Below are positions 1-45,343 of a DNA stretch of 45,343 nt, piece by piece (position 1 is the stretch's first letter; each line of letters begins with the position of its first letter). The notes under the pieces are model-generated. The model saw only the letters and a program-made list of their open reading frames with translations, did not search any database and was not told the origin of the DNA. The stretch is from Deltaproteobacteria bacterium. Lineage in GTDB: Bacteria; Desulfobacterota; Syntrophia; Syntrophales; JACQWR01. The stretch covers positions 1 through 45,343 of the forward strand of contig JAPLJV010000015.1 in assembly GCA_026388415.1 (NCBI GenBank), read 5' to 3'. The translations under genes were made by a program, and so were the position numbers.

Positions 1-1
1 G

Positions 2-133
2 GTGTTCCATAGCCTGAATGCAGTTGAAGATGAACTTGTCACTTCCCTGGCGACTTTGGAAAAGGATAATCATACAGTGGCAGGGCTAACCGGTTTCGAA
101 TGGATCGTTAGTATATCTATGAATGCAAATTAG
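2..133 (+). CDS. 3' end of an unidentified protein (partial)
   Basis: An open frame enters from the left edge and runs 43 codons to a TAG. The translated tail (…AGLTGFEWIVSISMNAN) is not recognised. It may be the C-terminus of a gene that starts outside the window, or a chance open frame. The last bases overlap the end of a small minus-strand frame, so only one of the two may be real. Confidence 0.25.
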   Translation: MFHSLNAVEDELVTSLATLEKDNHTVAGLTGFEWIVSISMNAN

Positions 134-198
134 TATAAAAAAGCATGCAGAAGAAGGAATCCCGCCAGTATACCCAACCAAAGAATCGCGTAACCCAT
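130..198 (-). CDS. candidate 22-residue single-span membrane peptide
   Basis: A 22-codon ATG frame encodes an almost wholly hydrophobic peptide (MGYAILWLGILAGFLLLHAF plus LY), long enough for one membrane helix. A strong Shine-Dalgarno sequence (AGGAGGG) lies about 4 bases before the ATG, which is the main reason to take it seriously. No family is recognised. Small one-helix peptides often regulate membrane complexes, but nothing here shows a partner. It lies 143 bp downstream of the CHAT gene on the same strand. Confidence 0.35.
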   Translation of the reverse strand: MGYAILWLGILAGFLLLHAFLY

Positions 199-341
199 AA
201 ACCCTCCTATTTGCTGTTCATTGATCTTAAATTCGGCAATATGGCCTATATTGTTAGCATATCGGCAGATTAAAAACTAGGAGGTTCCACGTAATAAAAA
301 ACTGTTTTTGCTACTCGTAGCAGCAATACGCTTAGAGGCGC

Positions 342-3300
342 CTACTCCGCCTCGCCGAGGAAAACAAAAGCGCCCCAATAGTAGGGATTATCATAACCGT
401 AACGGGCCTTAACCACTTCCCGCTGTTTGAGGGCCGCATGGCGAAGGGCCTCGGCGCGGTTCACTTTGCCTGATTGCAGGTTCTCGTAGAAAGAAACCAT
501 CAGTTCCTTTGTCTCCCTGTCGGGAACCTCCCAGAGACTCATGACCAGGCTCTTCGCGCCTGCCTGGGTGAAGGCCCTTCTCAGCCCATAGACCCCCTCA
601 CCGTTTTTCACGTCCCCCACCCCCGTCTCACAGGCCGAAAGTACCACCATATCGGTCCCGCGGAGATTCAGGCCGAGAATCTTCTCGCCCGTCAGGACAC
701 CATCCATGGTACCTTCCTGAGCAAGGGAACGGTTTGCCCCCGCCAGCGCGAGGCCGGCACGGAGGAAGGGGTTTTCGATGCTAACAGGCTTCTTGGAAGG
801 GAGTTTATCCTTTCCAATGATGTTAATACCCCGGCTCTTCTCATCCATAAGGGAAGACCAGTCCTGATCGGAGAGGAAGAAACCATGGGTGGCCAGGTGC
901 AGGATTCGAGGGCTTTCCTTTCGCAGCAGGACTGACTCCCGCGCCGTTTCTCCAGTATATGTATCGGAATCGGAGCGGCCCATAATGGCAGCGATGGCCT
1001 CCACTTCTTCCTTTGTCCCCGGCAGTCGTGAAAAGGTGAGCCCCTGCATCTGACGAGACCTGGTTACGGGCTTTTCTTTTTCTCCATCTGTTTGTTTAGC
1101 TGCCAGGTTAAAATCCGGGTCGCCTATCAAGAGAGCCTTCCGTCCTTTTTCCTTGATCATGCCGTAACCGGCAATATCCCGCCCCGCGGAGACGTAGTGA
1201 AAAGTATGCGTCTCAATGAGATAGCGACCTTTATCATCCCGCAGAACCTCAAAGGGGATGAGGTTGAGGCTGCCGTCAGGAGAAAGAAAGATTTGTCTTG
1301 ATTCACCGACGCCTAAATGTAACGGGGCGAAGATCAGCCGGTAGAGATCGTTGCTCTGTTTCGCCAGGACATCGGACAGGGTTTTACTGTTCCCCAGGGA
1401 TTTCTTGAAAGCTGCCGTCTGCTGGTCGATGTTGTCAGCATCTCCAAGATCAACAAGCGAGACATCGGGATTTTTTCCGGAAGAAAGGACAAACGCGAGG
1501 TAACGAGATGAGCCCCACTCGCCTTTTTTGAAATCAACACCCTTGATCCGGGCCATTTCGATGAGAATCGCACCTTGTGGGAGAGCAGAAGCAACGGCGG
1601 AAGTTGTGGCTATTCTCGTCTTTCTGTGTTGTGCAAAGGCCTGACTCAGGCGGCTGAGTTGCCCCTCTAAGGTTTCCTTTTGGGCAGTTAGTTCAACAAT
1701 GCGTTTCTGATAGGCTTCCGGGCCTTCCTTCCCCTGACCTCCCAAGACAAGCATTGCCAGTTCCTGTCGGATTAAGATCAGATTCGCAAAGATTTCTTGT
1801 GCCTGGGGATTGTCGCCAACAGAAAGAACCTCCTTTATCCGCTTCTGGGCTTCAAGAAGGATACCCTTCCGGGCGAGCCAAACATCCAGGGCGTTCCTTA
1901 TGGCTTTTGGATCGTCCGGAAAGCGCTGCCATATCAGGCTAAGATAAGCGAAAAAGTCGTATTCCCGGGTTGCCAGAAATTGAGTTTGCAGGGACTCCGA
2001 GGCAAAGCCGAGGACCTGCTCAATCTGCTTGCGGTCGCTTTCCTGAACACGTTCCATTAGGGTAAGGGACTCACCACTCCGTCCCTGAGCAGCGTAGAGC
2101 AAGGCCAGATTCCTCAGGGCAGTTGCGGTGTGGGGATGCTCATGGCCCAGGGTCTTCTCAGCGATCGCCAGGGAGCGACTATAGAGGGGTTCAGCTTTGT
2201 CGTAGGAACCCATGGTTTTGTAGAACACGGCCAGGTTGTTCAGGGAATTGGCGGTGTCAGGATGCTCTGGCCCCAAGACTTTCTCCCTGACCACCAGAGA
2301 GCGCCTCAAGAGGGGTTCCGTCCTGTCGTAGTCACCCATTTTATAATATAGCGAGGACAGATTGATCAGGGCGTAGACGGTGTTGGGATGTTCCGGCCCC
2401 AAGGTTTTCTCCCAAATCGCCAAGGCCCGCTTTAATAGGGGCTCAGCTTTGTCGTAGGTCCCCATGGTTACATAGAGTGCGGCCAGATTCGTCAAGGTAG
2501 TTGCGGTGTTGCGATGCTCCGGCCCCAAGACTTTCTCCCTGATCGACAGAGAGCGCCTGTATAGGAGCTCCGCCTTGTCATAGGCGCCCATTTTGTGATA
2601 CATTAAGGCCAGATCGTTCAGGGTATAGGCGGTATCGGGATGCTCCGGCCCCAAGACTTTCTCCCTGACCGACAGAGAGCGCCGGTAGAGGGGTTCAGCC
2701 TTGTCGTAGGAACCCATGGTGCCATAGAGTCCGGCTATGTTGTTCAGGGTAAGGACGGTATCGGGATGCTCCGGCCCCAAGACTTTCTCCCTGATCACCA
2801 GAGAGCGCCTGTATAGGGGTTCCGCCTTGTCATAGGCGCCCATGTGAGAATATATTAAGGCCAGGCTGTTCATGGTATAGGCAGTTTCGGGGTGCTCCGG
2901 CCCCAAGATTTTCTCCCTGACCGACAGAGAGCGCCGGTAGAGGGGTTCAGCCTTGTCGTAGGCCCCCATGGTGTCATAGAGTCCGGCCAGGTTGTTCAGG
3001 GAAACGGCGGTATCGGGATGCTCCGGTCCCAAGGTTTTTTCGCTGATTGCCAGGGAGCGCCTGAAGAGGGGCTCCGCCTTGTCATAGGCCTCCATACTGT
3101 AATAGAGTCCAGCCAAGTTGTTTAGGGAGTCGGAGGTGTCGGGATGCTCCGGCCCCAGGACTTTCTCCCTGATCGTTAAGGCCCGCTTGTATAGGGGCTC
3201 CGCTCTGTCGTAGGCCCCTATTTCTCGGTAGATCGCTGCCAGGTTGTTCAAGGCATACGCGGTGTGTGGATGCTCCGGCCCGAGGACTTTCTCATAGATC

Positions 3301-4436
3301 GTAAGTGCCCGCTTGTAGAGAGGTTCTGCCTCTGCAGAATAGCCAGTAGAGTGGAAGAGTACGGCTAAATTATTCAGGGAACTGGCGGTATCGGGATGCT
3401 CCGACCCCAAGGTCTTCTCTCTGATCGCCAGAGAGCGCCTGTATAGGGGCTCCACCTTGTCGTAGGCTCCCATTTTTTGGTAGAGCTTTGCCATGTTGTC
3501 CAAGGCAGTCGCGGTGTTGGGATGCTCCGGCCCCAGGATTTTCTCACTGATCGCCAGTGCCCGTTTATAGAGAGGTTCGGCTTCAGCGTAGCGGCCTTGG
3601 GAGTTATAAAGCACCGCCAGATTATCGATACCTGTGGCTACGATGGAATGCTCAGCGCCAAATACTTTTTCGCATATCGCGAGCGCTTGTTGAGCAATAG
3701 GCAAGGCTTCGGCGTACTTGCCTTGCTGGTACAAGTCGAGTACTTGTTGGTTCAGCCTGATCACCTTCAGCCACTGCTGGCCTTGATCGGCAAACCAGGC
3801 CCGGACCTGGTTCGATGCCTCTACTTGCCAACCGCGTCGGATGAAAAGGTCGAAATCGCCAAGAGGGCCGGCGGTGAGATCATCTTCGCTTTCCAGCAGC
3901 GGAATGGTTTTGTCATACCACTGCCGGGCGGTCGCCAAGTCGCCCTGTAAAAAATAGGTGTGGCCGAGATTGATATTTGTAGCCATGATATCAGGAGCAA
4001 GCGCATGACTCCGTTCGCAAGCTGTCCGCGCTTGGCCCCATTCGCCAGCGGAAATACTGTGCCAACAGAGTGAATTGCGGGCCCTTATATTGTCAGGCGC
4101 CAACTCAACAGCTTTTCGGTCATCGGCCAGCCCAAGCGCAGGTTGCCCCAGCTCACTTTGCGCACCCGACCGTCCGAGGAGTGCTTCCACATCATCTGGC
4201 TGAATGGCAAGCAATTGGGTCCAGATATTGATGGCCTGGGTCCAGTCCTTGGCTACTTCGGCTGCCCTGCCGGCCTTGCTCAATTCTTCAACACTGAGGT
4301 TGGTTTTGTTAGCTTGTTTGGCGAGCGATGGCTGGGGCGTATCCTCCGCCAGCAGCAGCGGGGTGGCAACGGCGATCAGTAACAGGCAGAGGAGCTCGGA
4401 GGCGATACGGTGGGTTTTCATATGGGGTTCACTCAT
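342..4436 (-). CDS. exported TPR-CHAT domain protein (caspase-like protease fold)
   Basis: This 1364-residue protein probably acts outside the cytoplasm: residues 6-30 form a signal-peptide-like stretch (MKTHRIASELLCLLLIAVAT). An N-terminal TPR segment (about 45-180) is followed by 13 tandem 42-residue kinesin-light-chain type TPR units (about 245-790) with core EKVLGPEHPDTA. After a helical linker comes a C-terminal CHAT domain with the caspase-like dyad His1184 (LATHGFF) and Cys1269 (LSACETG) and the usual terminal NPYYWGAFVFLG. CHAT proteins are clan CD cysteine peptidases or signalling scaffolds; the substrate is unknown. The ATG at 4436 has AGGATA just upstream; Met6 at 4421 is the alternative start. 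It follows three same-strand genes (membrane TPR, alarmone hydrolase, secreted TPR), which suggests a shared pathway. The domain call is firm, the role is not. Confidence 0.9.
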   Translation of the reverse strand: MSEPHMKTHRIASELLCLLLIAVATPLLLAEDTPQPSLAKQANKTNLSVEELSKAGRAAEVAKDWTQAINIWTQLLAIQPDDVEALLGRSGAQSELGQPALGLADDRKAVELAPDNIRARNSLCWHSISAGEWGQARTACERSHALAPDIMATNINLGHTYFLQGDLATARQWYDKTIPLLESEDDLTAGPLGDFDLFIRRGWQVEASNQVRAWFADQGQQWLKVIRLNQQVLDLYQQGKYAEALPIAQQALAICEKVFGAEHSIVATGIDNLAVLYNSQGRYAEAEPLYKRALAISEKILGPEHPNTATALDNMAKLYQKMGAYDKVEPLYRRSLAIREKTLGSEHPDTASSLNNLAVLFHSTGYSAEAEPLYKRALTIYEKVLGPEHPHTAYALNNLAAIYREIGAYDRAEPLYKRALTIREKVLGPEHPDTSDSLNNLAGLYYSMEAYDKAEPLFRRSLAISEKTLGPEHPDTAVSLNNLAGLYDTMGAYDKAEPLYRRSLSVREKILGPEHPETAYTMNSLALIYSHMGAYDKAEPLYRRSLVIREKVLGPEHPDTVLTLNNIAGLYGTMGSYDKAEPLYRRSLSVREKVLGPEHPDTAYTLNDLALMYHKMGAYDKAELLYRRSLSIREKVLGPEHRNTATTLTNLAALYVTMGTYDKAEPLLKRALAIWEKTLGPEHPNTVYALINLSSLYYKMGDYDRTEPLLRRSLVVREKVLGPEHPDTANSLNNLAVFYKTMGSYDKAEPLYSRSLAIAEKTLGHEHPHTATALRNLALLYAAQGRSGESLTLMERVQESDRKQIEQVLGFASESLQTQFLATREYDFFAYLSLIWQRFPDDPKAIRNALDVWLARKGILLEAQKRIKEVLSVGDNPQAQEIFANLILIRQELAMLVLGGQGKEGPEAYQKRIVELTAQKETLEGQLSRLSQAFAQHRKTRIATTSAVASALPQGAILIEMARIKGVDFKKGEWGSSRYLAFVLSSGKNPDVSLVDLGDADNIDQQTAAFKKSLGNSKTLSDVLAKQSNDLYRLIFAPLHLGVGESRQIFLSPDGSLNLIPFEVLRDDKGRYLIETHTFHYVSAGRDIAGYGMIKEKGRKALLIGDPDFNLAAKQTDGEKEKPVTRSRQMQGLTFSRLPGTKEEVEAIAAIMGRSDSDTYTGETARESVLLRKESPRILHLATHGFFLSDQDWSSLMDEKSRGINIIGKDKLPSKKPVSIENPFLRAGLALAGANRSLAQEGTMDGVLTGEKILGLNLRGTDMVVLSACETGVGDVKNGEGVYGLRRAFTQAGAKSLVMSLWEVPDRETKELMVSFYENLQSGKVNRAEALRHAALKQREVVKARYGYDNPYYWGAFVFLGEAE
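2090..3730 (-). repeat. 13 tandem 126-bp coding repeats (TPR array)
   Basis: Within the CHAT gene the codons for the Glu-His of each TPR unit recur every 126 bp, from about 2134 to 3646, giving 13 units. Neighbouring units are highly similar at DNA level, notably the motif ggatgctccggcccca. The array therefore probably expands and contracts by recombination. It is coding sequence and not a CRISPR or noncoding satellite. Confidence 0.85.
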
Positions 4437-4531
4437 TATCCTGGCAAAGCCTTACATCGGAATAAGAACCCATTAATTTTAACAATAATTTCTTTTTTCG
4501 TGGCGCAGTATAATAAAAACTATCTTGTATG

Positions 4532-5098
4532 TCAATGGAACACCTCTCTTTTGGCTTGGCTCTTCTTTGCATTTTCGGAGAATAATATTTGCCCAAGGTA
4601 ATTGGCAGCCCACTGGTGTGCTTCTTTGTCAACGGGAACCGTGTCTATAATCTTCTGCAGGCATTTCCGGGCCGAGTCATGGTACCCATATGCTTCGTGA
4701 TAGATCTGCGCCTTTAGAAATAAGGCCTCCGGATGATCAGGGGCTTTTTTGAGAAGCTCGTTTATAATCTGCAGGGCTTCCTCAAAGCGTCCCTTCATCT
4801 TGCTGAATCTGATCTTGTCCAATTCGCATTTCGCCGGTTCAGCGACGCTCAAAGGTTTGTGACGCCCCCCATAGAACACCCTCCCAAATGCATTACTGAA
4901 CTTGTTGAGTGCAAACATAGCGATAATAGCCATTACAACAGGAGCGATGATCAGCAAAGGGATGGGGACAGCGATAGTACCGGATTGTAGAAAAACAACT
5001 ATAGCGATGACCAGAAAAGCACCGAAACAAACCCCATAAATCATCAGGAAGCGAATTATCTCTGTTCTATAGTCATCTATTATTCTTTTGAAACCCAT
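4532..5098 (-). CDS. membrane-anchored TPR protein
   Basis: This 188-residue protein has two predicted membrane helices near the N-terminus (about 17-37 and 43-64). A cytoplasmic or periplasmic tail follows, carrying about two TPR-like helix pairs (about 95-175, e.g. RFEEALQIINELLKKAPDHP). TPRs bind partner proteins and no catalytic motif is seen. It lies 95 bp upstream of the TPR-CHAT gene on the same strand and 158 bp after the alarmone-hydrolase gene, so it may be part of the same transcription unit and anchor a complex at the membrane; that link is inference from position. Confidence 0.65.
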   Translation of the reverse strand: MGFKRIIDDYRTEIIRFLMIYGVCFGAFLVIAIVVFLQSGTIAVPIPLLIIAPVVMAIIAMFALNKFSNAFGRVFYGGRHKPLSVAEPAKCELDKIRFSKMKGRFEEALQIINELLKKAPDHPEALFLKAQIYHEAYGYHDSARKCLQKIIDTVPVDKEAHQWAANYLGQILFSENAKKSQAKREVFH

Positions 5099-5256
5099 TT
5101 ATGATCTGCCTGCGATACTGGTACCAAATTTAAATTAGAATTTGCTATTTTTTGGTGATTATCGTTCAGACTTTTTTGCGCCTTCATCCCCCTTCCTGGC
5201 CTCGGGCGGCTGCGATTTCATTTGCTTTATGCTTTTAAGTGCTTAAAGAGGAATGC

Positions 5257-5829
5257 TTAAACGTTTTGGTTCGGTGGTGTATCCCCGCGCTGCCGGAGTT
5301 CCCGCAAACCAGTTTCATACACCTCATCGAAGCGCCTTTCGATCCACTTGTTGACCCCCCGACAGCCCGCTACGACGGCAAATGCCCAGACGAAGTATTC
5401 CCGCTGGCGGTCAACATCCCAGCCGACCGGGGGACTCAAGCATATTGAGCGGAGGTTGCTGATCTTATCGGCGATCTTGATCAGCTTGGCGTACCCCGAC
5501 TTAGAACCAGAGTTCTCCACCTGCAGTTGCTTGCGCCTAAGCTTTGGCAGAAGCTTATTGTCAGTAAGTTCCACCACCAAAGCAGCGACCTCGCTGCCAA
5601 ATTCCTGCTCTAATTCCTCACGCGTTGTTACCGTGTCCTCAATTGTGTCATGAAGCAAGGCTGCTATGAGCGCGGTTGTAGCTTCCCCTTCAGTAGCCTC
5701 GGCCACCAAAAACGCTACCTCAGTCAGGTGATTGATATAAGGTTCTGATCCGGCGCCCTTGCGACGTTGATCCCGATGTTTCCTTGCTGCAAAGTCAAGT
5801 GCCTTAATGACGTTTATTATCATTCTCAT
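5257..5829 (-). CDS. small alarmone hydrolase (MESH1/SpoT-type HD domain)
   Basis: This 190-residue stand-alone HD-domain protein matches the layout of MESH1/SAH enzymes, which remove the 3'-pyrophosphate of (p)ppGpp with Mn2+. Expected metal ligands are visible: His34 (YINHL), His60-Asp61 (LLHDTIED) and Asp121 (KIADKISN). Glu64-Asp65 match the hydrolase ED pair. There is no synthetase, TGS or ACT domain, so it is hydrolase only. The ATG is 12 bp after the upstream TPR gene, suggesting co-transcription. Family placement is good. Actual substrate (ppGpp, NADPH or another nucleotide) cannot be read from the sequence. Confidence 0.8.
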   Translation of the reverse strand: MRMIINVIKALDFAARKHRDQRRKGAGSEPYINHLTEVAFLVAEATEGEATTALIAALLHDTIEDTVTTREELEQEFGSEVAALVVELTDNKLLPKLRRKQLQVENSGSKSGYAKLIKIADKISNLRSICLSPPVGWDVDRQREYFVWAFAVVAGCRGVNKWIERRFDEVYETGLRELRQRGDTPPNQNV

Positions 5830-5841
5830 CGGTTAGCATAT

Positions 5842-7275
5842 TTATTTTTTGACAGCCTTTTGGGCTTGCACATCACGGAATTGGGCAGCTTTCTTCAAGT
5901 CGCTTGCAGATTCATCAGCTTTACCGATCTGCTTATAGCTGAGCGACCGCTGATAATAGGCACCGGCGTTATCCGCTTCAAATTCAATAACTTTAGAGAA
6001 ATCTCGGATGGCCCCTTCGTGATCTTTTAACTGATTACAGACAAGCCCGCGTAGATATAGAGCCGTTACAGGAGAAAATAGAGGTGTTACAGGATCTTTG
6101 TTCAAATCCAGCGCTTTGTTCATATCGCGGAGTGCGTCGTCATATTTTTTCCGCAAAAAATATGCGTATCCCCGGCTATGATATACATTCGGGTTTGCCG
6201 GAGTTATCTCGATTGTCTTCTGGTAATCTTTAAATGCCTCTTCATAGCTCCCGATATTTCGGTAAGCATCGCCTCGATGAAGATATGCATAGGCATTATT
6301 GGGGTTCAATTCTATTGCTTTATTACCATCTTCAATAGCATTAACGCTTTTCTTCATATAAAGATATATCAACGATCGCACTTCGTATGCCCTTGAATAA
6401 TCAGGCTTAAGCTCAATAGCCCGGTTGATGTCGGCCAATGCTTTATCGTATTGTCTCATTCCCCATAACGTAGTCGAACGGTTCGCAAGTGCAGCAGGAA
6501 AGTTGGGCTTTAAATCGAGAGCACGATTATTATCCTTCAATGCAGATGGATAATCGCCAATCCTGTGATAAGCCCACCCGCGCGCGCTGTATGCAGTAGC
6601 ATGCCTGGGATCTGCATCAATGGCCTTATTATAGAAACTGATGGCATCTCTATATTTTCCGGATTCCGCTAAAGCATAACCTTCCCTGAACCAGTCAACG
6701 GCATCGAGTTGCTGCACGGCCGCCATGTAGTCCTTCTTTTCTTGTATCTGCTGCCCCCCTTTCGATAACTTCAATTCCTCCCGGAGCCTCTCAAGTCCTA
6801 TAAGCAGCTCTTCCGTCCGTTTTTTAACCTCCTCCAGTTCGCTAAGTCCTTGTTTATCCTTCCGAAGCTCATCAACGGCCTTGGCCACCTGGCTGGGGTC
6901 AGTGGTGATTTTGGCTATGATGTAGAAAGTCTTACCATCCCAGTTTTCTTTCAGGACCTCCGTTTTCACAATACCCGCCGTTATGGCGTTTACTTGATCC
7001 CGAGATATCTGATAATTTTTTACCTCTGTTTGGCTTACCAAGTAAGACCCTAATTCCTCTAATAGTAGCCTTTTCACCTGTTCAAGAGCGATGGTCCGAC
7101 AGGAAATCTTACTGTCTGATTCAGAGGCTTGATAGGTATAGTCACGCTGGTACGTCACGTCAGATGCCATTACACTATTTACGCGACCCCAAATTAGAGG
7201 AAATGATAAAATATAAATAACCACGGCCCATTTTACGTTAGATGCTATTTTACGAGATGTCATATTGACCTCCAT
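5842..7275 (-). CDS. exported TPR-repeat protein
   Basis: This 477-residue protein has an N-terminal signal or anchor segment (about 15-38, ending VNSVMASD). A domain of about 100 residues follows (40-140) with no family recognised, then a predicted coiled coil (about 140-185) rich in Glu/Lys. About eight consecutive 34-residue TPRs (about 190-470) end the protein, e.g. YRDAISFYNKAIDADPRHA. TPR arrays are protein-binding scaffolds. It heads the same-strand run that continues with the alarmone hydrolase, membrane TPR and TPR-CHAT genes. Met5 (MTSRKIAS) is an alternative start. No enzymatic function is suggested. Confidence 0.75.
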   Translation of the reverse strand: MEVNMTSRKIASNVKWAVVIYILSFPLIWGRVNSVMASDVTYQRDYTYQASESDSKISCRTIALEQVKRLLLEELGSYLVSQTEVKNYQISRDQVNAITAGIVKTEVLKENWDGKTFYIIAKITTDPSQVAKAVDELRKDKQGLSELEEVKKRTEELLIGLERLREELKLSKGGQQIQEKKDYMAAVQQLDAVDWFREGYALAESGKYRDAISFYNKAIDADPRHATAYSARGWAYHRIGDYPSALKDNNRALDLKPNFPAALANRSTTLWGMRQYDKALADINRAIELKPDYSRAYEVRSLIYLYMKKSVNAIEDGNKAIELNPNNAYAYLHRGDAYRNIGSYEEAFKDYQKTIEITPANPNVYHSRGYAYFLRKKYDDALRDMNKALDLNKDPVTPLFSPVTALYLRGLVCNQLKDHEGAIRDFSKVIEFEADNAGAYYQRSLSYKQIGKADESASDLKKAAQFRDVQAQKAVKK

Positions 7276-7525
7276 TTTGCTACCTAAAAAAGGAGAAGCC
7301 CATGAAATATTTTCATTGATAACAACTTGAAATCATGCATTTTATCCAAGGTTGACGTTTGTTGATTTCAGGAGGGGAACATACCATCTTCCGCCAAAAA
7401 AATCACGCTTAAAAATCTGGTCCATAATTCACCACCTAATTTTGTAAGGCTGTAATATCCGCTTTTTGGCGGCGATTCGCAGCCTTGTCGCTCATCACTC
7501 GTTTAATAATCCGGTATAATCCGGG
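7276..7525. other. noncoding gap with a diverged repeat copy
   Basis: No gene is supported here. The stretch 7315-7435 resembles, with many differences, the stretch 12608-12722: both begin with an ATTGATAAC…TTGAAATC core, continue with a GTTGACG/GATGACG segment and a TTTCAGGA/GTTCAGGA segment, and end near ATCTGGT. It looks like an old dispersed repeat whose origin is not recognised. It may also contain the promoter of the TPR gene that starts at 7275. Confidence 0.4.
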
Positions 7526-7591
7526 GACATCCATAATACTAATTATCAGCGATTCAATATGATTAAATAGTATCATGGATGTCCCAGGAAT
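7526..7591. repeat. inverted repeat element with GGGACATCCAT termini
   Basis: The left end reads GGGACATCCATAATACTA and the right end is its near-perfect reverse complement (TAGTATCATGGATGTCCC), with about 26 bp between. The same GGGGACATCCAT word opens an element near 44147. The size and structure fit a short hairpin-forming repeat, possibly a non-autonomous element mobilised by a REP-associated (Y1) transposase; that origin is inference. Confidence 0.6.
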
Positions 7592-7665
7592 ATTGAGTAG
7601 TGTGGTTTCTCACGATACCGCAGGTTGGCATTTATTTCCTCCGTTTCGCTAATCCAACCCAACGG

Positions 7666-7803
7666 TCATACTTCGTATTTCTTGCGGCGGGAAGCAAGAA
7701 AACCAGTAAGGTGTCCCCATATTTTCCCCCATATTTTCCCAAAATCCGCTGCCAGATGTTGCAACCGGACATGCCCGAAACCGGTAATGTCAACCGCAAG
7801 CAT
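7666..7803 (-). pseudogene. 5' remnant of a gene after enolase, possibly HAD/soluble P-type-ATPase-like
   Basis: A 45-codon frame starts with ATG 32 bp after the enolase stop and has a good ribosome site (TTGGAGG). Its first 20 residues (MLAVDITGFGHVRLQHLA) resemble the start of soluble P-type-ATPase-like HAD phosphatases (COG4087), where an NGT/DGT catalytic loop would follow. Instead the frame breaks into low-complexity sequence (GKIWGKIWG) near a GGGGACACC word and stops. I read it as the surviving 5' end of a gene truncated by a repeat insertion. The family match is from memory and tentative. Confidence 0.35.
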
Positions 7804-7835
7804 TGTTGTTTCCTCCAACACAAAAAACTGCCAAC

Positions 7836-9149
<1,314 letters not shown>

Positions 9150-9184
9150 TTACAATTGCCATAATATAACCACAATACGTTTCC

Positions 9185-10378
9185 TTAAACAGGGGCCTTT
9201 TTGCTCAACGAAGCGATGAAGGCGATAAACAGCAGGGTGGAAACAGCGGCCATTGCCGAACCGTAATAGAATGTTGCCGCCGGCGAAACGTGGTCCCACA
9301 ACCAGCCACCGATGAGACTGGCAGGAAACAGCGCCAGGCCGATGGCGGTATTGTAAACACCGAATGCCGTCGCCTTGAAGTCAGGCGGGATGATGGTTGT
9401 CAGGAATGCCTTCTGCACACCTTCCGTAAGACCCATGAAAATGCCATACAAGCCGAACAATATCCAGACGGCAGCCGCAGAGCCAACAACGGCGAATCCA
9501 TAATATATGAGGGCAAACAAAATGAAGCCGATAAGTACTACCCTCTTCATTCCAAATCTATCCGCCGCCATACCGGCAGGAATAGCGGATAATGAATAAA
9601 CAAGGTTGAAGGTCAGGTAAACCACCGGGATCATGGCGGTGCTGATGCCCAACTGCTGAGCCCTCAGGATCAGGAAAACGTCGCTGGAGTTCCCGATGGC
9701 AAATATAGTCGTGATGAGGACAAAGAATTTAAACCTCCCGTCGAAATGCGCAAGGGTCAGTTTTGGCCTGTTATGACACGCCGGAAGAGCCCTCTTCTTT
9801 TCTTTAATGAAGAAGACTATCAGGAAAACGGCGATTATCCCCGGTATCATGGACACCCAGAACACCTTTCTGAAATCCCCGGCAAACAAGCTGAGCAGGA
9901 AGAAGGCAAGGGCAGGTCCGATGACGGCGCCGAGCGTATCCATTGAGCGGTGGTAGCTGAAAGCCCGAGAAATCACCGCGGGGTCTGCTGAATCCGCGAT
10001 GAGGGCATCCCTGGGTGCGGTGCGTATGCCCTTGCCGAGCCGGTCTATGCATCTGGAGGCCAGGATGTGCTGCCAGGTGACAGCCAAGGCGATAAACGGC
10101 CTGCTCAGGACGGAAATGGCATATCCGGCCCCCATCAGGCCTTTGCGCGTTCCTATCCTGTCGGAGAACCAGCCCGAGAAAACCTTCAGCAGGCTGGCGG
10201 TGGATTCCGCAATTCCTTCGATAAGACCGATTACCGATTTGTTGACCCCCAGTACATTTGATAAAAACAGGGGCACGAGGGGATAGACCATCTCGGAGCT
10301 GACGTCCATAAAGAAGCTGACGAGTCCGGCAGCAAAGACATTTCTGCCAAAGCCGAAATAACTGCCAAATTTTCTCAC
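9185..10378 (-). CDS. major facilitator superfamily transporter
   Basis: This 397-residue protein has about 12 hydrophobic segments. The MFS signature loop between helices 2 and 3 is visible (GWFSDRIGTRKG, about 69-80), as is a second copy in the C-terminal half (GMAADRFGMKR). The segment RLGKGIRTAPRDALIADS follows helix 4. The start is GTG at 10378 with a strong ribosome site (GAGGAG). It begins 50 bp after the dynamin-like gene and ends 77 bp before enolase, so it is probably co-transcribed under the upstream fluoride riboswitch. The substrate cannot be told from sequence; drug, sugar-phosphate or inorganic ion export are all open. It is not one of the known fluoride channel families (CrcB/Fluc, ClC-F). 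Confidence 0.85.
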   Translation of the reverse strand: MRKFGSYFGFGRNVFAAGLVSFFMDVSSEMVYPLVPLFLSNVLGVNKSVIGLIEGIAESTASLLKVFSGWFSDRIGTRKGLMGAGYAISVLSRPFIALAVTWQHILASRCIDRLGKGIRTAPRDALIADSADPAVISRAFSYHRSMDTLGAVIGPALAFFLLSLFAGDFRKVFWVSMIPGIIAVFLIVFFIKEKKRALPACHNRPKLTLAHFDGRFKFFVLITTIFAIGNSSDVFLILRAQQLGISTAMIPVVYLTFNLVYSLSAIPAGMAADRFGMKRVVLIGFILFALIYYGFAVVGSAAAVWILFGLYGIFMGLTEGVQKAFLTTIIPPDFKATAFGVYNTAIGLALFPASLIGGWLWDHVSPAATFYYGSAMAAVSTLLFIAFIASLSKKAPV

Positions 10379-10428
10379 CTTTTTCTCCTCAGGTCAAAAC
10401 CGTGACTACATCCATTAGCGATAATAGG

Positions 10429-12183
10429 TCAACAATATTCCTCGTCTCTTACTTCACAACCCTCACCGTGTACCCTGTTGACGGCTGTGTTGTGCCGGTT
10501 GCTCATGGCCATCTGTTCCAATTGTTCTTCCAATTCCTCTATCGCCCGTTTGAGTTCTTCGGTTTGGTCGTGGGATCTGGAGAGAAGGGATTCGATTGTG
10601 GCCAGCTCATCACGGACATATTTCAAGGTTTGATCCTTCATCTCGTTGATGGCTCTGTTGATCAGCTTTTCCCATTGGGCAGCCAGACGGGAGAGGTTGA
10701 CCATCACTTCCCTGGGGATCTGGTTTAAGAAATGCCTCTCCACAAGCGGGCGAAAGACAGGCATGGGAATCAGAAACCATATCAGATCGAAATGCTGATC
10801 AAAGGTCCGCACCGTCCGTACATCCGGGTGCTGCGGCTCGGCCACGTCAATCTTCCAATCCACTTCGGCAAGCCGGAGTCCGAGTGTTTTTTCGAGGTTT
10901 TGATTTAAAAGGCTCCGGAATACCTCCAGGGAGCGGGAGAAGCTGGTGTGGGTCTTTTTCAGCGTGCCTAAGAAACGTTCCCGTTCCGTCCGGGAAATAT
11001 GATCGAGTTCCCCGGCCAGGGTTTCGCGCAGCCATTCCTCATATCTGCGGGTAAGCTTCCAGAGATTCCCTCTCCAGGAAGGCAATTCTTTGCGCAGCCT
11101 TTCCCGGGTCTTGTTCTTTAAACCAGGCTCATGGAATTTTTCCAGGTAACTGCTGATTTGCCCTCTGGTTTGCTGGGTGTTTTCCCTGGCCGACAATTCG
11201 ATCCCCTCGCGGAACAGTTCGTAATTTACCTTCTCATCCAGGATCTGCGTCCGGCATTGCTCCCGGTCGCGGTCCGCCTGCCGGGAAGTCTTCAAGGCGA
11301 TCGCCAGGTAGCTCAGACAACCCATGACGAGGGACTTCATCTTATACAGCAAAATCTCCCCCAATTCCTCTTCCCGATTCAAGGAAAGGGGTTGTAAGAC
11401 TTCCTTTTCCAGCGTTTGCTTCCACCGTTCCGTCTCCTGGCGGGTGGAATAAAGAAAGATGGGGAATTGCTCCTGGAATTCTCGTTGGAGCGCTGAACGA
11501 AAAAAATGGACGACTTCTTCCTGTTGCTCCGGGGTGAGCAAGTCGGCCTTGGTAAGCAAAAGAACAATTTTGGGTGTATGCTGCCGCAATTCCCGCAGAA
11601 GTTGCATATCATTCTCGGCCAGGGGCCGATCCGCACTGATGGCAAGCACCGCTGTTCCCACCTCCGGGAGCCAGTTTTCAGAGGTTTTGATGTGATCTTT
11701 ATATACGCTCCCCAGGCCGGGGGTATCCACCAGCCGCAGCCCAACGTACTTTGAAAGGGACGGAAGTTCAAGATCAACTACTTCAACATGCTTGTGATTG
11801 CCGGAATTTTGGGCCTCGGAGATAAATTCACCAATGGCGGAGATATCCGTTTCGGTATGTCGTCCGTCAACATGACGGATGATGGCCCTTTCCTCTTCCC
11901 CATATTGCAGACGGGTAATCGCTGTCGTAACGGGAATGACCCCTACGGGAAGGACGAGCTTCCCGATCAGGCTGTTGAGGAATGAACTTTTTCCGGCCTT
12001 GAATTGTCCGAGCACGGCCACATCAATCAGTTCATTTTGGTCGAGCAGATTCCGGCAGGCTTCGATCTGGCGGTTGAGAGAAATGATATGAAGCTGATTG
12101 CATATCTCCTGAATGCGGTTCAGGAAAGGCTCAAAGTTATCCGAAAGGCGATCGAGGTTTGCGTCTCTTGGTGCCAAGCCCAT
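10429..12183 (-). CDS. dynamin-like GTPase
   Basis: This 584-residue protein has an N-terminal dynamin-type GTPase domain: G1 GQFKAGKSS (59-67), the G2 threonine in VIPVTTAI, G3 DTPG (153-156) and G4 TKAD (211-214). A long helical region follows, with a short hydrophobic segment (about 470-490, FDLIWFLIPMPVFRPL) that could serve as a membrane paddle, and a C-terminal coiled coil (about 525-570). Bacterial dynamin-like proteins bind, fuse or protect membranes. The ATG at 12183 is preceded by AAGGAG, which is itself inside a terminator-like hairpin. It is the first gene after a fluoride riboswitch, upstream of MFS and enolase genes, which suggests a role in surviving fluoride, for instance at the membrane. 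That role is inference. Confidence 0.9.
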   Translation of the reverse strand: MGLAPRDANLDRLSDNFEPFLNRIQEICNQLHIISLNRQIEACRNLLDQNELIDVAVLGQFKAGKSSFLNSLIGKLVLPVGVIPVTTAITRLQYGEEERAIIRHVDGRHTETDISAIGEFISEAQNSGNHKHVEVVDLELPSLSKYVGLRLVDTPGLGSVYKDHIKTSENWLPEVGTAVLAISADRPLAENDMQLLRELRQHTPKIVLLLTKADLLTPEQQEEVVHFFRSALQREFQEQFPIFLYSTRQETERWKQTLEKEVLQPLSLNREEELGEILLYKMKSLVMGCLSYLAIALKTSRQADRDREQCRTQILDEKVNYELFREGIELSARENTQQTRGQISSYLEKFHEPGLKNKTRERLRKELPSWRGNLWKLTRRYEEWLRETLAGELDHISRTERERFLGTLKKTHTSFSRSLEVFRSLLNQNLEKTLGLRLAEVDWKIDVAEPQHPDVRTVRTFDQHFDLIWFLIPMPVFRPLVERHFLNQIPREVMVNLSRLAAQWEKLINRAINEMKDQTLKYVRDELATIESLLSRSHDQTEELKRAIEELEEQLEQMAMSNRHNTAVNRVHGEGCEVRDEEYC

Positions 12184-12216
12184 AAAAAAACTCCTTCAGG
12201 TTTCCCCTGCAGGAGT
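12184..12216 (-). terminator. terminator-like hairpin of the riboswitch, containing the ribosome site
   Basis: On the minus strand, ACTCCTGCAGG (12216-12206) pairs with CCTGAAGGAGT (12200-12190), one mismatch and a 5-base loop. A run of seven U (12190-12184) follows and ends right at the ATG of the dynamin-like gene. This is an intrinsic terminator shape in a leader. AAGGAG in the 3' arm is also the ribosome site, so the same hairpin could block both transcription and translation. Confidence 0.8.
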
Positions 12217-12260
12217 CTGATCTTTTCGCTTTACTCCCGACGGGGGGACATTTCCCTATC

Positions 12261-12309
12261 CAGGAGTTATCAGCCTGAGCGGCGGTTATCGGGTGAACTC
12301 CATCACCTC
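12261..12309 (-). promoter_or_regulatory. fluoride riboswitch (crcB motif) aptamer
   Basis: On the minus strand the leader shows the crcB-motif layout. GGTGA (12307-12303) pairs with TCACC (12296-12292) and carries the conserved GATG. GGAGTT (12301-12296) pairs with AACTCC (12268-12263). A small GCC/GGC hairpin (12283-12273) is followed by the conserved CTGAT. Laid against the Thermotoga fluoride aptamer as I remember it, all helices and the GATG and GCTGAT blocks correspond. Downstream, GGAGT (12237-12233) can pair either with the aptamer strand ACTCC (12267-12263) or with the terminator 5' arm ACTCC (12216-12212). Fluoride holding the aptamer strand would leave the linker free to disrupt the terminator, giving an ON switch. 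The downstream enolase gene fits the known fluoride regulon. Confidence 0.87.
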
Positions 12310-12325
12310 TCAAATATGTTTGTCC

Positions 12326-12352
12326 CTAATACATTGAGCGGATTATTGTCAA
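12326..12352 (-). promoter_or_regulatory. probable promoter of the fluoride operon
   Basis: On the minus strand a perfect -35 box TTGACA (12352-12347) is followed after 15 bp by a -10-like TATTAG (12331-12326). Transcription would start about 10 bases before the riboswitch aptamer, which fits a leader RNA beginning with the aptamer. The spacing is on the short side and the -10 box is imperfect. Confidence 0.5.
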
Positions 12353-12372
12353 GCTGATTTTCCCCTTCATTA

Positions 12373-12777
12373 CTATACTTGCCACAACGCTGAAAGTGCA
12401 AGAGACACAGCGTTGCCTTTAATGAGAGGGCATATCATAATCATATCATTTGAGTCGAGTAACCAGTTTCTCCAGATACATATTGGTGTTTGTTTCCTCT
12501 GTTTACCGCCAGGTTTCTCGACGGTGCCATAATATTTCAACCATGTATCCGCTGGCCAAAACATCTACATGACAGATTCTCTATAACATACCTATTGAGG
12601 GGATCACATTATTGATAACGGTTTGAAATCCAGCATCTTCGTCGAGGATGACGATTTGAGGGGTTCAGGAAGTTAGGCTCAACCCCGATCTTACCCCCCA
12701 AAATGCCACACTTCATCTGGTACTCAGCAATACACCTTGATCAATAAAATAGCTACTTGTATTCGAAGCCGAGAAAA
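12373..12777. other. gap without a recognisable gene; second copy of a diverged repeat
   Basis: A 63-codon minus frame at 12373-12564 matches no family I know and has no clear ribosome site, so it is not called. The stretch 12608-12722 resembles 7315-7435 (shared core ATTGATAAC…TTGAAATCCAGCAT and related downstream words). Nothing else is seen. Confidence 0.4.
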
Positions 12778-12932
12778 TTAAAGGACTTCCCGTGTCGCCC
12801 GGCTTTCGTTAATTGTCTCGATGTTCTGGAAGGGCAGAACAATCCGCTCCACTTTCGTTTGACCCTGCCAGTAAAGGCCCGTGGGCATGGTCTGTGTTTC
12901 TGTGGTAATTTTTTTAAGTTCTCCCTGCGTCT

Positions 12933-13100
12933 TTAATCTGAGAGGTTGATTGCGTTTATGGGCCTGAGGAATAAATAGCTTTGAACTTCGTTGAAAACGC
13001 GCTGGGGCAGGTAAAGACTGCCCGTTTGCCTGAGCAACTGCAGGCAATGGGCCTCGTAAAGATGAATGATGGGACCGGCATCGCAGACGATAGTTCTCAT
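12933..13100 (-). pseudogene. truncated PIN-like (DUF3368-type) toxin
   Basis: The ATG overlaps the stop of the antitoxin by ATGA, the classic toxin position. The first 40 residues match the start of DUF3368-type PIN proteins (MRTIVCDAGPIIHLYEA, then YLPQRVFNEV, with an acidic Asp7). The frame then ends at residue 55, far short of the usual 140-160, and the remaining PIN acidic residues are missing. Downstream in another frame there is a coding-like tail (KVERIVLPFQNIETINESR) that looks like the C-terminus of an unrelated protein. The toxin is therefore probably dead by deletion or recombination. Confidence 0.6.
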
Positions 13101-13300
13101 TTGAGCACATGAGCCTCATTCTTGGCCCACGCGATATCTTCCCGAGCAAAGCGCTCCATCAAGTCAACCCGGTTGCGACGGACAAATTCCGACATGGCCG
13201 CCAGGATGACATCCGGATCGGACATGAAAAAACCAGACTGGACATAATCATGGATACGCTCTGCCAAATGGTCCGGCACGGTGATTGATAGCGTTTTCAT
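13097..13300 (-). CDS. ribbon-helix-helix type antitoxin
   Basis: This 67-residue protein starts MKTLSITVPDHLAERI, typical of RHH/CopG or ParD-like DNA-binding antitoxins, in which the first beta strand binds operator DNA. The C-terminal half would clamp the toxin. The ATG follows a strong ribosome site (GGGAGG). Its stop overlaps the ATG of a truncated PIN-like toxin, so the pair is a toxin-antitoxin module that has lost its toxin. It probably still binds its own promoter. Confidence 0.7.
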   Translation of the reverse strand: MKTLSITVPDHLAERIHDYVQSGFFMSDPDVILAAMSEFVRRNRVDLMERFAREDIAWAKNEAHVLK

Positions 13301-13614
13301 GAGCGTTTACCTCCCTTCTTCTAAAATATTATAATGATTAACTTATCATTTTTTTCTATCGTCCGCAAGCCCCGCCGGGCACACGCAGGTCCCATTATTT
13401 TCATGAGGTGTAAAAGTTTTATTGGTCGCTGATCCGCCTTTCGCAACCTGTCCGCGCAGAGCAGTTGAATGCATTCAACTGACTTATCTATCTTAAATAA
13501 TTAACTAAATTACCTAACTGCTTTTCATTTTACTGCTAAATTTCCCTGGATTCCCCCGTATCGAGTACGGGGCAGGCTGCATATCAAGTCCGGAATGACA
13601 AAAAGTGATGCGGC
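13301..13614. other. gap with a CCCCGTACTCGATACGGGG-type palindrome
   Basis: No gene is supported. At 13552-13572 an imperfect palindrome (CCCCCGTATCGAGTACGGGG) sits in a repeat of the kind CTGGATTCCC…CCGGAATGACA, which is common between genes in deltaproteobacteria. The start of this gap should hold the promoter of the antitoxin gene that ends the gap on the left. Confidence 0.4.
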
Positions 13615-13800
13615 CTACTGCGCCATCGCCTGAAATTTGCTCTCGATAATCTGCTTGAGAGCATCCAGGGCATTGGCAAAGCTGTCCCGTTCTTCGTGCG
13701 TCAGGCCTGTGACATCTAAGCCACTGATCTTTTGCCCCGCTGTATCTACCATGCTGCAGACGTTTTGAGCAACCGACAGCCATATCAGGTGGAGTGACAT
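13615..13800 (-). CDS. possible small protein of unknown function
   Basis: A 61-codon frame begins 26 bp after the vapC-like stop. Its second half (GLTHEERDSFANALDALKQI) has a protein-like helical pattern. No family is recognised and the ribosome site is weak. The frame also stays open upstream into the toxin gene in another phase, so chance is possible. Confidence 0.3.
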   Translation of the reverse strand: MSLHLIWLSVAQNVCSMVDTAGQKISGLDVTGLTHEERDSFANALDALKQIIESKFQAMAQ

Positions 13801-13826
13801 TGCTGCTGGCCTGCCAATAATTTTTA

Positions 13827-14246
13827 CTATGTCCCGAAATTTTCCAGCCATTCGATGGTAACGAGGTGCTCGACGCTCTTGAATTCGGGGTCGCCGGTCA
13901 GAATGCTTGCACCTTCGCTGCTTGCCGTTGCCACGGCGAAGCAATCGGCAAAAGAAAGTGGATACTGGGCCTTAATCCGGCTGGCGGCGATAACATCCGG
14001 GAAGTCGTTGGCCACGTTGCGAATGGGAAGGCCAGGCAGAATGGTGTCGAGGAGATAATCGGCCTTTTCTGTCCCCCTCTTCCGGGAAAGGATGTAGTAG
14101 CTCTCGCCAATGTTGATCTCATTCATGCAGAGGTCGTAAACCCCTTCCCTGGCTGCGATCAGCGCCTCGCGGACTTTACCGCAGCCTGGTTCTCCGTTGA
14201 GATAGGCGAGCAAGGCAAAACTATCGAGTAATTTGACGATCTTCAT
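13827..14246 (-). CDS. vapC: PIN-domain toxin (VapC-like ribonuclease)
   Basis: This 139-residue protein is a probable Mg2+-dependent RNase toxin. The PIN acidic residues are visible: Asp8 (LLDSFALLAYL), Glu43 or Glu48 (MNEINIGES), Asp101 (SFADCFAVA) and Asp119 (LTGDPEF). The frame could extend to 14336, but the start at 14246 has a strong ribosome site (AAAGGAG), begins the family-typical MKIVKLLDSF, and overlaps the AbrB-type antitoxin by 26 bp, as in type II TA operons. The RNA target is unknown. Confidence 0.88.
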   Translation of the reverse strand: MKIVKLLDSFALLAYLNGEPGCGKVREALIAAREGVYDLCMNEINIGESYYILSRKRGTEKADYLLDTILPGLPIRNVANDFPDVIAASRIKAQYPLSFADCFAVATASSEGASILTGDPEFKSVEHLVTIEWLENFGT

Positions 14247-14478
14247 CGTCGCGCTCCTTTCGTCTCTCCTCCAGGAGGCCCTCCGTGAGGGACGGCCCTT
14301 CCTTGAAGATGCCGCAGAAGTGTGCAACCGGGTCATCAGGCAAGAGAGTCATGACGGCAGAATCCCCCTCGACCTTAATCAGCAGCTTCCTGCCGGGTAA
14401 GATCTGCAGGCGTCTGCGTACCTCCCGGGGGATGACTATTTGTCCCTTTCCGGATACGGTTATGACATTGGTAGACAT
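14221..14478 (-). CDS. vapB: AbrB/MazE-fold antitoxin (VapB-like)
   Basis: This 85-residue protein has an N-terminal swapped-hairpin DNA-binding domain (TVSGKGQIVIPREVRRRLQI, about 7-26, then GRKLLIKVEGD). An acidic and basic C-terminal tail follows that should bind the toxin. The ATG has AAGGAG upstream. It precedes and overlaps the PIN toxin gene. By family behaviour it neutralises the toxin and represses the operon. Confidence 0.88.
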   Translation of the reverse strand: MSTNVITVSGKGQIVIPREVRRRLQILPGRKLLIKVEGDSAVMTLLPDDPVAHFCGIFKEGPSLTEGLLEERRKERDDEDRQITR

Positions 14479-14593
14479 GTTTACTCCTTTTCTGCATGCA
14501 TCACGACATGTAGGTCATACCGTAATGCTTCCTTCTTTTTGTGAAGTATCATACTTTTTAGTTGATGGCAAGTCTGATGAATATATGTAAAAT

Positions 14594-16003
14594 TTATTTT
14601 CCTTCTTCTCCGCTGGTTCCCATTACCCAATCGAGCGTTGCCAGCGCCACCATATAGTCCCGCCGGGCACGGGCGAGGTTGCTCCGGGCTTGCATCCTGT
14701 TGAGGGCGGCATCGTCCACATCCAATTTCGTTTTCACGCCAAATTCATAACCCTTTTCCGCCATCTGGAGCAGCCGATCGGCCTGCTCAACAGTGGCGGT
14801 GAGGGCCTTGACGATCTCGCCTGCCTCGCACACCGCATCAACAGCCCCCCGCGTCTGCAAGAGTATTTCATCCAGCAGCTTGGCTTCTTCGATCTTCAAA
14901 GTAGCCAGATTGCTTCTGGCCTGCAGCACCCTGCCCTGGGAGCGCATACCGTCAAAGAAGGGATAGGTGAGAAAGATACCGGCCGTCCAGGCCTGACCGT
15001 CGGCATTGCTGCCTTGCAGGGCCAAATCGCGCCATCCCCAGTCCGCTTTCAGGTCCAGGCGCGGTTTGTCTCCTGCCTTCGCGATGGTAATCAGTTCTCC
15101 GGCGATTGCTATTCTGTAACCCATATCAGCAATGTCGGGGCGATTCAGGCGCGCCTTTGCCGCTGTTTCTTCCAGCCGGGGATAGGGGCCGCCATCCCTT
15201 CCCAAATCACCCTGCACTTCTATTTCTGCATCCCCCAGACCGAGCAGGAAACGGAGCTTTTCGCGGGAGATGCGCACAAGGTTTTCCATCCTGATGACTT
15301 CGGGGCGGGCGTTTTGTACCGCCACTTCCGATGACAAGACATCGTAATCGGTGGCCACGCCCAGTTTCAACTTCTTCTGTACCTCATCGCGGTGGCGTTC
15401 TTTCTGCTCCAGATTTTGGGTGGAAAGCTTCAGAAGCTCCCCGGACAGCAGGGCATCGTAAAAGGCGGCCGAGACATCCCGGAGGGCCGCCTGACGGAAG
15501 ATGCGCAACTGCTCATCAGCCGAGGCGATCCCCATCTTGGCGCCCCTGATGGCGGCGCCTATCTGTCCGAAGGTGAAGAGCACCTGGTTGAGTCCTATGG
15601 TGGCGCTTTTCGTCTGCGATTCAAGAGAAAAACCCGGCCCGTAAGCCATCTGGCTTTCATCGCGGCTGCGGTATATCCCGGAAGAAATCATGAACTGGGG
15701 CAGGGCGGCGGCCCGCTCTTCCACATAGCGCCCGGCGACCTGTTTGCGGTATTCCTGCGCCTTGAGAATATCTCTGTTTTTTTCCCGGGCAATCTCCAGG
15801 GCATCTTGCAGGGTCAGGACTTTGGCCGGTTGTTTTTCACCGGCATTTAGAACGGTGGGGATGGACAAAGGCAGGAGCGCCACCAATAAAAAAATGGCGA
15901 TACAGATATTTTTTCGCAACCATTTAATATTTGGTTCAATCTTCAAGATTGAACCAGCCTGTGCGGCAAAGATTGAACAAGCCGGTAAACTTTGGTCTTT
16001 CAT
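14594..16003 (-). CDS. TolC-family outer-membrane efflux protein
   Basis: This 469-residue protein carries two OEP repeats of long helices (about 80-265 and 285-460). As TolC-like trimers do, it should form the outer-membrane duct for the RND pump encoded just upstream. The ATG at 16003 overlaps the pump stop by ATGA. The signal peptide (KNICIAIFLLVALLPLSIPT) only begins near residue 32. The residues before it are encoded partly by a perfect DNA palindrome (15933-15955), so the N-terminus looks extended by a repeat insertion. A TTG near 15922 would give a normal signal peptide but has no ribosome site. It is the third gene of the adaptor-pump-channel operon. Confidence 0.9.
   Translation of the reverse strand: MKDQSLPACSIFAAQAGSILKIEPNIKWLRKNICIAIFLLVALLPLSIPTVLNAGEKQPAKVLTLQDALEIAREKNRDILKAQEYRKQVAGRYVEERAAALPQFMISSGIYRSRDESQMAYGPGFSLESQTKSATIGLNQVLFTFGQIGAAIRGAKMGIASADEQLRIFRQAALRDVSAAFYDALLSGELLKLSTQNLEQKERHRDEVQKKLKLGVATDYDVLSSEVAVQNARPEVIRMENLVRISREKLRFLLGLGDAEIEVQGDLGRDGGPYPRLEETAAKARLNRPDIADMGYRIAIAGELITIAKAGDKPRLDLKADWGWRDLALQGSNADGQAWTAGIFLTYPFFDGMRSQGRVLQARSNLATLKIEEAKLLDEILLQTRGAVDAVCEAGEIVKALTATVEQADRLLQMAEKGYEFGVKTKLDVDDAALNRMQARSNLARARRDYMVALATLDWVMGTSGEEGK
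15933..15955. repeat. perfect 11-bp-arm palindrome inside the tolC-like gene
   Basis: GGTTCAATCTT and its exact reverse complement AAGATTGAACC flank a single C. A related copy lies at 44203-44229 (GGTTCAGGCTGCAAGATTGAACCAGCC when read in two parts). The shared AAGATTGAACCAGCC suggests one mobile palindromic family, here inside coding sequence before the signal peptide. Confidence 0.65.
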
Positions 16004-19000
16004 GCTTTTTCCTCCTTCCGCCACCAATGGTGCAGACGGCCGGCCAGATCGTCTAACCAGGAATACATTACCGGCACCACCAAAAGCGTCAGAAAAGTCG
16101 AGGTAATGAGACCGCCGATGACGGCGCGGGCCATAGGCGCCCTGAACTCCGCCCCTTTGCCCAGACCGAGGGCCAGCGGCAGCATGCCGAAGATCATGGC
16201 CACCGTAGTCATCATGATGGGCCGCAGTCTGGTCCGGCCGGCCGTGATAATGGCCTCCCGCCGTTCAATACCGCGGGAGCGCAGTACCTGCGCAAAATCC
16301 ACGAGCAGAATGGCGTTTTTGGTAACCAGTCCCATGAGCATGATGAGTCCGATAAGCGACATGATGTTGATCGTATCCCCCGTGAGAAAAAGCATCCCCG
16401 CCATGCCCACCAGTGACAGGGGCAGCGCCAGCATGATGGAGAAGGGGCTGATGAAGGACTCAAACTGCGCCGACAGCACGAAGTAAACCAGGATTATCGC
16501 CAGCAGCAGCGCCTCCGCCATGTAGCCGAAGGATTCCATCATGTCCTCAGCCTCGCCCGAAAAGATCAGCCGGTATCCCTTGTCCATTTTTAGATCGGCG
16601 GCGGCGGCGCGTATTTTATTGACGGCCGTGCCCAGCGGCATTCCGTCCGTGTTGGCCGAAATAACCACCTCGCGGGTCAGATCCTGCCGGTTGATCTCGG
16701 CGGGCGTTGCGCTCCGCTGATAGGTAACCAGCGCCCCGAGGGGAATCAGTGAAGGCGCATCGCCGGGCTTGCGCACAACCAGATTCAGCCGCCCCGCCTG
16801 TTCCGGCTGCTGTCGCAGCGGCAGTGGGAGTCGTACCCGCAAATTCACGGCATCGCCATCTTCGTCCTCGTAGGTGGATACCGCCTGCCCTCCCACCAGC
16901 ACACCCAGGGTCCGCACAATATCGCCCGTCATCACCCCGCTCGCCGCTGCCAGTTCACGGTTCACGGCCAGGCGGAATTCCGGGATATCCTGCTCCATGC
17001 TTACTTCGAGGTCGGCGATTCCCTTGATGCCTTCGATTCTCTTCTTCAGATCGGCGGCGTAGCGCTTGAGCGTCGCGATCTCATCCCCCCGGATACTGAT
17101 CTGCAACGGTTTCTGGTTGTCCATGCGACCCACCTCCATGATGGAAGGCGTTATCCCCGGTATCTGCTGCAATTCCCGACGGATGATCCGTTGGATTTCC
17201 TTCTGACTGAGCTTCCGCTCCCCCTTTTCCGCTAATTTCACATAGATCACGGCATCGCGCACCGTCGCTGTTTCCCCGGCCCCGATGGTCGCATAGGTGT
17301 GCCTTACCTCGGGAATACTCCTGATCATGGTCAGCACTTTTTCCAATCGCCCCTGCGTCTCCGCCAGGGAGGCATCAGGCGCGCTTTTGAAGCTGACCTG
17401 GATTTCGGAGTTGTCGGCTTCCGGGAAAAAGGCGCTTTCCAGATTGGCGAGGATCGCCAGCCCGCCGGCAAAGGCCAGCGTCGCCAGAAATAGTGTCGTC
17501 TTCCGGTGATCGAGCGCCCAGGCAATCATCGCGCGGTAACCGTCGGCCATGCGGTCGAACCAGTCATTGAAGCGATCAAGCGCCCGGGCCAGCGGGTTGC
17601 GCTTACCTGTCCGGTGAATGTCGGGATCAAGCCAGCGCGAGGAAAGCATGGGGTCCAGAGTAAACGAAACGAAGAGGGAAATCATGACGGCAAAGGATAC
17701 CGTAATGCCGAACTGGAAAAAGAACCGGCCCACGATGCCCTTCATGTAGGCCACAGGAATGAAAACCGAGACAATGGTGAAGGTGGTGGCCATAACGGCA
17801 AGCCCGATCTCTGCCGTTCCGTTCCGGGCGGCGGCAAAGTGGTCTTCCCCTTTCTCCAGATGGCGGACAATATTCTCCCGCACCACAATGGCATCGTCAA
17901 TGAGGAGGCCGATGGCGAGCGACAGGGCCATGAGCGTCAGGACGTTTAGCGTCATCCCCATAAAGTTCATGACCGTAAAGGACGAGATGACCGAGATGGG
18001 GAGCGTGAGCCCCGTTATGACTGTAGAACGCCAGGAGTTGAGGAAACAGAATACGATGAGGATGGTGAGTATCCCGCCGATAATCATCGTCTCTTCCACG
18101 TCCCGGACGGAATCACGAATCATGACCGATCCGTCGCGCACCAGCTCTATTTTTACACCCGTCGGCAGTTCGGTCTTGAGCTTCTCCATCTCTGCCTTGA
18201 CGCGGTCCACAAGGCCTGCCGTATTGGCTCCAGACTGCTTCAGGATATCCAGCGAGATCGCCCGCGTCCCGTTGACCAGGGCCGTGGTGCGTTCCTCCTC
18301 AATACCGTCGGTGATCTCCGCCACCTCGCCCAGGGTCACGGGGCGGCCATTGCGCGCCCCGATCACCATGCCTTGAAACCGTCCGACGGCATCAGGCTTG
18401 CCGGCGATGCGCAGGACATATTCGCTGCCGCCGCTTTGCAAACGGCCCAGCGGGGTGTTCACGTTTTCCGACTGCAGACCCGCAATGACCTCGTCAATCC
18501 CCATACCCATCGCCTCCAGACGGATGGGATTCACGATCACGTTTACTTCCCTTTTGGCGGCCCCGACCAGTTCCACCTTGCCCACGCCGGCGATGTTTTC
18601 AAACCGTCGCTTCACTTTTTTCTCCACCAGGGTCGTCAGCTCCCGGGGAGAGAGACCATCCGCCCGGATGGCGAGCGAAACGACGGGCATGGCAGAGAAG
18701 TCCAGCTTCTGAATGACCGGATCTTCAATACCCTGGGGAAGGTCGCCGCGGATCGTGTTGATTTTGGCGCGCGCATCCTGCGCGGCTTCATTGATCTTGA
18801 CCTCCAACTTAAACAGAACCACGACGCTGGACACGCTTTCCCGCGAGGTGGACATGATGTGCTTGACGCCGGGAATCCGGTTGACCTCTTCCTCTATCCG
18901 CTTGGTAATCTCCCGCTCCACCGTTTCGGGAGAGGCGCCGGGAAATTTGGTAACAATGGAGAGGACCGGTATCTCCACGTCGGGATACATATCAATGGAC

Positions 19001-19095
19001 AGACGCCGGTAGGAGAAGATGCCCAGAGTAACCAGCACCAACATCATCACGGCAGCAAAAATGGGCCGTTTAATGGAAAGATCGGATAGAAACAT
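16000..19095 (-). CDS. RND efflux transporter, HAE1 family
   Basis: This inner-membrane proton-driven pump of 1031 residues belongs to the AcrB-like family that exports hydrophobic compounds. It starts MFLSDLSIKRPIFAAVMM, the usual first helix, and has the porter domain motif FPGASPETVE. The paired aspartates of the proton relay are seen in helix 4 (IGLLIDDAIVVREN), and the second half repeats the layout (LVDFAQVLRSRG, TTVAMIFGMLPLALG). The start at 19095 lies 1 bp after the adaptor stop and has GGGAGG upstream; an in-frame GTG-like extension to 19119 is less likely. It works with the adaptor upstream and the TolC-like channel downstream. Substrates are unknown. Confidence 0.95.
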   Translation of the reverse strand: MFLSDLSIKRPIFAAVMMLVLVTLGIFSYRRLSIDMYPDVEIPVLSIVTKFPGASPETVEREITKRIEEEVNRIPGVKHIMSTSRESVSSVVVLFKLEVKINEAAQDARAKINTIRGDLPQGIEDPVIQKLDFSAMPVVSLAIRADGLSPRELTTLVEKKVKRRFENIAGVGKVELVGAAKREVNVIVNPIRLEAMGMGIDEVIAGLQSENVNTPLGRLQSGGSEYVLRIAGKPDAVGRFQGMVIGARNGRPVTLGEVAEITDGIEEERTTALVNGTRAISLDILKQSGANTAGLVDRVKAEMEKLKTELPTGVKIELVRDGSVMIRDSVRDVEETMIIGGILTILIVFCFLNSWRSTVITGLTLPISVISSFTVMNFMGMTLNVLTLMALSLAIGLLIDDAIVVRENIVRHLEKGEDHFAAARNGTAEIGLAVMATTFTIVSVFIPVAYMKGIVGRFFFQFGITVSFAVMISLFVSFTLDPMLSSRWLDPDIHRTGKRNPLARALDRFNDWFDRMADGYRAMIAWALDHRKTTLFLATLAFAGGLAILANLESAFFPEADNSEIQVSFKSAPDASLAETQGRLEKVLTMIRSIPEVRHTYATIGAGETATVRDAVIYVKLAEKGERKLSQKEIQRIIRRELQQIPGITPSIMEVGRMDNQKPLQISIRGDEIATLKRYAADLKKRIEGIKGIADLEVSMEQDIPEFRLAVNRELAAASGVMTGDIVRTLGVLVGGQAVSTYEDEDGDAVNLRVRLPLPLRQQPEQAGRLNLVVRKPGDAPSLIPLGALVTYQRSATPAEINRQDLTREVVISANTDGMPLGTAVNKIRAAAADLKMDKGYRLIFSGEAEDMMESFGYMAEALLLAIILVYFVLSAQFESFISPFSIMLALPLSLVGMAGMLFLTGDTINIMSLIGLIMLMGLVTKNAILLVDFAQVLRSRGIERREAIITAGRTRLRPIMMTTVAMIFGMLPLALGLGKGAEFRAPMARAVIGGLITSTFLTLLVVPVMYSWLDDLAGRLHHWWRKEEKA

Positions 19096-19096
19096 G

Positions 19097-20257
19097 CTAA
19101 CGGCCTCCCTGCTTCCCAACCACCTTGACCGGATCGCCGTCTTTCACATTGAAGCCGCCACGCAGGATTATCTGGCCTGTTGAGACCAAACCGCCCGTTA
19201 TTTCTATCATATCGTCGGCAATGATGCCTGTCTGCACTTTGCGGAGGCGGGCGACGCCATTTTCCGCCACTAAGAGCTCGCCCTGCCTTCCCGCCACATC
19301 CCAGGAGATAAGAGCAGGCCGCGGGACTTGCCTAACCCCTTTCCGCTGCTCCGTAATAATCTTGCCCTGGACAAACAGGCCGCCCTTTAGCACTTCCGGC
19401 ACATTGGGAACCTCGGCAATGACCTGGACGGAGCGGTCCGCCCGACTTACGGAGGGGTTGATGAATTTAACCTGACCGCGGAAAGTCTTTCCGGGCGCCG
19501 CATCAGTGGTAAAAACCAGCGGCTGACCCACCTTAAGCATCCCGGTCTCAAAGGAAGGAACATTGACGATCAGATCCAACAGACGATTATCCACGACCTT
19601 GAACATCACCTTGGGCGAACCCATCTCGCCCACGAGATCTCCGACGCTAACGGTACGCAAGGAAACCACGCCGTCCAGCGGCGACCGGAGTATAGCCTTG
19701 GTCAGTCGCGTCTCCGTCTGCCGGAGATCCTCTTCGGCAGCGGTAATCTGCGCCCGGGCCGCACTGACCCGGGCCTGGGCGGCGGACCTGCCCGTCTCTG
19801 CATCTTCCAGATTCTGTTGCGTGATCAGGCCAGCTTCTTTAAGTTTACGGCTACGTTCGTATTCCCGCTCCGCCCTGCCTCCGGCCGCCTCAGCCTCCAG
19901 CAGACCGGCCCGGGCCGCCGCCAGGTTAGCCTGCATCTTCCTTTCGACGTTGTCCGCCTCGCGGGTGTCAAGCTTGGCCAGAGGCGTCCCTTTTTTTACC
20001 CTGACCCACTCCGTAACGTAGATTTCCGTAACGACGCCAAGATACTCGGATTTCACCTCGGCTTCAAATTTCGGCGCCAGTGTCCCGACGACATCCACTC
20101 CCCGGCTCATGTCGGCCACCGTTACGGGAACTGTCTCAACGGCAGTAGGGATCTTGCCGGCCGGCGCGTCTTTTTTCTCCCCTCCCTGGGAGGTGCAGCC
20201 GAAAAAACTTAGACCCATAACCGCAATGGTCGCTATTACTATCGCCATCTTCATCAT
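19097..20257 (-). CDS. RND membrane-fusion (adaptor) lipoprotein
   Basis: This 386-residue periplasmic adaptor has a signal peptide ending in a lipobox (LSFFGC), so it should be lipid-anchored. The usual order follows: lipoyl half-motif (LGVVTEIYVTEWVRVKKG), a long coiled coil (about 100-190), the second lipoyl half (LRSPLDGVVSLRTVSVGD), and beta-barrel and membrane-proximal domains. It links the RND pump to the TolC-like channel. The ATG at 20257 is chosen because GAGAGGGAGA lies just upstream; an ATG 27 bp earlier and one 3 bp later are alternatives. It is the first gene of the operon, with tight junctions to the pump gene. Confidence 0.93.
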   Translation of the reverse strand: MMKMAIVIATIAVMGLSFFGCTSQGGEKKDAPAGKIPTAVETVPVTVADMSRGVDVVGTLAPKFEAEVKSEYLGVVTEIYVTEWVRVKKGTPLAKLDTREADNVERKMQANLAAARAGLLEAEAAGGRAEREYERSRKLKEAGLITQQNLEDAETGRSAAQARVSAARAQITAAEEDLRQTETRLTKAILRSPLDGVVSLRTVSVGDLVGEMGSPKVMFKVVDNRLLDLIVNVPSFETGMLKVGQPLVFTTDAAPGKTFRGQVKFINPSVSRADRSVQVIAEVPNVPEVLKGGLFVQGKIITEQRKGVRQVPRPALISWDVAGRQGELLVAENGVARLRKVQTGIIADDMIEITGGLVSTGQIILRGGFNVKDGDPVKVVGKQGGR

Positions 20258-20438
20258 GCTCTTCTCCCTCTCGCCATATATCACCCATCATGCCTTGAAT
20301 TTTTAGTCTGTGTGCTTAGCCGGTAGGTATAGGGATTCACGGGAGGTGAGTCAAGGAAAAATTTCTGATAGGCCCGGAACCCGGCTGATGGAATATGACA
20401 AGGATTGGGCATATGCAGGAATCAGGATAATGCATTAA

Positions 20439-20481
20439 CGAAGTTGCTTCCTGCCGGAAAGCAACTTCTAACTTACTCAAG
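20439..20481. repeat. hairpin repeat GAAGTTGCTT…AAGCAACTTC
   Basis: A perfect 10-bp stem (20440-20449 with 20459-20468) and 9-base loop is followed by TAACTTACTCAAG. A close relative lies at 38898-38938 (GAATTTACTTTC…GAAAGCAAATTC then TAACTTACTAAAAG). The two copies share order and spacing, so this is a dispersed palindromic repeat. It lies between divergent genes, so it is not obviously a terminator. Confidence 0.6.
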
Positions 20482-20563
20482 AAAAGTAGTTGACAACCTC
20501 GTGAAAAGTTAAGATGCTCTCGCGGGACTCTGTAAAGGATAGTGCAGCGAGAAGCGGATTAAT

Positions 20564-21421
20564 ATGGTTCATAAATTTTGTGTAGCTTTGCTGGCCCTGA
20601 TTACGGCCGGCGTGATAATCATCTCCGGTCCGGAGAGCACATCCGGCCCGGCCGCCTCGCCCGTTGACAAGGCCAAGGAGGATCTCGGCAGATTTTTCTA
20701 TCCGAGTCAGGCCGCCATAAAATGGAAAGCTCACTTCATCATGCCCCAGGAAAACCTGGAGCGCCTTTTCGGCGCGGACTGGGTTTATGTCGCCCGCTTT
20801 AACCGGATTGACCGGCGTCACGTCTATCCCGGCATGACCATCAAGAAGCCTGTAAACATGGACGACATACGCAATTACAGCCCCTTGCCCTCCCTGTATG
20901 AACCGGCGGCAAAGTACGGCAAGTATGTGCTGGTGGACGTCAGGGAACAGTGGCTCGGCGCCTACGAATATGGGAAATTGCAGTTTTCCACGCCCGCGGC
21001 GACCGGCATTGATGAGCACCTGACACCAGTGGGTACTTTCAAGGTGGACGCCCGCCACCAAAAGCATTCGTCCTCCCTGTACACAACCAAGAAGGGAGAT
21101 GCCCAATACCCTATGGACTATGCCGTCCGTTTTCACATTGATAAAGAACGTGTTTCCTACTGGATTCATGCCCGGGATATGCCCGGCAAACCGGTTTCCC
21201 ACGGCTGCATCGGTATTTACGATGAACAGATGCAAAAAAGGGTTTACGGCGTGCCGACCAAGCCCGTCATCAATGATGCAGCATGGCTGTATCGCTGGGT
21301 GGCCGACGCAGATCAAAATGAAGCGGATGACGGCCGCATGACGTTAATAGCCAACGGTCCCAAAGTGGAAATCAGGGGAGAATTACCGCAATACCTGGCC
21401 GGTAATCTTCCCCCGCAGTAA
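20564..21421 (+). CDS. L,D-transpeptidase (YkuD domain), exported
   Basis: This 285-residue protein has an N-terminal membrane or signal segment (about 5-21). A linker and a YkuD catalytic domain (about 120-245) follow. The active site is complete: His202 (WIHA) and His213-Gly214-Cys215 in VSHGCIGIYD. Such enzymes form 3-3 peptidoglycan cross-links or attach proteins to peptidoglycan, acting in the periplasm. The last ~40 residues are unrecognised. The gene stands alone between the divergent efflux operon and a toxin-antitoxin pair. The ribosome site is weak (GAGAAG). Confidence 0.9.
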   Translation: MVHKFCVALLALITAGVIIISGPESTSGPAASPVDKAKEDLGRFFYPSQAAIKWKAHFIMPQENLERLFGADWVYVARFNRIDRRHVYPGMTIKKPVNMDDIRNYSPLPSLYEPAAKYGKYVLVDVREQWLGAYEYGKLQFSTPAATGIDEHLTPVGTFKVDARHQKHSSSLYTTKKGDAQYPMDYAVRFHIDKERVSYWIHARDMPGKPVSHGCIGIYDEQMQKRVYGVPTKPVINDAAWLYRWVADADQNEADDGRMTLIANGPKVEIRGELPQYLAGNLPPQ

Positions 21422-21607
21422 CACAGCACAGTACAATAACCGATAATTTAGGTGCATCCGCCTCACTCCAGGCACCGACCGACTTATTTCCCCTTGATAA
21501 CCCCCTAATTTTTCTGTATTGTCTGAGACCGGCAGGCGCGGATTTATGTGCGGTGAAATAAAAGACCGGAACAAAGCTTTAATGAAGTTAGTATGGGAGG
21601 TTGATCT

Positions 21608-21844
21608 ATGAGAGCGTATAAAACACACCTAACCGTGCAGGATCCCAAACGAGTTGTATTAACAAATCTACCCTTCAGAGCAGGGCAGCGTATCGAGGTG
21701 CTAATCTTGCGGGAGGATTCACCTGATAATGGCGTCAAGGATTTTGAGCTGCTTTTGAAAGAAACGCAGTCATTGCCTCAAAGCCAGGCAATCAGCGAGG
21801 CGGATATCGCTGCTGAAATAGCGGCATACCGAAGCGTTCGATGA
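21608..21844 (+). CDS. antitoxin of a PIN toxin pair
   Basis: This 78-residue protein has a beta-rich N-terminal half (LTVQDPKRVVLTNLPFRAGQ) reminiscent of AbrB-like or Phd-unlike small antitoxins, and an acidic helical tail (ISEADIAAEIAAYRSVR) that could wrap the toxin. The ATG follows GGGAGG. Its stop overlaps the ATG of the PIN gene by ATGA. The call rests mostly on this arrangement, as the family is only loosely recognised. Confidence 0.65.
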   Translation: MRAYKTHLTVQDPKRVVLTNLPFRAGQRIEVLILREDSPDNGVKDFELLLKETQSLPQSQAISEADIAAEIAAYRSVR

Positions 21845-22251
21845 GGGTCGTAATTGACACGAACGTTGTTGTCTCGGCAGTGTTGAGAGATCGCAATCCG
21901 GAAGCTGTGATTCTGTTTGTTATCGGGAATCCCGACTTTGAATGGGTTGCCTCCCGTGAAATTGTAGAAGAATACATCGGTGTATTGAGCCGCGAGCGGT
22001 TTGCCGTACCGAAGGAAATTTTAAACAAATGGTCAGATATTTTCAATGAAGTCATAACACTTTTAGATGTTACATCAACGGTCAATTTCCCTCGCGATCA
22101 GAAAGATGCCCGATTTGTAACCTGTGCATTGTCCGCAGGTGCCGACTATTTGATTACGGGAGATAAGGATTTTGAGGAAGCATACAAGCTGATGAGTACG
22201 ACTGTCATTTCCGTATCCTATTTCAAAAGGCTTGTCTCTGATCATTGGTGA
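21841..22251 (+). CDS. PIN-domain toxin (PIN_3-type)
   Basis: This 136-residue putative toxin ribonuclease has the PIN start MRVVIDTNVVVSAVLR with Asp6. A conserved Glu follows in SREIVEEYI, and the C-terminal acidic motifs are DQKDARFVTCALSAGADYL and ITGDKDF. It is translationally coupled to the preceding antitoxin by a 4-bp overlap. The length and motifs suit the family annotated as putative toxin component, PIN family. The target RNA is unknown. Confidence 0.85.
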   Translation: MRVVIDTNVVVSAVLRDRNPEAVILFVIGNPDFEWVASREIVEEYIGVLSRERFAVPKEILNKWSDIFNEVITLLDVTSTVNFPRDQKDARFVTCALSAGADYLITGDKDFEEAYKLMSTTVISVSYFKRLVSDHW

Positions 22252-22582
22252 AATGAGTGATTAGTTGCGCCGGAGGAAGCCCGCGACCGGGTGGCCAAGG
22301 CAGTAACCATCTGACTTGAAAATAATCGGAGTCGTCGCTATAGTATAAATAATATCATGATGATAAGTAACTTTAACGCGTTATAGTGACCTCCGATGAG
22401 GGCTGACCCAGAGGCGTGGCGCGGCCACATGGCTGAGAGACGATGATCTGAAGTTTGGGGAAATAAATCTGTCACCTCTTTTGGGCGCTCCGGCCCGCAT
22501 AGTTATTTTGGGGATTGAATTTCATTGCCGCACTGCTGAAATGATTGTATGGAGTCAACAGAAATGATGATGGGACAATAAC
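22252..22582. other. gap without a recognised gene
   Basis: This stretch separates the toxin-antitoxin pair from the restriction-modification gene. No convincing coding frame, repeat or RNA was found. It presumably carries the promoter of the restriction-modification gene; AT-rich sequence at 22340-22365 is a candidate. Confidence 0.3.
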
Positions 22583-25432
22583 ATGACACCCGAAGAATTC
22601 ATCGCCCTCTGGAAAGACAACAAACTCACGGAACGCGGCGGGGCGCAGGCGCATTTTGACGATCTGTGCGACCTGCTCGGCGTGGACAAACCTCGCGATC
22701 CGGATAACTACTGTTTTGAACAGGGGGCCAAGAAATCCGGCGGCGGCGACGGCTGGGCCGATGTCTGGAAACGCGGCTACTTCGGCTGGGAAAACAAAAA
22801 GCCGGGCCGCGACCTTGCCACCGCCCTGCATCAGCTTACCGACTACGCCCTGCAACTGGAAAACCCGCCGCTCCTCGTCGTCTCCGACCGGGAGCGCATC
22901 ATCATTCACACCGCCTTCACCGGTTACCCGGACGAACCGCGCGAAATTCGTATCGAAGAACTCATCGATCCCGAAAAACGGCAAATTCTGCGCTGGGTCT
23001 TCACGGACCCCCAAAAACTCCGTCCGGAAAAATCCACCGCCACCATCACCGCTGAGGCCGCCGGGCACTTTGCCGGACTCGCCAGAAACATGCGCGAACG
23101 CGGGCTTGACGGCCAGCGTGTCGCTCATTTTCTGGTTCAATGCCTGTTTAGCATCTTTGCGGAAGATGAAAACCTGCTCCCCGGCAGCGTCTTTACCGAA
23201 ATCCTCAAAAGCGCCGGCAGCGACGCCGACAAGGCCGGCAAACGTATCAACAAGCTCTTCACCGCCATGCAGCAAAAAACCGGCGGTGAATACGGCGATC
23301 ACGACATCGCCTGGTTCAACGGCGGTCTCTTCAAAACTATTGATGTTCCCGTTTTGACCACAGATGATCTGGCCGCGCTGTACGCCGCCGCAGCCAACAT
23401 GGACTGGCGAGCCATTGATCCCACTATCTTCGGCACACTCTTCGAACGCGGCCTCGATCCTGCCGCCCGTGCCCCGCTCGGCGCTCACTACACCGATACC
23501 GGCACCATCGCCAAGCTCATCCGTCCGCTGATTACTGAGCCTCTGCTGGCCAAATGGCAGACCGTTAAAGCAGTTATTGCTGCCGGGCAAGGCAAAGGCC
23601 CGCGCACCAGGGAATACAAGGAAGCCCGCGCCGCCTACCAAGGCTTTCTGCTGTTTCTCCATCTCTTTCAGGTGCTCGACCCCGCCTGCGGATCGGGGAA
23701 TTTTCTCTACCTGGCCCTCAAGGCCCTGCGCGATCTGGAGAAGCAAGTCCACATCGAAGCGCGGGAACTGGGACTTGAAGCCGAACTCTTGATGCAAACC
23801 GGGCCGCACAACATTCGCGGAATCGAAATCAACGAATTTGCCGCCGAACTCGCCCGCGTCACCGTCTGGATCGGCGACATCCAGTGGTGCCGTCGCAACG
23901 GACGTGAAATCGCCCGAGATCCCATCCTGCGCCCCCTGGACGGCATCGAGCACCGCGACGCGCTGCTCAACCCCGACGATAGCGAGGCCGCCTGGCCGAA
24001 AGCCGATGTCATCGTCGGCAATCCGCCTTTTCTGGGCGACAAGATGATGCGCGGCGAACTGGGCGACGCCTACGTCGAACGGCTGCGCCGGCGTTTTGAA
24101 GGCCGTGTACCGGGCGGCGCCGATCTGGTGACCTATTGGTTCGAGAAAGCGCGGGCGCAGATCGAAGCGGGAAATGCAAGGGCGGCGGGACTGGTCGCCA
24201 CCAATTCCATTCGTCAGATACGCAACCGCGCCGTGCTGGAACGGATTCTTGCGAGCACTCGCATCTTCGAGGCGTGGTCGGACGAGGATTGGGTGAACGA
24301 AGGGGCTGCCGTGCGGGTCAGCCTGGTCTGTTTTGGGCAGGGCAGCAGCACGCGGCTCGACGGAAATTCCATGACCGCTATCCATGCCGATTTAACGGGC
24401 AGCGCCCAGGGAGAAGAAACGTCTGACCTTACCCAGGCCCTGCCGCTCCCCGCCAACAAAGGACGCTCATTCTTCGGAATTTGTCTGGCCGGTCCTTTCA
24501 AAGTAGACACCGCCACGGCCCTCAAATGGCTTAAGGAAAGCGGCAATCCGAACGGACGCCCCAACAGCGACGTCGTGCGGCCCATCTACAACGGTTCCGA
24601 CATCACCCGGCGCTGGGCGGGCAACTGGGTGGTGGACTTCGCCGGGATGGATCTGGCTGCGGCCGCCGATTACCTCACACCCTTCGCCTATGTGGAGAAT
24701 AAGGTGAAGCCGGTACGCATAACCAACAACCGTGCGGCCAGAGCGGAAAAATGGTGGCAGCATGGTGAAAAGCGGCCGGCGCTGCGCGCCGCCCTGCATG
24801 GCCTCACCCACTACATCGCCACTTCGGAAACCGCCAAGCACCGCTTCTTCGTCAAATTTCCAGTGGAGGTAGCGCCTGAACACAAGCTAATCGTCATCCC
24901 GCGCCAAGACGATGTGACGCTTGGCATACTATCCTCACGCATCCATTGCTTATGGGCGATTGAAAACGGAGGACGTTTGGGCGTTGGAAATGACCCAGTC
25001 TACAACTCAAGTCTATGCTTTGAAACCTTCTCCTTCCCGCCCGGATTCGACCTCAAGGCGAAGGCCGCTCCCGAAGGCGAACCGTTCGCCGCAATCGCCG
25101 AAGCCGCCGCCGACCTCGATGCCTGGCGGGAAAAATGGCTTAACCCGGAGGGCTGGCTGGACTGGGAGAGCACGCAGGAAGAACAAAACGCCGGTTTTCC
25201 GCCCCGACCGGTCCCCAAGCCGGAGTACACTGCGGCCTGGAAGAAGCGCACCCTGACCAACCTCTACAACGAAATGCCCGCCGGGCTGAAACTGCGCCAG
25301 GAAAAACTTGATCGGGCCGTCGCCGCTGCATACGGCTGGGAGGATTACACCCCGGACATGTCCGACCGAGAAATCCTCCGCCGTCTCCTGGCGCTGAACA
25401 GGGAGCGGGTCAAGCCAAGGGAGCGGACATAA
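22583..25432 (+). CDS. MmeI-like single-chain restriction-modification enzyme (type IIL/IIG)
   Basis: This 949-residue protein combines cutting and methylating activities. The N-terminal nuclease motif D-x9-ExK is present (Asp60, Glu70, Lys72 in GWADVWKRGYFGWENKK). A helical linker precedes the adenine-N6 methyltransferase domain, with S-adenosylmethionine motif LDPACGSGNF (365-374) and catalytic NPPF (480-483). The target recognition domain lies in the C-terminal 350 residues. In MmeI relatives one strand is methylated and DNA is cut about 20 bp away; the site here cannot be read. No separate specificity subunit is near. A long antisense open frame exists only because of GC-rich codon use. 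It is followed 152 bp later by a STAND NTPase gene, forming a defence cluster. The codons are more GC-rich than those of that neighbour, so the two probably arrived separately. Confidence 0.9.
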   Translation: MTPEEFIALWKDNKLTERGGAQAHFDDLCDLLGVDKPRDPDNYCFEQGAKKSGGGDGWADVWKRGYFGWENKKPGRDLATALHQLTDYALQLENPPLLVVSDRERIIIHTAFTGYPDEPREIRIEELIDPEKRQILRWVFTDPQKLRPEKSTATITAEAAGHFAGLARNMRERGLDGQRVAHFLVQCLFSIFAEDENLLPGSVFTEILKSAGSDADKAGKRINKLFTAMQQKTGGEYGDHDIAWFNGGLFKTIDVPVLTTDDLAALYAAAANMDWRAIDPTIFGTLFERGLDPAARAPLGAHYTDTGTIAKLIRPLITEPLLAKWQTVKAVIAAGQGKGPRTREYKEARAAYQGFLLFLHLFQVLDPACGSGNFLYLALKALRDLEKQVHIEARELGLEAELLMQTGPHNIRGIEINEFAAELARVTVWIGDIQWCRRNGREIARDPILRPLDGIEHRDALLNPDDSEAAWPKADVIVGNPPFLGDKMMRGELGDAYVERLRRRFEGRVPGGADLVTYWFEKARAQIEAGNARAAGLVATNSIRQIRNRAVLERILASTRIFEAWSDEDWVNEGAAVRVSLVCFGQGSSTRLDGNSMTAIHADLTGSAQGEETSDLTQALPLPANKGRSFFGICLAGPFKVDTATALKWLKESGNPNGRPNSDVVRPIYNGSDITRRWAGNWVVDFAGMDLAAAADYLTPFAYVENKVKPVRITNNRAARAEKWWQHGEKRPALRAALHGLTHYIATSETAKHRFFVKFPVEVAPEHKLIVIPRQDDVTLGILSSRIHCLWAIENGGRLGVGNDPVYNSSLCFETFSFPPGFDLKAKAAPEGEPFAAIAEAAADLDAWREKWLNPEGWLDWESTQEEQNAGFPPRPVPKPEYTAAWKKRTLTNLYNEMPAGLKLRQEKLDRAVAAAYGWEDYTPDMSDREILRRLLALNRERVKPRERT

Positions 25433-25584
25433 GGAAGGAAAAACCACCGGTCATGCTGAAAGACATCGAAGATGCGTTCGAGAGATAGAAAGAGTTTCTA
25501 TATTACTACTGGCACTGTCGATCGATGACCAACGCGACTTGACCGGACACCCTTTGCAGGATGGTATGAGGGATAAATAAACCG

Positions 25585-28500
25585 ATGACAAAGAGCACGG
25601 ACGGTAAGGCATCTACCACAAGATTGGATTACTTGTTGGAATGCCTCCTTTCCTTAGGGGCTACAGGACCTAATGGATTCGAAGGGCTTATCCGTGTTTT
25701 ACTTGAAAAATGGACCAACCAAACATTTCGTCTTGCAAGATCAGGAAGCCAATCAGGAAAAGACACGACATCCGAGAATCCGAATGGATGTGTCATTGCC
25801 GCGGAAATGAAGCGATATGAGGAAGGGACTTCGTTAAGCCGTCGGATGCTCTTAGGTGAACTTTCAGAAGTGATCACGGGTCTTCCCGATTTAGAACTTT
25901 GGGTGCTCAGCACAACTAAGGAAATTGGGGATAAAGAGGCAGAGGGCATTCGTGAGTTGTCCGAAAGGCTCGATGTAGAAACTCTCATCATAGATTCCCG
26001 TTCCACCGGTATAGGACCGATTCAAGCCTTTTGCGCGAAATATCCGGACATCACTTTGAATTTTTGCATTGTCAATGGGGATCATATTGATTCAGAAAAA
26101 TTAAGTACCTACCTGAATGATATTCAGGTGCATCCAGCATACGCTGACGCAGCAGATAGCCTAAAACGAATGTTGGATGCAACCCTCCTTGGTCGAAGTC
26201 AGACTCGCCAAGACTCGTTACGATGGCTCACAAAGCAGGTTAATAGCCGAGTCCAGTCATGGGCTGTCTTCCGCCAAGATATCGCTTTGCATGATGGAAA
26301 TCGGGTACCTGCCATTGATCGGACTAAACATAATGAGCAATTTGATGATTGGTGGCAGAACAAAAGAACGAAGAGTCCGCACTGCATCCTCTTGGGAGAA
26401 GAGGGTACTGGTAAGACATGGGCTATAATCTCGTGGCTAATGACGCGTTTCCGAGAAAACAATGGGCCGATCGTCTTGCCCGTGACTTCCTCCCAGCTCA
26501 CATCAGCAACCGATCTTCAAACACTCCTTGCCGGCATCCTTGAAAACCGCTTTGGTAAATCCATCACATTTTGGCTGAGGCGTATAAACCATTGGCTGGA
26601 ACAGGCGGCTTCAAATGGTCCCATATTCCTGCTTTGCCTTGACGGCCTGAACGAAAAACCAGATTTCCCATGGAAAGCCATCATATCACAATCTGTTGCT
26701 GAGGCGTGGATTGGTAAGATTGCAATTTTAATGACAAGCAGGCCAGAATACTGGAAAGAACACGTATCTTATGGTGTGTCGGGTATCCAAATTATTACTA
26801 CAGAAGGATACGGCGACGAGGAGCTGAAAATCATCCTTGGGAGAGCTATGCTGAAGATTGAGCAGATACCGAAAGAGCTTTACTCGTTAATCAAGAAACC
26901 ACGGTATTGCGATTTGGTCGTCCAGCATTTCTCTGAAATGGTAGCATCAGGAGATCTGACAATAGATAGACTGCTCTATGAAGACTATAAGGATCGCACT
27001 GCGAGGAAACAAAATCTTCCCGTTTCTGATGCAGAATTTAACCAAATTCTGTGTAGCTTTGCTCAGCAACATCTAAATGGCGTTAATGGCTTCAGTAAGG
27101 CAGAGTTAATACCTTTTCTCCCCACTACCGGCGATCGTACCCTTATTCAAGAAATCATCGATGGTGGCCTTCTTGTGCCAACAGGAAAGCAATCTACCCC
27201 CTATCGAGTGGAGAACCGACGGCTCATTTACGGCCTCGGTATGCTGTTGGCTGATGATCTCAAGGAGATAGGAGATAAATCAATAGACTACATAGCCGAT
27301 CGCATACAGGCGTGGTTGGAACCCCAGTCTGATATGGAGATGAAGGTACAAATCACCGGGGCGGCGGTTTTTTTCAGCACTATTGATACCACTTATCCTC
27401 AAAGCGCTCGTAGGGCATTGCTTCGCGCCTGGATTGGATCGCGCAACATGTCGGAAGGGCAGGAACGTGTCATTGGGGCCTATATATCTGACTGCGCGGA
27501 CGATCTTCTTGCCATTACTGACGATTTTTGGCGATCGTCCAGTGAAGATGGGCTTTCCCACGAACGATTGGCAAATGTTTTTCTCAAACATCGTGATGAT
27601 CCGAAGGTCAAACCTCATCTCATCCAAGCCACCAAGCGATGGATGAGTTACGTCAATACCAATGGCCAGCTTCTTGAACGAGGGGGCGATAACAAACGTC
27701 TGGAAGAACTAAACAGGGCAATACTTGATCGACTAGGCCAGGAACCAAAAGTTGGCGATACTGTCACTTTTCATGGAAGGTCATTTCCTGTGACCGATGA
27801 TGATGGGCTGCTTCGTCTTGCTCGATTTGCTCTTCTTATTATATCCGGAGGAGACCGACTTCCGTTTATTGAAGCATTTTACTACTGGTCAATCTCGCGA
27901 CGACTCATGGGAAGACATGCGGAATTGGAAGAAGCCTCGTGGGTGCTACAGCTCGCGGATGAAGACCTGTGGGCTGCCTTTGCACCCACCTTAAATGAGA
28001 TGGCAACATCCGAAAACGATACGATAAAGAAGGCAGCAGATCTTCTTTTAACATGTCTCGGCAATCGAGAGGCTCTTGCACTGAAGGAAAAACATTTGGC
28101 CAATCTTTATCCTTTACCGGAGTGGTGGATTGAGCATCTACAAGATCCATGTAAGAGTATCTTTGCTCTCCAGCGCAGTGGATTTGAACCATGCATGGCA
28201 AGGGAGGATCTTGACATCAAACATCTCCTTTGGAAGATCGATAAGAAGTACCTGCCCGACCCTCAACTAAGAGCCCCTGAATCTTTCATAGGGCGTATTG
28301 CTGACGAGACATTAACGCTTCCAGTGAGTGGTTATAGGACGGCTTTTGGAACAACGAGCGAAGACTGTAAAATTGAACAATTCGAGACAGCCCTGGCCCG
28401 GTTTGCCCCTTCAATCTTTGGCGATTTGATGCGGAAGATTGTGCAAAGCATCAGGCAAAGAAACGAAAAAACCAGAAAACCGCTACTTACCATCCTCCCC

Positions 28501-30321
28501 CGCTTGGGGCTTATCCTACGCGATCCTGAGATCGCCATAATCCGAGAAACAATTTCTACGCAAATCAACACAGCAGAAGAAGAAACTGAGAAAAACTCCT
28601 TTAATTATGGAAAATATGCTGAAGCCGAAGCGGCTCTTGCTCTCGTTATGCATTTAGATCCGGTGGACGTGGCGGAGTTAATTCTTGGGAGGCCCGACGA
28701 AGCAGTGGATCTTGTACCTCTTGAACATTGGTTTGAACTGCTGCCTGATCAAACCATAGTCAGCTATCTTGATCGATTGCTGGTTGAACCCAATGAAACG
28801 TATATAACCAGGCTCCTATGGATCTTGTGCGAATCGCAGCCCTCATTGACCGATGGACAGCGTCATCGCATAATGCAGCTCATTGAGAGTGGTGATGAGA
28901 TTTTGCGCTTTTCTGCCATCCGATTTACGTGGGCAACGAAAGACAAGGAATTGATAAAGTGCATATTAACAAATAGTTATTCTTTGCTTCATCCCGAAAA
29001 GAGCCAGGCGGATAATTTCATTGCTGAGATTCTATGCCGTTATGGGAACGAATTCCATTTCGATCAACTTAGCCAAAGACTGCCGCTCTCCAGACTTGGC
29101 TGGGCTATACATCGGAGAGGATTTCAGCCTGAGGAAATAACAGTATATGCCCAATGTCTCAATTCTGTATGTAATAAACTTGTTGGGTGTAAAGACATCG
29201 TAGGAGACCGTCTCATTAATGCAATTATTAACCTGTCCGATGATTTGGATGTTTCTTTTAAACAGTATCAAGAAGTGCCGGCTGACAAAACGGTCCATTT
29301 CATTTCATCCGCATTAACCTGGGGAAGCCCTCCATCACTTTCTCCCGACGATTGTAAACGTCTTATGACGCAGGAATCTGCTGAACAGTTCCGGGAACGA
29401 CAGCGTGCTTTCCGCGAAAAGATTGAGAGACTGACGTCGCAAGACGAAACTAGGTGGCAGTCAGATCAGTTCAATACAGATGTATTGGAACGGATTTGCC
29501 GCGATTATCCCCAGATGGTCGAGACTTGGGTTAATGGAGTGGGGGAGAACGATAAGGCATTGTTTTTGTGTGAAGGGTTCTACCAATCTTTGTGCGCTGC
29601 GCTGGCTAACGAAGAACCGTCTTTAGGATTTAAACTCTGGCATTTAATTCAGAGCAGGCCTGTTTTAATCCACTTTATGGAATCCAGAGCCCGAACCGAT
29701 TGGATGACTTGCCTTCCCTTCGCAGCACGGCCTTCAGAAAAAGCAAATATGGCCAGAAGGGACCTGCTTGATCGATGCTATAGTGATATCGAACTCTTGA
29801 AATTAGCGAATGCAGCCGGTGCGTACGCTCGCGAAGATTGGATTGTTGAAGAGGCACGTCAGTTGATCAGGTCACCTTTTCTGTGGCGGCGTGTGAAAGG
29901 CCTCATGTTATTTTGCCTGGCCAATACAGAAGGCAATATCGATGAAATGATTTCTCTTTCTGACATTCATGGAACATGGGTTGAGGAACGCATTCCCACT
30001 ATTCGCTATTATCATTCAAGAAATATCTGGGCAAAATATTGGTACAGCCGCTTTCTTTCTATAGAAGATAATGACGAGGCATTTGCCAGCTATCACCTGT
30101 TTTTGAAATGTGCAGACCGCAGATGTTACCTTTGGATGGATAGATTCGAAAAAGTAGGAGAATTGAACCACACATCTATTCCAAGCAGGATTAAGTTCTG
30201 CATTACCAATGAAGAACAGCTTAAGCGGGCAGTTGAAGAAAACGAGAAGGACCTTAAAAATCATTTTCTAACGGTCAAGTTCGACAAAGGTCAATTATTA
30301 CCGTTCATGACAGCGGCATGA
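25585..30321 (+). CDS. STAND-type NTPase with N-terminal PD-(D/E)xK nuclease-like domain (Avs-like defence candidate)
   Basis: This 1578-residue protein has three parts. First, an Mrr/restriction-type nuclease-like domain (about 15-165) with Glu33, Asp60 and Glu74-Met-Lys76 (SGSQSGKDTT, IAAEMKRY). Second, a P-loop NTPase (about 245-470) with Walker A GEEGTGKT (271-278) and Walker B FLLCLDGLNE (348-357), the DGLNE form seen in NACHT/STAND proteins. Third, about 1000 residues of helical, repeat-like sequence suited to ligand sensing. The layout matches the Avs family, where the C-terminal arm recognises phage proteins and oligomerisation activates the N-terminal effector. This is the closest known model, not proof. 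It neighbours an MmeI-like system and a toxin-antitoxin pair. Base composition is AT-richer than the genes on either side. Confidence 0.8.
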   Translation: MTKSTDGKASTTRLDYLLECLLSLGATGPNGFEGLIRVLLEKWTNQTFRLARSGSQSGKDTTSENPNGCVIAAEMKRYEEGTSLSRRMLLGELSEVITGLPDLELWVLSTTKEIGDKEAEGIRELSERLDVETLIIDSRSTGIGPIQAFCAKYPDITLNFCIVNGDHIDSEKLSTYLNDIQVHPAYADAADSLKRMLDATLLGRSQTRQDSLRWLTKQVNSRVQSWAVFRQDIALHDGNRVPAIDRTKHNEQFDDWWQNKRTKSPHCILLGEEGTGKTWAIISWLMTRFRENNGPIVLPVTSSQLTSATDLQTLLAGILENRFGKSITFWLRRINHWLEQAASNGPIFLLCLDGLNEKPDFPWKAIISQSVAEAWIGKIAILMTSRPEYWKEHVSYGVSGIQIITTEGYGDEELKIILGRAMLKIEQIPKELYSLIKKPRYCDLVVQHFSEMVASGDLTIDRLLYEDYKDRTARKQNLPVSDAEFNQILCSFAQQHLNGVNGFSKAELIPFLPTTGDRTLIQEIIDGGLLVPTGKQSTPYRVENRRLIYGLGMLLADDLKEIGDKSIDYIADRIQAWLEPQSDMEMKVQITGAAVFFSTIDTTYPQSARRALLRAWIGSRNMSEGQERVIGAYISDCADDLLAITDDFWRSSSEDGLSHERLANVFLKHRDDPKVKPHLIQATKRWMSYVNTNGQLLERGGDNKRLEELNRAILDRLGQEPKVGDTVTFHGRSFPVTDDDGLLRLARFALLIISGGDRLPFIEAFYYWSISRRLMGRHAELEEASWVLQLADEDLWAAFAPTLNEMATSENDTIKKAADLLLTCLGNREALALKEKHLANLYPLPEWWIEHLQDPCKSIFALQRSGFEPCMAREDLDIKHLLWKIDKKYLPDPQLRAPESFIGRIADETLTLPVSGYRTAFGTTSEDCKIEQFETALARFAPSIFGDLMRKIVQSIRQRNEKTRKPLLTILPRLGLILRDPEIAIIRETISTQINTAEEETEKNSFNYGKYAEAEAALALVMHLDPVDVAELILGRPDEAVDLVPLEHWFELLPDQTIVSYLDRLLVEPNETYITRLLWILCESQPSLTDGQRHRIMQLIESGDEILRFSAIRFTWATKDKELIKCILTNSYSLLHPEKSQADNFIAEILCRYGNEFHFDQLSQRLPLSRLGWAIHRRGFQPEEITVYAQCLNSVCNKLVGCKDIVGDRLINAIINLSDDLDVSFKQYQEVPADKTVHFISSALTWGSPPSLSPDDCKRLMTQESAEQFRERQRAFREKIERLTSQDETRWQSDQFNTDVLERICRDYPQMVETWVNGVGENDKALFLCEGFYQSLCAALANEEPSLGFKLWHLIQSRPVLIHFMESRARTDWMTCLPFAARPSEKANMARRDLLDRCYSDIELLKLANAAGAYAREDWIVEEARQLIRSPFLWRRVKGLMLFCLANTEGNIDEMISLSDIHGTWVEERIPTIRYYHSRNIWAKYWYSRFLSIEDNDEAFASYHLFLKCADRRCYLWMDRFEKVGELNHTSIPSRIKFCITNEEQLKRAVEENEKDLKNHFLTVKFDKGQLLPFMTAA

Positions 30322-30330
30322 AAGATCATA

Positions 30331-30507
30331 TCAGACCCTGATATTTCGTTCTTCCAAGATCGTCCGCTGGATCGTCAACGTATGACTCTCCGTTGCCTGG
30401 CCCGACTTCTCAAGCCGAAGTTGTGGACCGTCATCAAAGGTAATCTCGATCCCGGTAATGCTGAGTGGATGGGCGTAGGAGCCAGTGTTGTAATAGCTCC
30501 CGTCGGG
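30331..30507 (-). pseudogene. C-terminal gene remnant, family unknown
   Basis: A minus frame of 59 codons with protein-like sequence (YYNTGSYAHPLSITGIEITF, then LRLEKSGQATESHTLTIQ) ends in TGA. Upstream in the same frame a TAA interrupts, although coding-like residues (NRVLIKL) continue before it. No start is present. I read it as the tail of a decayed gene whose product I cannot name. Confidence 0.35.
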
Positions 30508-30562
30508 TTAGAGCTTGATTAGGACCCTGTTCAATACCAATAGATCCTGGATAAAATAGGAT

Positions 30563-30591
30563 TTGACATTTTTCCACTACATCGATAGATT
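30563..30591 (+). promoter_or_regulatory. probable sigma-70 promoter, possibly leaderless
   Basis: A perfect TTGACA (30563-30568) is followed after 17 bp by TAGATT (30586-30591). The ATG of the next gene is only 6 bases beyond this -10 box and lacks a ribosome site, so the transcript would start at or next to the ATG. Either the mRNA is leaderless or translation starts later, e.g. at Met13. Confidence 0.5.
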
Positions 30592-30597
30592 ATATCT

Positions 30598-30963
30598 ATG
30601 AAAGTAGCGGAAAAAGATATTGTTGTCCACGGAATGCTGGACGACGAATACGGGCGCTGCCGCGAGGTCATCGAGGCTCTTCTCGCCAAAGTGGTAAACT
30701 ATCCCAAGGGCGCCCTCAATGTCCGCAGGAAACAGAATAAGGGAAAAGAGTACGTCTATCATTACCTTGTCCGGCGCGACGGGAAGAAGATCATTAACCG
30801 GCACATATCTGAAAAGGAACTGCCGGAACTTCAGAAGCTTATGGAAGAGCGGGAAAAATGCCGGAAGGAGATACGGGCGTACAAGAAACGCATGGCCTAT
30901 CTGGAAAAGCTTTTGAACAAACCGAATCCGGGAGGTGGCCGTCACGAACTTGCTGCCCGATAA
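30598..30963 (+). CDS. conserved-looking hypothetical protein with C-terminal coiled coil
   Basis: This 121-residue, strongly basic protein has a compact N-terminal part (residues 1-70, including GKEYVYHYLVRRDGKKIINR) and a helical Glu/Lys-rich C-terminal part (70-110) ending KKRMAYLEKLL. I recall similar anonymous proteins in related genomes, but no function is known to me. The mix of a basic small domain and a coiled coil could suit nucleic-acid binding; that is a guess. It lies between the defence cluster and a gene remnant. Confidence 0.6.
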   Translation: MKVAEKDIVVHGMLDDEYGRCREVIEALLAKVVNYPKGALNVRRKQNKGKEYVYHYLVRRDGKKIINRHISEKELPELQKLMEEREKCRKEIRAYKKRMAYLEKLLNKPNPGGGRHELAAR

Positions 30964-31234
30964 TATCTGCCGTAACGAGTCGGATCGGCAGTATCTTCCG
31001 GAGAATGTGGCCTGTATCGTTGGCGATATCAGGAACAGGGATCATCTGGATCAAGCTGTGGCCGGCGCGGATGTGGTGATCTGTGCCTTCGGTCCGCGTG
31101 AGCCATACAAGGAAGTCTTTTGCGGCGACGTTACCGGCAATGTTATTGAATCCATGAAAAAACATGATGTTGACAGGTTGCTCTTACTATTTTTTTCTGT
31201 CCGCTCCTGCTGCTGTTTATTAAGATATACCTGA
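30935..31234 (+). pseudogene. fragment of an NAD(P)-binding (NmrA/SDR-like) protein
   Basis: The frame contains a middle piece of a Rossmann NAD(P)H-binding protein: YLPENVACIVGDIRNRDHL, AVAGADVVICAFG and VIESMKKHDVDRLLLL match the usual order after the first dinucleotide loop. The N-terminal GxxGxxG loop is absent, and after about residue 85 the sequence turns into unrelated residues and stops. It overlaps the end of the preceding hypothetical gene. It is a remnant and unlikely to be functional. Confidence 0.55.
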
Positions 31235-31284
31235 CGTCCCCTGTGCCCATGAACCGGGCACAGTGGTTAGTGAAGCAGAGGCTT

Positions 31285-32460
31285 TTACCCGCCGCTGGCA
31301 AATTCCTTTTCAATCCTGAGCATGGCCTCTGCCAAACGATTGTCGGGCACCGTGAGCGAGATGCGGACATAGCCTTCCCCGTACTGGCCATAGGCATTGC
31401 CTGCCGCCACCACGACCGCCGTTTTTTCAAAGAGCCGGTTCGTAAATTCCAGGGCCGTCATACCGGCCGGTACGGGCACCCAGAGATAAAATGTACCCTT
31501 CGGGGGATTAAAATTGATCCCGATCCGCCGGAGCGTTGCCAGCACCAGCTCCCGGCGCTTACCATAGATATTCAGCATCTTGCTGATATTATTTGTTTCC
31601 TGCTTCAAGGCCAGGATCGCGGCATACTGGATGGGGTTAAAGATGCCCGAGTCGGTGTTTTCCTTGACCTTGCTCATCGCGGCAATCAGGTCGGTATTTC
31701 CTGCTGCCATGCCGATCCGCCAGCCTGTCATGTTGTAGGGCTTGGAGAGCGAATTTAATTCCACGCCCACTTCCTTGGCTCCCGCAGCCGTTAAAAAGCT
31801 TAACCGCTCCTGGCCGTCGAAAAGTATCTCGCTGTACGGATTGTCATAGCAGACGGCAATATTGTGGGCCTTGGCAAAAGCGACGGTCCGGTCGAAAAAT
31901 TCCCTGTTGGCGCAGGCGCCCGTGGGATTGTTCGGGTAATTGAGGAACATCGCCGTGGCCTGCGACAGAATATCCGCGGGAATATCTTCGTAAACGGGCA
32001 AATAATTATTTCTGGCCAGGATCGGCATATTGTAGGGAATACCGCCGCCCATCAGGATACTGGAACGGTAGGCGGGATAGCCGGGGTCCGTCATCAGCAC
32101 CACTTCGCCACTGTTGACGCGGGCCAGGATGAAATGGTGGCAACCTTCCTTGGAACCGATCAGCGCGAGCACTTCATCGGCGGCATTCAGAGCTACACCG
32201 TAACGCTCCTGATACCAGCGGGCCACCTCCTGCCGGAAGGCCAGCATGCCCTTTTCCTCGTCCGTCGGGTAGCGGTGATTTTCCGGATCCCGTGCCCGGA
32301 GACTTAATTCATCAATAATGCCGGGCGGTGTGGGCTCCACGGGATCACCGATGGCGAGGCTGATGACATCCACCCCCTCGGCCCTGGCCTTCGCAATCTT
32401 CTTTCTCAATTCCATAAACAGGTACGGCGGTATCTTGGTTAAACGTTCGGCTGTCTGCAA
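31285..32460 (-). CDS. dapL: LL-diaminopimelate aminotransferase
   Basis: This 391-residue PLP enzyme of fold type I converts tetrahydrodipicolinate directly to LL-diaminopimelate in lysine and peptidoglycan synthesis. Visible motifs are ISLAIGDPVEPTP near the N-terminus, FLNYPNNPTGA, CYDNPYSEI, and the PLP lysine in SLSKPYNMTGWRIG. It lies 24 bp after dapF on the same strand, which supports the DapL role over other class I aminotransferases. The start is TTG with AAAGGAGA seven bases before. An 8-bp perfect hairpin without a U run (31241-31263) lies just downstream. Confidence 0.88.
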   Translation of the reverse strand: MQTAERLTKIPPYLFMELRKKIAKARAEGVDVISLAIGDPVEPTPPGIIDELSLRARDPENHRYPTDEEKGMLAFRQEVARWYQERYGVALNAADEVLALIGSKEGCHHFILARVNSGEVVLMTDPGYPAYRSSILMGGGIPYNMPILARNNYLPVYEDIPADILSQATAMFLNYPNNPTGACANREFFDRTVAFAKAHNIAVCYDNPYSEILFDGQERLSFLTAAGAKEVGVELNSLSKPYNMTGWRIGMAAGNTDLIAAMSKVKENTDSGIFNPIQYAAILALKQETNNISKMLNIYGKRRELVLATLRRIGINFNPPKGTFYLWVPVPAGMTALEFTNRLFEKTAVVVAAGNAYGQYGEGYVRISLTVPDNRLAEAMLRIEKEFASGG

Positions 32461-32484
32461 AATATCTTCTCCTTTACTCTCTTT

Positions 32485-33306
32485 TTATTTTTTGTAGGCT
32501 TCTTCCCACAGCAGGCCCTGATAAACTACTTTGGCGCCGCCCTCGAGATAAACGTTGCCGTAGCCGGCGGCTGTCTCCTCAAAATAAATCTTCAACCTCT
32601 CGCCACTCTGCACGATCACCTCCACGGGGGAGGACGTCAGACCTTTCCGGGCCGAGACCAGCGCGGCGGCCACGGAACCGGTGCCGCAGGCCAGGGTTTC
32701 ATCTTCTACGCCCCTTTCATAGGTGCGCACGGCAATGGTATGGCCGTCCAGTACCCGGACAAAATTGGCATTCGTGCCTGCCGGCTGGTAATGCTCATGG
32801 TAACGGATCATACGGCCGGCGCCAAAAACATCAAAACTCTCCAGGTCATCCACGAAGTGAATAACATGGGGGACGCCGGTATTGATGCTGCTGACGGGAA
32901 GCGACCCGGATTCTGTCTGCAGATCATGATGCAATTCCAGGCGCGTAGGTTCGGTCAGGCGCAGTTTTACCGTCTCCCCGCTCACGGTGGCATCTATAAT
33001 GCCGGCCACCGTTTCAAAGGACATTTGCGCCGGGGCAATTCCCTTGAGGAAGGCAAAGCGGGCGGCGCAGCGGCCGCCGTTGCCGCACATCTCCACCTCG
33101 CTGCCGTCGGCGTTGAAAAAACGCCAGCGGAAATCAGCACAGGTTGATTTCTCAATGATGATCAGGCCGTCCGCCCCCACTGATCCTTTCCGGGCGCAAA
33201 GGGTTTGGACAAATTCGATCAGGTCGGAAACCGTAAGCTCGCAGTTGCGGTTGTCAATCAGGATGAAATCGTTCCCGCTGCCGCTCATTTTATAAAATTC
33301 AATCAA
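32485..33306 (-). CDS. dapF: diaminopimelate epimerase
   Basis: This 273-residue cytoplasmic enzyme converts LL- to meso-diaminopimelate for cell wall and lysine. The two catalytic cysteines are in VEMCGNGGRC (Cys74) and LACGTGSVAAAL. The frame is open up to 33426, but the family start (IEFYKMSGSGNDF) and a ribosome site AAGAGGTG point to a TTG codon at 33306. It precedes dapL by 24 bp and follows waaA by 89 bp. Confidence 0.95.
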   Translation of the reverse strand: MIEFYKMSGSGNDFILIDNRNCELTVSDLIEFVQTLCARKGSVGADGLIIIEKSTCADFRWRFFNADGSEVEMCGNGGRCAARFAFLKGIAPAQMSFETVAGIIDATVSGETVKLRLTEPTRLELHHDLQTESGSLPVSSINTGVPHVIHFVDDLESFDVFGAGRMIRYHEHYQPAGTNANFVRVLDGHTIAVRTYERGVEDETLACGTGSVAAALVSARKGLTSSPVEVIVQSGERLKIYFEETAAGYGNVYLEGGAKVVYQGLLWEEAYKK

Positions 33307-33395
33307 ATCACACCTCTTATTATTTCCAAAGCTTGCCTGCCCGATGGAAACTCGTAGATTTTGTGCGGCGAGTATATGAAAATAGCTTCCGTGTG

Positions 33396-34706
33396 TCAAG
33401 ATGTTGGGAGACAATTTGGCAGACAATTAATGATCAGATCCGCATAGCTGTCCGCCGCCCCGCTGTTGGACGCCACCAAACGACGTCCCGCTTCACCCCG
33501 CCGGGCCATAGCTGACGGATCGGCCATCATCTTCAGGATGCCCGTAAGCAGCTCGTCGCCATCGTGCACGGTAATCCCGGCGCCCGCGTTTTCCAGAAGA
33601 GCCATTTCCTCACGGAAATCATCCATGAAGGGACCGTAAAAAACTATCTTGCCCCAGGCGGCAGCCTCCATGATATTCTGCCCGCCCTTAGGAACCAGGC
33701 TGCCTCCGCAAAAAACCACCGTGGCCAGGCCATATACCTTGAAGAGTTCACCAATGACATCCACAACTATCACGCGCTCATCGCTGCGCTGCCTACCGCC
33801 CATGATCTCGGCCAAAGTGATTATGTCTCCCAGCCCGGCCTCACGGGCCAAGGCAAGGACGGATGGCGCCCGCTCGACGTGGCGCGGCACTACAATCAGT
33901 TTACATGCGGGATAGGTGTGCAGAATCTTTCTGTAAACTCCGATGATAATCGCTTCCTCTCCCTCATGGGTGCTGCCGGCCACCAGGACCGGATCGTCGG
34001 CTCCGACATTCAGGCGGTTTTGCATCTCCGCCAGCAGGGCGGCGGAGGTTTGCGCCGCCAGACTATCGTACTTCGCATTGCCGCAGACCGTTAACCGGTC
34101 CGGCGGCGCTCCTATACTCCGGAAACGCTCCGCATCAAGCCCGGAAATAACGCCGACCCCGGCGAAGCTATCAAGGATGCCCTTCCAGAAAAAACGTGTC
34201 AGCTTATAGCGGCGGAAAGAACGAGGAGAGAGACGACCGTTGGCCATCACAACGTTAACCCGGCGCTCCCGGCAGTAACGGATAAAATTCGGCCATAATT
34301 CGGTCTCCGTAAGCACGAAGATGTCCGGACGCACGGCCTTGATTGCCCGGCGGACGGCGCAGGGGATGTCGAGGGGATAGTAAATCAAGGCGTTGGTGGC
34401 GGGAACGATCCGGCGGGCCATTTCCTGACCCGTATCCGTAGTTGTGGAAAGGATGATCGCCGCTCCGGGCAGCCGCTTCCGGAGAGCGGCAATGATGGGA
34501 GCGGCCACGGTAACTTCACCGACCGAAACGGCGTGAAACCACAGGCGGGGACTGCCGGTCAGATCGGCAAGGATGGCGGGCGGCAGAAAGCCGAGGCGCT
34601 GGCCGAATCCCCGCCGATATTTCCCCGTTCGCATCATCTTGACCGCATACCAGGGGACCAGAAACAGGGCGGCGACCCATAAGAAAACATTATACAGTAG
34701 CAACAT
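33396..34706 (-). CDS. waaA: 3-deoxy-D-manno-octulosonic acid (Kdo) transferase
   Basis: This inner-membrane glycosyltransferase adds Kdo from CMP-Kdo to lipid A, so the cell makes lipopolysaccharide. The protein has 436 residues from the chosen ATG. An N-terminal membrane helix (YNVFLWVAALFLVPWYAV) is followed by a GT-B fold with FHAVSVGEV, TETELWPNF and VLVAGSTHEGEE, and by the donor-site FCGGSLVPKGGQNIMEAAAWG. The ATG at 34706 has AAAGG six bases before; a TTG at 34721 is possible. It is divergent from rpe and upstream of dapF. Confidence 0.95.
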   Translation of the reverse strand: MLLLYNVFLWVAALFLVPWYAVKMMRTGKYRRGFGQRLGFLPPAILADLTGSPRLWFHAVSVGEVTVAAPIIAALRKRLPGAAIILSTTTDTGQEMARRIVPATNALIYYPLDIPCAVRRAIKAVRPDIFVLTETELWPNFIRYCRERRVNVVMANGRLSPRSFRRYKLTRFFWKGILDSFAGVGVISGLDAERFRSIGAPPDRLTVCGNAKYDSLAAQTSAALLAEMQNRLNVGADDPVLVAGSTHEGEEAIIIGVYRKILHTYPACKLIVVPRHVERAPSVLALAREAGLGDIITLAEIMGGRQRSDERVIVVDVIGELFKVYGLATVVFCGGSLVPKGGQNIMEAAAWGKIVFYGPFMDDFREEMALLENAGAGITVHDGDELLTGILKMMADPSAMARRGEAGRRLVASNSGAADSYADLIINCLPNCLPTS

Positions 34707-34892
34707 GCAGTGCCTTTGCAATTACCTCTCCCGATAAAATTACTAAACACCGAGGATGGCTTCAGTATCACGCCAATCAGGGAAAGTGCAAGCAAAAGAG
34801 GGACACTACCGGGGAAGATAAGGCCATACGATGGCCTTGAAAATTAAAATGACTTGAATAGCGGGCAATATCTGTTATATAGTCCGAGTAGC

Positions 34893-34980
34893 CCCCATGC
34901 TCGGCGCGGGCACAACGAAACATGAAAATCCCCCCTTAACCCCCCTTTGGTAAAGGGGGGATGGGGGATTTTCATATAAA
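34893..34980. repeat. 88-bp repeat with C/G-run palindrome, copy 1
   Basis: This copy and 42881-42970 are nearly identical. Both run from CATGnTCGGCGCGGGCACAA to GATTTTCATATAAA and contain the palindrome CCCCCCTTTGGTAAAGGGGGG inside a larger GAAAATC…GATTTTC stem. Each copy ends 20-26 bp before a plus-strand start codon, here rpe, so it would form a stable hairpin in the 5' leader or just upstream of it. Confidence 0.85.
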
Positions 34981-35000
34981 ATCAAAGGTAAAGGAAAACC

Positions 35001-35657
35001 ATGAAGAAAATTGCCCCTTCCATTCTTTCCGCCGATTTCAGCCGCCTGGCCGAAGAAATTGCGGCCGTTGAAAAGGCCGGCGCCGACCTGATCCACATTG
35101 ATGTCATGGACGGGCACTTTGTCCCCAACATTACGATTGGCGCCGGCGTCATTGCGGCGCTGCGTAAGACGACCCACCTCCCCTTTGATGTGCATCTGAT
35201 GATTGAAAATGCCGACCGCTATATAGAGAGCTTCGTACAGGCGGGCAGCGATATTATAACGGTTCATGTCGAAGCGACGCATCACATCCACCGCACTGTC
35301 ACCATGATCAGGGAGCTGGGCGTCAAGGCCGGCGTTTCCCTGAACCCGGCCACCCCCCTCGGGCAGGTGGAGGAGATCCTTGCGGCAGTGGATCAGTTGC
35401 TCATTATGACGGTAAACCCCGGGTTTGGCGGGCAAAAATTTATTGCCGGCGTACTCCCCAAAATACGCCGTGCGAAGGAAATGATCAACGCGACTGCGCC
35501 TGCCGTTTTAATCGAAGTGGATGGGGGGGTTACGCTGGACAACGTGGCTGCCATCGCGGCAGCCGGGGCAGATATTCTGGTTGCCGGCGCTGCGGTTTTC
35601 GGGCAGGGCAATTACGCCCAGACGATCGGAAAGATGAAGGCGCTGCTCAATAGCTAA
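35001..35657 (+). CDS. rpe: ribulose-phosphate 3-epimerase
   Basis: This 218-residue TIM-barrel enzyme interconverts ribulose 5-phosphate and xylulose 5-phosphate. All family motifs are present: SADFSRLAEEI, HIDVMDGHFVPN, FDVHLMIE, MTVNPGFGGQKFI and EVDGGV, including the metal-binding His/Asp and catalytic Asp residues. The ATG has AAAGGAAAA upstream. It stands alone on the plus strand, divergent from waaA and convergent with the 3-hydroxyacyl-CoA dehydrogenase gene, with a repeat on each side. Confidence 0.97.
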   Translation: MKKIAPSILSADFSRLAEEIAAVEKAGADLIHIDVMDGHFVPNITIGAGVIAALRKTTHLPFDVHLMIENADRYIESFVQAGSDIITVHVEATHHIHRTVTMIRELGVKAGVSLNPATPLGQVEEILAAVDQLLIMTVNPGFGGQKFIAGVLPKIRRAKEMINATAPAVLIEVDGGVTLDNVAAIAAAGADILVAGAAVFGQGNYAQTIGKMKALLNS

Positions 35658-35660
35658 ATT

Positions 35661-35833
35661 TAAGCAGGGGCAGGTTTGACGACCTCGTCAAAAGTCGAAA
35701 ATGCCCCAAAATCGTCATTCCGGTGAAAACCGGAATCCAGTAATTTCAACGCGTTACAAAAATTCTGGACACCGGTTTTCACCGGTGTGACGACTTTTGA
35801 CGAGACCATCAGGTTTGAAATCTGCCCCTACTT
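35661..35833. repeat. nested inverted-repeat element between convergent genes
   Basis: The outer arms TAAGCAGGGGCAG and CTGCCCCTACTTA pair with one mismatch. Inside them a perfect 14-bp pair, CTCGTCAAAAGTCG (35684-35697) and CGACTTTTGACGAG (35791-35804), encloses further short palindromes (CCGGTGAAAACCGG, CACCGGTTTTCACCGGTG). Elements of this style are frequent in deltaproteobacterial intergenic DNA. Lying between two convergent stops, it could also end transcription from both sides. Confidence 0.75.
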
Positions 35834-35840
35834 ATCTATC

Positions 35841-36695
35841 CTACTTGCTGTAATCATAGACGCCTTTGCCGGTCTTGCGGCCCAGACGCCCCGCTCGCAC
35901 TAACTTCCTCAGCAAGGGGGCTGGTTTGTACTTGTCTCCCAATTCCCGATGCATCCCTTCCATGATATGGAGCAGCGTGTCGTTGCCGATCAGATCGGCC
36001 AGGGCCAGGGGCCCGATCGGATGATTGCAACCCAGGACCATGCCCTTGTCAATATCTTCGGCGCTGGCCACTCCCTCTCCGAGGGTAAAATAGGCCTCGT
36101 TGATCATCAGGCAGAGGATCCTGTTAACCGCAAATGCCGGCGCCTCGTTGACGATGATTGCCTCCTTGCCAAGCGCCTTCCCCCAAGCCAGGGCGGTTTC
36201 CAGCGTTTCAGCAGAAGTTTCGTAGCCCTTGATCACCTCCAGGAGCTTCATGACCGGGACCGGATTGAAAAAATGAGTGCCGATAAAACGCGTCGGCCTC
36301 TTGGTAATGGTCGCCATTTCCGTAATACTGAGCCCCGAGGTGTTGGTAAAGAAAAGGCAATGGGAGGGCACAACAGCCTCCAGCTCCGCATACACCTTCT
36401 TTTTGACGTCCATCACTTCGATGATGACTTCCACCACTACATCGGCGTCTCCCGCCGCTTCCTTGATGTCAAGGGTGGGTTTGATCCGACCCATGATGGT
36501 ATCCATCTCGGCCTGGGTTCTTCTGCCTTTTTCCACATCGCGGCTCAGATTTTTACTGATCGCCTTCATGCCGCCATCAATAAATCTCTGCTCTATGTCC
36601 CGCATGGTCACCCGAAAACCTGCCTGCGCACAGACCTGGGCGATACCATTGCCCATCAAACCAGCCCCTAAAACACATACTTTTTTAATCTCCAT
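35841..36695 (-). CDS. 3-hydroxybutyryl-CoA (3-hydroxyacyl-CoA) dehydrogenase
   Basis: This 284-residue NAD(P)-dependent enzyme oxidises 3-hydroxyacyl-CoA or reduces acetoacetyl-CoA in beta-oxidation or butyrate pathways. It begins [20 protein letters not shown] (GxGxxG). It has the catalytic histidine in [14 protein letters not shown], a nearby TNTSGLSI, and the C-terminal helical domain (GFAVNRI-like [15 protein letters not shown]). The frame is open to 36926 but the ATG at 36695 has a good ribosome site (AGGAAGGAG) and the family start. It follows holA by 53 bp. The direction of the reaction cannot be decided here. Confidence 0.93.
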
Positions 36696-36748
36696 TGTCT
36701 TGCTCCTTCCTGTACCTGTGTAAAGTTGTTTTTTCTCACGTACCACTA

Positions 36749-38131
36749 TTAATGCAAACACACTTCCGCTAAAAAACGCTCCAGCATAAGCTGGGGATTT
36801 CTTCCCGTTGATCGCAGGGCCAGGTCCATATCGGCCAGATATTCCAGATGCCCAAGGAGGACATCGTAAGGAAAAAGCCCCGCATTCTTGAGCATGCGAT
36901 AGACTGCATAGGGATGCTGCCCACACAGGCTGCCCACACCTTCTTTATCCTTGCCGCCCAAAGCCTTGATCGCCGGGTAAGTGCTCGCCTGAAACCGGCT
37001 ATAGTCCATACCGGGTTTATAAGACGTAAGTTTCCCGGACTTCAACAGCAACTGGGCGTAAAGAAGCAGGCGAATCTCCCGGGTGAGCATTTTCATGATG
37101 ACTAAGTGATGAACGCCCTGCTCCAGCAGATCCTTCAGGATGATAAGCGCCTGCGGCAGTTTTCTCTCCACGAGGGCGGCCGTTAATTCAAAAACCGTAT
37201 CCTCTTTCGATTTCCCGATCGCCGCTTCCACATCGCGCGCCTCTATCGTGGTCGCGCCGCCGGTATATATGGAAAGCTTTTCCAGGGCCAACATGGAGTC
37301 GCGCAGATCAAACCCTGTCTTTTTGCCGATGGCCTCCCAGGCGGCCGGCGTTAATTTCTTGCCCCTCTGGTCCAGGAACTCCTGTGCCGCCTCGAGCAGC
37401 AGGAACTTTTGTTTCGCTTCATTCTTGGCCTGGGGGAAGTAAAGCACTTTCCCGGAGGCGGATATTTGCTTGAAGATCTGCTTTCTTTTGTCAACCGCCG
37501 CCGCCGTTAATATGAGAATGTTACCCTCCGGCAATCCTCCGGCCAGAACTTTGCTCAGGCCTTCCAGATTATCCCCGGCCGACGCGGCTGTTTCCATACC
37601 GCGTTCCACACAAATTGCGACCACCCCGGGCAGCCATTTTTCCCTGTCCTCGCCGCTGTCGCCTTCCACCGTCTTCTGCCATTCCGAATCGCCAATCCTT
37701 TTCCAGGCCCCATCCTGAAAATCGGCCAGTTTCCAGCCCGTCAGCTTGAGAAATTGGAGAAAATCGCCAGCCGCCTGCGTGGGGTTGGTATCTAAGCGCT
37801 CGCGAATCTTTTGGATAAGGCCGGGTAAAATCTTCCGGGATTGGAAAAGAGTGGTATTCTTTACGGCCACAATCTTCCGGCCGGGCAACAGCGGCACGGT
37901 AAGGAGGGACTGGCAAATGGCGGCGAAATCCTCCTGCCCTCCTTCCACGTAGAAAAGGTTCAGCTCCCGGTCCGCCGGGGGAAGAAGTAGCTCAATGATC
38001 TTGTTCAGCCCTTCCTGGATCAGGTATTCTTCTTCTCCATAGAGCAGGTAGCAGGGGGCAATATCGCCCTGTTTGATGCTGTTTAAGACCCTCGGTAAGG
38101 TTTCCGTGCTTTCGCCCGGTTGCATGTCCAT
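36749..38131 (-). CDS. holA: DNA polymerase III subunit delta, with an internal insertion
   Basis: The delta subunit of the clamp loader opens the sliding clamp in replication. The protein begins with the family motif ([20 protein letters not shown]) and ends with the usual helical collar ([10 protein letters not shown]-like [17 protein letters not shown], then [16 protein letters not shown]). It is 460 residues long, against about 340 for typical HolA. The extra ~85 residues lie at about 112-195, Trp- and Glu/Asp-rich, before [13 protein letters not shown]. The insertion is in frame, so the gene looks functional. It starts 8 bp after the LOG-family gene. Confidence 0.9.
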
Positions 38132-38139
38132 CAGTCAGC

Positions 38140-38793
38140 TCAGACAATAACATATTTCTTGATATATTTTACCACTTCCTCTGGTTCATCAATAAGCTCG
38201 AACAGGGCCAGGTCAGACGGGGATATCTTATCGTCCCGCAGCATGGTCGCCTTGATCCAGTCTATCAGCCCCCCCCAGAATTCACTACCCATCAGGATGA
38301 CAGGGAAGCTTTTTATCCGCTTGGTCTGGATCAGGGTCAGGGCCTCGAACAGTTCATCGAGGGTACCAAAACCGCCCGGCAATACTACGTAAGCCATGGC
38401 ATACTTGACAAAGAAGACCTTGCGAATAAAAAAATACCGGCAATCAAGATTGATATTGGCATAGGGATTGGGTTTCTGCTCGAACGGAAGATGGATGTTC
38501 ATCCCCACGGATTTGCCCCCGGCTTCCGCGGCGCCTCTATTGCCAGCCTCCATGACGCCCGGACCGCCGCCAGTTATGATGCTGAATCCCTCTTCCGCGA
38601 GCCGATGGGCCAGATATTGCGTCTTTTTATAATAGGGGTCATCCGGTTTGACGCGGGCCGAACCAAAGATGGAGACCGCATTGCCCAAATCGGAAAGCGA
38701 CTCGATCCCATCTACAAACTCGGCCATGATGCGAAATATGCGCCATGATTCCTCGACGGACAGGGCATCTATCAGGTATTGTTTCTCAGTCAA
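38140..38793 (-). CDS. LOG-family (TIGR00730) Rossmann-fold protein
   Basis: This 217-residue protein carries the two family signatures GGGPGVMEAGNRGA and PGGFGTLDELFE (PGGxGTxxE). Members hydrolyse nucleoside 5'-monophosphates to base and ribose 5-phosphate, and some act as cytokinin-activating LOG enzymes in plants. The bacterial substrate here is uncertain. The start is TTG at 38793 with AGGTG upstream. It precedes holA with an 8-bp gap, so they are probably co-transcribed. Confidence 0.88.
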   Translation of the reverse strand: MTEKQYLIDALSVEESWRIFRIMAEFVDGIESLSDLGNAVSIFGSARVKPDDPYYKKTQYLAHRLAEEGFSIITGGGPGVMEAGNRGAAEAGGKSVGMNIHLPFEQKPNPYANINLDCRYFFIRKVFFVKYAMAYVVLPGGFGTLDELFEALTLIQTKRIKSFPVILMGSEFWGGLIDWIKATMLRDDKISPSDLALFELIDEPEEVVKYIKKYVIV

Positions 38794-38820
38794 AGCACCT
38801 ACCCCATGTTAAACGGGCCC

Positions 38821-38970
38821 TAACCCCGCCAAGCGGGATAAGCAAGTTTACGAAAGCAGTTTCCGCTAACCCCGATGAACGGGATAAGTAAGTTTACGAA
38901 TTTACTTTCTTGCTGAAAGCAAATTCTAACTTACTAAAAGCGCAGAAAATGCTTTCTAACTTGCTAAAAC
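38821..38970. repeat. tandem 46-bp repeat plus hairpin repeat between rpsU and the LOG gene
   Basis: Two 46-bp units start TAACCCCG at 38821 and 38867 and share GGGATAAG(C/T)AAGTTTACGAA. They run into a hairpin (GAATTTACTTTC…GAAAGCAAATTC) followed by TTCTAACTTACTAAAAG, and then a partial third unit with TTTCTAACTTGCTAAAAC. The hairpin part is related to the repeat at 20439-20481. The end overlaps the last codons of rpsU by a few bases. Confidence 0.65.
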
Positions 38971-39155
38971 GTTCGCCGTCTCTGCACCTTGGCTAATCTT
39001 CGTCTCGCCTCGATGGCTTTGCGTTTTTTCTTGACCGATGGTTTCTCGTAAGCCCTGCGCACCTTCAGTTCCTTGAAAAGGCCGCTTTTCGACAATTTAT
39101 TCTTCAGAATCTTTAAGGCCTTCTCGACGTCATTATCAAATACTTTTACTTCCAA
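38964..39155 (-). CDS. rpsU: 30S ribosomal protein S21
   Basis: This 63-residue basic ribosomal protein begins MEVKVFDNDVEKALKILKNK and has the conserved RRAYEKPSVKKKRK segment and Arg-rich end. S21 helps the 30S subunit with initiation near the anti-Shine-Dalgarno region. The start is TTG at 39155 with AAGGAGG seven bases before. It is followed by the LOG gene after repeats and preceded by the hisC terminator, so it probably has its own promoter. Confidence 0.95.
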   Translation of the reverse strand: MEVKVFDNDVEKALKILKNKLSKSGLFKELKVRRAYEKPSVKKKRKAIEARRRLAKVQRRRTF

Positions 39156-39276
39156 TCCCAGTCCTCCTTATTTACCATATGTAAAGAGATACGCTCCCTG
39201 TTTGCATTCTCTCAGGCGTTTGGCCGCCTGTATCGGCCTTCCAACGTACTCAAAACGTTTATCGGCATTTGGGCAT

Positions 39277-39327
39277 AAAAAAAGGGCAGTACGGCATTGC
39301 ACTAAACTTAGTGCCGTCGTCTACCCT
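39277..39327 (-). terminator. intrinsic terminator after hisC
   Basis: Read on the minus strand, a long imperfect hairpin (39327-39284) with inner stem GCACTAA/TTAGTGC and outer AGGGTAG/…CTGCCCT arms is followed by seven U (39283-39277). It lies 53 bp after the hisC stop and 122 bp before rpsU, so it should end the gcvH-like/hisC transcript. Confidence 0.75.
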
Positions 39328-39379
39328 AACTGTGGCAAATATATTAAATCACGCTCCTTACTCGGCCCTTGCTTGGCCT

Positions 39380-40444
39380 TTATTCGGCGATGATACGCTC
39401 CAACGCCCCCAGAAACATCCCGTTTTCCCTCTGGGTTCCTACTGTTACCCGCATACAGTTTTTAAAGTTACCGGCAGTAGGGAAATGTCTGACCATAATC
39501 CCCTGTTCACGTAGGGAAGCGTATACTCTATTCGTATCATAAAGGCAACCAAAAAAAATAAAATTTGCCGCCGAGGGGTAGGGCCGAATGCCCGGCAATT
39601 GTTGCAAGGCGGAAAATAACTGCTCTCTCCCCCTGACAATCTCCGCTGCCTGCGCTAAGAATACCGCCTCATGATCAAGGTAGAACCCGGCTGCGGCCTG
39701 GGATAAGGAGTTGATGTTGTATGGCAGCCTCACCTTGTTCAGTTCGTTCACCAAGGAGGACGCGCCGATCAAAAAACCAATCCGGAGCGCCGCCAGACCC
39801 ATTTTAGACAAGGTCTTCAGAATGACCAGATTTTCATATTTTTCCAGGAGCGGCAGAAAAGTCTGTCCGGAAAAATTGCCATAGGCTTCATCCACGACGA
39901 TTAGTCCGGGCGTCTTTTCCAACAGTGCTTCCATTTTTTCCCGGGAGAAGCAATTTCCGGTGGGGTTATTCGGAAAGCTCAAAAAAACCAGCCCGGGCGC
40001 ATAAACATCCATCAGTTCCAGCATGGCCGGCAGGTCGAGGTCGCAGCCGTTCTCCAGCGGCGCTTCTATGACCGTATGCCCGTTATTCACGGAGCTGATC
40101 CGGTACATCGCAAAAGTGGGAACAGGCGTCATGACGCGGGTAGGGGCGAGAGATGTACAGAGTACCTGGATCATCTCGTTAGACCCGTTGCCGGCGATAA
40201 GCATATCCTCCGCAACGCCGTAATTAGCCGCAAACCTGGCCAGCAGTGTGTGAGAACCGGCTCCGGGATACCGATTTAACGACACACGACCCAGAGCCGC
40301 CATGAATTCATCATGGAGTTCGGCCGGAAGGGAAAAAGGACTTTCATTGGCATCCAGCTTGATCGGCAAGATGGAGGTCTCGGCGACATAGGCCTTCTGC
40401 CCCCGTACCTCGTTTTTGATAAGATCATCCAAACGCATCGGCAA
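39380..40444 (-). CDS. hisC: histidinol-phosphate aminotransferase
   Basis: This 354-residue PLP-dependent aminotransferase of histidine synthesis (histidinol phosphate to imidazole-acetol phosphate) shows LDANESPFSLP near the N-terminus, GNGSNEMIQV, SFPNNPTGNCF, VVDEAYGNF, and the PLP lysine in LKTLSKMGLAALRIG. The start is ambiguous: TTG at 40444 has AAAGG nine bases before, and an ATG follows at 40438. It lies 50 bp after the GcvH-like gene. No other his gene is nearby, so the family call could hide another amino-acid specificity. Confidence 0.9.
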   Translation of the reverse strand: MPMRLDDLIKNEVRGQKAYVAETSILPIKLDANESPFSLPAELHDEFMAALGRVSLNRYPGAGSHTLLARFAANYGVAEDMLIAGNGSNEMIQVLCTSLAPTRVMTPVPTFAMYRISSVNNGHTVIEAPLENGCDLDLPAMLELMDVYAPGLVFLSFPNNPTGNCFSREKMEALLEKTPGLIVVDEAYGNFSGQTFLPLLEKYENLVILKTLSKMGLAALRIGFLIGASSLVNELNKVRLPYNINSLSQAAAGFYLDHEAVFLAQAAEIVRGREQLFSALQQLPGIRPYPSAANFIFFGCLYDTNRVYASLREQGIMVRHFPTAGNFKNCMRVTVGTQRENGMFLGALERIIAE

Positions 40445-40494
40445 GATTGGCTACCTTTCTTAGAGAATTATGGAAAAATTACCGCATCCAGAAT

Positions 40495-40902
40495 TCAGTC
40501 AACATCAACTTCCGCTTCCTCGGCCAGAAACTCATTGTATTCGGCCAGATCCAGCAAGTCACTCAACTCCTCCTCAAACTCCACTTCCACAACGATCATC
40601 CATCCCGTATCGTGGGGATCACTGTTGACAACACCGATGTCATCCAGAAGGTCTTCATTCACGGCGACAACCTCGCCGCTGACAGGGGAAACGAGATCTG
40701 TCACCCCTCTGGCGGCGGCCTCAATGGCGCCGAAGGGTTCATCCCGTTCGAGGTAGGATTCCACCTCGGGCAATTCGATGGAAACAGCCTCGCCCAATTC
40801 TTGCTGGGCATAATCGGTAATGCCGATCGTGGCCAAATGGCCCTCAAGCCTTACCCATACATGTTCACGACTGAACAGCAAGTCATCCGAAAATACTTTC
40901 AT
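40495..40902 (-). CDS. GcvH-like (glycine cleavage H) protein lacking the lipoyl lysine
   Basis: This 135-residue protein has the GcvH fold: SREHVWVRLEGHLATIGITD, YAQQELGEAVSIELPEV, VSPVSGEVVAVNE, then PHDTGWMIVVEV and a very acidic tail (EFLAEEAEVDVD). In true H proteins the lipoate is carried by the lysine of ESVKAVSD. Here the segment reads EAAARGVTD (61-69), and the only lysine in the whole protein is residue 2. It therefore cannot be lipoylated at the normal site. It may be a regulatory or structural paralogue, or decayed. No gcvT or gcvP gene is near. It lies between a peptidase gene (22 bp) and hisC (50 bp). Confidence 0.85.
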   Translation of the reverse strand: MKVFSDDLLFSREHVWVRLEGHLATIGITDYAQQELGEAVSIELPEVESYLERDEPFGAIEAAARGVTDLVSPVSGEVVAVNEDLLDDIGVVNSDPHDTGWMIVVEVEFEEELSDLLDLAEYNEFLAEEAEVDVD

Positions 40903-40924
40903 GGCATAATATCCTGTGTTTTTA

Positions 40925-42010
40925 TTATAATACGGTTAAATTCTTGGGTACGCTGGTTAATACCTCGCAATCATGCTCCCGCACCAGAACCGTATCCTCG
41001 ATCCTGATCCCCCATTGGCCGGGGAGATAAACCCCCGGCTCAATAGTCACTACCATCCCGGCGGCCAGAGTCGCCTGCGAAGAGGCCGCAATCCGGGGCG
41101 GCTCATGCACATCAAGCCCGATGCCATGCCCCGTCCCGTGAGAAAAAAAGCGTCCCAGACCGGCTTTCTCCATGCAGTCCCGGGCAATATGGTCAATCTC
41201 CGCGCAGGCGACCCCTGCCTTTACAGCCGCCAGCGCCCGGTCATGGGCGACTCGGACTATCTCATAGACCTCCTGGAACCGGGCAGACGCCTGGCCCAAT
41301 ATAAAGGTGCATGTTTCGTCGGAATGATAGCCCTCAATAACAGCCCCATAATCAATGACCAGCGCATCTCCCGCCATTAATTTTCTTTTCCCCGGGGTCG
41401 CATGCGGCAGGGCGGAGTTCGCCCCGGCGGCTACAATGGTCGGAAACGATGCCCCCGCAGCGCCGCTTTGCCGCATCCGGTATTCCAGTTCCAGTGCGAC
41501 TTCATCTTCCCGCAGGCCGGGCCTGATTATCTCCTGCATCGCCACCAGCGCCCGGGAGGCCGTAACCGCCGCCGCCCGTAGCAGGGCGATCTCTCCTGCG
41601 TCCTTGATGGCCCTGATGTTGACTAAATCGCCAGTAAGCGGGGACAGACGGAGCGCCGGAACTTTTTCTTTCAGTTTGCCGTGGACTTCAAAACTGAGCG
41701 CCGCGGCCTCAAACCCAACCGCCTTGATCGCCTCACCCGCGATGTTCTCCGCAATCCCCTCCAATTTTTCGCGGTATTGGAAAACCCTGATTCCGACTGC
41801 TTCCAGGCTGGCCTGGGTTGTATAGCGACCGTCAACCATAAGCAGGGACTCGTCACGTTCCAGCAGGAAGACTCCATCGCTGCCCGTAAAACCTGTCAGG
41901 TAGCGGATATTCTTCATATCCAGAAAGAGCAGGGCCTCCAGATCATCTGTCAATAAGGTCTGCCGAACGCGCTGGAGGCGGTCCGGGAACCGGGCTGCTT
42001 CAGGCGGCAT
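40925..42010 (-). CDS. pepP: Xaa-Pro aminopeptidase (M24B family)
   Basis: This 361-residue pita-bread metallopeptidase removes N-terminal residues before proline. The five metal ligands are visible: Asp in VIDYGAVI, Asp in GYHSDETCTF, His in SHGTGHGIGLDVHE, Glu in VVTIEPGVYL and Glu in IRIEDTVLV. The N-terminal creatinase-like domain includes LLFLDMKNIRYLTGF. The start overlaps the end of the preceding TPR gene by 11 bp, so the two are translationally coupled. Confidence 0.93.
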   Translation of the reverse strand: MPPEAARFPDRLQRVRQTLLTDDLEALLFLDMKNIRYLTGFTGSDGVFLLERDESLLMVDGRYTTQASLEAVGIRVFQYREKLEGIAENIAGEAIKAVGFEAAALSFEVHGKLKEKVPALRLSPLTGDLVNIRAIKDAGEIALLRAAAVTASRALVAMQEIIRPGLREDEVALELEYRMRQSGAAGASFPTIVAAGANSALPHATPGKRKLMAGDALVIDYGAVIEGYHSDETCTFILGQASARFQEVYEIVRVAHDRALAAVKAGVACAEIDHIARDCMEKAGLGRFFSHGTGHGIGLDVHEPPRIAASSQATLAAGMVVTIEPGVYLPGQWGIRIEDTVLVREHDCEVLTSVPKNLTVL

Positions 42011-42689
42011 AGGCCCTTATCCTGTCAAGATTGCTTAACCAGCGGTTCAGCTCCTTTAGGACTGCGTCCGGCGGTGCGCCCTTCTCCGGTGGGGCGTCTT
42101 TCTCCGGTTGCGCCGTGCCGCCGCCTCCGATTTCACTCAACATGGCCAGCGCCCGCTTATTGGTATCATCTTTTTTAATGATTTCTTCCAGAATCTCTGC
42201 CGCCAGATCCGTATGCCCCTGTTTCATATAAAGTTCCGCTATGGTTACCGTTCGCATGATGGACGGGGAGTGCTGCGGCGTATCCTCTTCCTGGAGCAGG
42301 ATTGTCTCGCCGTCAGGCGCCAGGGAATGCAGTTTTTCCGCCACCTCCGTGGTAATAGGCGAATTGGGATTCAGATCCAGGAATTTTCGGTAAAAGGTGA
42401 TCGCCTCCTGGTTAAGTCCCGAACGTTGGCAGATGTCGCCCATCTTGGCGTAAATCACGGACATCCCATAGATGGCGTCATCCACCTCCCCCAGCAACTG
42501 CTTCACCTTGTCCAGCTTGCCCATGCGGGTCCAGGCCTGACAAAGAATTACCCTGGCCTCGGCATCGTCGGGAAACCTTTCCAGCCAATTCAGGGCAAAA
42601 TCCTGGGCCTCTTTTTGCAGACCCTGATCTAAAAAGGACTCCGCCTTGGCAATAAATACTTCTTTTTCACTACGGTTGCCATAATTCAT
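42000..42689 (-). CDS. TPR-repeat protein of unknown function
   Basis: This 229-residue soluble protein has about four helix-turn-helix TPR-like units: DQGLQKEAQDFALNWLERFP, then TRMGKLDKVKQLL, QRSGLNQEAITFYRKFLDLN and MKQGHTDLAAEILEEIIKKD. A Pro/Glu-rich low-complexity linker (about 190-208) and a short C-terminal helix follow. Such proteins act as scaffolds, and C-terminal helices of this type occur in gliding/FrzS-neighbourhood proteins, but nothing here fixes a role. It overlaps the Xaa-Pro aminopeptidase gene by 11 bp. Confidence 0.7.
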   Translation of the reverse strand: MNYGNRSEKEVFIAKAESFLDQGLQKEAQDFALNWLERFPDDAEARVILCQAWTRMGKLDKVKQLLGEVDDAIYGMSVIYAKMGDICQRSGLNQEAITFYRKFLDLNPNSPITTEVAEKLHSLAPDGETILLQEEDTPQHSPSIMRTVTIAELYMKQGHTDLAAEILEEIIKKDDTNKRALAMLSEIGGGGTAQPEKDAPPEKGAPPDAVLKELNRWLSNLDRIRAYAA

Positions 42690-42880
42690 AGTAATTTTCC
42701 CATTAATCCAAGGGATTGCTGAATTTACAACATCATGGAGATGATGGATTGGACGCTAACACAGCCTTTTGGAACGTGTCAAGCAGGAATTCAAGGGGGC
42801 AGAAATCCGACATCGTTGTGGCGGCATCAAAATTATCTTGTTTTTTTGCCAGGTTTTGATTTAAGTTGCCGACAAATAAC

Positions 42881-42970
42881 ACCCATGTTCGGCGCGGGCA
42901 CAAAGAAACATGAAAATCACCCCTTAACCCCCCTTTGGTAAGGGGGGGGATGGGGGGATTTTCATATAAA
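42881..42970. repeat. C/G-run palindromic repeat, copy 2
   Basis: This is the second copy of the repeat at 34893-34980, with a few substitutions and one extra G in each G run. It ends 26 bp before the ATG of the selenoprotein gene. The palindrome would form a strong hairpin in or next to the leader of that operon. Confidence 0.85.
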
Positions 42971-42996
42971 CACACAAAAATCAGAGGAATCAAAGA

Positions 42997-43785
42997 ATGA
43001 ATAAACTTGATTGCGGTGGGAAATTGATAACTGGATTTGTTATTTTTCTCTTCCTCAGCACTGCAACCTTACCTGCTTACGCTGAAAATGGGAACGAATG
43101 TGCTGATATTACCAAAGAAAAGGTCGCCGGCACCTTGAAAAAAATGAATATCCCAGTAGTTGAAATATTGGCCATCAAGAACAGTCCCTTGGACGGTATT
43201 TGCGAGATAGAGGTCAACAGCAAAGGATCGGCGGGTATCTTTTATACCGATCTAACGCTCAATTACGTGATATTCGGAAGCCTGCATGACACCAGGAATA
43301 TGGTGAACCTCACTGCAAGCAGTGTTCAGAAACTGCAGGACAAGAAAAGAGTTGATCTGGCCAGGATAACCTTGAATGAGGGACTGGCCATCGGGGTAAA
43401 GGGAGCGGCGAAAAAAGTCATAATTTTTACGGACCCTGACTGACCATACTGCGGCCAACTTCATCAGGTGATGAAGCAGATTGCAGACAAACGGCAAGAT
43501 ATCATATTTTATATTAAGTTATTCCCTTTGAGTATGCATAAGGATGCCTACTGGAAGTCCAAAAGCATCATTTGCAACAATTCCATGAATTTGCTTGAAA
43601 ACTGCTTCGCAGGGAAAAAGATTGACAAGACGGAGTGTGATAACACCGAAGTTGATGAGACGATAAAATTAGCCGATTCCTTAGGCATCACGGGAACCCC
43701 GGGCATTGTTCTGCCTGATGGCCGGATGCGTATGGGCGCCCTGCCGGAAAGTGAACTGATTGATTTGATTGACGGAAAGAAATAG
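42997..43785 (+). CDS. selenocysteine-containing DsbC/DsbG-like thiol-disulfide protein
   Basis: This 262-residue exported protein is probably a periplasmic disulfide isomerase or reductase. A signal peptide (about 10-29, ending PAYAEN) precedes a DsbC-like N-terminal domain (30-130) and a thioredoxin-fold domain. The redox motif normally reads D-C-P-Y-C; here codon 149 is UGA (43441-43443) in FTDPD-U-PYCGQLH, giving U149-P-Y-C152. The reading frame continues for 113 codons with further family features, including the cis-proline loop GITGTPGIVLPDG. A 7-bp hairpin with an AGGU loop lies 15-33 nt after the UGA. This pattern fits selenocysteine and not a random stop. The ATG has AGAGGAA upstream. 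A second UGA-containing gene follows 34 bp later. Confidence 0.88.
43459..43476 (+). promoter_or_regulatory. bacterial SECIS hairpin of the DsbC-like gene
   Basis: CTTCATC (43459-43465) pairs perfectly with GATGAAG (43470-43476) around the loop AGGT. The loop begins 22 nt after the UGA, and has GG followed by U, as in the fdhF element bound by SelB. It lies inside the coding sequence, as bacterial SECIS elements must. Confidence 0.8.
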
Positions 43786-43819
43786 TATGCCCTTCAATTG
43801 CGTTTAGAGGAACTTAACC

Positions 43820-44128
43820 ATGAAATTCCCAAAATATCGCTTCATCACCCTCGTTACCCTCTTGCTGCTGACCTGTTTTTTTATGCAGGCTATTTACGCT
43901 GCGGAGAGAATTGTACAACTGAATATTCCCGGTTGCGGCTCCTGAGGCCTGAGCCAGAGGATAGGTTCTATCCTCAAGACAACAGCGGGAGTCATCAAGC
44001 ATGAAATACCGCGGGAAAATACTATCAACATCACTTTTGACGATGAAAGCATATCCGCAGACGAGATTCTTGCCACGCTGAAAAAAAATGGCTTGACTGT
44101 CAACGGTGCGCCGGTATTGATTAAGTAG
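43820..44128 (+). CDS. selenocysteine-containing exported HMA/MerP-like small protein
   Basis: This 102-residue protein has a signal peptide (about 8-28, ending QAIYAAE) and one ferredoxin-like heavy-metal-associated type domain. The strand-loop-helix start reads IVQLNIPGCGSUGLSQ and the rest is KTTAGVIKHEIPRENTINIT, then DEILATLKKNGLTV, in the usual beta-alpha-beta-beta-alpha-beta order. Codon 42 is UGA (43943-43945), so the metal/redox motif is C39-G-S-U42, replacing CxxC. A perfect 7-bp hairpin with a GGUUC loop begins 11 nt after the UGA. The ATG at 43820 follows AGAGG. Without readthrough only 41 residues, mostly signal peptide, would be made. It probably binds or passes on a metal ion such as mercury or copper, or acts as a thiol/selenol redox protein; both are inference. 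Confidence 0.87.
43957..43975 (+). promoter_or_regulatory. bacterial SECIS hairpin of the HMA-like gene
   Basis: GAGGATA (43957-43963) pairs perfectly with TATCCTC (43969-43975) around the loop GGTTC. The loop starts 18 nt after the UGA with GG in the first two positions, within the range for bacterial elements. Confidence 0.8.
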
Positions 44129-44146
44129 GATGCTCTCAAAAAGTCC

Positions 44147-44275
44147 CGGGGACATCCATTTGCCGGTTCAGGCTTGCCGCCAAAACCATTTGTTAATGTT
44201 TTGGTTCAGGCTGCAAGATTGAACCAGCCCCGAGAAACTTTCGAGCAATCGAGGGCAATTAGTGGCTGTCCCCAA
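44147..44275. repeat. GGGGACA-bounded palindromic element
   Basis: The stretch opens with CCGGGGACATCCAT, as in the element at 7526, and closes with GGCTGTCCCC in the opposite orientation. Inside are a hairpin CCAAAAC…GTTTTGG and the GGTTCA…TTGAACCAGCC repeat related to 15933-15955. It lies just after the selenoprotein operon and before the convergent Ig-like gene, and may act as a terminator as well as a relic of a mobile element. Confidence 0.55.
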
Positions 44276-44301
44276 TTAATTGAAGCCAGGCTGTCACCAA
44301 C

Positions 44302-45343
44302 CTATTTGTCATCTGTACAAACGTTATGCGGCGCAGCGCCTAAACCAAAAGGACTCACAGGCCCCGGGGGAGATGCTGCACACTTTACATCGTCACGCAG
44401 CACGGGCAGATAAAATTGCGTCGTCCCCAAGGTCTGGTCCCCATAAGAATAGATTCTTCCTTCAATCTTAACTTTTGCCCAATTGGCAAACTGCTTTGCA
44501 TAAATCACATAAAATTGGGCAAAACCATTGGCATCGGTTGTTGCCGTTCGATTCACTTCGGCAACATTGCCCGGGGTCAAGACTCCATCGCCGTTGATAT
44601 CCTCCGTTTGTCCCCCCCCGCTGTCTAGGAACCCATTGAGCAACCATTCCGGATGGCCAGCAAAGAAAATTGGATTATTATCCTCATTATAGCACTCGTT
44701 CATGGTTGCGGGAGTCCATACCCAATACTCATCTGTGGTCGATACGCAACCGGTATATCTTCCCTTGAGATACGTTACAGGTATCAGGCTTGTCGTAACG
44801 GTAACGCCGGCCTGGGGATTTCCCGCAATATCAGTAACTAACGCGACAAAGGGAACTCTATATTGTGTAGAGCTATAGTTTTCAATGGTATTGCCTGTGC
44901 CAAGAACAACATAAATAGATTTGCTCGCAACAGTGAGAGTGGCAAATGCCGTTGCTGCGGAGCCATCAACGGATGCATCAATTCTAACACCATTTTTAAC
45001 ACTCGGGGAACTGCTGGAAATATAGGTTGTGCTGGCCGTCCCCTGGCTGTCTGTTACACCACTCGGCTGTTTTATAGTGCCGCCGCTTACATCCGTCAAA
45101 CTAAACCGCACCGTCTTGTTTTTAACCAAGTTACCGGCTGAGTCGCGCAGGACGGCAATAATCGTACTTTGTTCCACTGTGGATCCGGCGGTATTTGTTG
45201 AAATCGTGCCGGGAGCGGCCTGCAACGACATTGCAGAAGCGGTAACTGCAACAAATTCAACGGGTGTTTGAATAGTTCCCGCTCCGGATATCGTTGCCGT
45301 AATTATCGCCGGCCCGGCAGTTGTTGACGACAGATTGGCCGAG
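44302..45343 (-). CDS. Ig-like (Big_1) surface or exported protein, 3' part
   Basis: The frame is open from the right edge and ends at 44302, so about 347 C-terminal residues are seen. At least two bacterial Ig-like domains of the invasin/intimin type are visible: TIIAVLRDSAGNLVKNKTVR followed by GGTIKQPSGVTDSQGTASTT, and VPFVALVTDIAGNPQAGVTV with ATTDANGFAQFYVIYA. The segment EDINGDGVLT resembles a dockerin-like or Ca-binding loop. Cysteines in VSTTDEYW and DDVKCAASPP suggest disulfides. Such proteins are cell-surface adhesins or filament components. The N-terminal part and any anchor lie outside the window. Confidence 0.8.
   Translation of the reverse strand, partial: SANLSSTTAGPAIITATISGAGTIQTPVEFVAVTASAMSLQAAPGTISTNTAGSTVEQSTIIAVLRDSAGNLVKNKTVRFSLTDVSGGTIKQPSGVTDSQGTASTTYISSSSPSVKNGVRIDASVDGSAATAFATLTVASKSIYVVLGTGNTIENYSSTQYRVPFVALVTDIAGNPQAGVTVTTSLIPVTYLKGRYTGCVSTTDEYWVWTPATMNECYNEDNNPIFFAGHPEWLLNGFLDSGGGQTEDINGDGVLTPGNVAEVNRTATTDANGFAQFYVIYAKQFANWAKVKIEGRIYSYGDQTLGTTQFYLPVLRDDVKCAASPPGPVSPFGLGAAPHNVCTDDK

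Follow-up and report, generated by a model that had tools for sequence, protein, structure and literature searches.

Selenocysteine (Sec)-containing relatives of the Dsb proteins are already in print. DsbG-like selenoproteins (COG1651), which have a UxxC motif, were reported in PMC1794560 and PMC1088965 and are listed in PMC2398784; they also appear, as family NF041057, in a 2026 review that lists 119 selenoprotein families or subfamilies (PMC13188914). Selenoproteins described as thiol:disulfide interchange proteins (PF13098, likewise UxxC) are found in PMC1794560 and PMC13188914. In the case of MerP, the GOS table of PMC2398784 gives two mercuric transport selenoprotein sequences, and a putative mercuric transport protein with a C/SxxU motif is listed in PMC13188914. 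As both DsbG-like and MerP selenoproteins have been published, neither of the genes described below represents a new family. However, neither a DsbC-like Sec subfamily nor a pairing of DsbC-like and MerP-like genes is described in the titles and abstract openings of the selenoprotein literature searched, including PMC9402790.

The window, meaning the whole 45,343 nt stretch of DNA analysed, contains two adjacent genes of this general type, with the following features:

42983-42987, + strand: AGAGG, probable ribosome-binding site of the DsbC-like gene, assigned by eye
42997-43785, + strand: DsbC-like putative selenoprotein gene; ORF from ATG to TAG, giving 262 residues if the TGA encodes Sec
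43441-43443, + strand: in-frame TGA, codon 149, at the first position of a CxxC-type motif (UPYC)
43459-43476, + strand: bacterial SECIS-type hairpin, 7 bp (CTTCATC/GATGAAG), loop AGGT
43806-43810, + strand: AGAGG, probable ribosome-binding site of the MerP-like gene, assigned by eye
43820-44128, + strand: second putative selenoprotein gene; the product is MerP/HMA-like, 102 residues long, and has the motif GCGSU and, by eye, a signal sequence
43943-43945, + strand: in-frame TGA, codon 42 (CxxU), the only interruption of the MerP-like ORF
43957-43975, + strand: SECIS-type hairpin, 7 bp (GAGGATA/TATCCTC) around GGTTC, which folds as 8 bp with the loop GTT

A sequence-only reading of this DNA had proposed that UGA replaces the first cysteine of the CxxC motif in a DsbC/DsbG-like protein, with coding potential continuing to the proline loop and the stop codon, and that a perfect 7 bp hairpin with an AGGU loop lies at SECIS distance. 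When the sequence was re-read, both the coordinates 42997-43785 and the position of the residue, 149, were found to be right; the ORF has a single interruption, the TGA at 43441-43443, flanked by the local peptide TDPD-U-PYC, and is open from there to 43785. The N terminus appears by eye to be a signal sequence, followed by a DsbC_N dimerisation domain at residues 43-107 (PF10411, 35.3 bits against a cut-off of 25) and a thioredoxin-fold domain at residues 138-257 (PF13098, 55.7 bits against a cut-off of 27). The TP loop of the latter, T234 and P235, is invariant in an alignment of the protein with 20 homologues (A1).

The description 'DsbC/DsbG-like' holds at the level of the superfamily, but the protein scores below the NCBIfam cut-off for both the DsbC equivalog NF008129 (65.4 bits against 215) and the DsbG equivalog NF008657 (34.6 bits against 124). 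It resembles the published DsbG-like selenoproteins in combining a DsbC/DsbG-type thioredoxin fold with a putative Sec at the first motif position; however, NF041057 is absent from the 18 NCBIfam families matched at E values up to 0.1. The window protein has a DsbC_N domain, whilst the printed tables of DsbG-like selenoproteins give no domain layout and may include such proteins. It also shares the UxxC motif and PF13098 with the thiol:disulfide interchange selenoproteins, PF13098 being a broad domain label. The family profile aligns over nearly its full length to the solved DsbC structures 4npb, 4ilf and 1eej, the last of these being Escherichia coli DsbC, with which the window protein shares a full-length sequence and fold match, dimerisation and thioredoxin-fold domains, a CxxC-type motif and the TP loop. 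The motif of E. coli DsbC is CGYC; the window protein differs in having a predicted Sec for the first catalytic cysteine, followed by PYC rather than GYC. An AlphaFold2 model (pLDDT 87.9) retrieved DsbC and DsbG as the top matches in a PDB search, with whole-chain TM-scores of about 0.45-0.55 and an rmsd near 8, whereas the catalytic domain alone superposes on 3gv1 with an rmsd of 2.7; the whole-chain values would fit two domains set at a different angle.

Homologues align on both sides of the TGA codon, at 42-56% identity in A1 (34% and 31% in the two most distant rows), and all 20 have cysteine at column 149. Matches to the protein were found in 113 of 197 related genomes, among which the window copy is the only well-aligned match with an in-frame TGA; a TGA is also present in a short partial match in G196 (E 1.7e-4), and a TAA in one match in G134. 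A wider scan of named genomes, in which 80 of 165 relatives were kept, found either cysteine or TGA at the aligned codon of all 80 loci: 14 have TGA, the other primary matches having cysteine. With the addition of a tandem TGA copy at L146, there are 15 such copies in 15 genomes besides the window, mostly Nitrospirota MAGs, together with one Deltaproteobacteria MAG and one further bacterium. Hence the search for cysteine in homologues that the sequence-only reading had proposed turned up, in A1 and in the 80 kept loci, no aligned residue other than cysteine or the putative Sec.

The printed limits of the bSECIS model are a loop of 3-9 nt with a G in its first two positions, a stem of 4-16 bp, a loop lying 16-37 nt after the TGA and a minimum free energy at or below -7.5 (PMC13188914). 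The hairpin in the DsbC-like gene falls within all of these: the loop is AGGT, the stem is 7 bp, the loop begins 22 nt past the TGA and the isolated structure folds at -8.0 kcal/mol, which was equalled by none of 200 shuffled sequences. For the 47 nt following the TGA, the folding energy is -15.2 kcal/mol (z -2.7), a value matched by five of 200 shuffles. When all 1,561 TGA triplets on both strands of the window were considered, 17 were followed at the same distance by a hairpin that has seven or more Watson-Crick pairs and a loop with G among its first two bases; as such a structure is therefore a 1% event by chance, the hairpin alone is suggestive rather than proof. The strong evidence for a Sec codon is that from the relatives, 15 other copies of which have a TGA at the same residue and the same predicted hairpin at the same offset.

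A perfect 7 bp stem with a four-base nGGn loop is present at one fixed offset, 22 nt, in all 16 TGA copies, whilst seven pairs form at the same place in only four of 82 cysteine copies, a sample that includes distant relatives and a fusion protein (L080) discussed below (Fisher p 5e-15, uncorrected for kinship). In these counts, identical 75 nt stretches were entered once, and both stretches below 60 nt and matches with a gap at the residue were excluded. The stem falls within the codons for LHQEMK; even among those cysteine copies that encode LH..M(K/E), the hairpin occurs in just four of 19 (p 2e-6 relative to the TGA copies). Synonymous codon choice follows the same division, with leucine encoded by CTT in 15/16 TGA copies and 19/61 cysteine copies, lysine by AAG in 15/15 and 27/69, and histidine by CAT in 16/16 and 47/76. 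One compensatory change, U-A to C-G, is found in L099, where it coincides with glutamate instead of lysine in the protein. Covariation alone is thin evidence, since the other six of the seven stem pairs never vary among the TGA copies, and 25 of 500 shuffles reach the level observed. A kinship-aware test yielded seven independent pairs, in which the hairpin went with the TGA in a mean of 5.4 and against it in none (median p 0.06).

A six-frame scan of the window for TGA codons with a long open stretch on either side and a strong hairpin after them returned two sites, 43441 and 43943; the thresholds, 35 codons ahead of the TGA and 55 beyond it, were chosen once both genes were known, and admit both. 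The second site lies in the gene directly downstream, which had been absent from the earlier reading. Its MerP-like family accounts for 116 matches in 106 of the 197 related genomes, and 108 of these matches, by hand count and including some fragments, have one in-frame TGA. At each of the 30 loci read, the TGA occupies the aligned position. Of the eight matches with no TGA, six were fetched, and two (L166 and L167) have the motif SGCADC, with cysteine at the putative Sec position. In a sample of 395 genomes from the phylum, MerP-like matches occur in 18, of which 11 are the window's own genome or members of its order, and 19 of the 20 matching rows have one TGA. A second MerP-like copy is present in the window's own genome (contig C51, L081:5057-5323, + strand), with the motif GCRNU, a TGA and the same hairpin.

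The downstream hairpin is likewise conserved. In an alignment of 31 of the 116 matches (A3), every copy scanned has a hairpin score, counted as pairs minus half for each G-U, of at least 6.5; when the structure is fixed at seven pairs, pairing holds in 96.8% of cells, and the outermost pair does not form in 7/31 copies. Three pairs vary on both sides (12 cells), a cell count that no shuffle reaches. The product is small and MerP-like, with a CxxU motif, as are the MerP selenoproteins, but it scores only 29.4 bits against the MerP equivalog TIGR02052, for which the cut-off is 92.55, and has no Pfam HMA match over the cut-off. PF00403 does exceed its cut-off in a cysteine homologue, L169, and a single-sequence model of the window protein, of low confidence (pLDDT 61), has the order beta-alpha-beta-beta-alpha-beta.

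The genome contains what is needed to decode such codons. A tRNA-Sec is present at G000:C43:100683-100776, scoring 72.8 bits, over the cut-off, and was identified by ARAGORN as tRNA-SeC with the anticodon tca; selA (597 bits), selB (383 bits) and selD (390 bits) all exceed curated cut-offs, and selD itself has one in-frame TGA, within GAGUACKIGP. Thus all four of the genes that the sequence-only reading had named for checking, selA, selB, selC and selD, are in place. Machinery was also considered as a discriminator between genomes with TGA and cysteine copies, and rejected: of the 34 genomes searched, 15 were TGA genomes and 19 were not, and SelA exceeds its cut-off in 14 of the former and 17 of the latter, so its presence is silent on which gene uses Sec. 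G204, the only TGA genome lacking SelA, may be an incomplete assembly of 1.4 Mb.

The best explanation of the locus as a whole, to which we assign a probability of about 0.95 on these comparative grounds, is that the TGA at 43441 is the Sec codon of an exported DsbC-like enzyme, and that a second Sec gene lies downstream. SelB loaded with Sec-tRNA-Sec would recognise the hairpin at 43459-43476, such that Sec is inserted and translation does not terminate. The product would be an exported, homodimeric thiol:disulfide isomerase or reductase in which the nucleophile of the UPYC motif is Sec, rather than cysteine. It would probably be kept reduced by a membrane protein of the DsbD/CcdA type; two DsbD_TM genes are found in the genome, one of them on the same contig as the window (C15:63323-63961). 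The downstream protein, with its CxxU motif and own hairpin, would probably be exported to bind a soft metal ion or to exchange thiol or selenol groups. Hence both are most likely periplasmic thiol/selenol proteins, one a disulfide isomerase or reductase and the other a small metal-binding or redox protein. An annotation in which TGA is read as a stop truncates both genes, such that the periplasmic isomerase and the MerP-like protein are lost.

The other DsbD_TM gene lies near a weak VKOR-type match (L187 and L188, contig C28:708-2812); a VKOR-type gene is found in this genome only below the cut-off. These two possibly form a separate disulfide-forming pair.

DsbC and ScsC act on periplasmic metal-binding proteins, and it is conceivable that the two genes form a single module, in which the isomerase would keep the CxxU motif of its neighbour reduced. 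This would add to the main explanation rather than replace it. The two genes are separated by 34 bases and may share a transcript, the downstream gene having its own probable ribosome-binding site, and both products appear by eye to be exported and are predicted to contain Sec. However, they are adjacent only in the genome of the window: in the flanks fetched, the pair occurs at none of 29 other MerP-like loci and none of the 80 DsbC-like loci. Elsewhere, the MerP-like Sec gene adjoins Maf, YggS-like, nucleotidyl transferase and methyltransferase genes, and the Sec-DsbC gene lies beside unrelated ones, recurrently ScpB, LysM/NlpC, a sensor kinase and regulator pair and a RelA/SpoT homologue. 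We therefore regard such a module as unlikely. No redox or metal partner recurs among the clustered neighbours of the TGA DsbC-like copies, hence no function was read from their context. Similarly, a role for the MerP-like gene in mercury resistance is not claimed, as no mer gene was found among the scanned neighbours in the window or at the MerP-like loci of relatives, and no transport genes recur there; these Pfam scans covered chosen representatives of the neighbours. The setting of Maf, YggS-like and nucleotidyl transferase genes is conserved at L172, L173, L174, L176 and L181-L184.

Partial termination occurs generally at Sec codons, and the residues preceding the TGA of the DsbC-like gene span the DsbC_N domain. 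Under low selenium, the gene might yield a truncated product of 148 residues, a dimerisation-domain protein with a separate function. We consider regulated termination of this kind very improbable, as nothing conserved was seen that would be particular to the short form, and the cysteine relatives lack any such option.

Still less probable is that the TGA represents a nonsense mutation, or a sequencing error, in a cysteine gene, and that the hairpin has arisen by chance. The nearest kin all have cysteine, and the assembly is a draft in 66 contigs; yet the same codon is TGA and the same hairpin follows it in 15 other copies, synonymous codons are held for the stem, the frame is intact to the stop at 43785 and the gene directly downstream likewise has a TGA followed by a conserved hairpin. 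The contention of the sequence-only reading that a random nonsense mutation would be unlikely is thereby borne out by recurrence, and in practice the comparative pattern refutes this alternative. A genome-wide change of code, with TGA encoding tryptophan or another residue, would also leave TGA open in two window genes, but is the least credible possibility, given the dedicated tRNA-SeC (anticodon tca) alongside SelA, SelB and SelD, the finding of only two hairpin-trailed interruptions in the window scan and the cysteine, not tryptophan, aligned in relatives.

Although the DsbC-like gene appears to encode a selenoprotein in the window, its closest relatives do not. In a quick, unrooted tree of 93 rows (16 with Sec), each covering more than about 190 residues of the query, 11 changes between Sec and cysteine are needed, at least seven of them forced by starred branches, with 31 of the 90 inner branches open. 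This shows that the putative Sec residue has been swapped with cysteine repeatedly among the DsbC-like relatives. The window copy falls in a starred clade of 17 rows, in which it is the only TGA copy, the others being cysteine-containing relatives from the same order. In the region of the hairpin, the window protein has LHQVMKQI and another member of the clade (L022) has LHKVMKQI; as its residues resemble those of its own clade, this stretch does not look recently imported.

The four cysteine copies that keep all seven pairs are L157, L123, L100 and L035. In L157 and L123 both stem and loop are as in the TGA copies, whilst L100 has one G-U pair in the stem and L035 has the loop AAGA, with no G in the first two bases. 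L157 falls, at 90, inside a starred group in which its companions are three TGA copies. These hairpin-bearing copies suggest replacement of Sec by cysteine with retention of a relict SECIS; however, the direction of exchange is unprovable from a tree that is unrooted and quick, and as a change of TGA to TGC involves one base, assembly errors in single MAGs may contribute. Replacement of Sec by cysteine in bacteria is rare according to the 2026 review, documented there mainly for FdhA and SelD (PMC13188914).

One tentative account, which we rate at slightly short of even odds, is that Sec is old in this DsbC-like subfamily and has been replaced by cysteine many times, in both Syntrophales and Nitrospirota, leaving relict SECIS elements, with the window retaining a surviving Sec copy. 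The relicts would then comprise two that are intact (L157 and L123) and two that are decaying (L100 and L035). Were this true, a family of thiol oxidoreductases that has switched so often, with relics still visible, would provide a new test case. The cysteine genes that still have a hairpin make both the direction and the pace of exchange testable. The DsbC-like set also supplies matched, predicted Sec and cysteine enzymes that share one fold in the cell envelope, which allows any advantage of Sec in disulfide isomerisation to be measured directly.

Several variants of the DsbC-like protein were found in the course of the search. One Nitrospirota genome has tandem copies, one with TGA and one with cysteine (L146:3207-3839 and 4001-4768). 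At two further loci (L033:1501-2196 and L102:4001-4693) the motif is CPFS, with serine in place of the second cysteine. The fusion protein in the window's own genome (contig C66, L080:3220-5202, - strand) is 660 residues long, and joins a DsbC-like thioredoxin domain of the cysteine form to a caspase-type peptidase C14 and an FKBP-type prolyl isomerase.

Two other features of the window were noted. A dispersed repeat, about 66 bp long and containing a 26 nt inverted repeat, is present at 34917-34980 and again at 42905-42976, just upstream of the DsbC-like gene; it recurs at more than 20 sites of the genome (many of the 50 match rows represent both strands of a single site). At 12254-12316, on the - strand, there is a fluoride riboswitch aptamer, which at 47.6 bits is over the gathering score.

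Follow-up and report, generated by a model that had tools for sequence, protein, structure and literature searches.

Background

HMA-like proteins containing selenocysteine (Sec) have been described before, the examples being UxxU_metal_bind, MerT_CopZ_Se, a UxxC cation ATPase and a C/SxxU mercuric transport protein (PMC13188914, NCBIfam). The protein considered here is encoded near the end of a 45,343-nucleotide contig of a Syntrophales bacterium (JAPLJV010000015.1), the whole of which is referred to as the window. It resembles MerP (TIGR02052; PDB 1osd, 1afi) in being exported, in its mature HMA domain of ~70 residues and in its TFDD-type strand 3, but its family has PGCxxU or PDCxU in place of GMTCxxC, carries Sec, scores far below the MerP cut-off and comes with neither MerT nor a mer operon. 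With UxxU_metal_bind (NF041115), whose motif is UxxU (PMC13188914), it shares a small HMA-like domain in which Sec is possible, and 16 of the 27 members scanned match that model weakly; the window protein, however, reaches 17.4 bits against a cut-off of 95. The above-cut-off members of NF041115 sampled in the phylum were stop-free, and the one inspected (L205) has GMTCxxC. MerT_CopZ_Se (NF045683), or ‘putative mercuric transport protein’ (PF02411, C/SxxU, ABB16073.1), is a proposed metal-transport selenoprotein with an xxU motif in its HMA-like part. This part is described as fused to a MerT part, whereas the window protein is a separate exported domain, and only 3 of the 27 members match this model weakly.

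Over these 27 members, the best E-value was 1.1e-12, obtained for MerP (TIGR02052), and the best E-values indicate that no member reaches a cut-off. The claim of an earlier note on this DNA that the gene would escape standard annotation thus holds for current family models, none of which covers it above cut-off. In NCBIfam 20.0 and in the 2026 review (PMC13188914), we found no family made up of separate, exported HMA proteins with CxxU. A table from 2008 on the GOS data lists a ‘Mercuric transport protein MerP’ with two Sec sequences and without Cys homologues, giving no motif or sequence (PMC2398784). This may be an earlier sighting of the same family, and no separate entry for it was found in the 2026 review (PMC13188914). 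Note that the 2006 list of 19 selenoproteins of Syntrophus aciditrophicus does not include the HMA-like family (PMC1794560).

Two adjacent UGA-containing genes

The gene occupies positions 43820..44128 on the forward strand (stop TAG included) and encodes 102 residues when its UGA is read as Sec42, the translation beginning with MKFPKYRFITLVTLLLLTCFFMQAIYAAERIVQLNIPGCGSUGLSQ and ending in VLIK. The in-frame UGA lies at 43943..43945 (+), within the C39-G-S-U42 motif (PGCGSU with its preceding residues), and is conserved in homologues. AGAGGA, which resembles a ribosome-binding site, stands immediately 5′ of the ATG. The product consists of one domain preceded by one N-terminal hydrophobic helix, a signal peptide of residues 1-27 (43820..43900, +) in which the hydrophobic helix (residues 5-26 in the structural model) is followed by AIYA-AERI; the AxA-like end is conserved in homologues. 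The proposal that readthrough of the UGA yields an exported protein of 102 residues was therefore borne out by the frame, the signal peptide and the conserved UGA.

Directly upstream, after a gap of 34 bp, lies a second putative selenoprotein gene (42997..43785, +), which encodes an exported DsbC-like disulfide isomerase of 262 residues with a UPYC active site, its in-frame UGA at 43441..43443 (+) corresponding to Sec149. A SECIS-like hairpin (CUUCAUC-AGGU-GAUGAAG, 43459..43476, +) places its loop 22 nt after this UGA and folds at −15.2 kcal/mol (z −2.97). The protein matches Pfam DsbC_N and Thioredoxin_2 as well as NCBIfam DsbC (65 bits, under the cut-off of 215). The UxxC thiol:disulfide interchange (PF13098) and DsbG-like (NF041057) selenoproteins are akin to this upstream protein and not to the HMA-like one. 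Its six closest homologues in the order (44-53% identity) carry Cys at the Sec site, within DPDC[PS][FY]C (CPFC, CPYC or CSFC), so that UPYC probably results from a recent Cys-to-Sec change. The window thus holds two adjacent genes that are both predicted to encode selenoproteins.

As a control within the window, we collected all TGA-ended open reading frames of at least 35 codons whose frame stays open for at least 55 codons beyond the TGA, which gave 19 places. Only two of them had a Cys codon at a distance of three codons together with a SECIS-like stem of at least 7 bp, namely the TGA at 43943-43945 and the TGA at 43441. A further TGA-ended frame at 23528 (+) likewise stays open for long past its TGA and has a SECIS-like stem of 7 bp, without a Cys codon at that distance; this SECIS-like candidate is probably due to chance.

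Conservation of the UGA and covariation of the hairpin

If the UGA at 43943 were a real stop, the frame downstream would be open by chance or be what is left of a decayed sequence, a reading that is consistent with the lack of any family model covering the gene above cut-off. However, the family is widespread in the order, with 116 matches in 106 of the 197 related genomes (order Syntrophales, Desulfobacterota). Exactly one in-frame TGA is present in 108 of the 116 matches, other internal stops occur in none, and the UGA is kept in 113 of the collected family sequences. The remaining eight matches comprise one that begins after the Sec of a gene which itself carries Sec (L202), a short partial match whose motif region is uninformative (L203), two genes with CxxC, reading CADC at the site (L058, L059), two with CxC (L193, L176), one in which the motif is missing (L197) and one weak match (G179). 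In addition, protein-level constraint continues past the UGA, with a median dN/dS of 0.204 over 59 pairs (hairpin codons excluded), indicating purifying selection. The earlier note had named the absence of Cys or Sec at this position in homologues, or of conservation beyond the UGA, as what would speak against a selenoprotein; instead, nearly all homologues keep Sec, a few have Cys, and conservation runs on downstream.

The hairpin announced 18 nt past the UGA is present at 43957..43975 (+), where a 7-bp stem (GAGGAUA/UAUCCUC) closes a 5-nt loop (GGUUC) that starts 18 nt after the UGA, with a fold energy of −14.4 kcal/mol. These values satisfy all the published rules for bacterial SECIS elements, i.e., a loop of 3-9 nt with G in its first two positions, a stem of 4-16 bp, a minimum free energy of at most −7.5 and a distance of 16-37 nt from the UGA (PMC13188914). 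Its fold energy is ordinary (z −1.2, with 21 of 200 shuffles folding as well), which is the second point in favor of a real stop, and since the energy alone is unexceptional, the case for a SECIS element rests on comparison.

In the main group of sequences, the hairpin spans 17 nt, lies 12 nt after the Sec codon and is typified by AGGATA-GGTTC-TATCCT, coding R-I-G-S-I-L. Among the 91 different sequences of this group, pairing is kept in 96.7% of cells and six of the seven pairs show double-sided changes. Cells changed on both sides number 43 against 10.7 expected from shuffles, and none of 500 shuffles was as high on any covariation measure, the sequences being related to each other, so that these shuffle counts are not probabilities. 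Sliding the partner register lowers pairing to 24-49%, and RNAalifold recovers the identical hairpin unaided. In several of the compensations (columns 18/30, 21/27 and 15/33), both partners are third codon positions, for which there is little protein-coding reason. Codon usage follows the same line: in the 93 sequences with the 12-nt spacer, ATA encodes the hairpin Ile in 68 of 69 cases, as compared to 208 of the 1002 Ile codons in the domain as a whole. A second group (PDCSUP and others) retains a SECIS-like hairpin, although its spacer is 15 nt long and its stem is another one (AGGGTC-AGTTG-GACCCT), which codes for other residues. The hairpin has decayed in both CxxC copies examined (L058, L059), where four of the six pairs are left. 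The genomes that carry these copies (G122, G091) also carry a Sec copy, and it is in the Cys copies that the intact hairpin was lost; these pairs of copies represent a natural Sec-to-Cys experiment.

The genome also encodes the machinery that Sec insertion requires, with a tRNA-Sec at 72.8 bits, SelB at 382.9 bits (cut-off 242) and SelA at 597.2 bits (cut-off 268). Among the relatives, tRNA-Sec was above cut-off in 164 of 197 genomes, and of 20 listed genomes that were negative in the first scan, 14 contain the family gene. Looser filters recovered tRNA-Sec in five of these 14 family-positive genomes and did not find it in the other nine. Since SelB is present in 12 of the 14, and given the five recoveries, we read the missing tRNA-Sec as assembly and detection gaps. 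Note that an alternative genetic code with UGA as Trp was rejected, because UGA also terminates family genes (L015, L021 and L028).

So far as sequence can decide, the conservation of the UGA in more than 100 genomes, the covarying hairpin and the purifying selection beyond the UGA refute the real-stop reading, to which we give almost no weight; Cys at the Sec position in some homologues and the Sec machinery in the genome also speak against it. The comparative evidence supports the earlier note in its central claim of a Sec-containing exported protein with a metal-binding fold of the HMA/MerP type, and with high confidence 43820-44128 encodes a Sec-containing protein of the HMA fold.

Fold and register of the motif

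The AlphaFold2 model built with 88 rows (pLDDT 85.7) displays a beta-alpha-beta-beta-alpha-beta order, made of strand 29-35, helix 44-54, strands 58-65 and 68-74, helix 80-89 and strand 95-100. VIA-align compared it to Atx1 with a Z of 11.1 (1.7 A over 70 residues) and to MerP 1osd with a Z of 9.6, and the top Foldseek ranks were proteins of the same kind. The predicted fold is thus ferredoxin-like, of the HMA type. PF00403 gave no match for the window protein itself and matches 11 of the 27 members scanned (best E 6.6e-7).

In the model, the CxxU motif lies in the loop that links strand 1 to helix 1, where HMA domains have their metal site. The earlier note had placed Sec exactly at the second position of the CxxC metal site; this stands as to the local CxxU motif and not as to the register. 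Indeed, the broad profile aligns without gaps and matches Cys39 to the Met of GMTC, so that Sec42 falls between the two Cys, and the structural alignments (VIA-align) cover 71-73 residues with hardly any gap, whereas a narrower profile brings CxxU onto CxxC through a gap of two residues on each side. We favor the gapless register over the CxxC-matched one, with the Sec motif ~2 residues N-terminal of the canonical HMA CxxC; CxxU may therefore not be in exact register with it.

Binding of metal, redox activity or mercury uptake

In the mechanism that we propose, the SECIS hairpin shortly after the UGA would bind SelB, which would deliver Sec-tRNA. Sec42 would thereby enter the strand 1-helix 1 loop, the metal-binding place of HMA domains, and the signal peptide would then export the selenoprotein to the periplasm. 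There, the selenolate, aided by Cys39 where present, would bind a soft metal ion (Cu(I), Ag(I) or Hg(II)), and the protein would act as a metal chaperone or scavenger. We infer this periplasmic role with about even confidence; because of the fold and the site, it is the most likely one and ranks above a redox role, the main alternative. Several observations count against metal binding, namely that the GMTCxxC signature is missing, that several members have lost the Cys partner, that the spacing varies between CxxU and CxU, and that no conserved metal-gene neighbors were found in the family neighborhoods examined. The family gene is mostly a single-gene unit amid housekeeping genes; in Smithella-like genomes, the neighbors are, as we take them to be from protein sequences read by eye, UvrA, HD-GYP, YggS, Maf, mannose-1-phosphate guanylyltransferase and RlmI. 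Such neighborhoods tell nothing about function in these genomes and are mixed elsewhere.

A redox role would consist in a reversible selenenylsulfide between Cys39 and Sec42, or in a lone Sec acting as a peroxidase-like or reductase nucleophile, in concert with periplasmic Dsb proteins. CxxU and CxU are typical redox motifs of selenoproteins (table in PMC13188914), the adjoining gene in the window encodes the Sec-containing DsbC-like protein, and the structure of oxidised MerP, which has the same fold, has been solved. However, the fold is that of HMA domains and not thioredoxin-like, the Dsb neighbor was seen in this genome only and at none of the other loci examined, and four members that carry Sec in a Cys-free mature domain (L165, L117, L119 and L120) cannot form an internal selenenylsulfide. 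We hold the redox role at clearly less than even confidence, and keep it as an alternative because the Cys partner and the spacing vary, metal genes are lacking nearby and the neighbor in this genome is a Sec-DsbC. At one locus (L218, genome G016), a CxU member lies downstream, on the same strand, of genes that we presume, from sequences read by eye, to encode cytochrome bd oxidase-like subunits and a FAD-dependent disulfide oxidoreductase-like protein.

The matches to MerP raise the question of whether the protein is a true MerP, serving in a mercury uptake and detoxification system with Sec replacing one Cys. All 27 members scanned are hit by TIGR02052, no other NCBIfam model hits as many, and TFDD is common to the window protein and MerP in the alignment to 1osd. 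In contrast, the score of 29.4 bits falls far short of the cut-off of 92.55, and GMTCxxC is absent, replaced by PGCGSU in the window protein and by PGCxxU, CxU or xxU in the family. MerT was found in two of 154 related genomes and is absent from this one, and no mer genes were recognized in the neighborhoods examined. A mercury-uptake role of the MerP type is unlikely given that MerT is absent from nearly all relatives, and the true-MerP reading seems to us highly improbable. A Sec-based HMA domain would allow a direct test of the selenolate as a metal ligand in natural proteins, and the natural Sec, Cys and Cys-less variants of the family are ready for such a comparison.

Sec and Cys forms in the history of the family

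The family tree comprises 116 rows with few columns, so that many of its forks are unresolved, and its motif rows divide into 91 CxxU, 14 CxU, 5 xxU and 4 Cys. The two CxxC rows group together (100/100) deep within the CxxU clade, and the CxC rows sit among the CxU rows, which argues that the Cys forms descend from the Sec forms. In the usual picture, Cys homologues of selenoproteins far outnumber the Sec forms (PMC13188914); the direction in this family, from Sec to Cys as far as the tree tells, is the reverse of that pattern. Moreover, Sec is more strictly conserved than its Cys partner: it is retained where this partner is replaced by Y (L165), by V (L119, L120 and L122) or by G (L117), and in L165, L117, L119 and L120 the mature domain bears Sec and is free of Cys.

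Altogether, we tentatively suggest, with somewhat less than even confidence, an uncatalogued selenoprotein family whose HMA domain, sometimes free of Cys, would have Sec as its main and original ligand, so that a lone periplasmic selenolate would handle a soft metal in syntrophic bacteria, the Cys forms being late reversions.

Distribution in Syntrophales and beyond

As judged from the in-frame UGA, the family is almost always Sec-containing and widespread in Syntrophales, Sec outnumbering Cys by more than 20:1 in the 197-genome search. Bacterial selenoproteins are usually found by pairing a UGA-containing gene with many Cys homologues, and the scarcity of Cys forms would explain why this family was overlooked. 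A DNA pattern made of Cys, UGA and hairpin retrieved 46 stretches in named genomes, all of them metagenome-assembled genomes (MAGs) labeled Smithella, Smithellaceae, Syntrophaceae, Syntrophales/Syntrophobacterales or unplaced Deltaproteobacteria; by design, this pattern (UGA and hairpin) finds Sec forms only, and the counts of Sec and Cys come from the 197-genome search. A family gene (L054) is also present in a genome of 3.18 Mb assembled as a single contig (G035), and the genome studied here has a second UGA-containing copy, a paralogue, on another contig. Beyond the order, the family is rare in the phylum, with matches in 21 of 395 genomes, same-order ones included, and some of the weakest of these phylum-wide matches are ordinary HMA domains. 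Since Syntrophales hold a major place in anaerobic food webs, re-annotation would concern many genomes.

Finally, the Rfam scan of the window returned no SECIS family, its only match being a fluoride riboswitch (RF01734) at 12254-12316 on the reverse strand, with 47.6 bits, above the gathering score.
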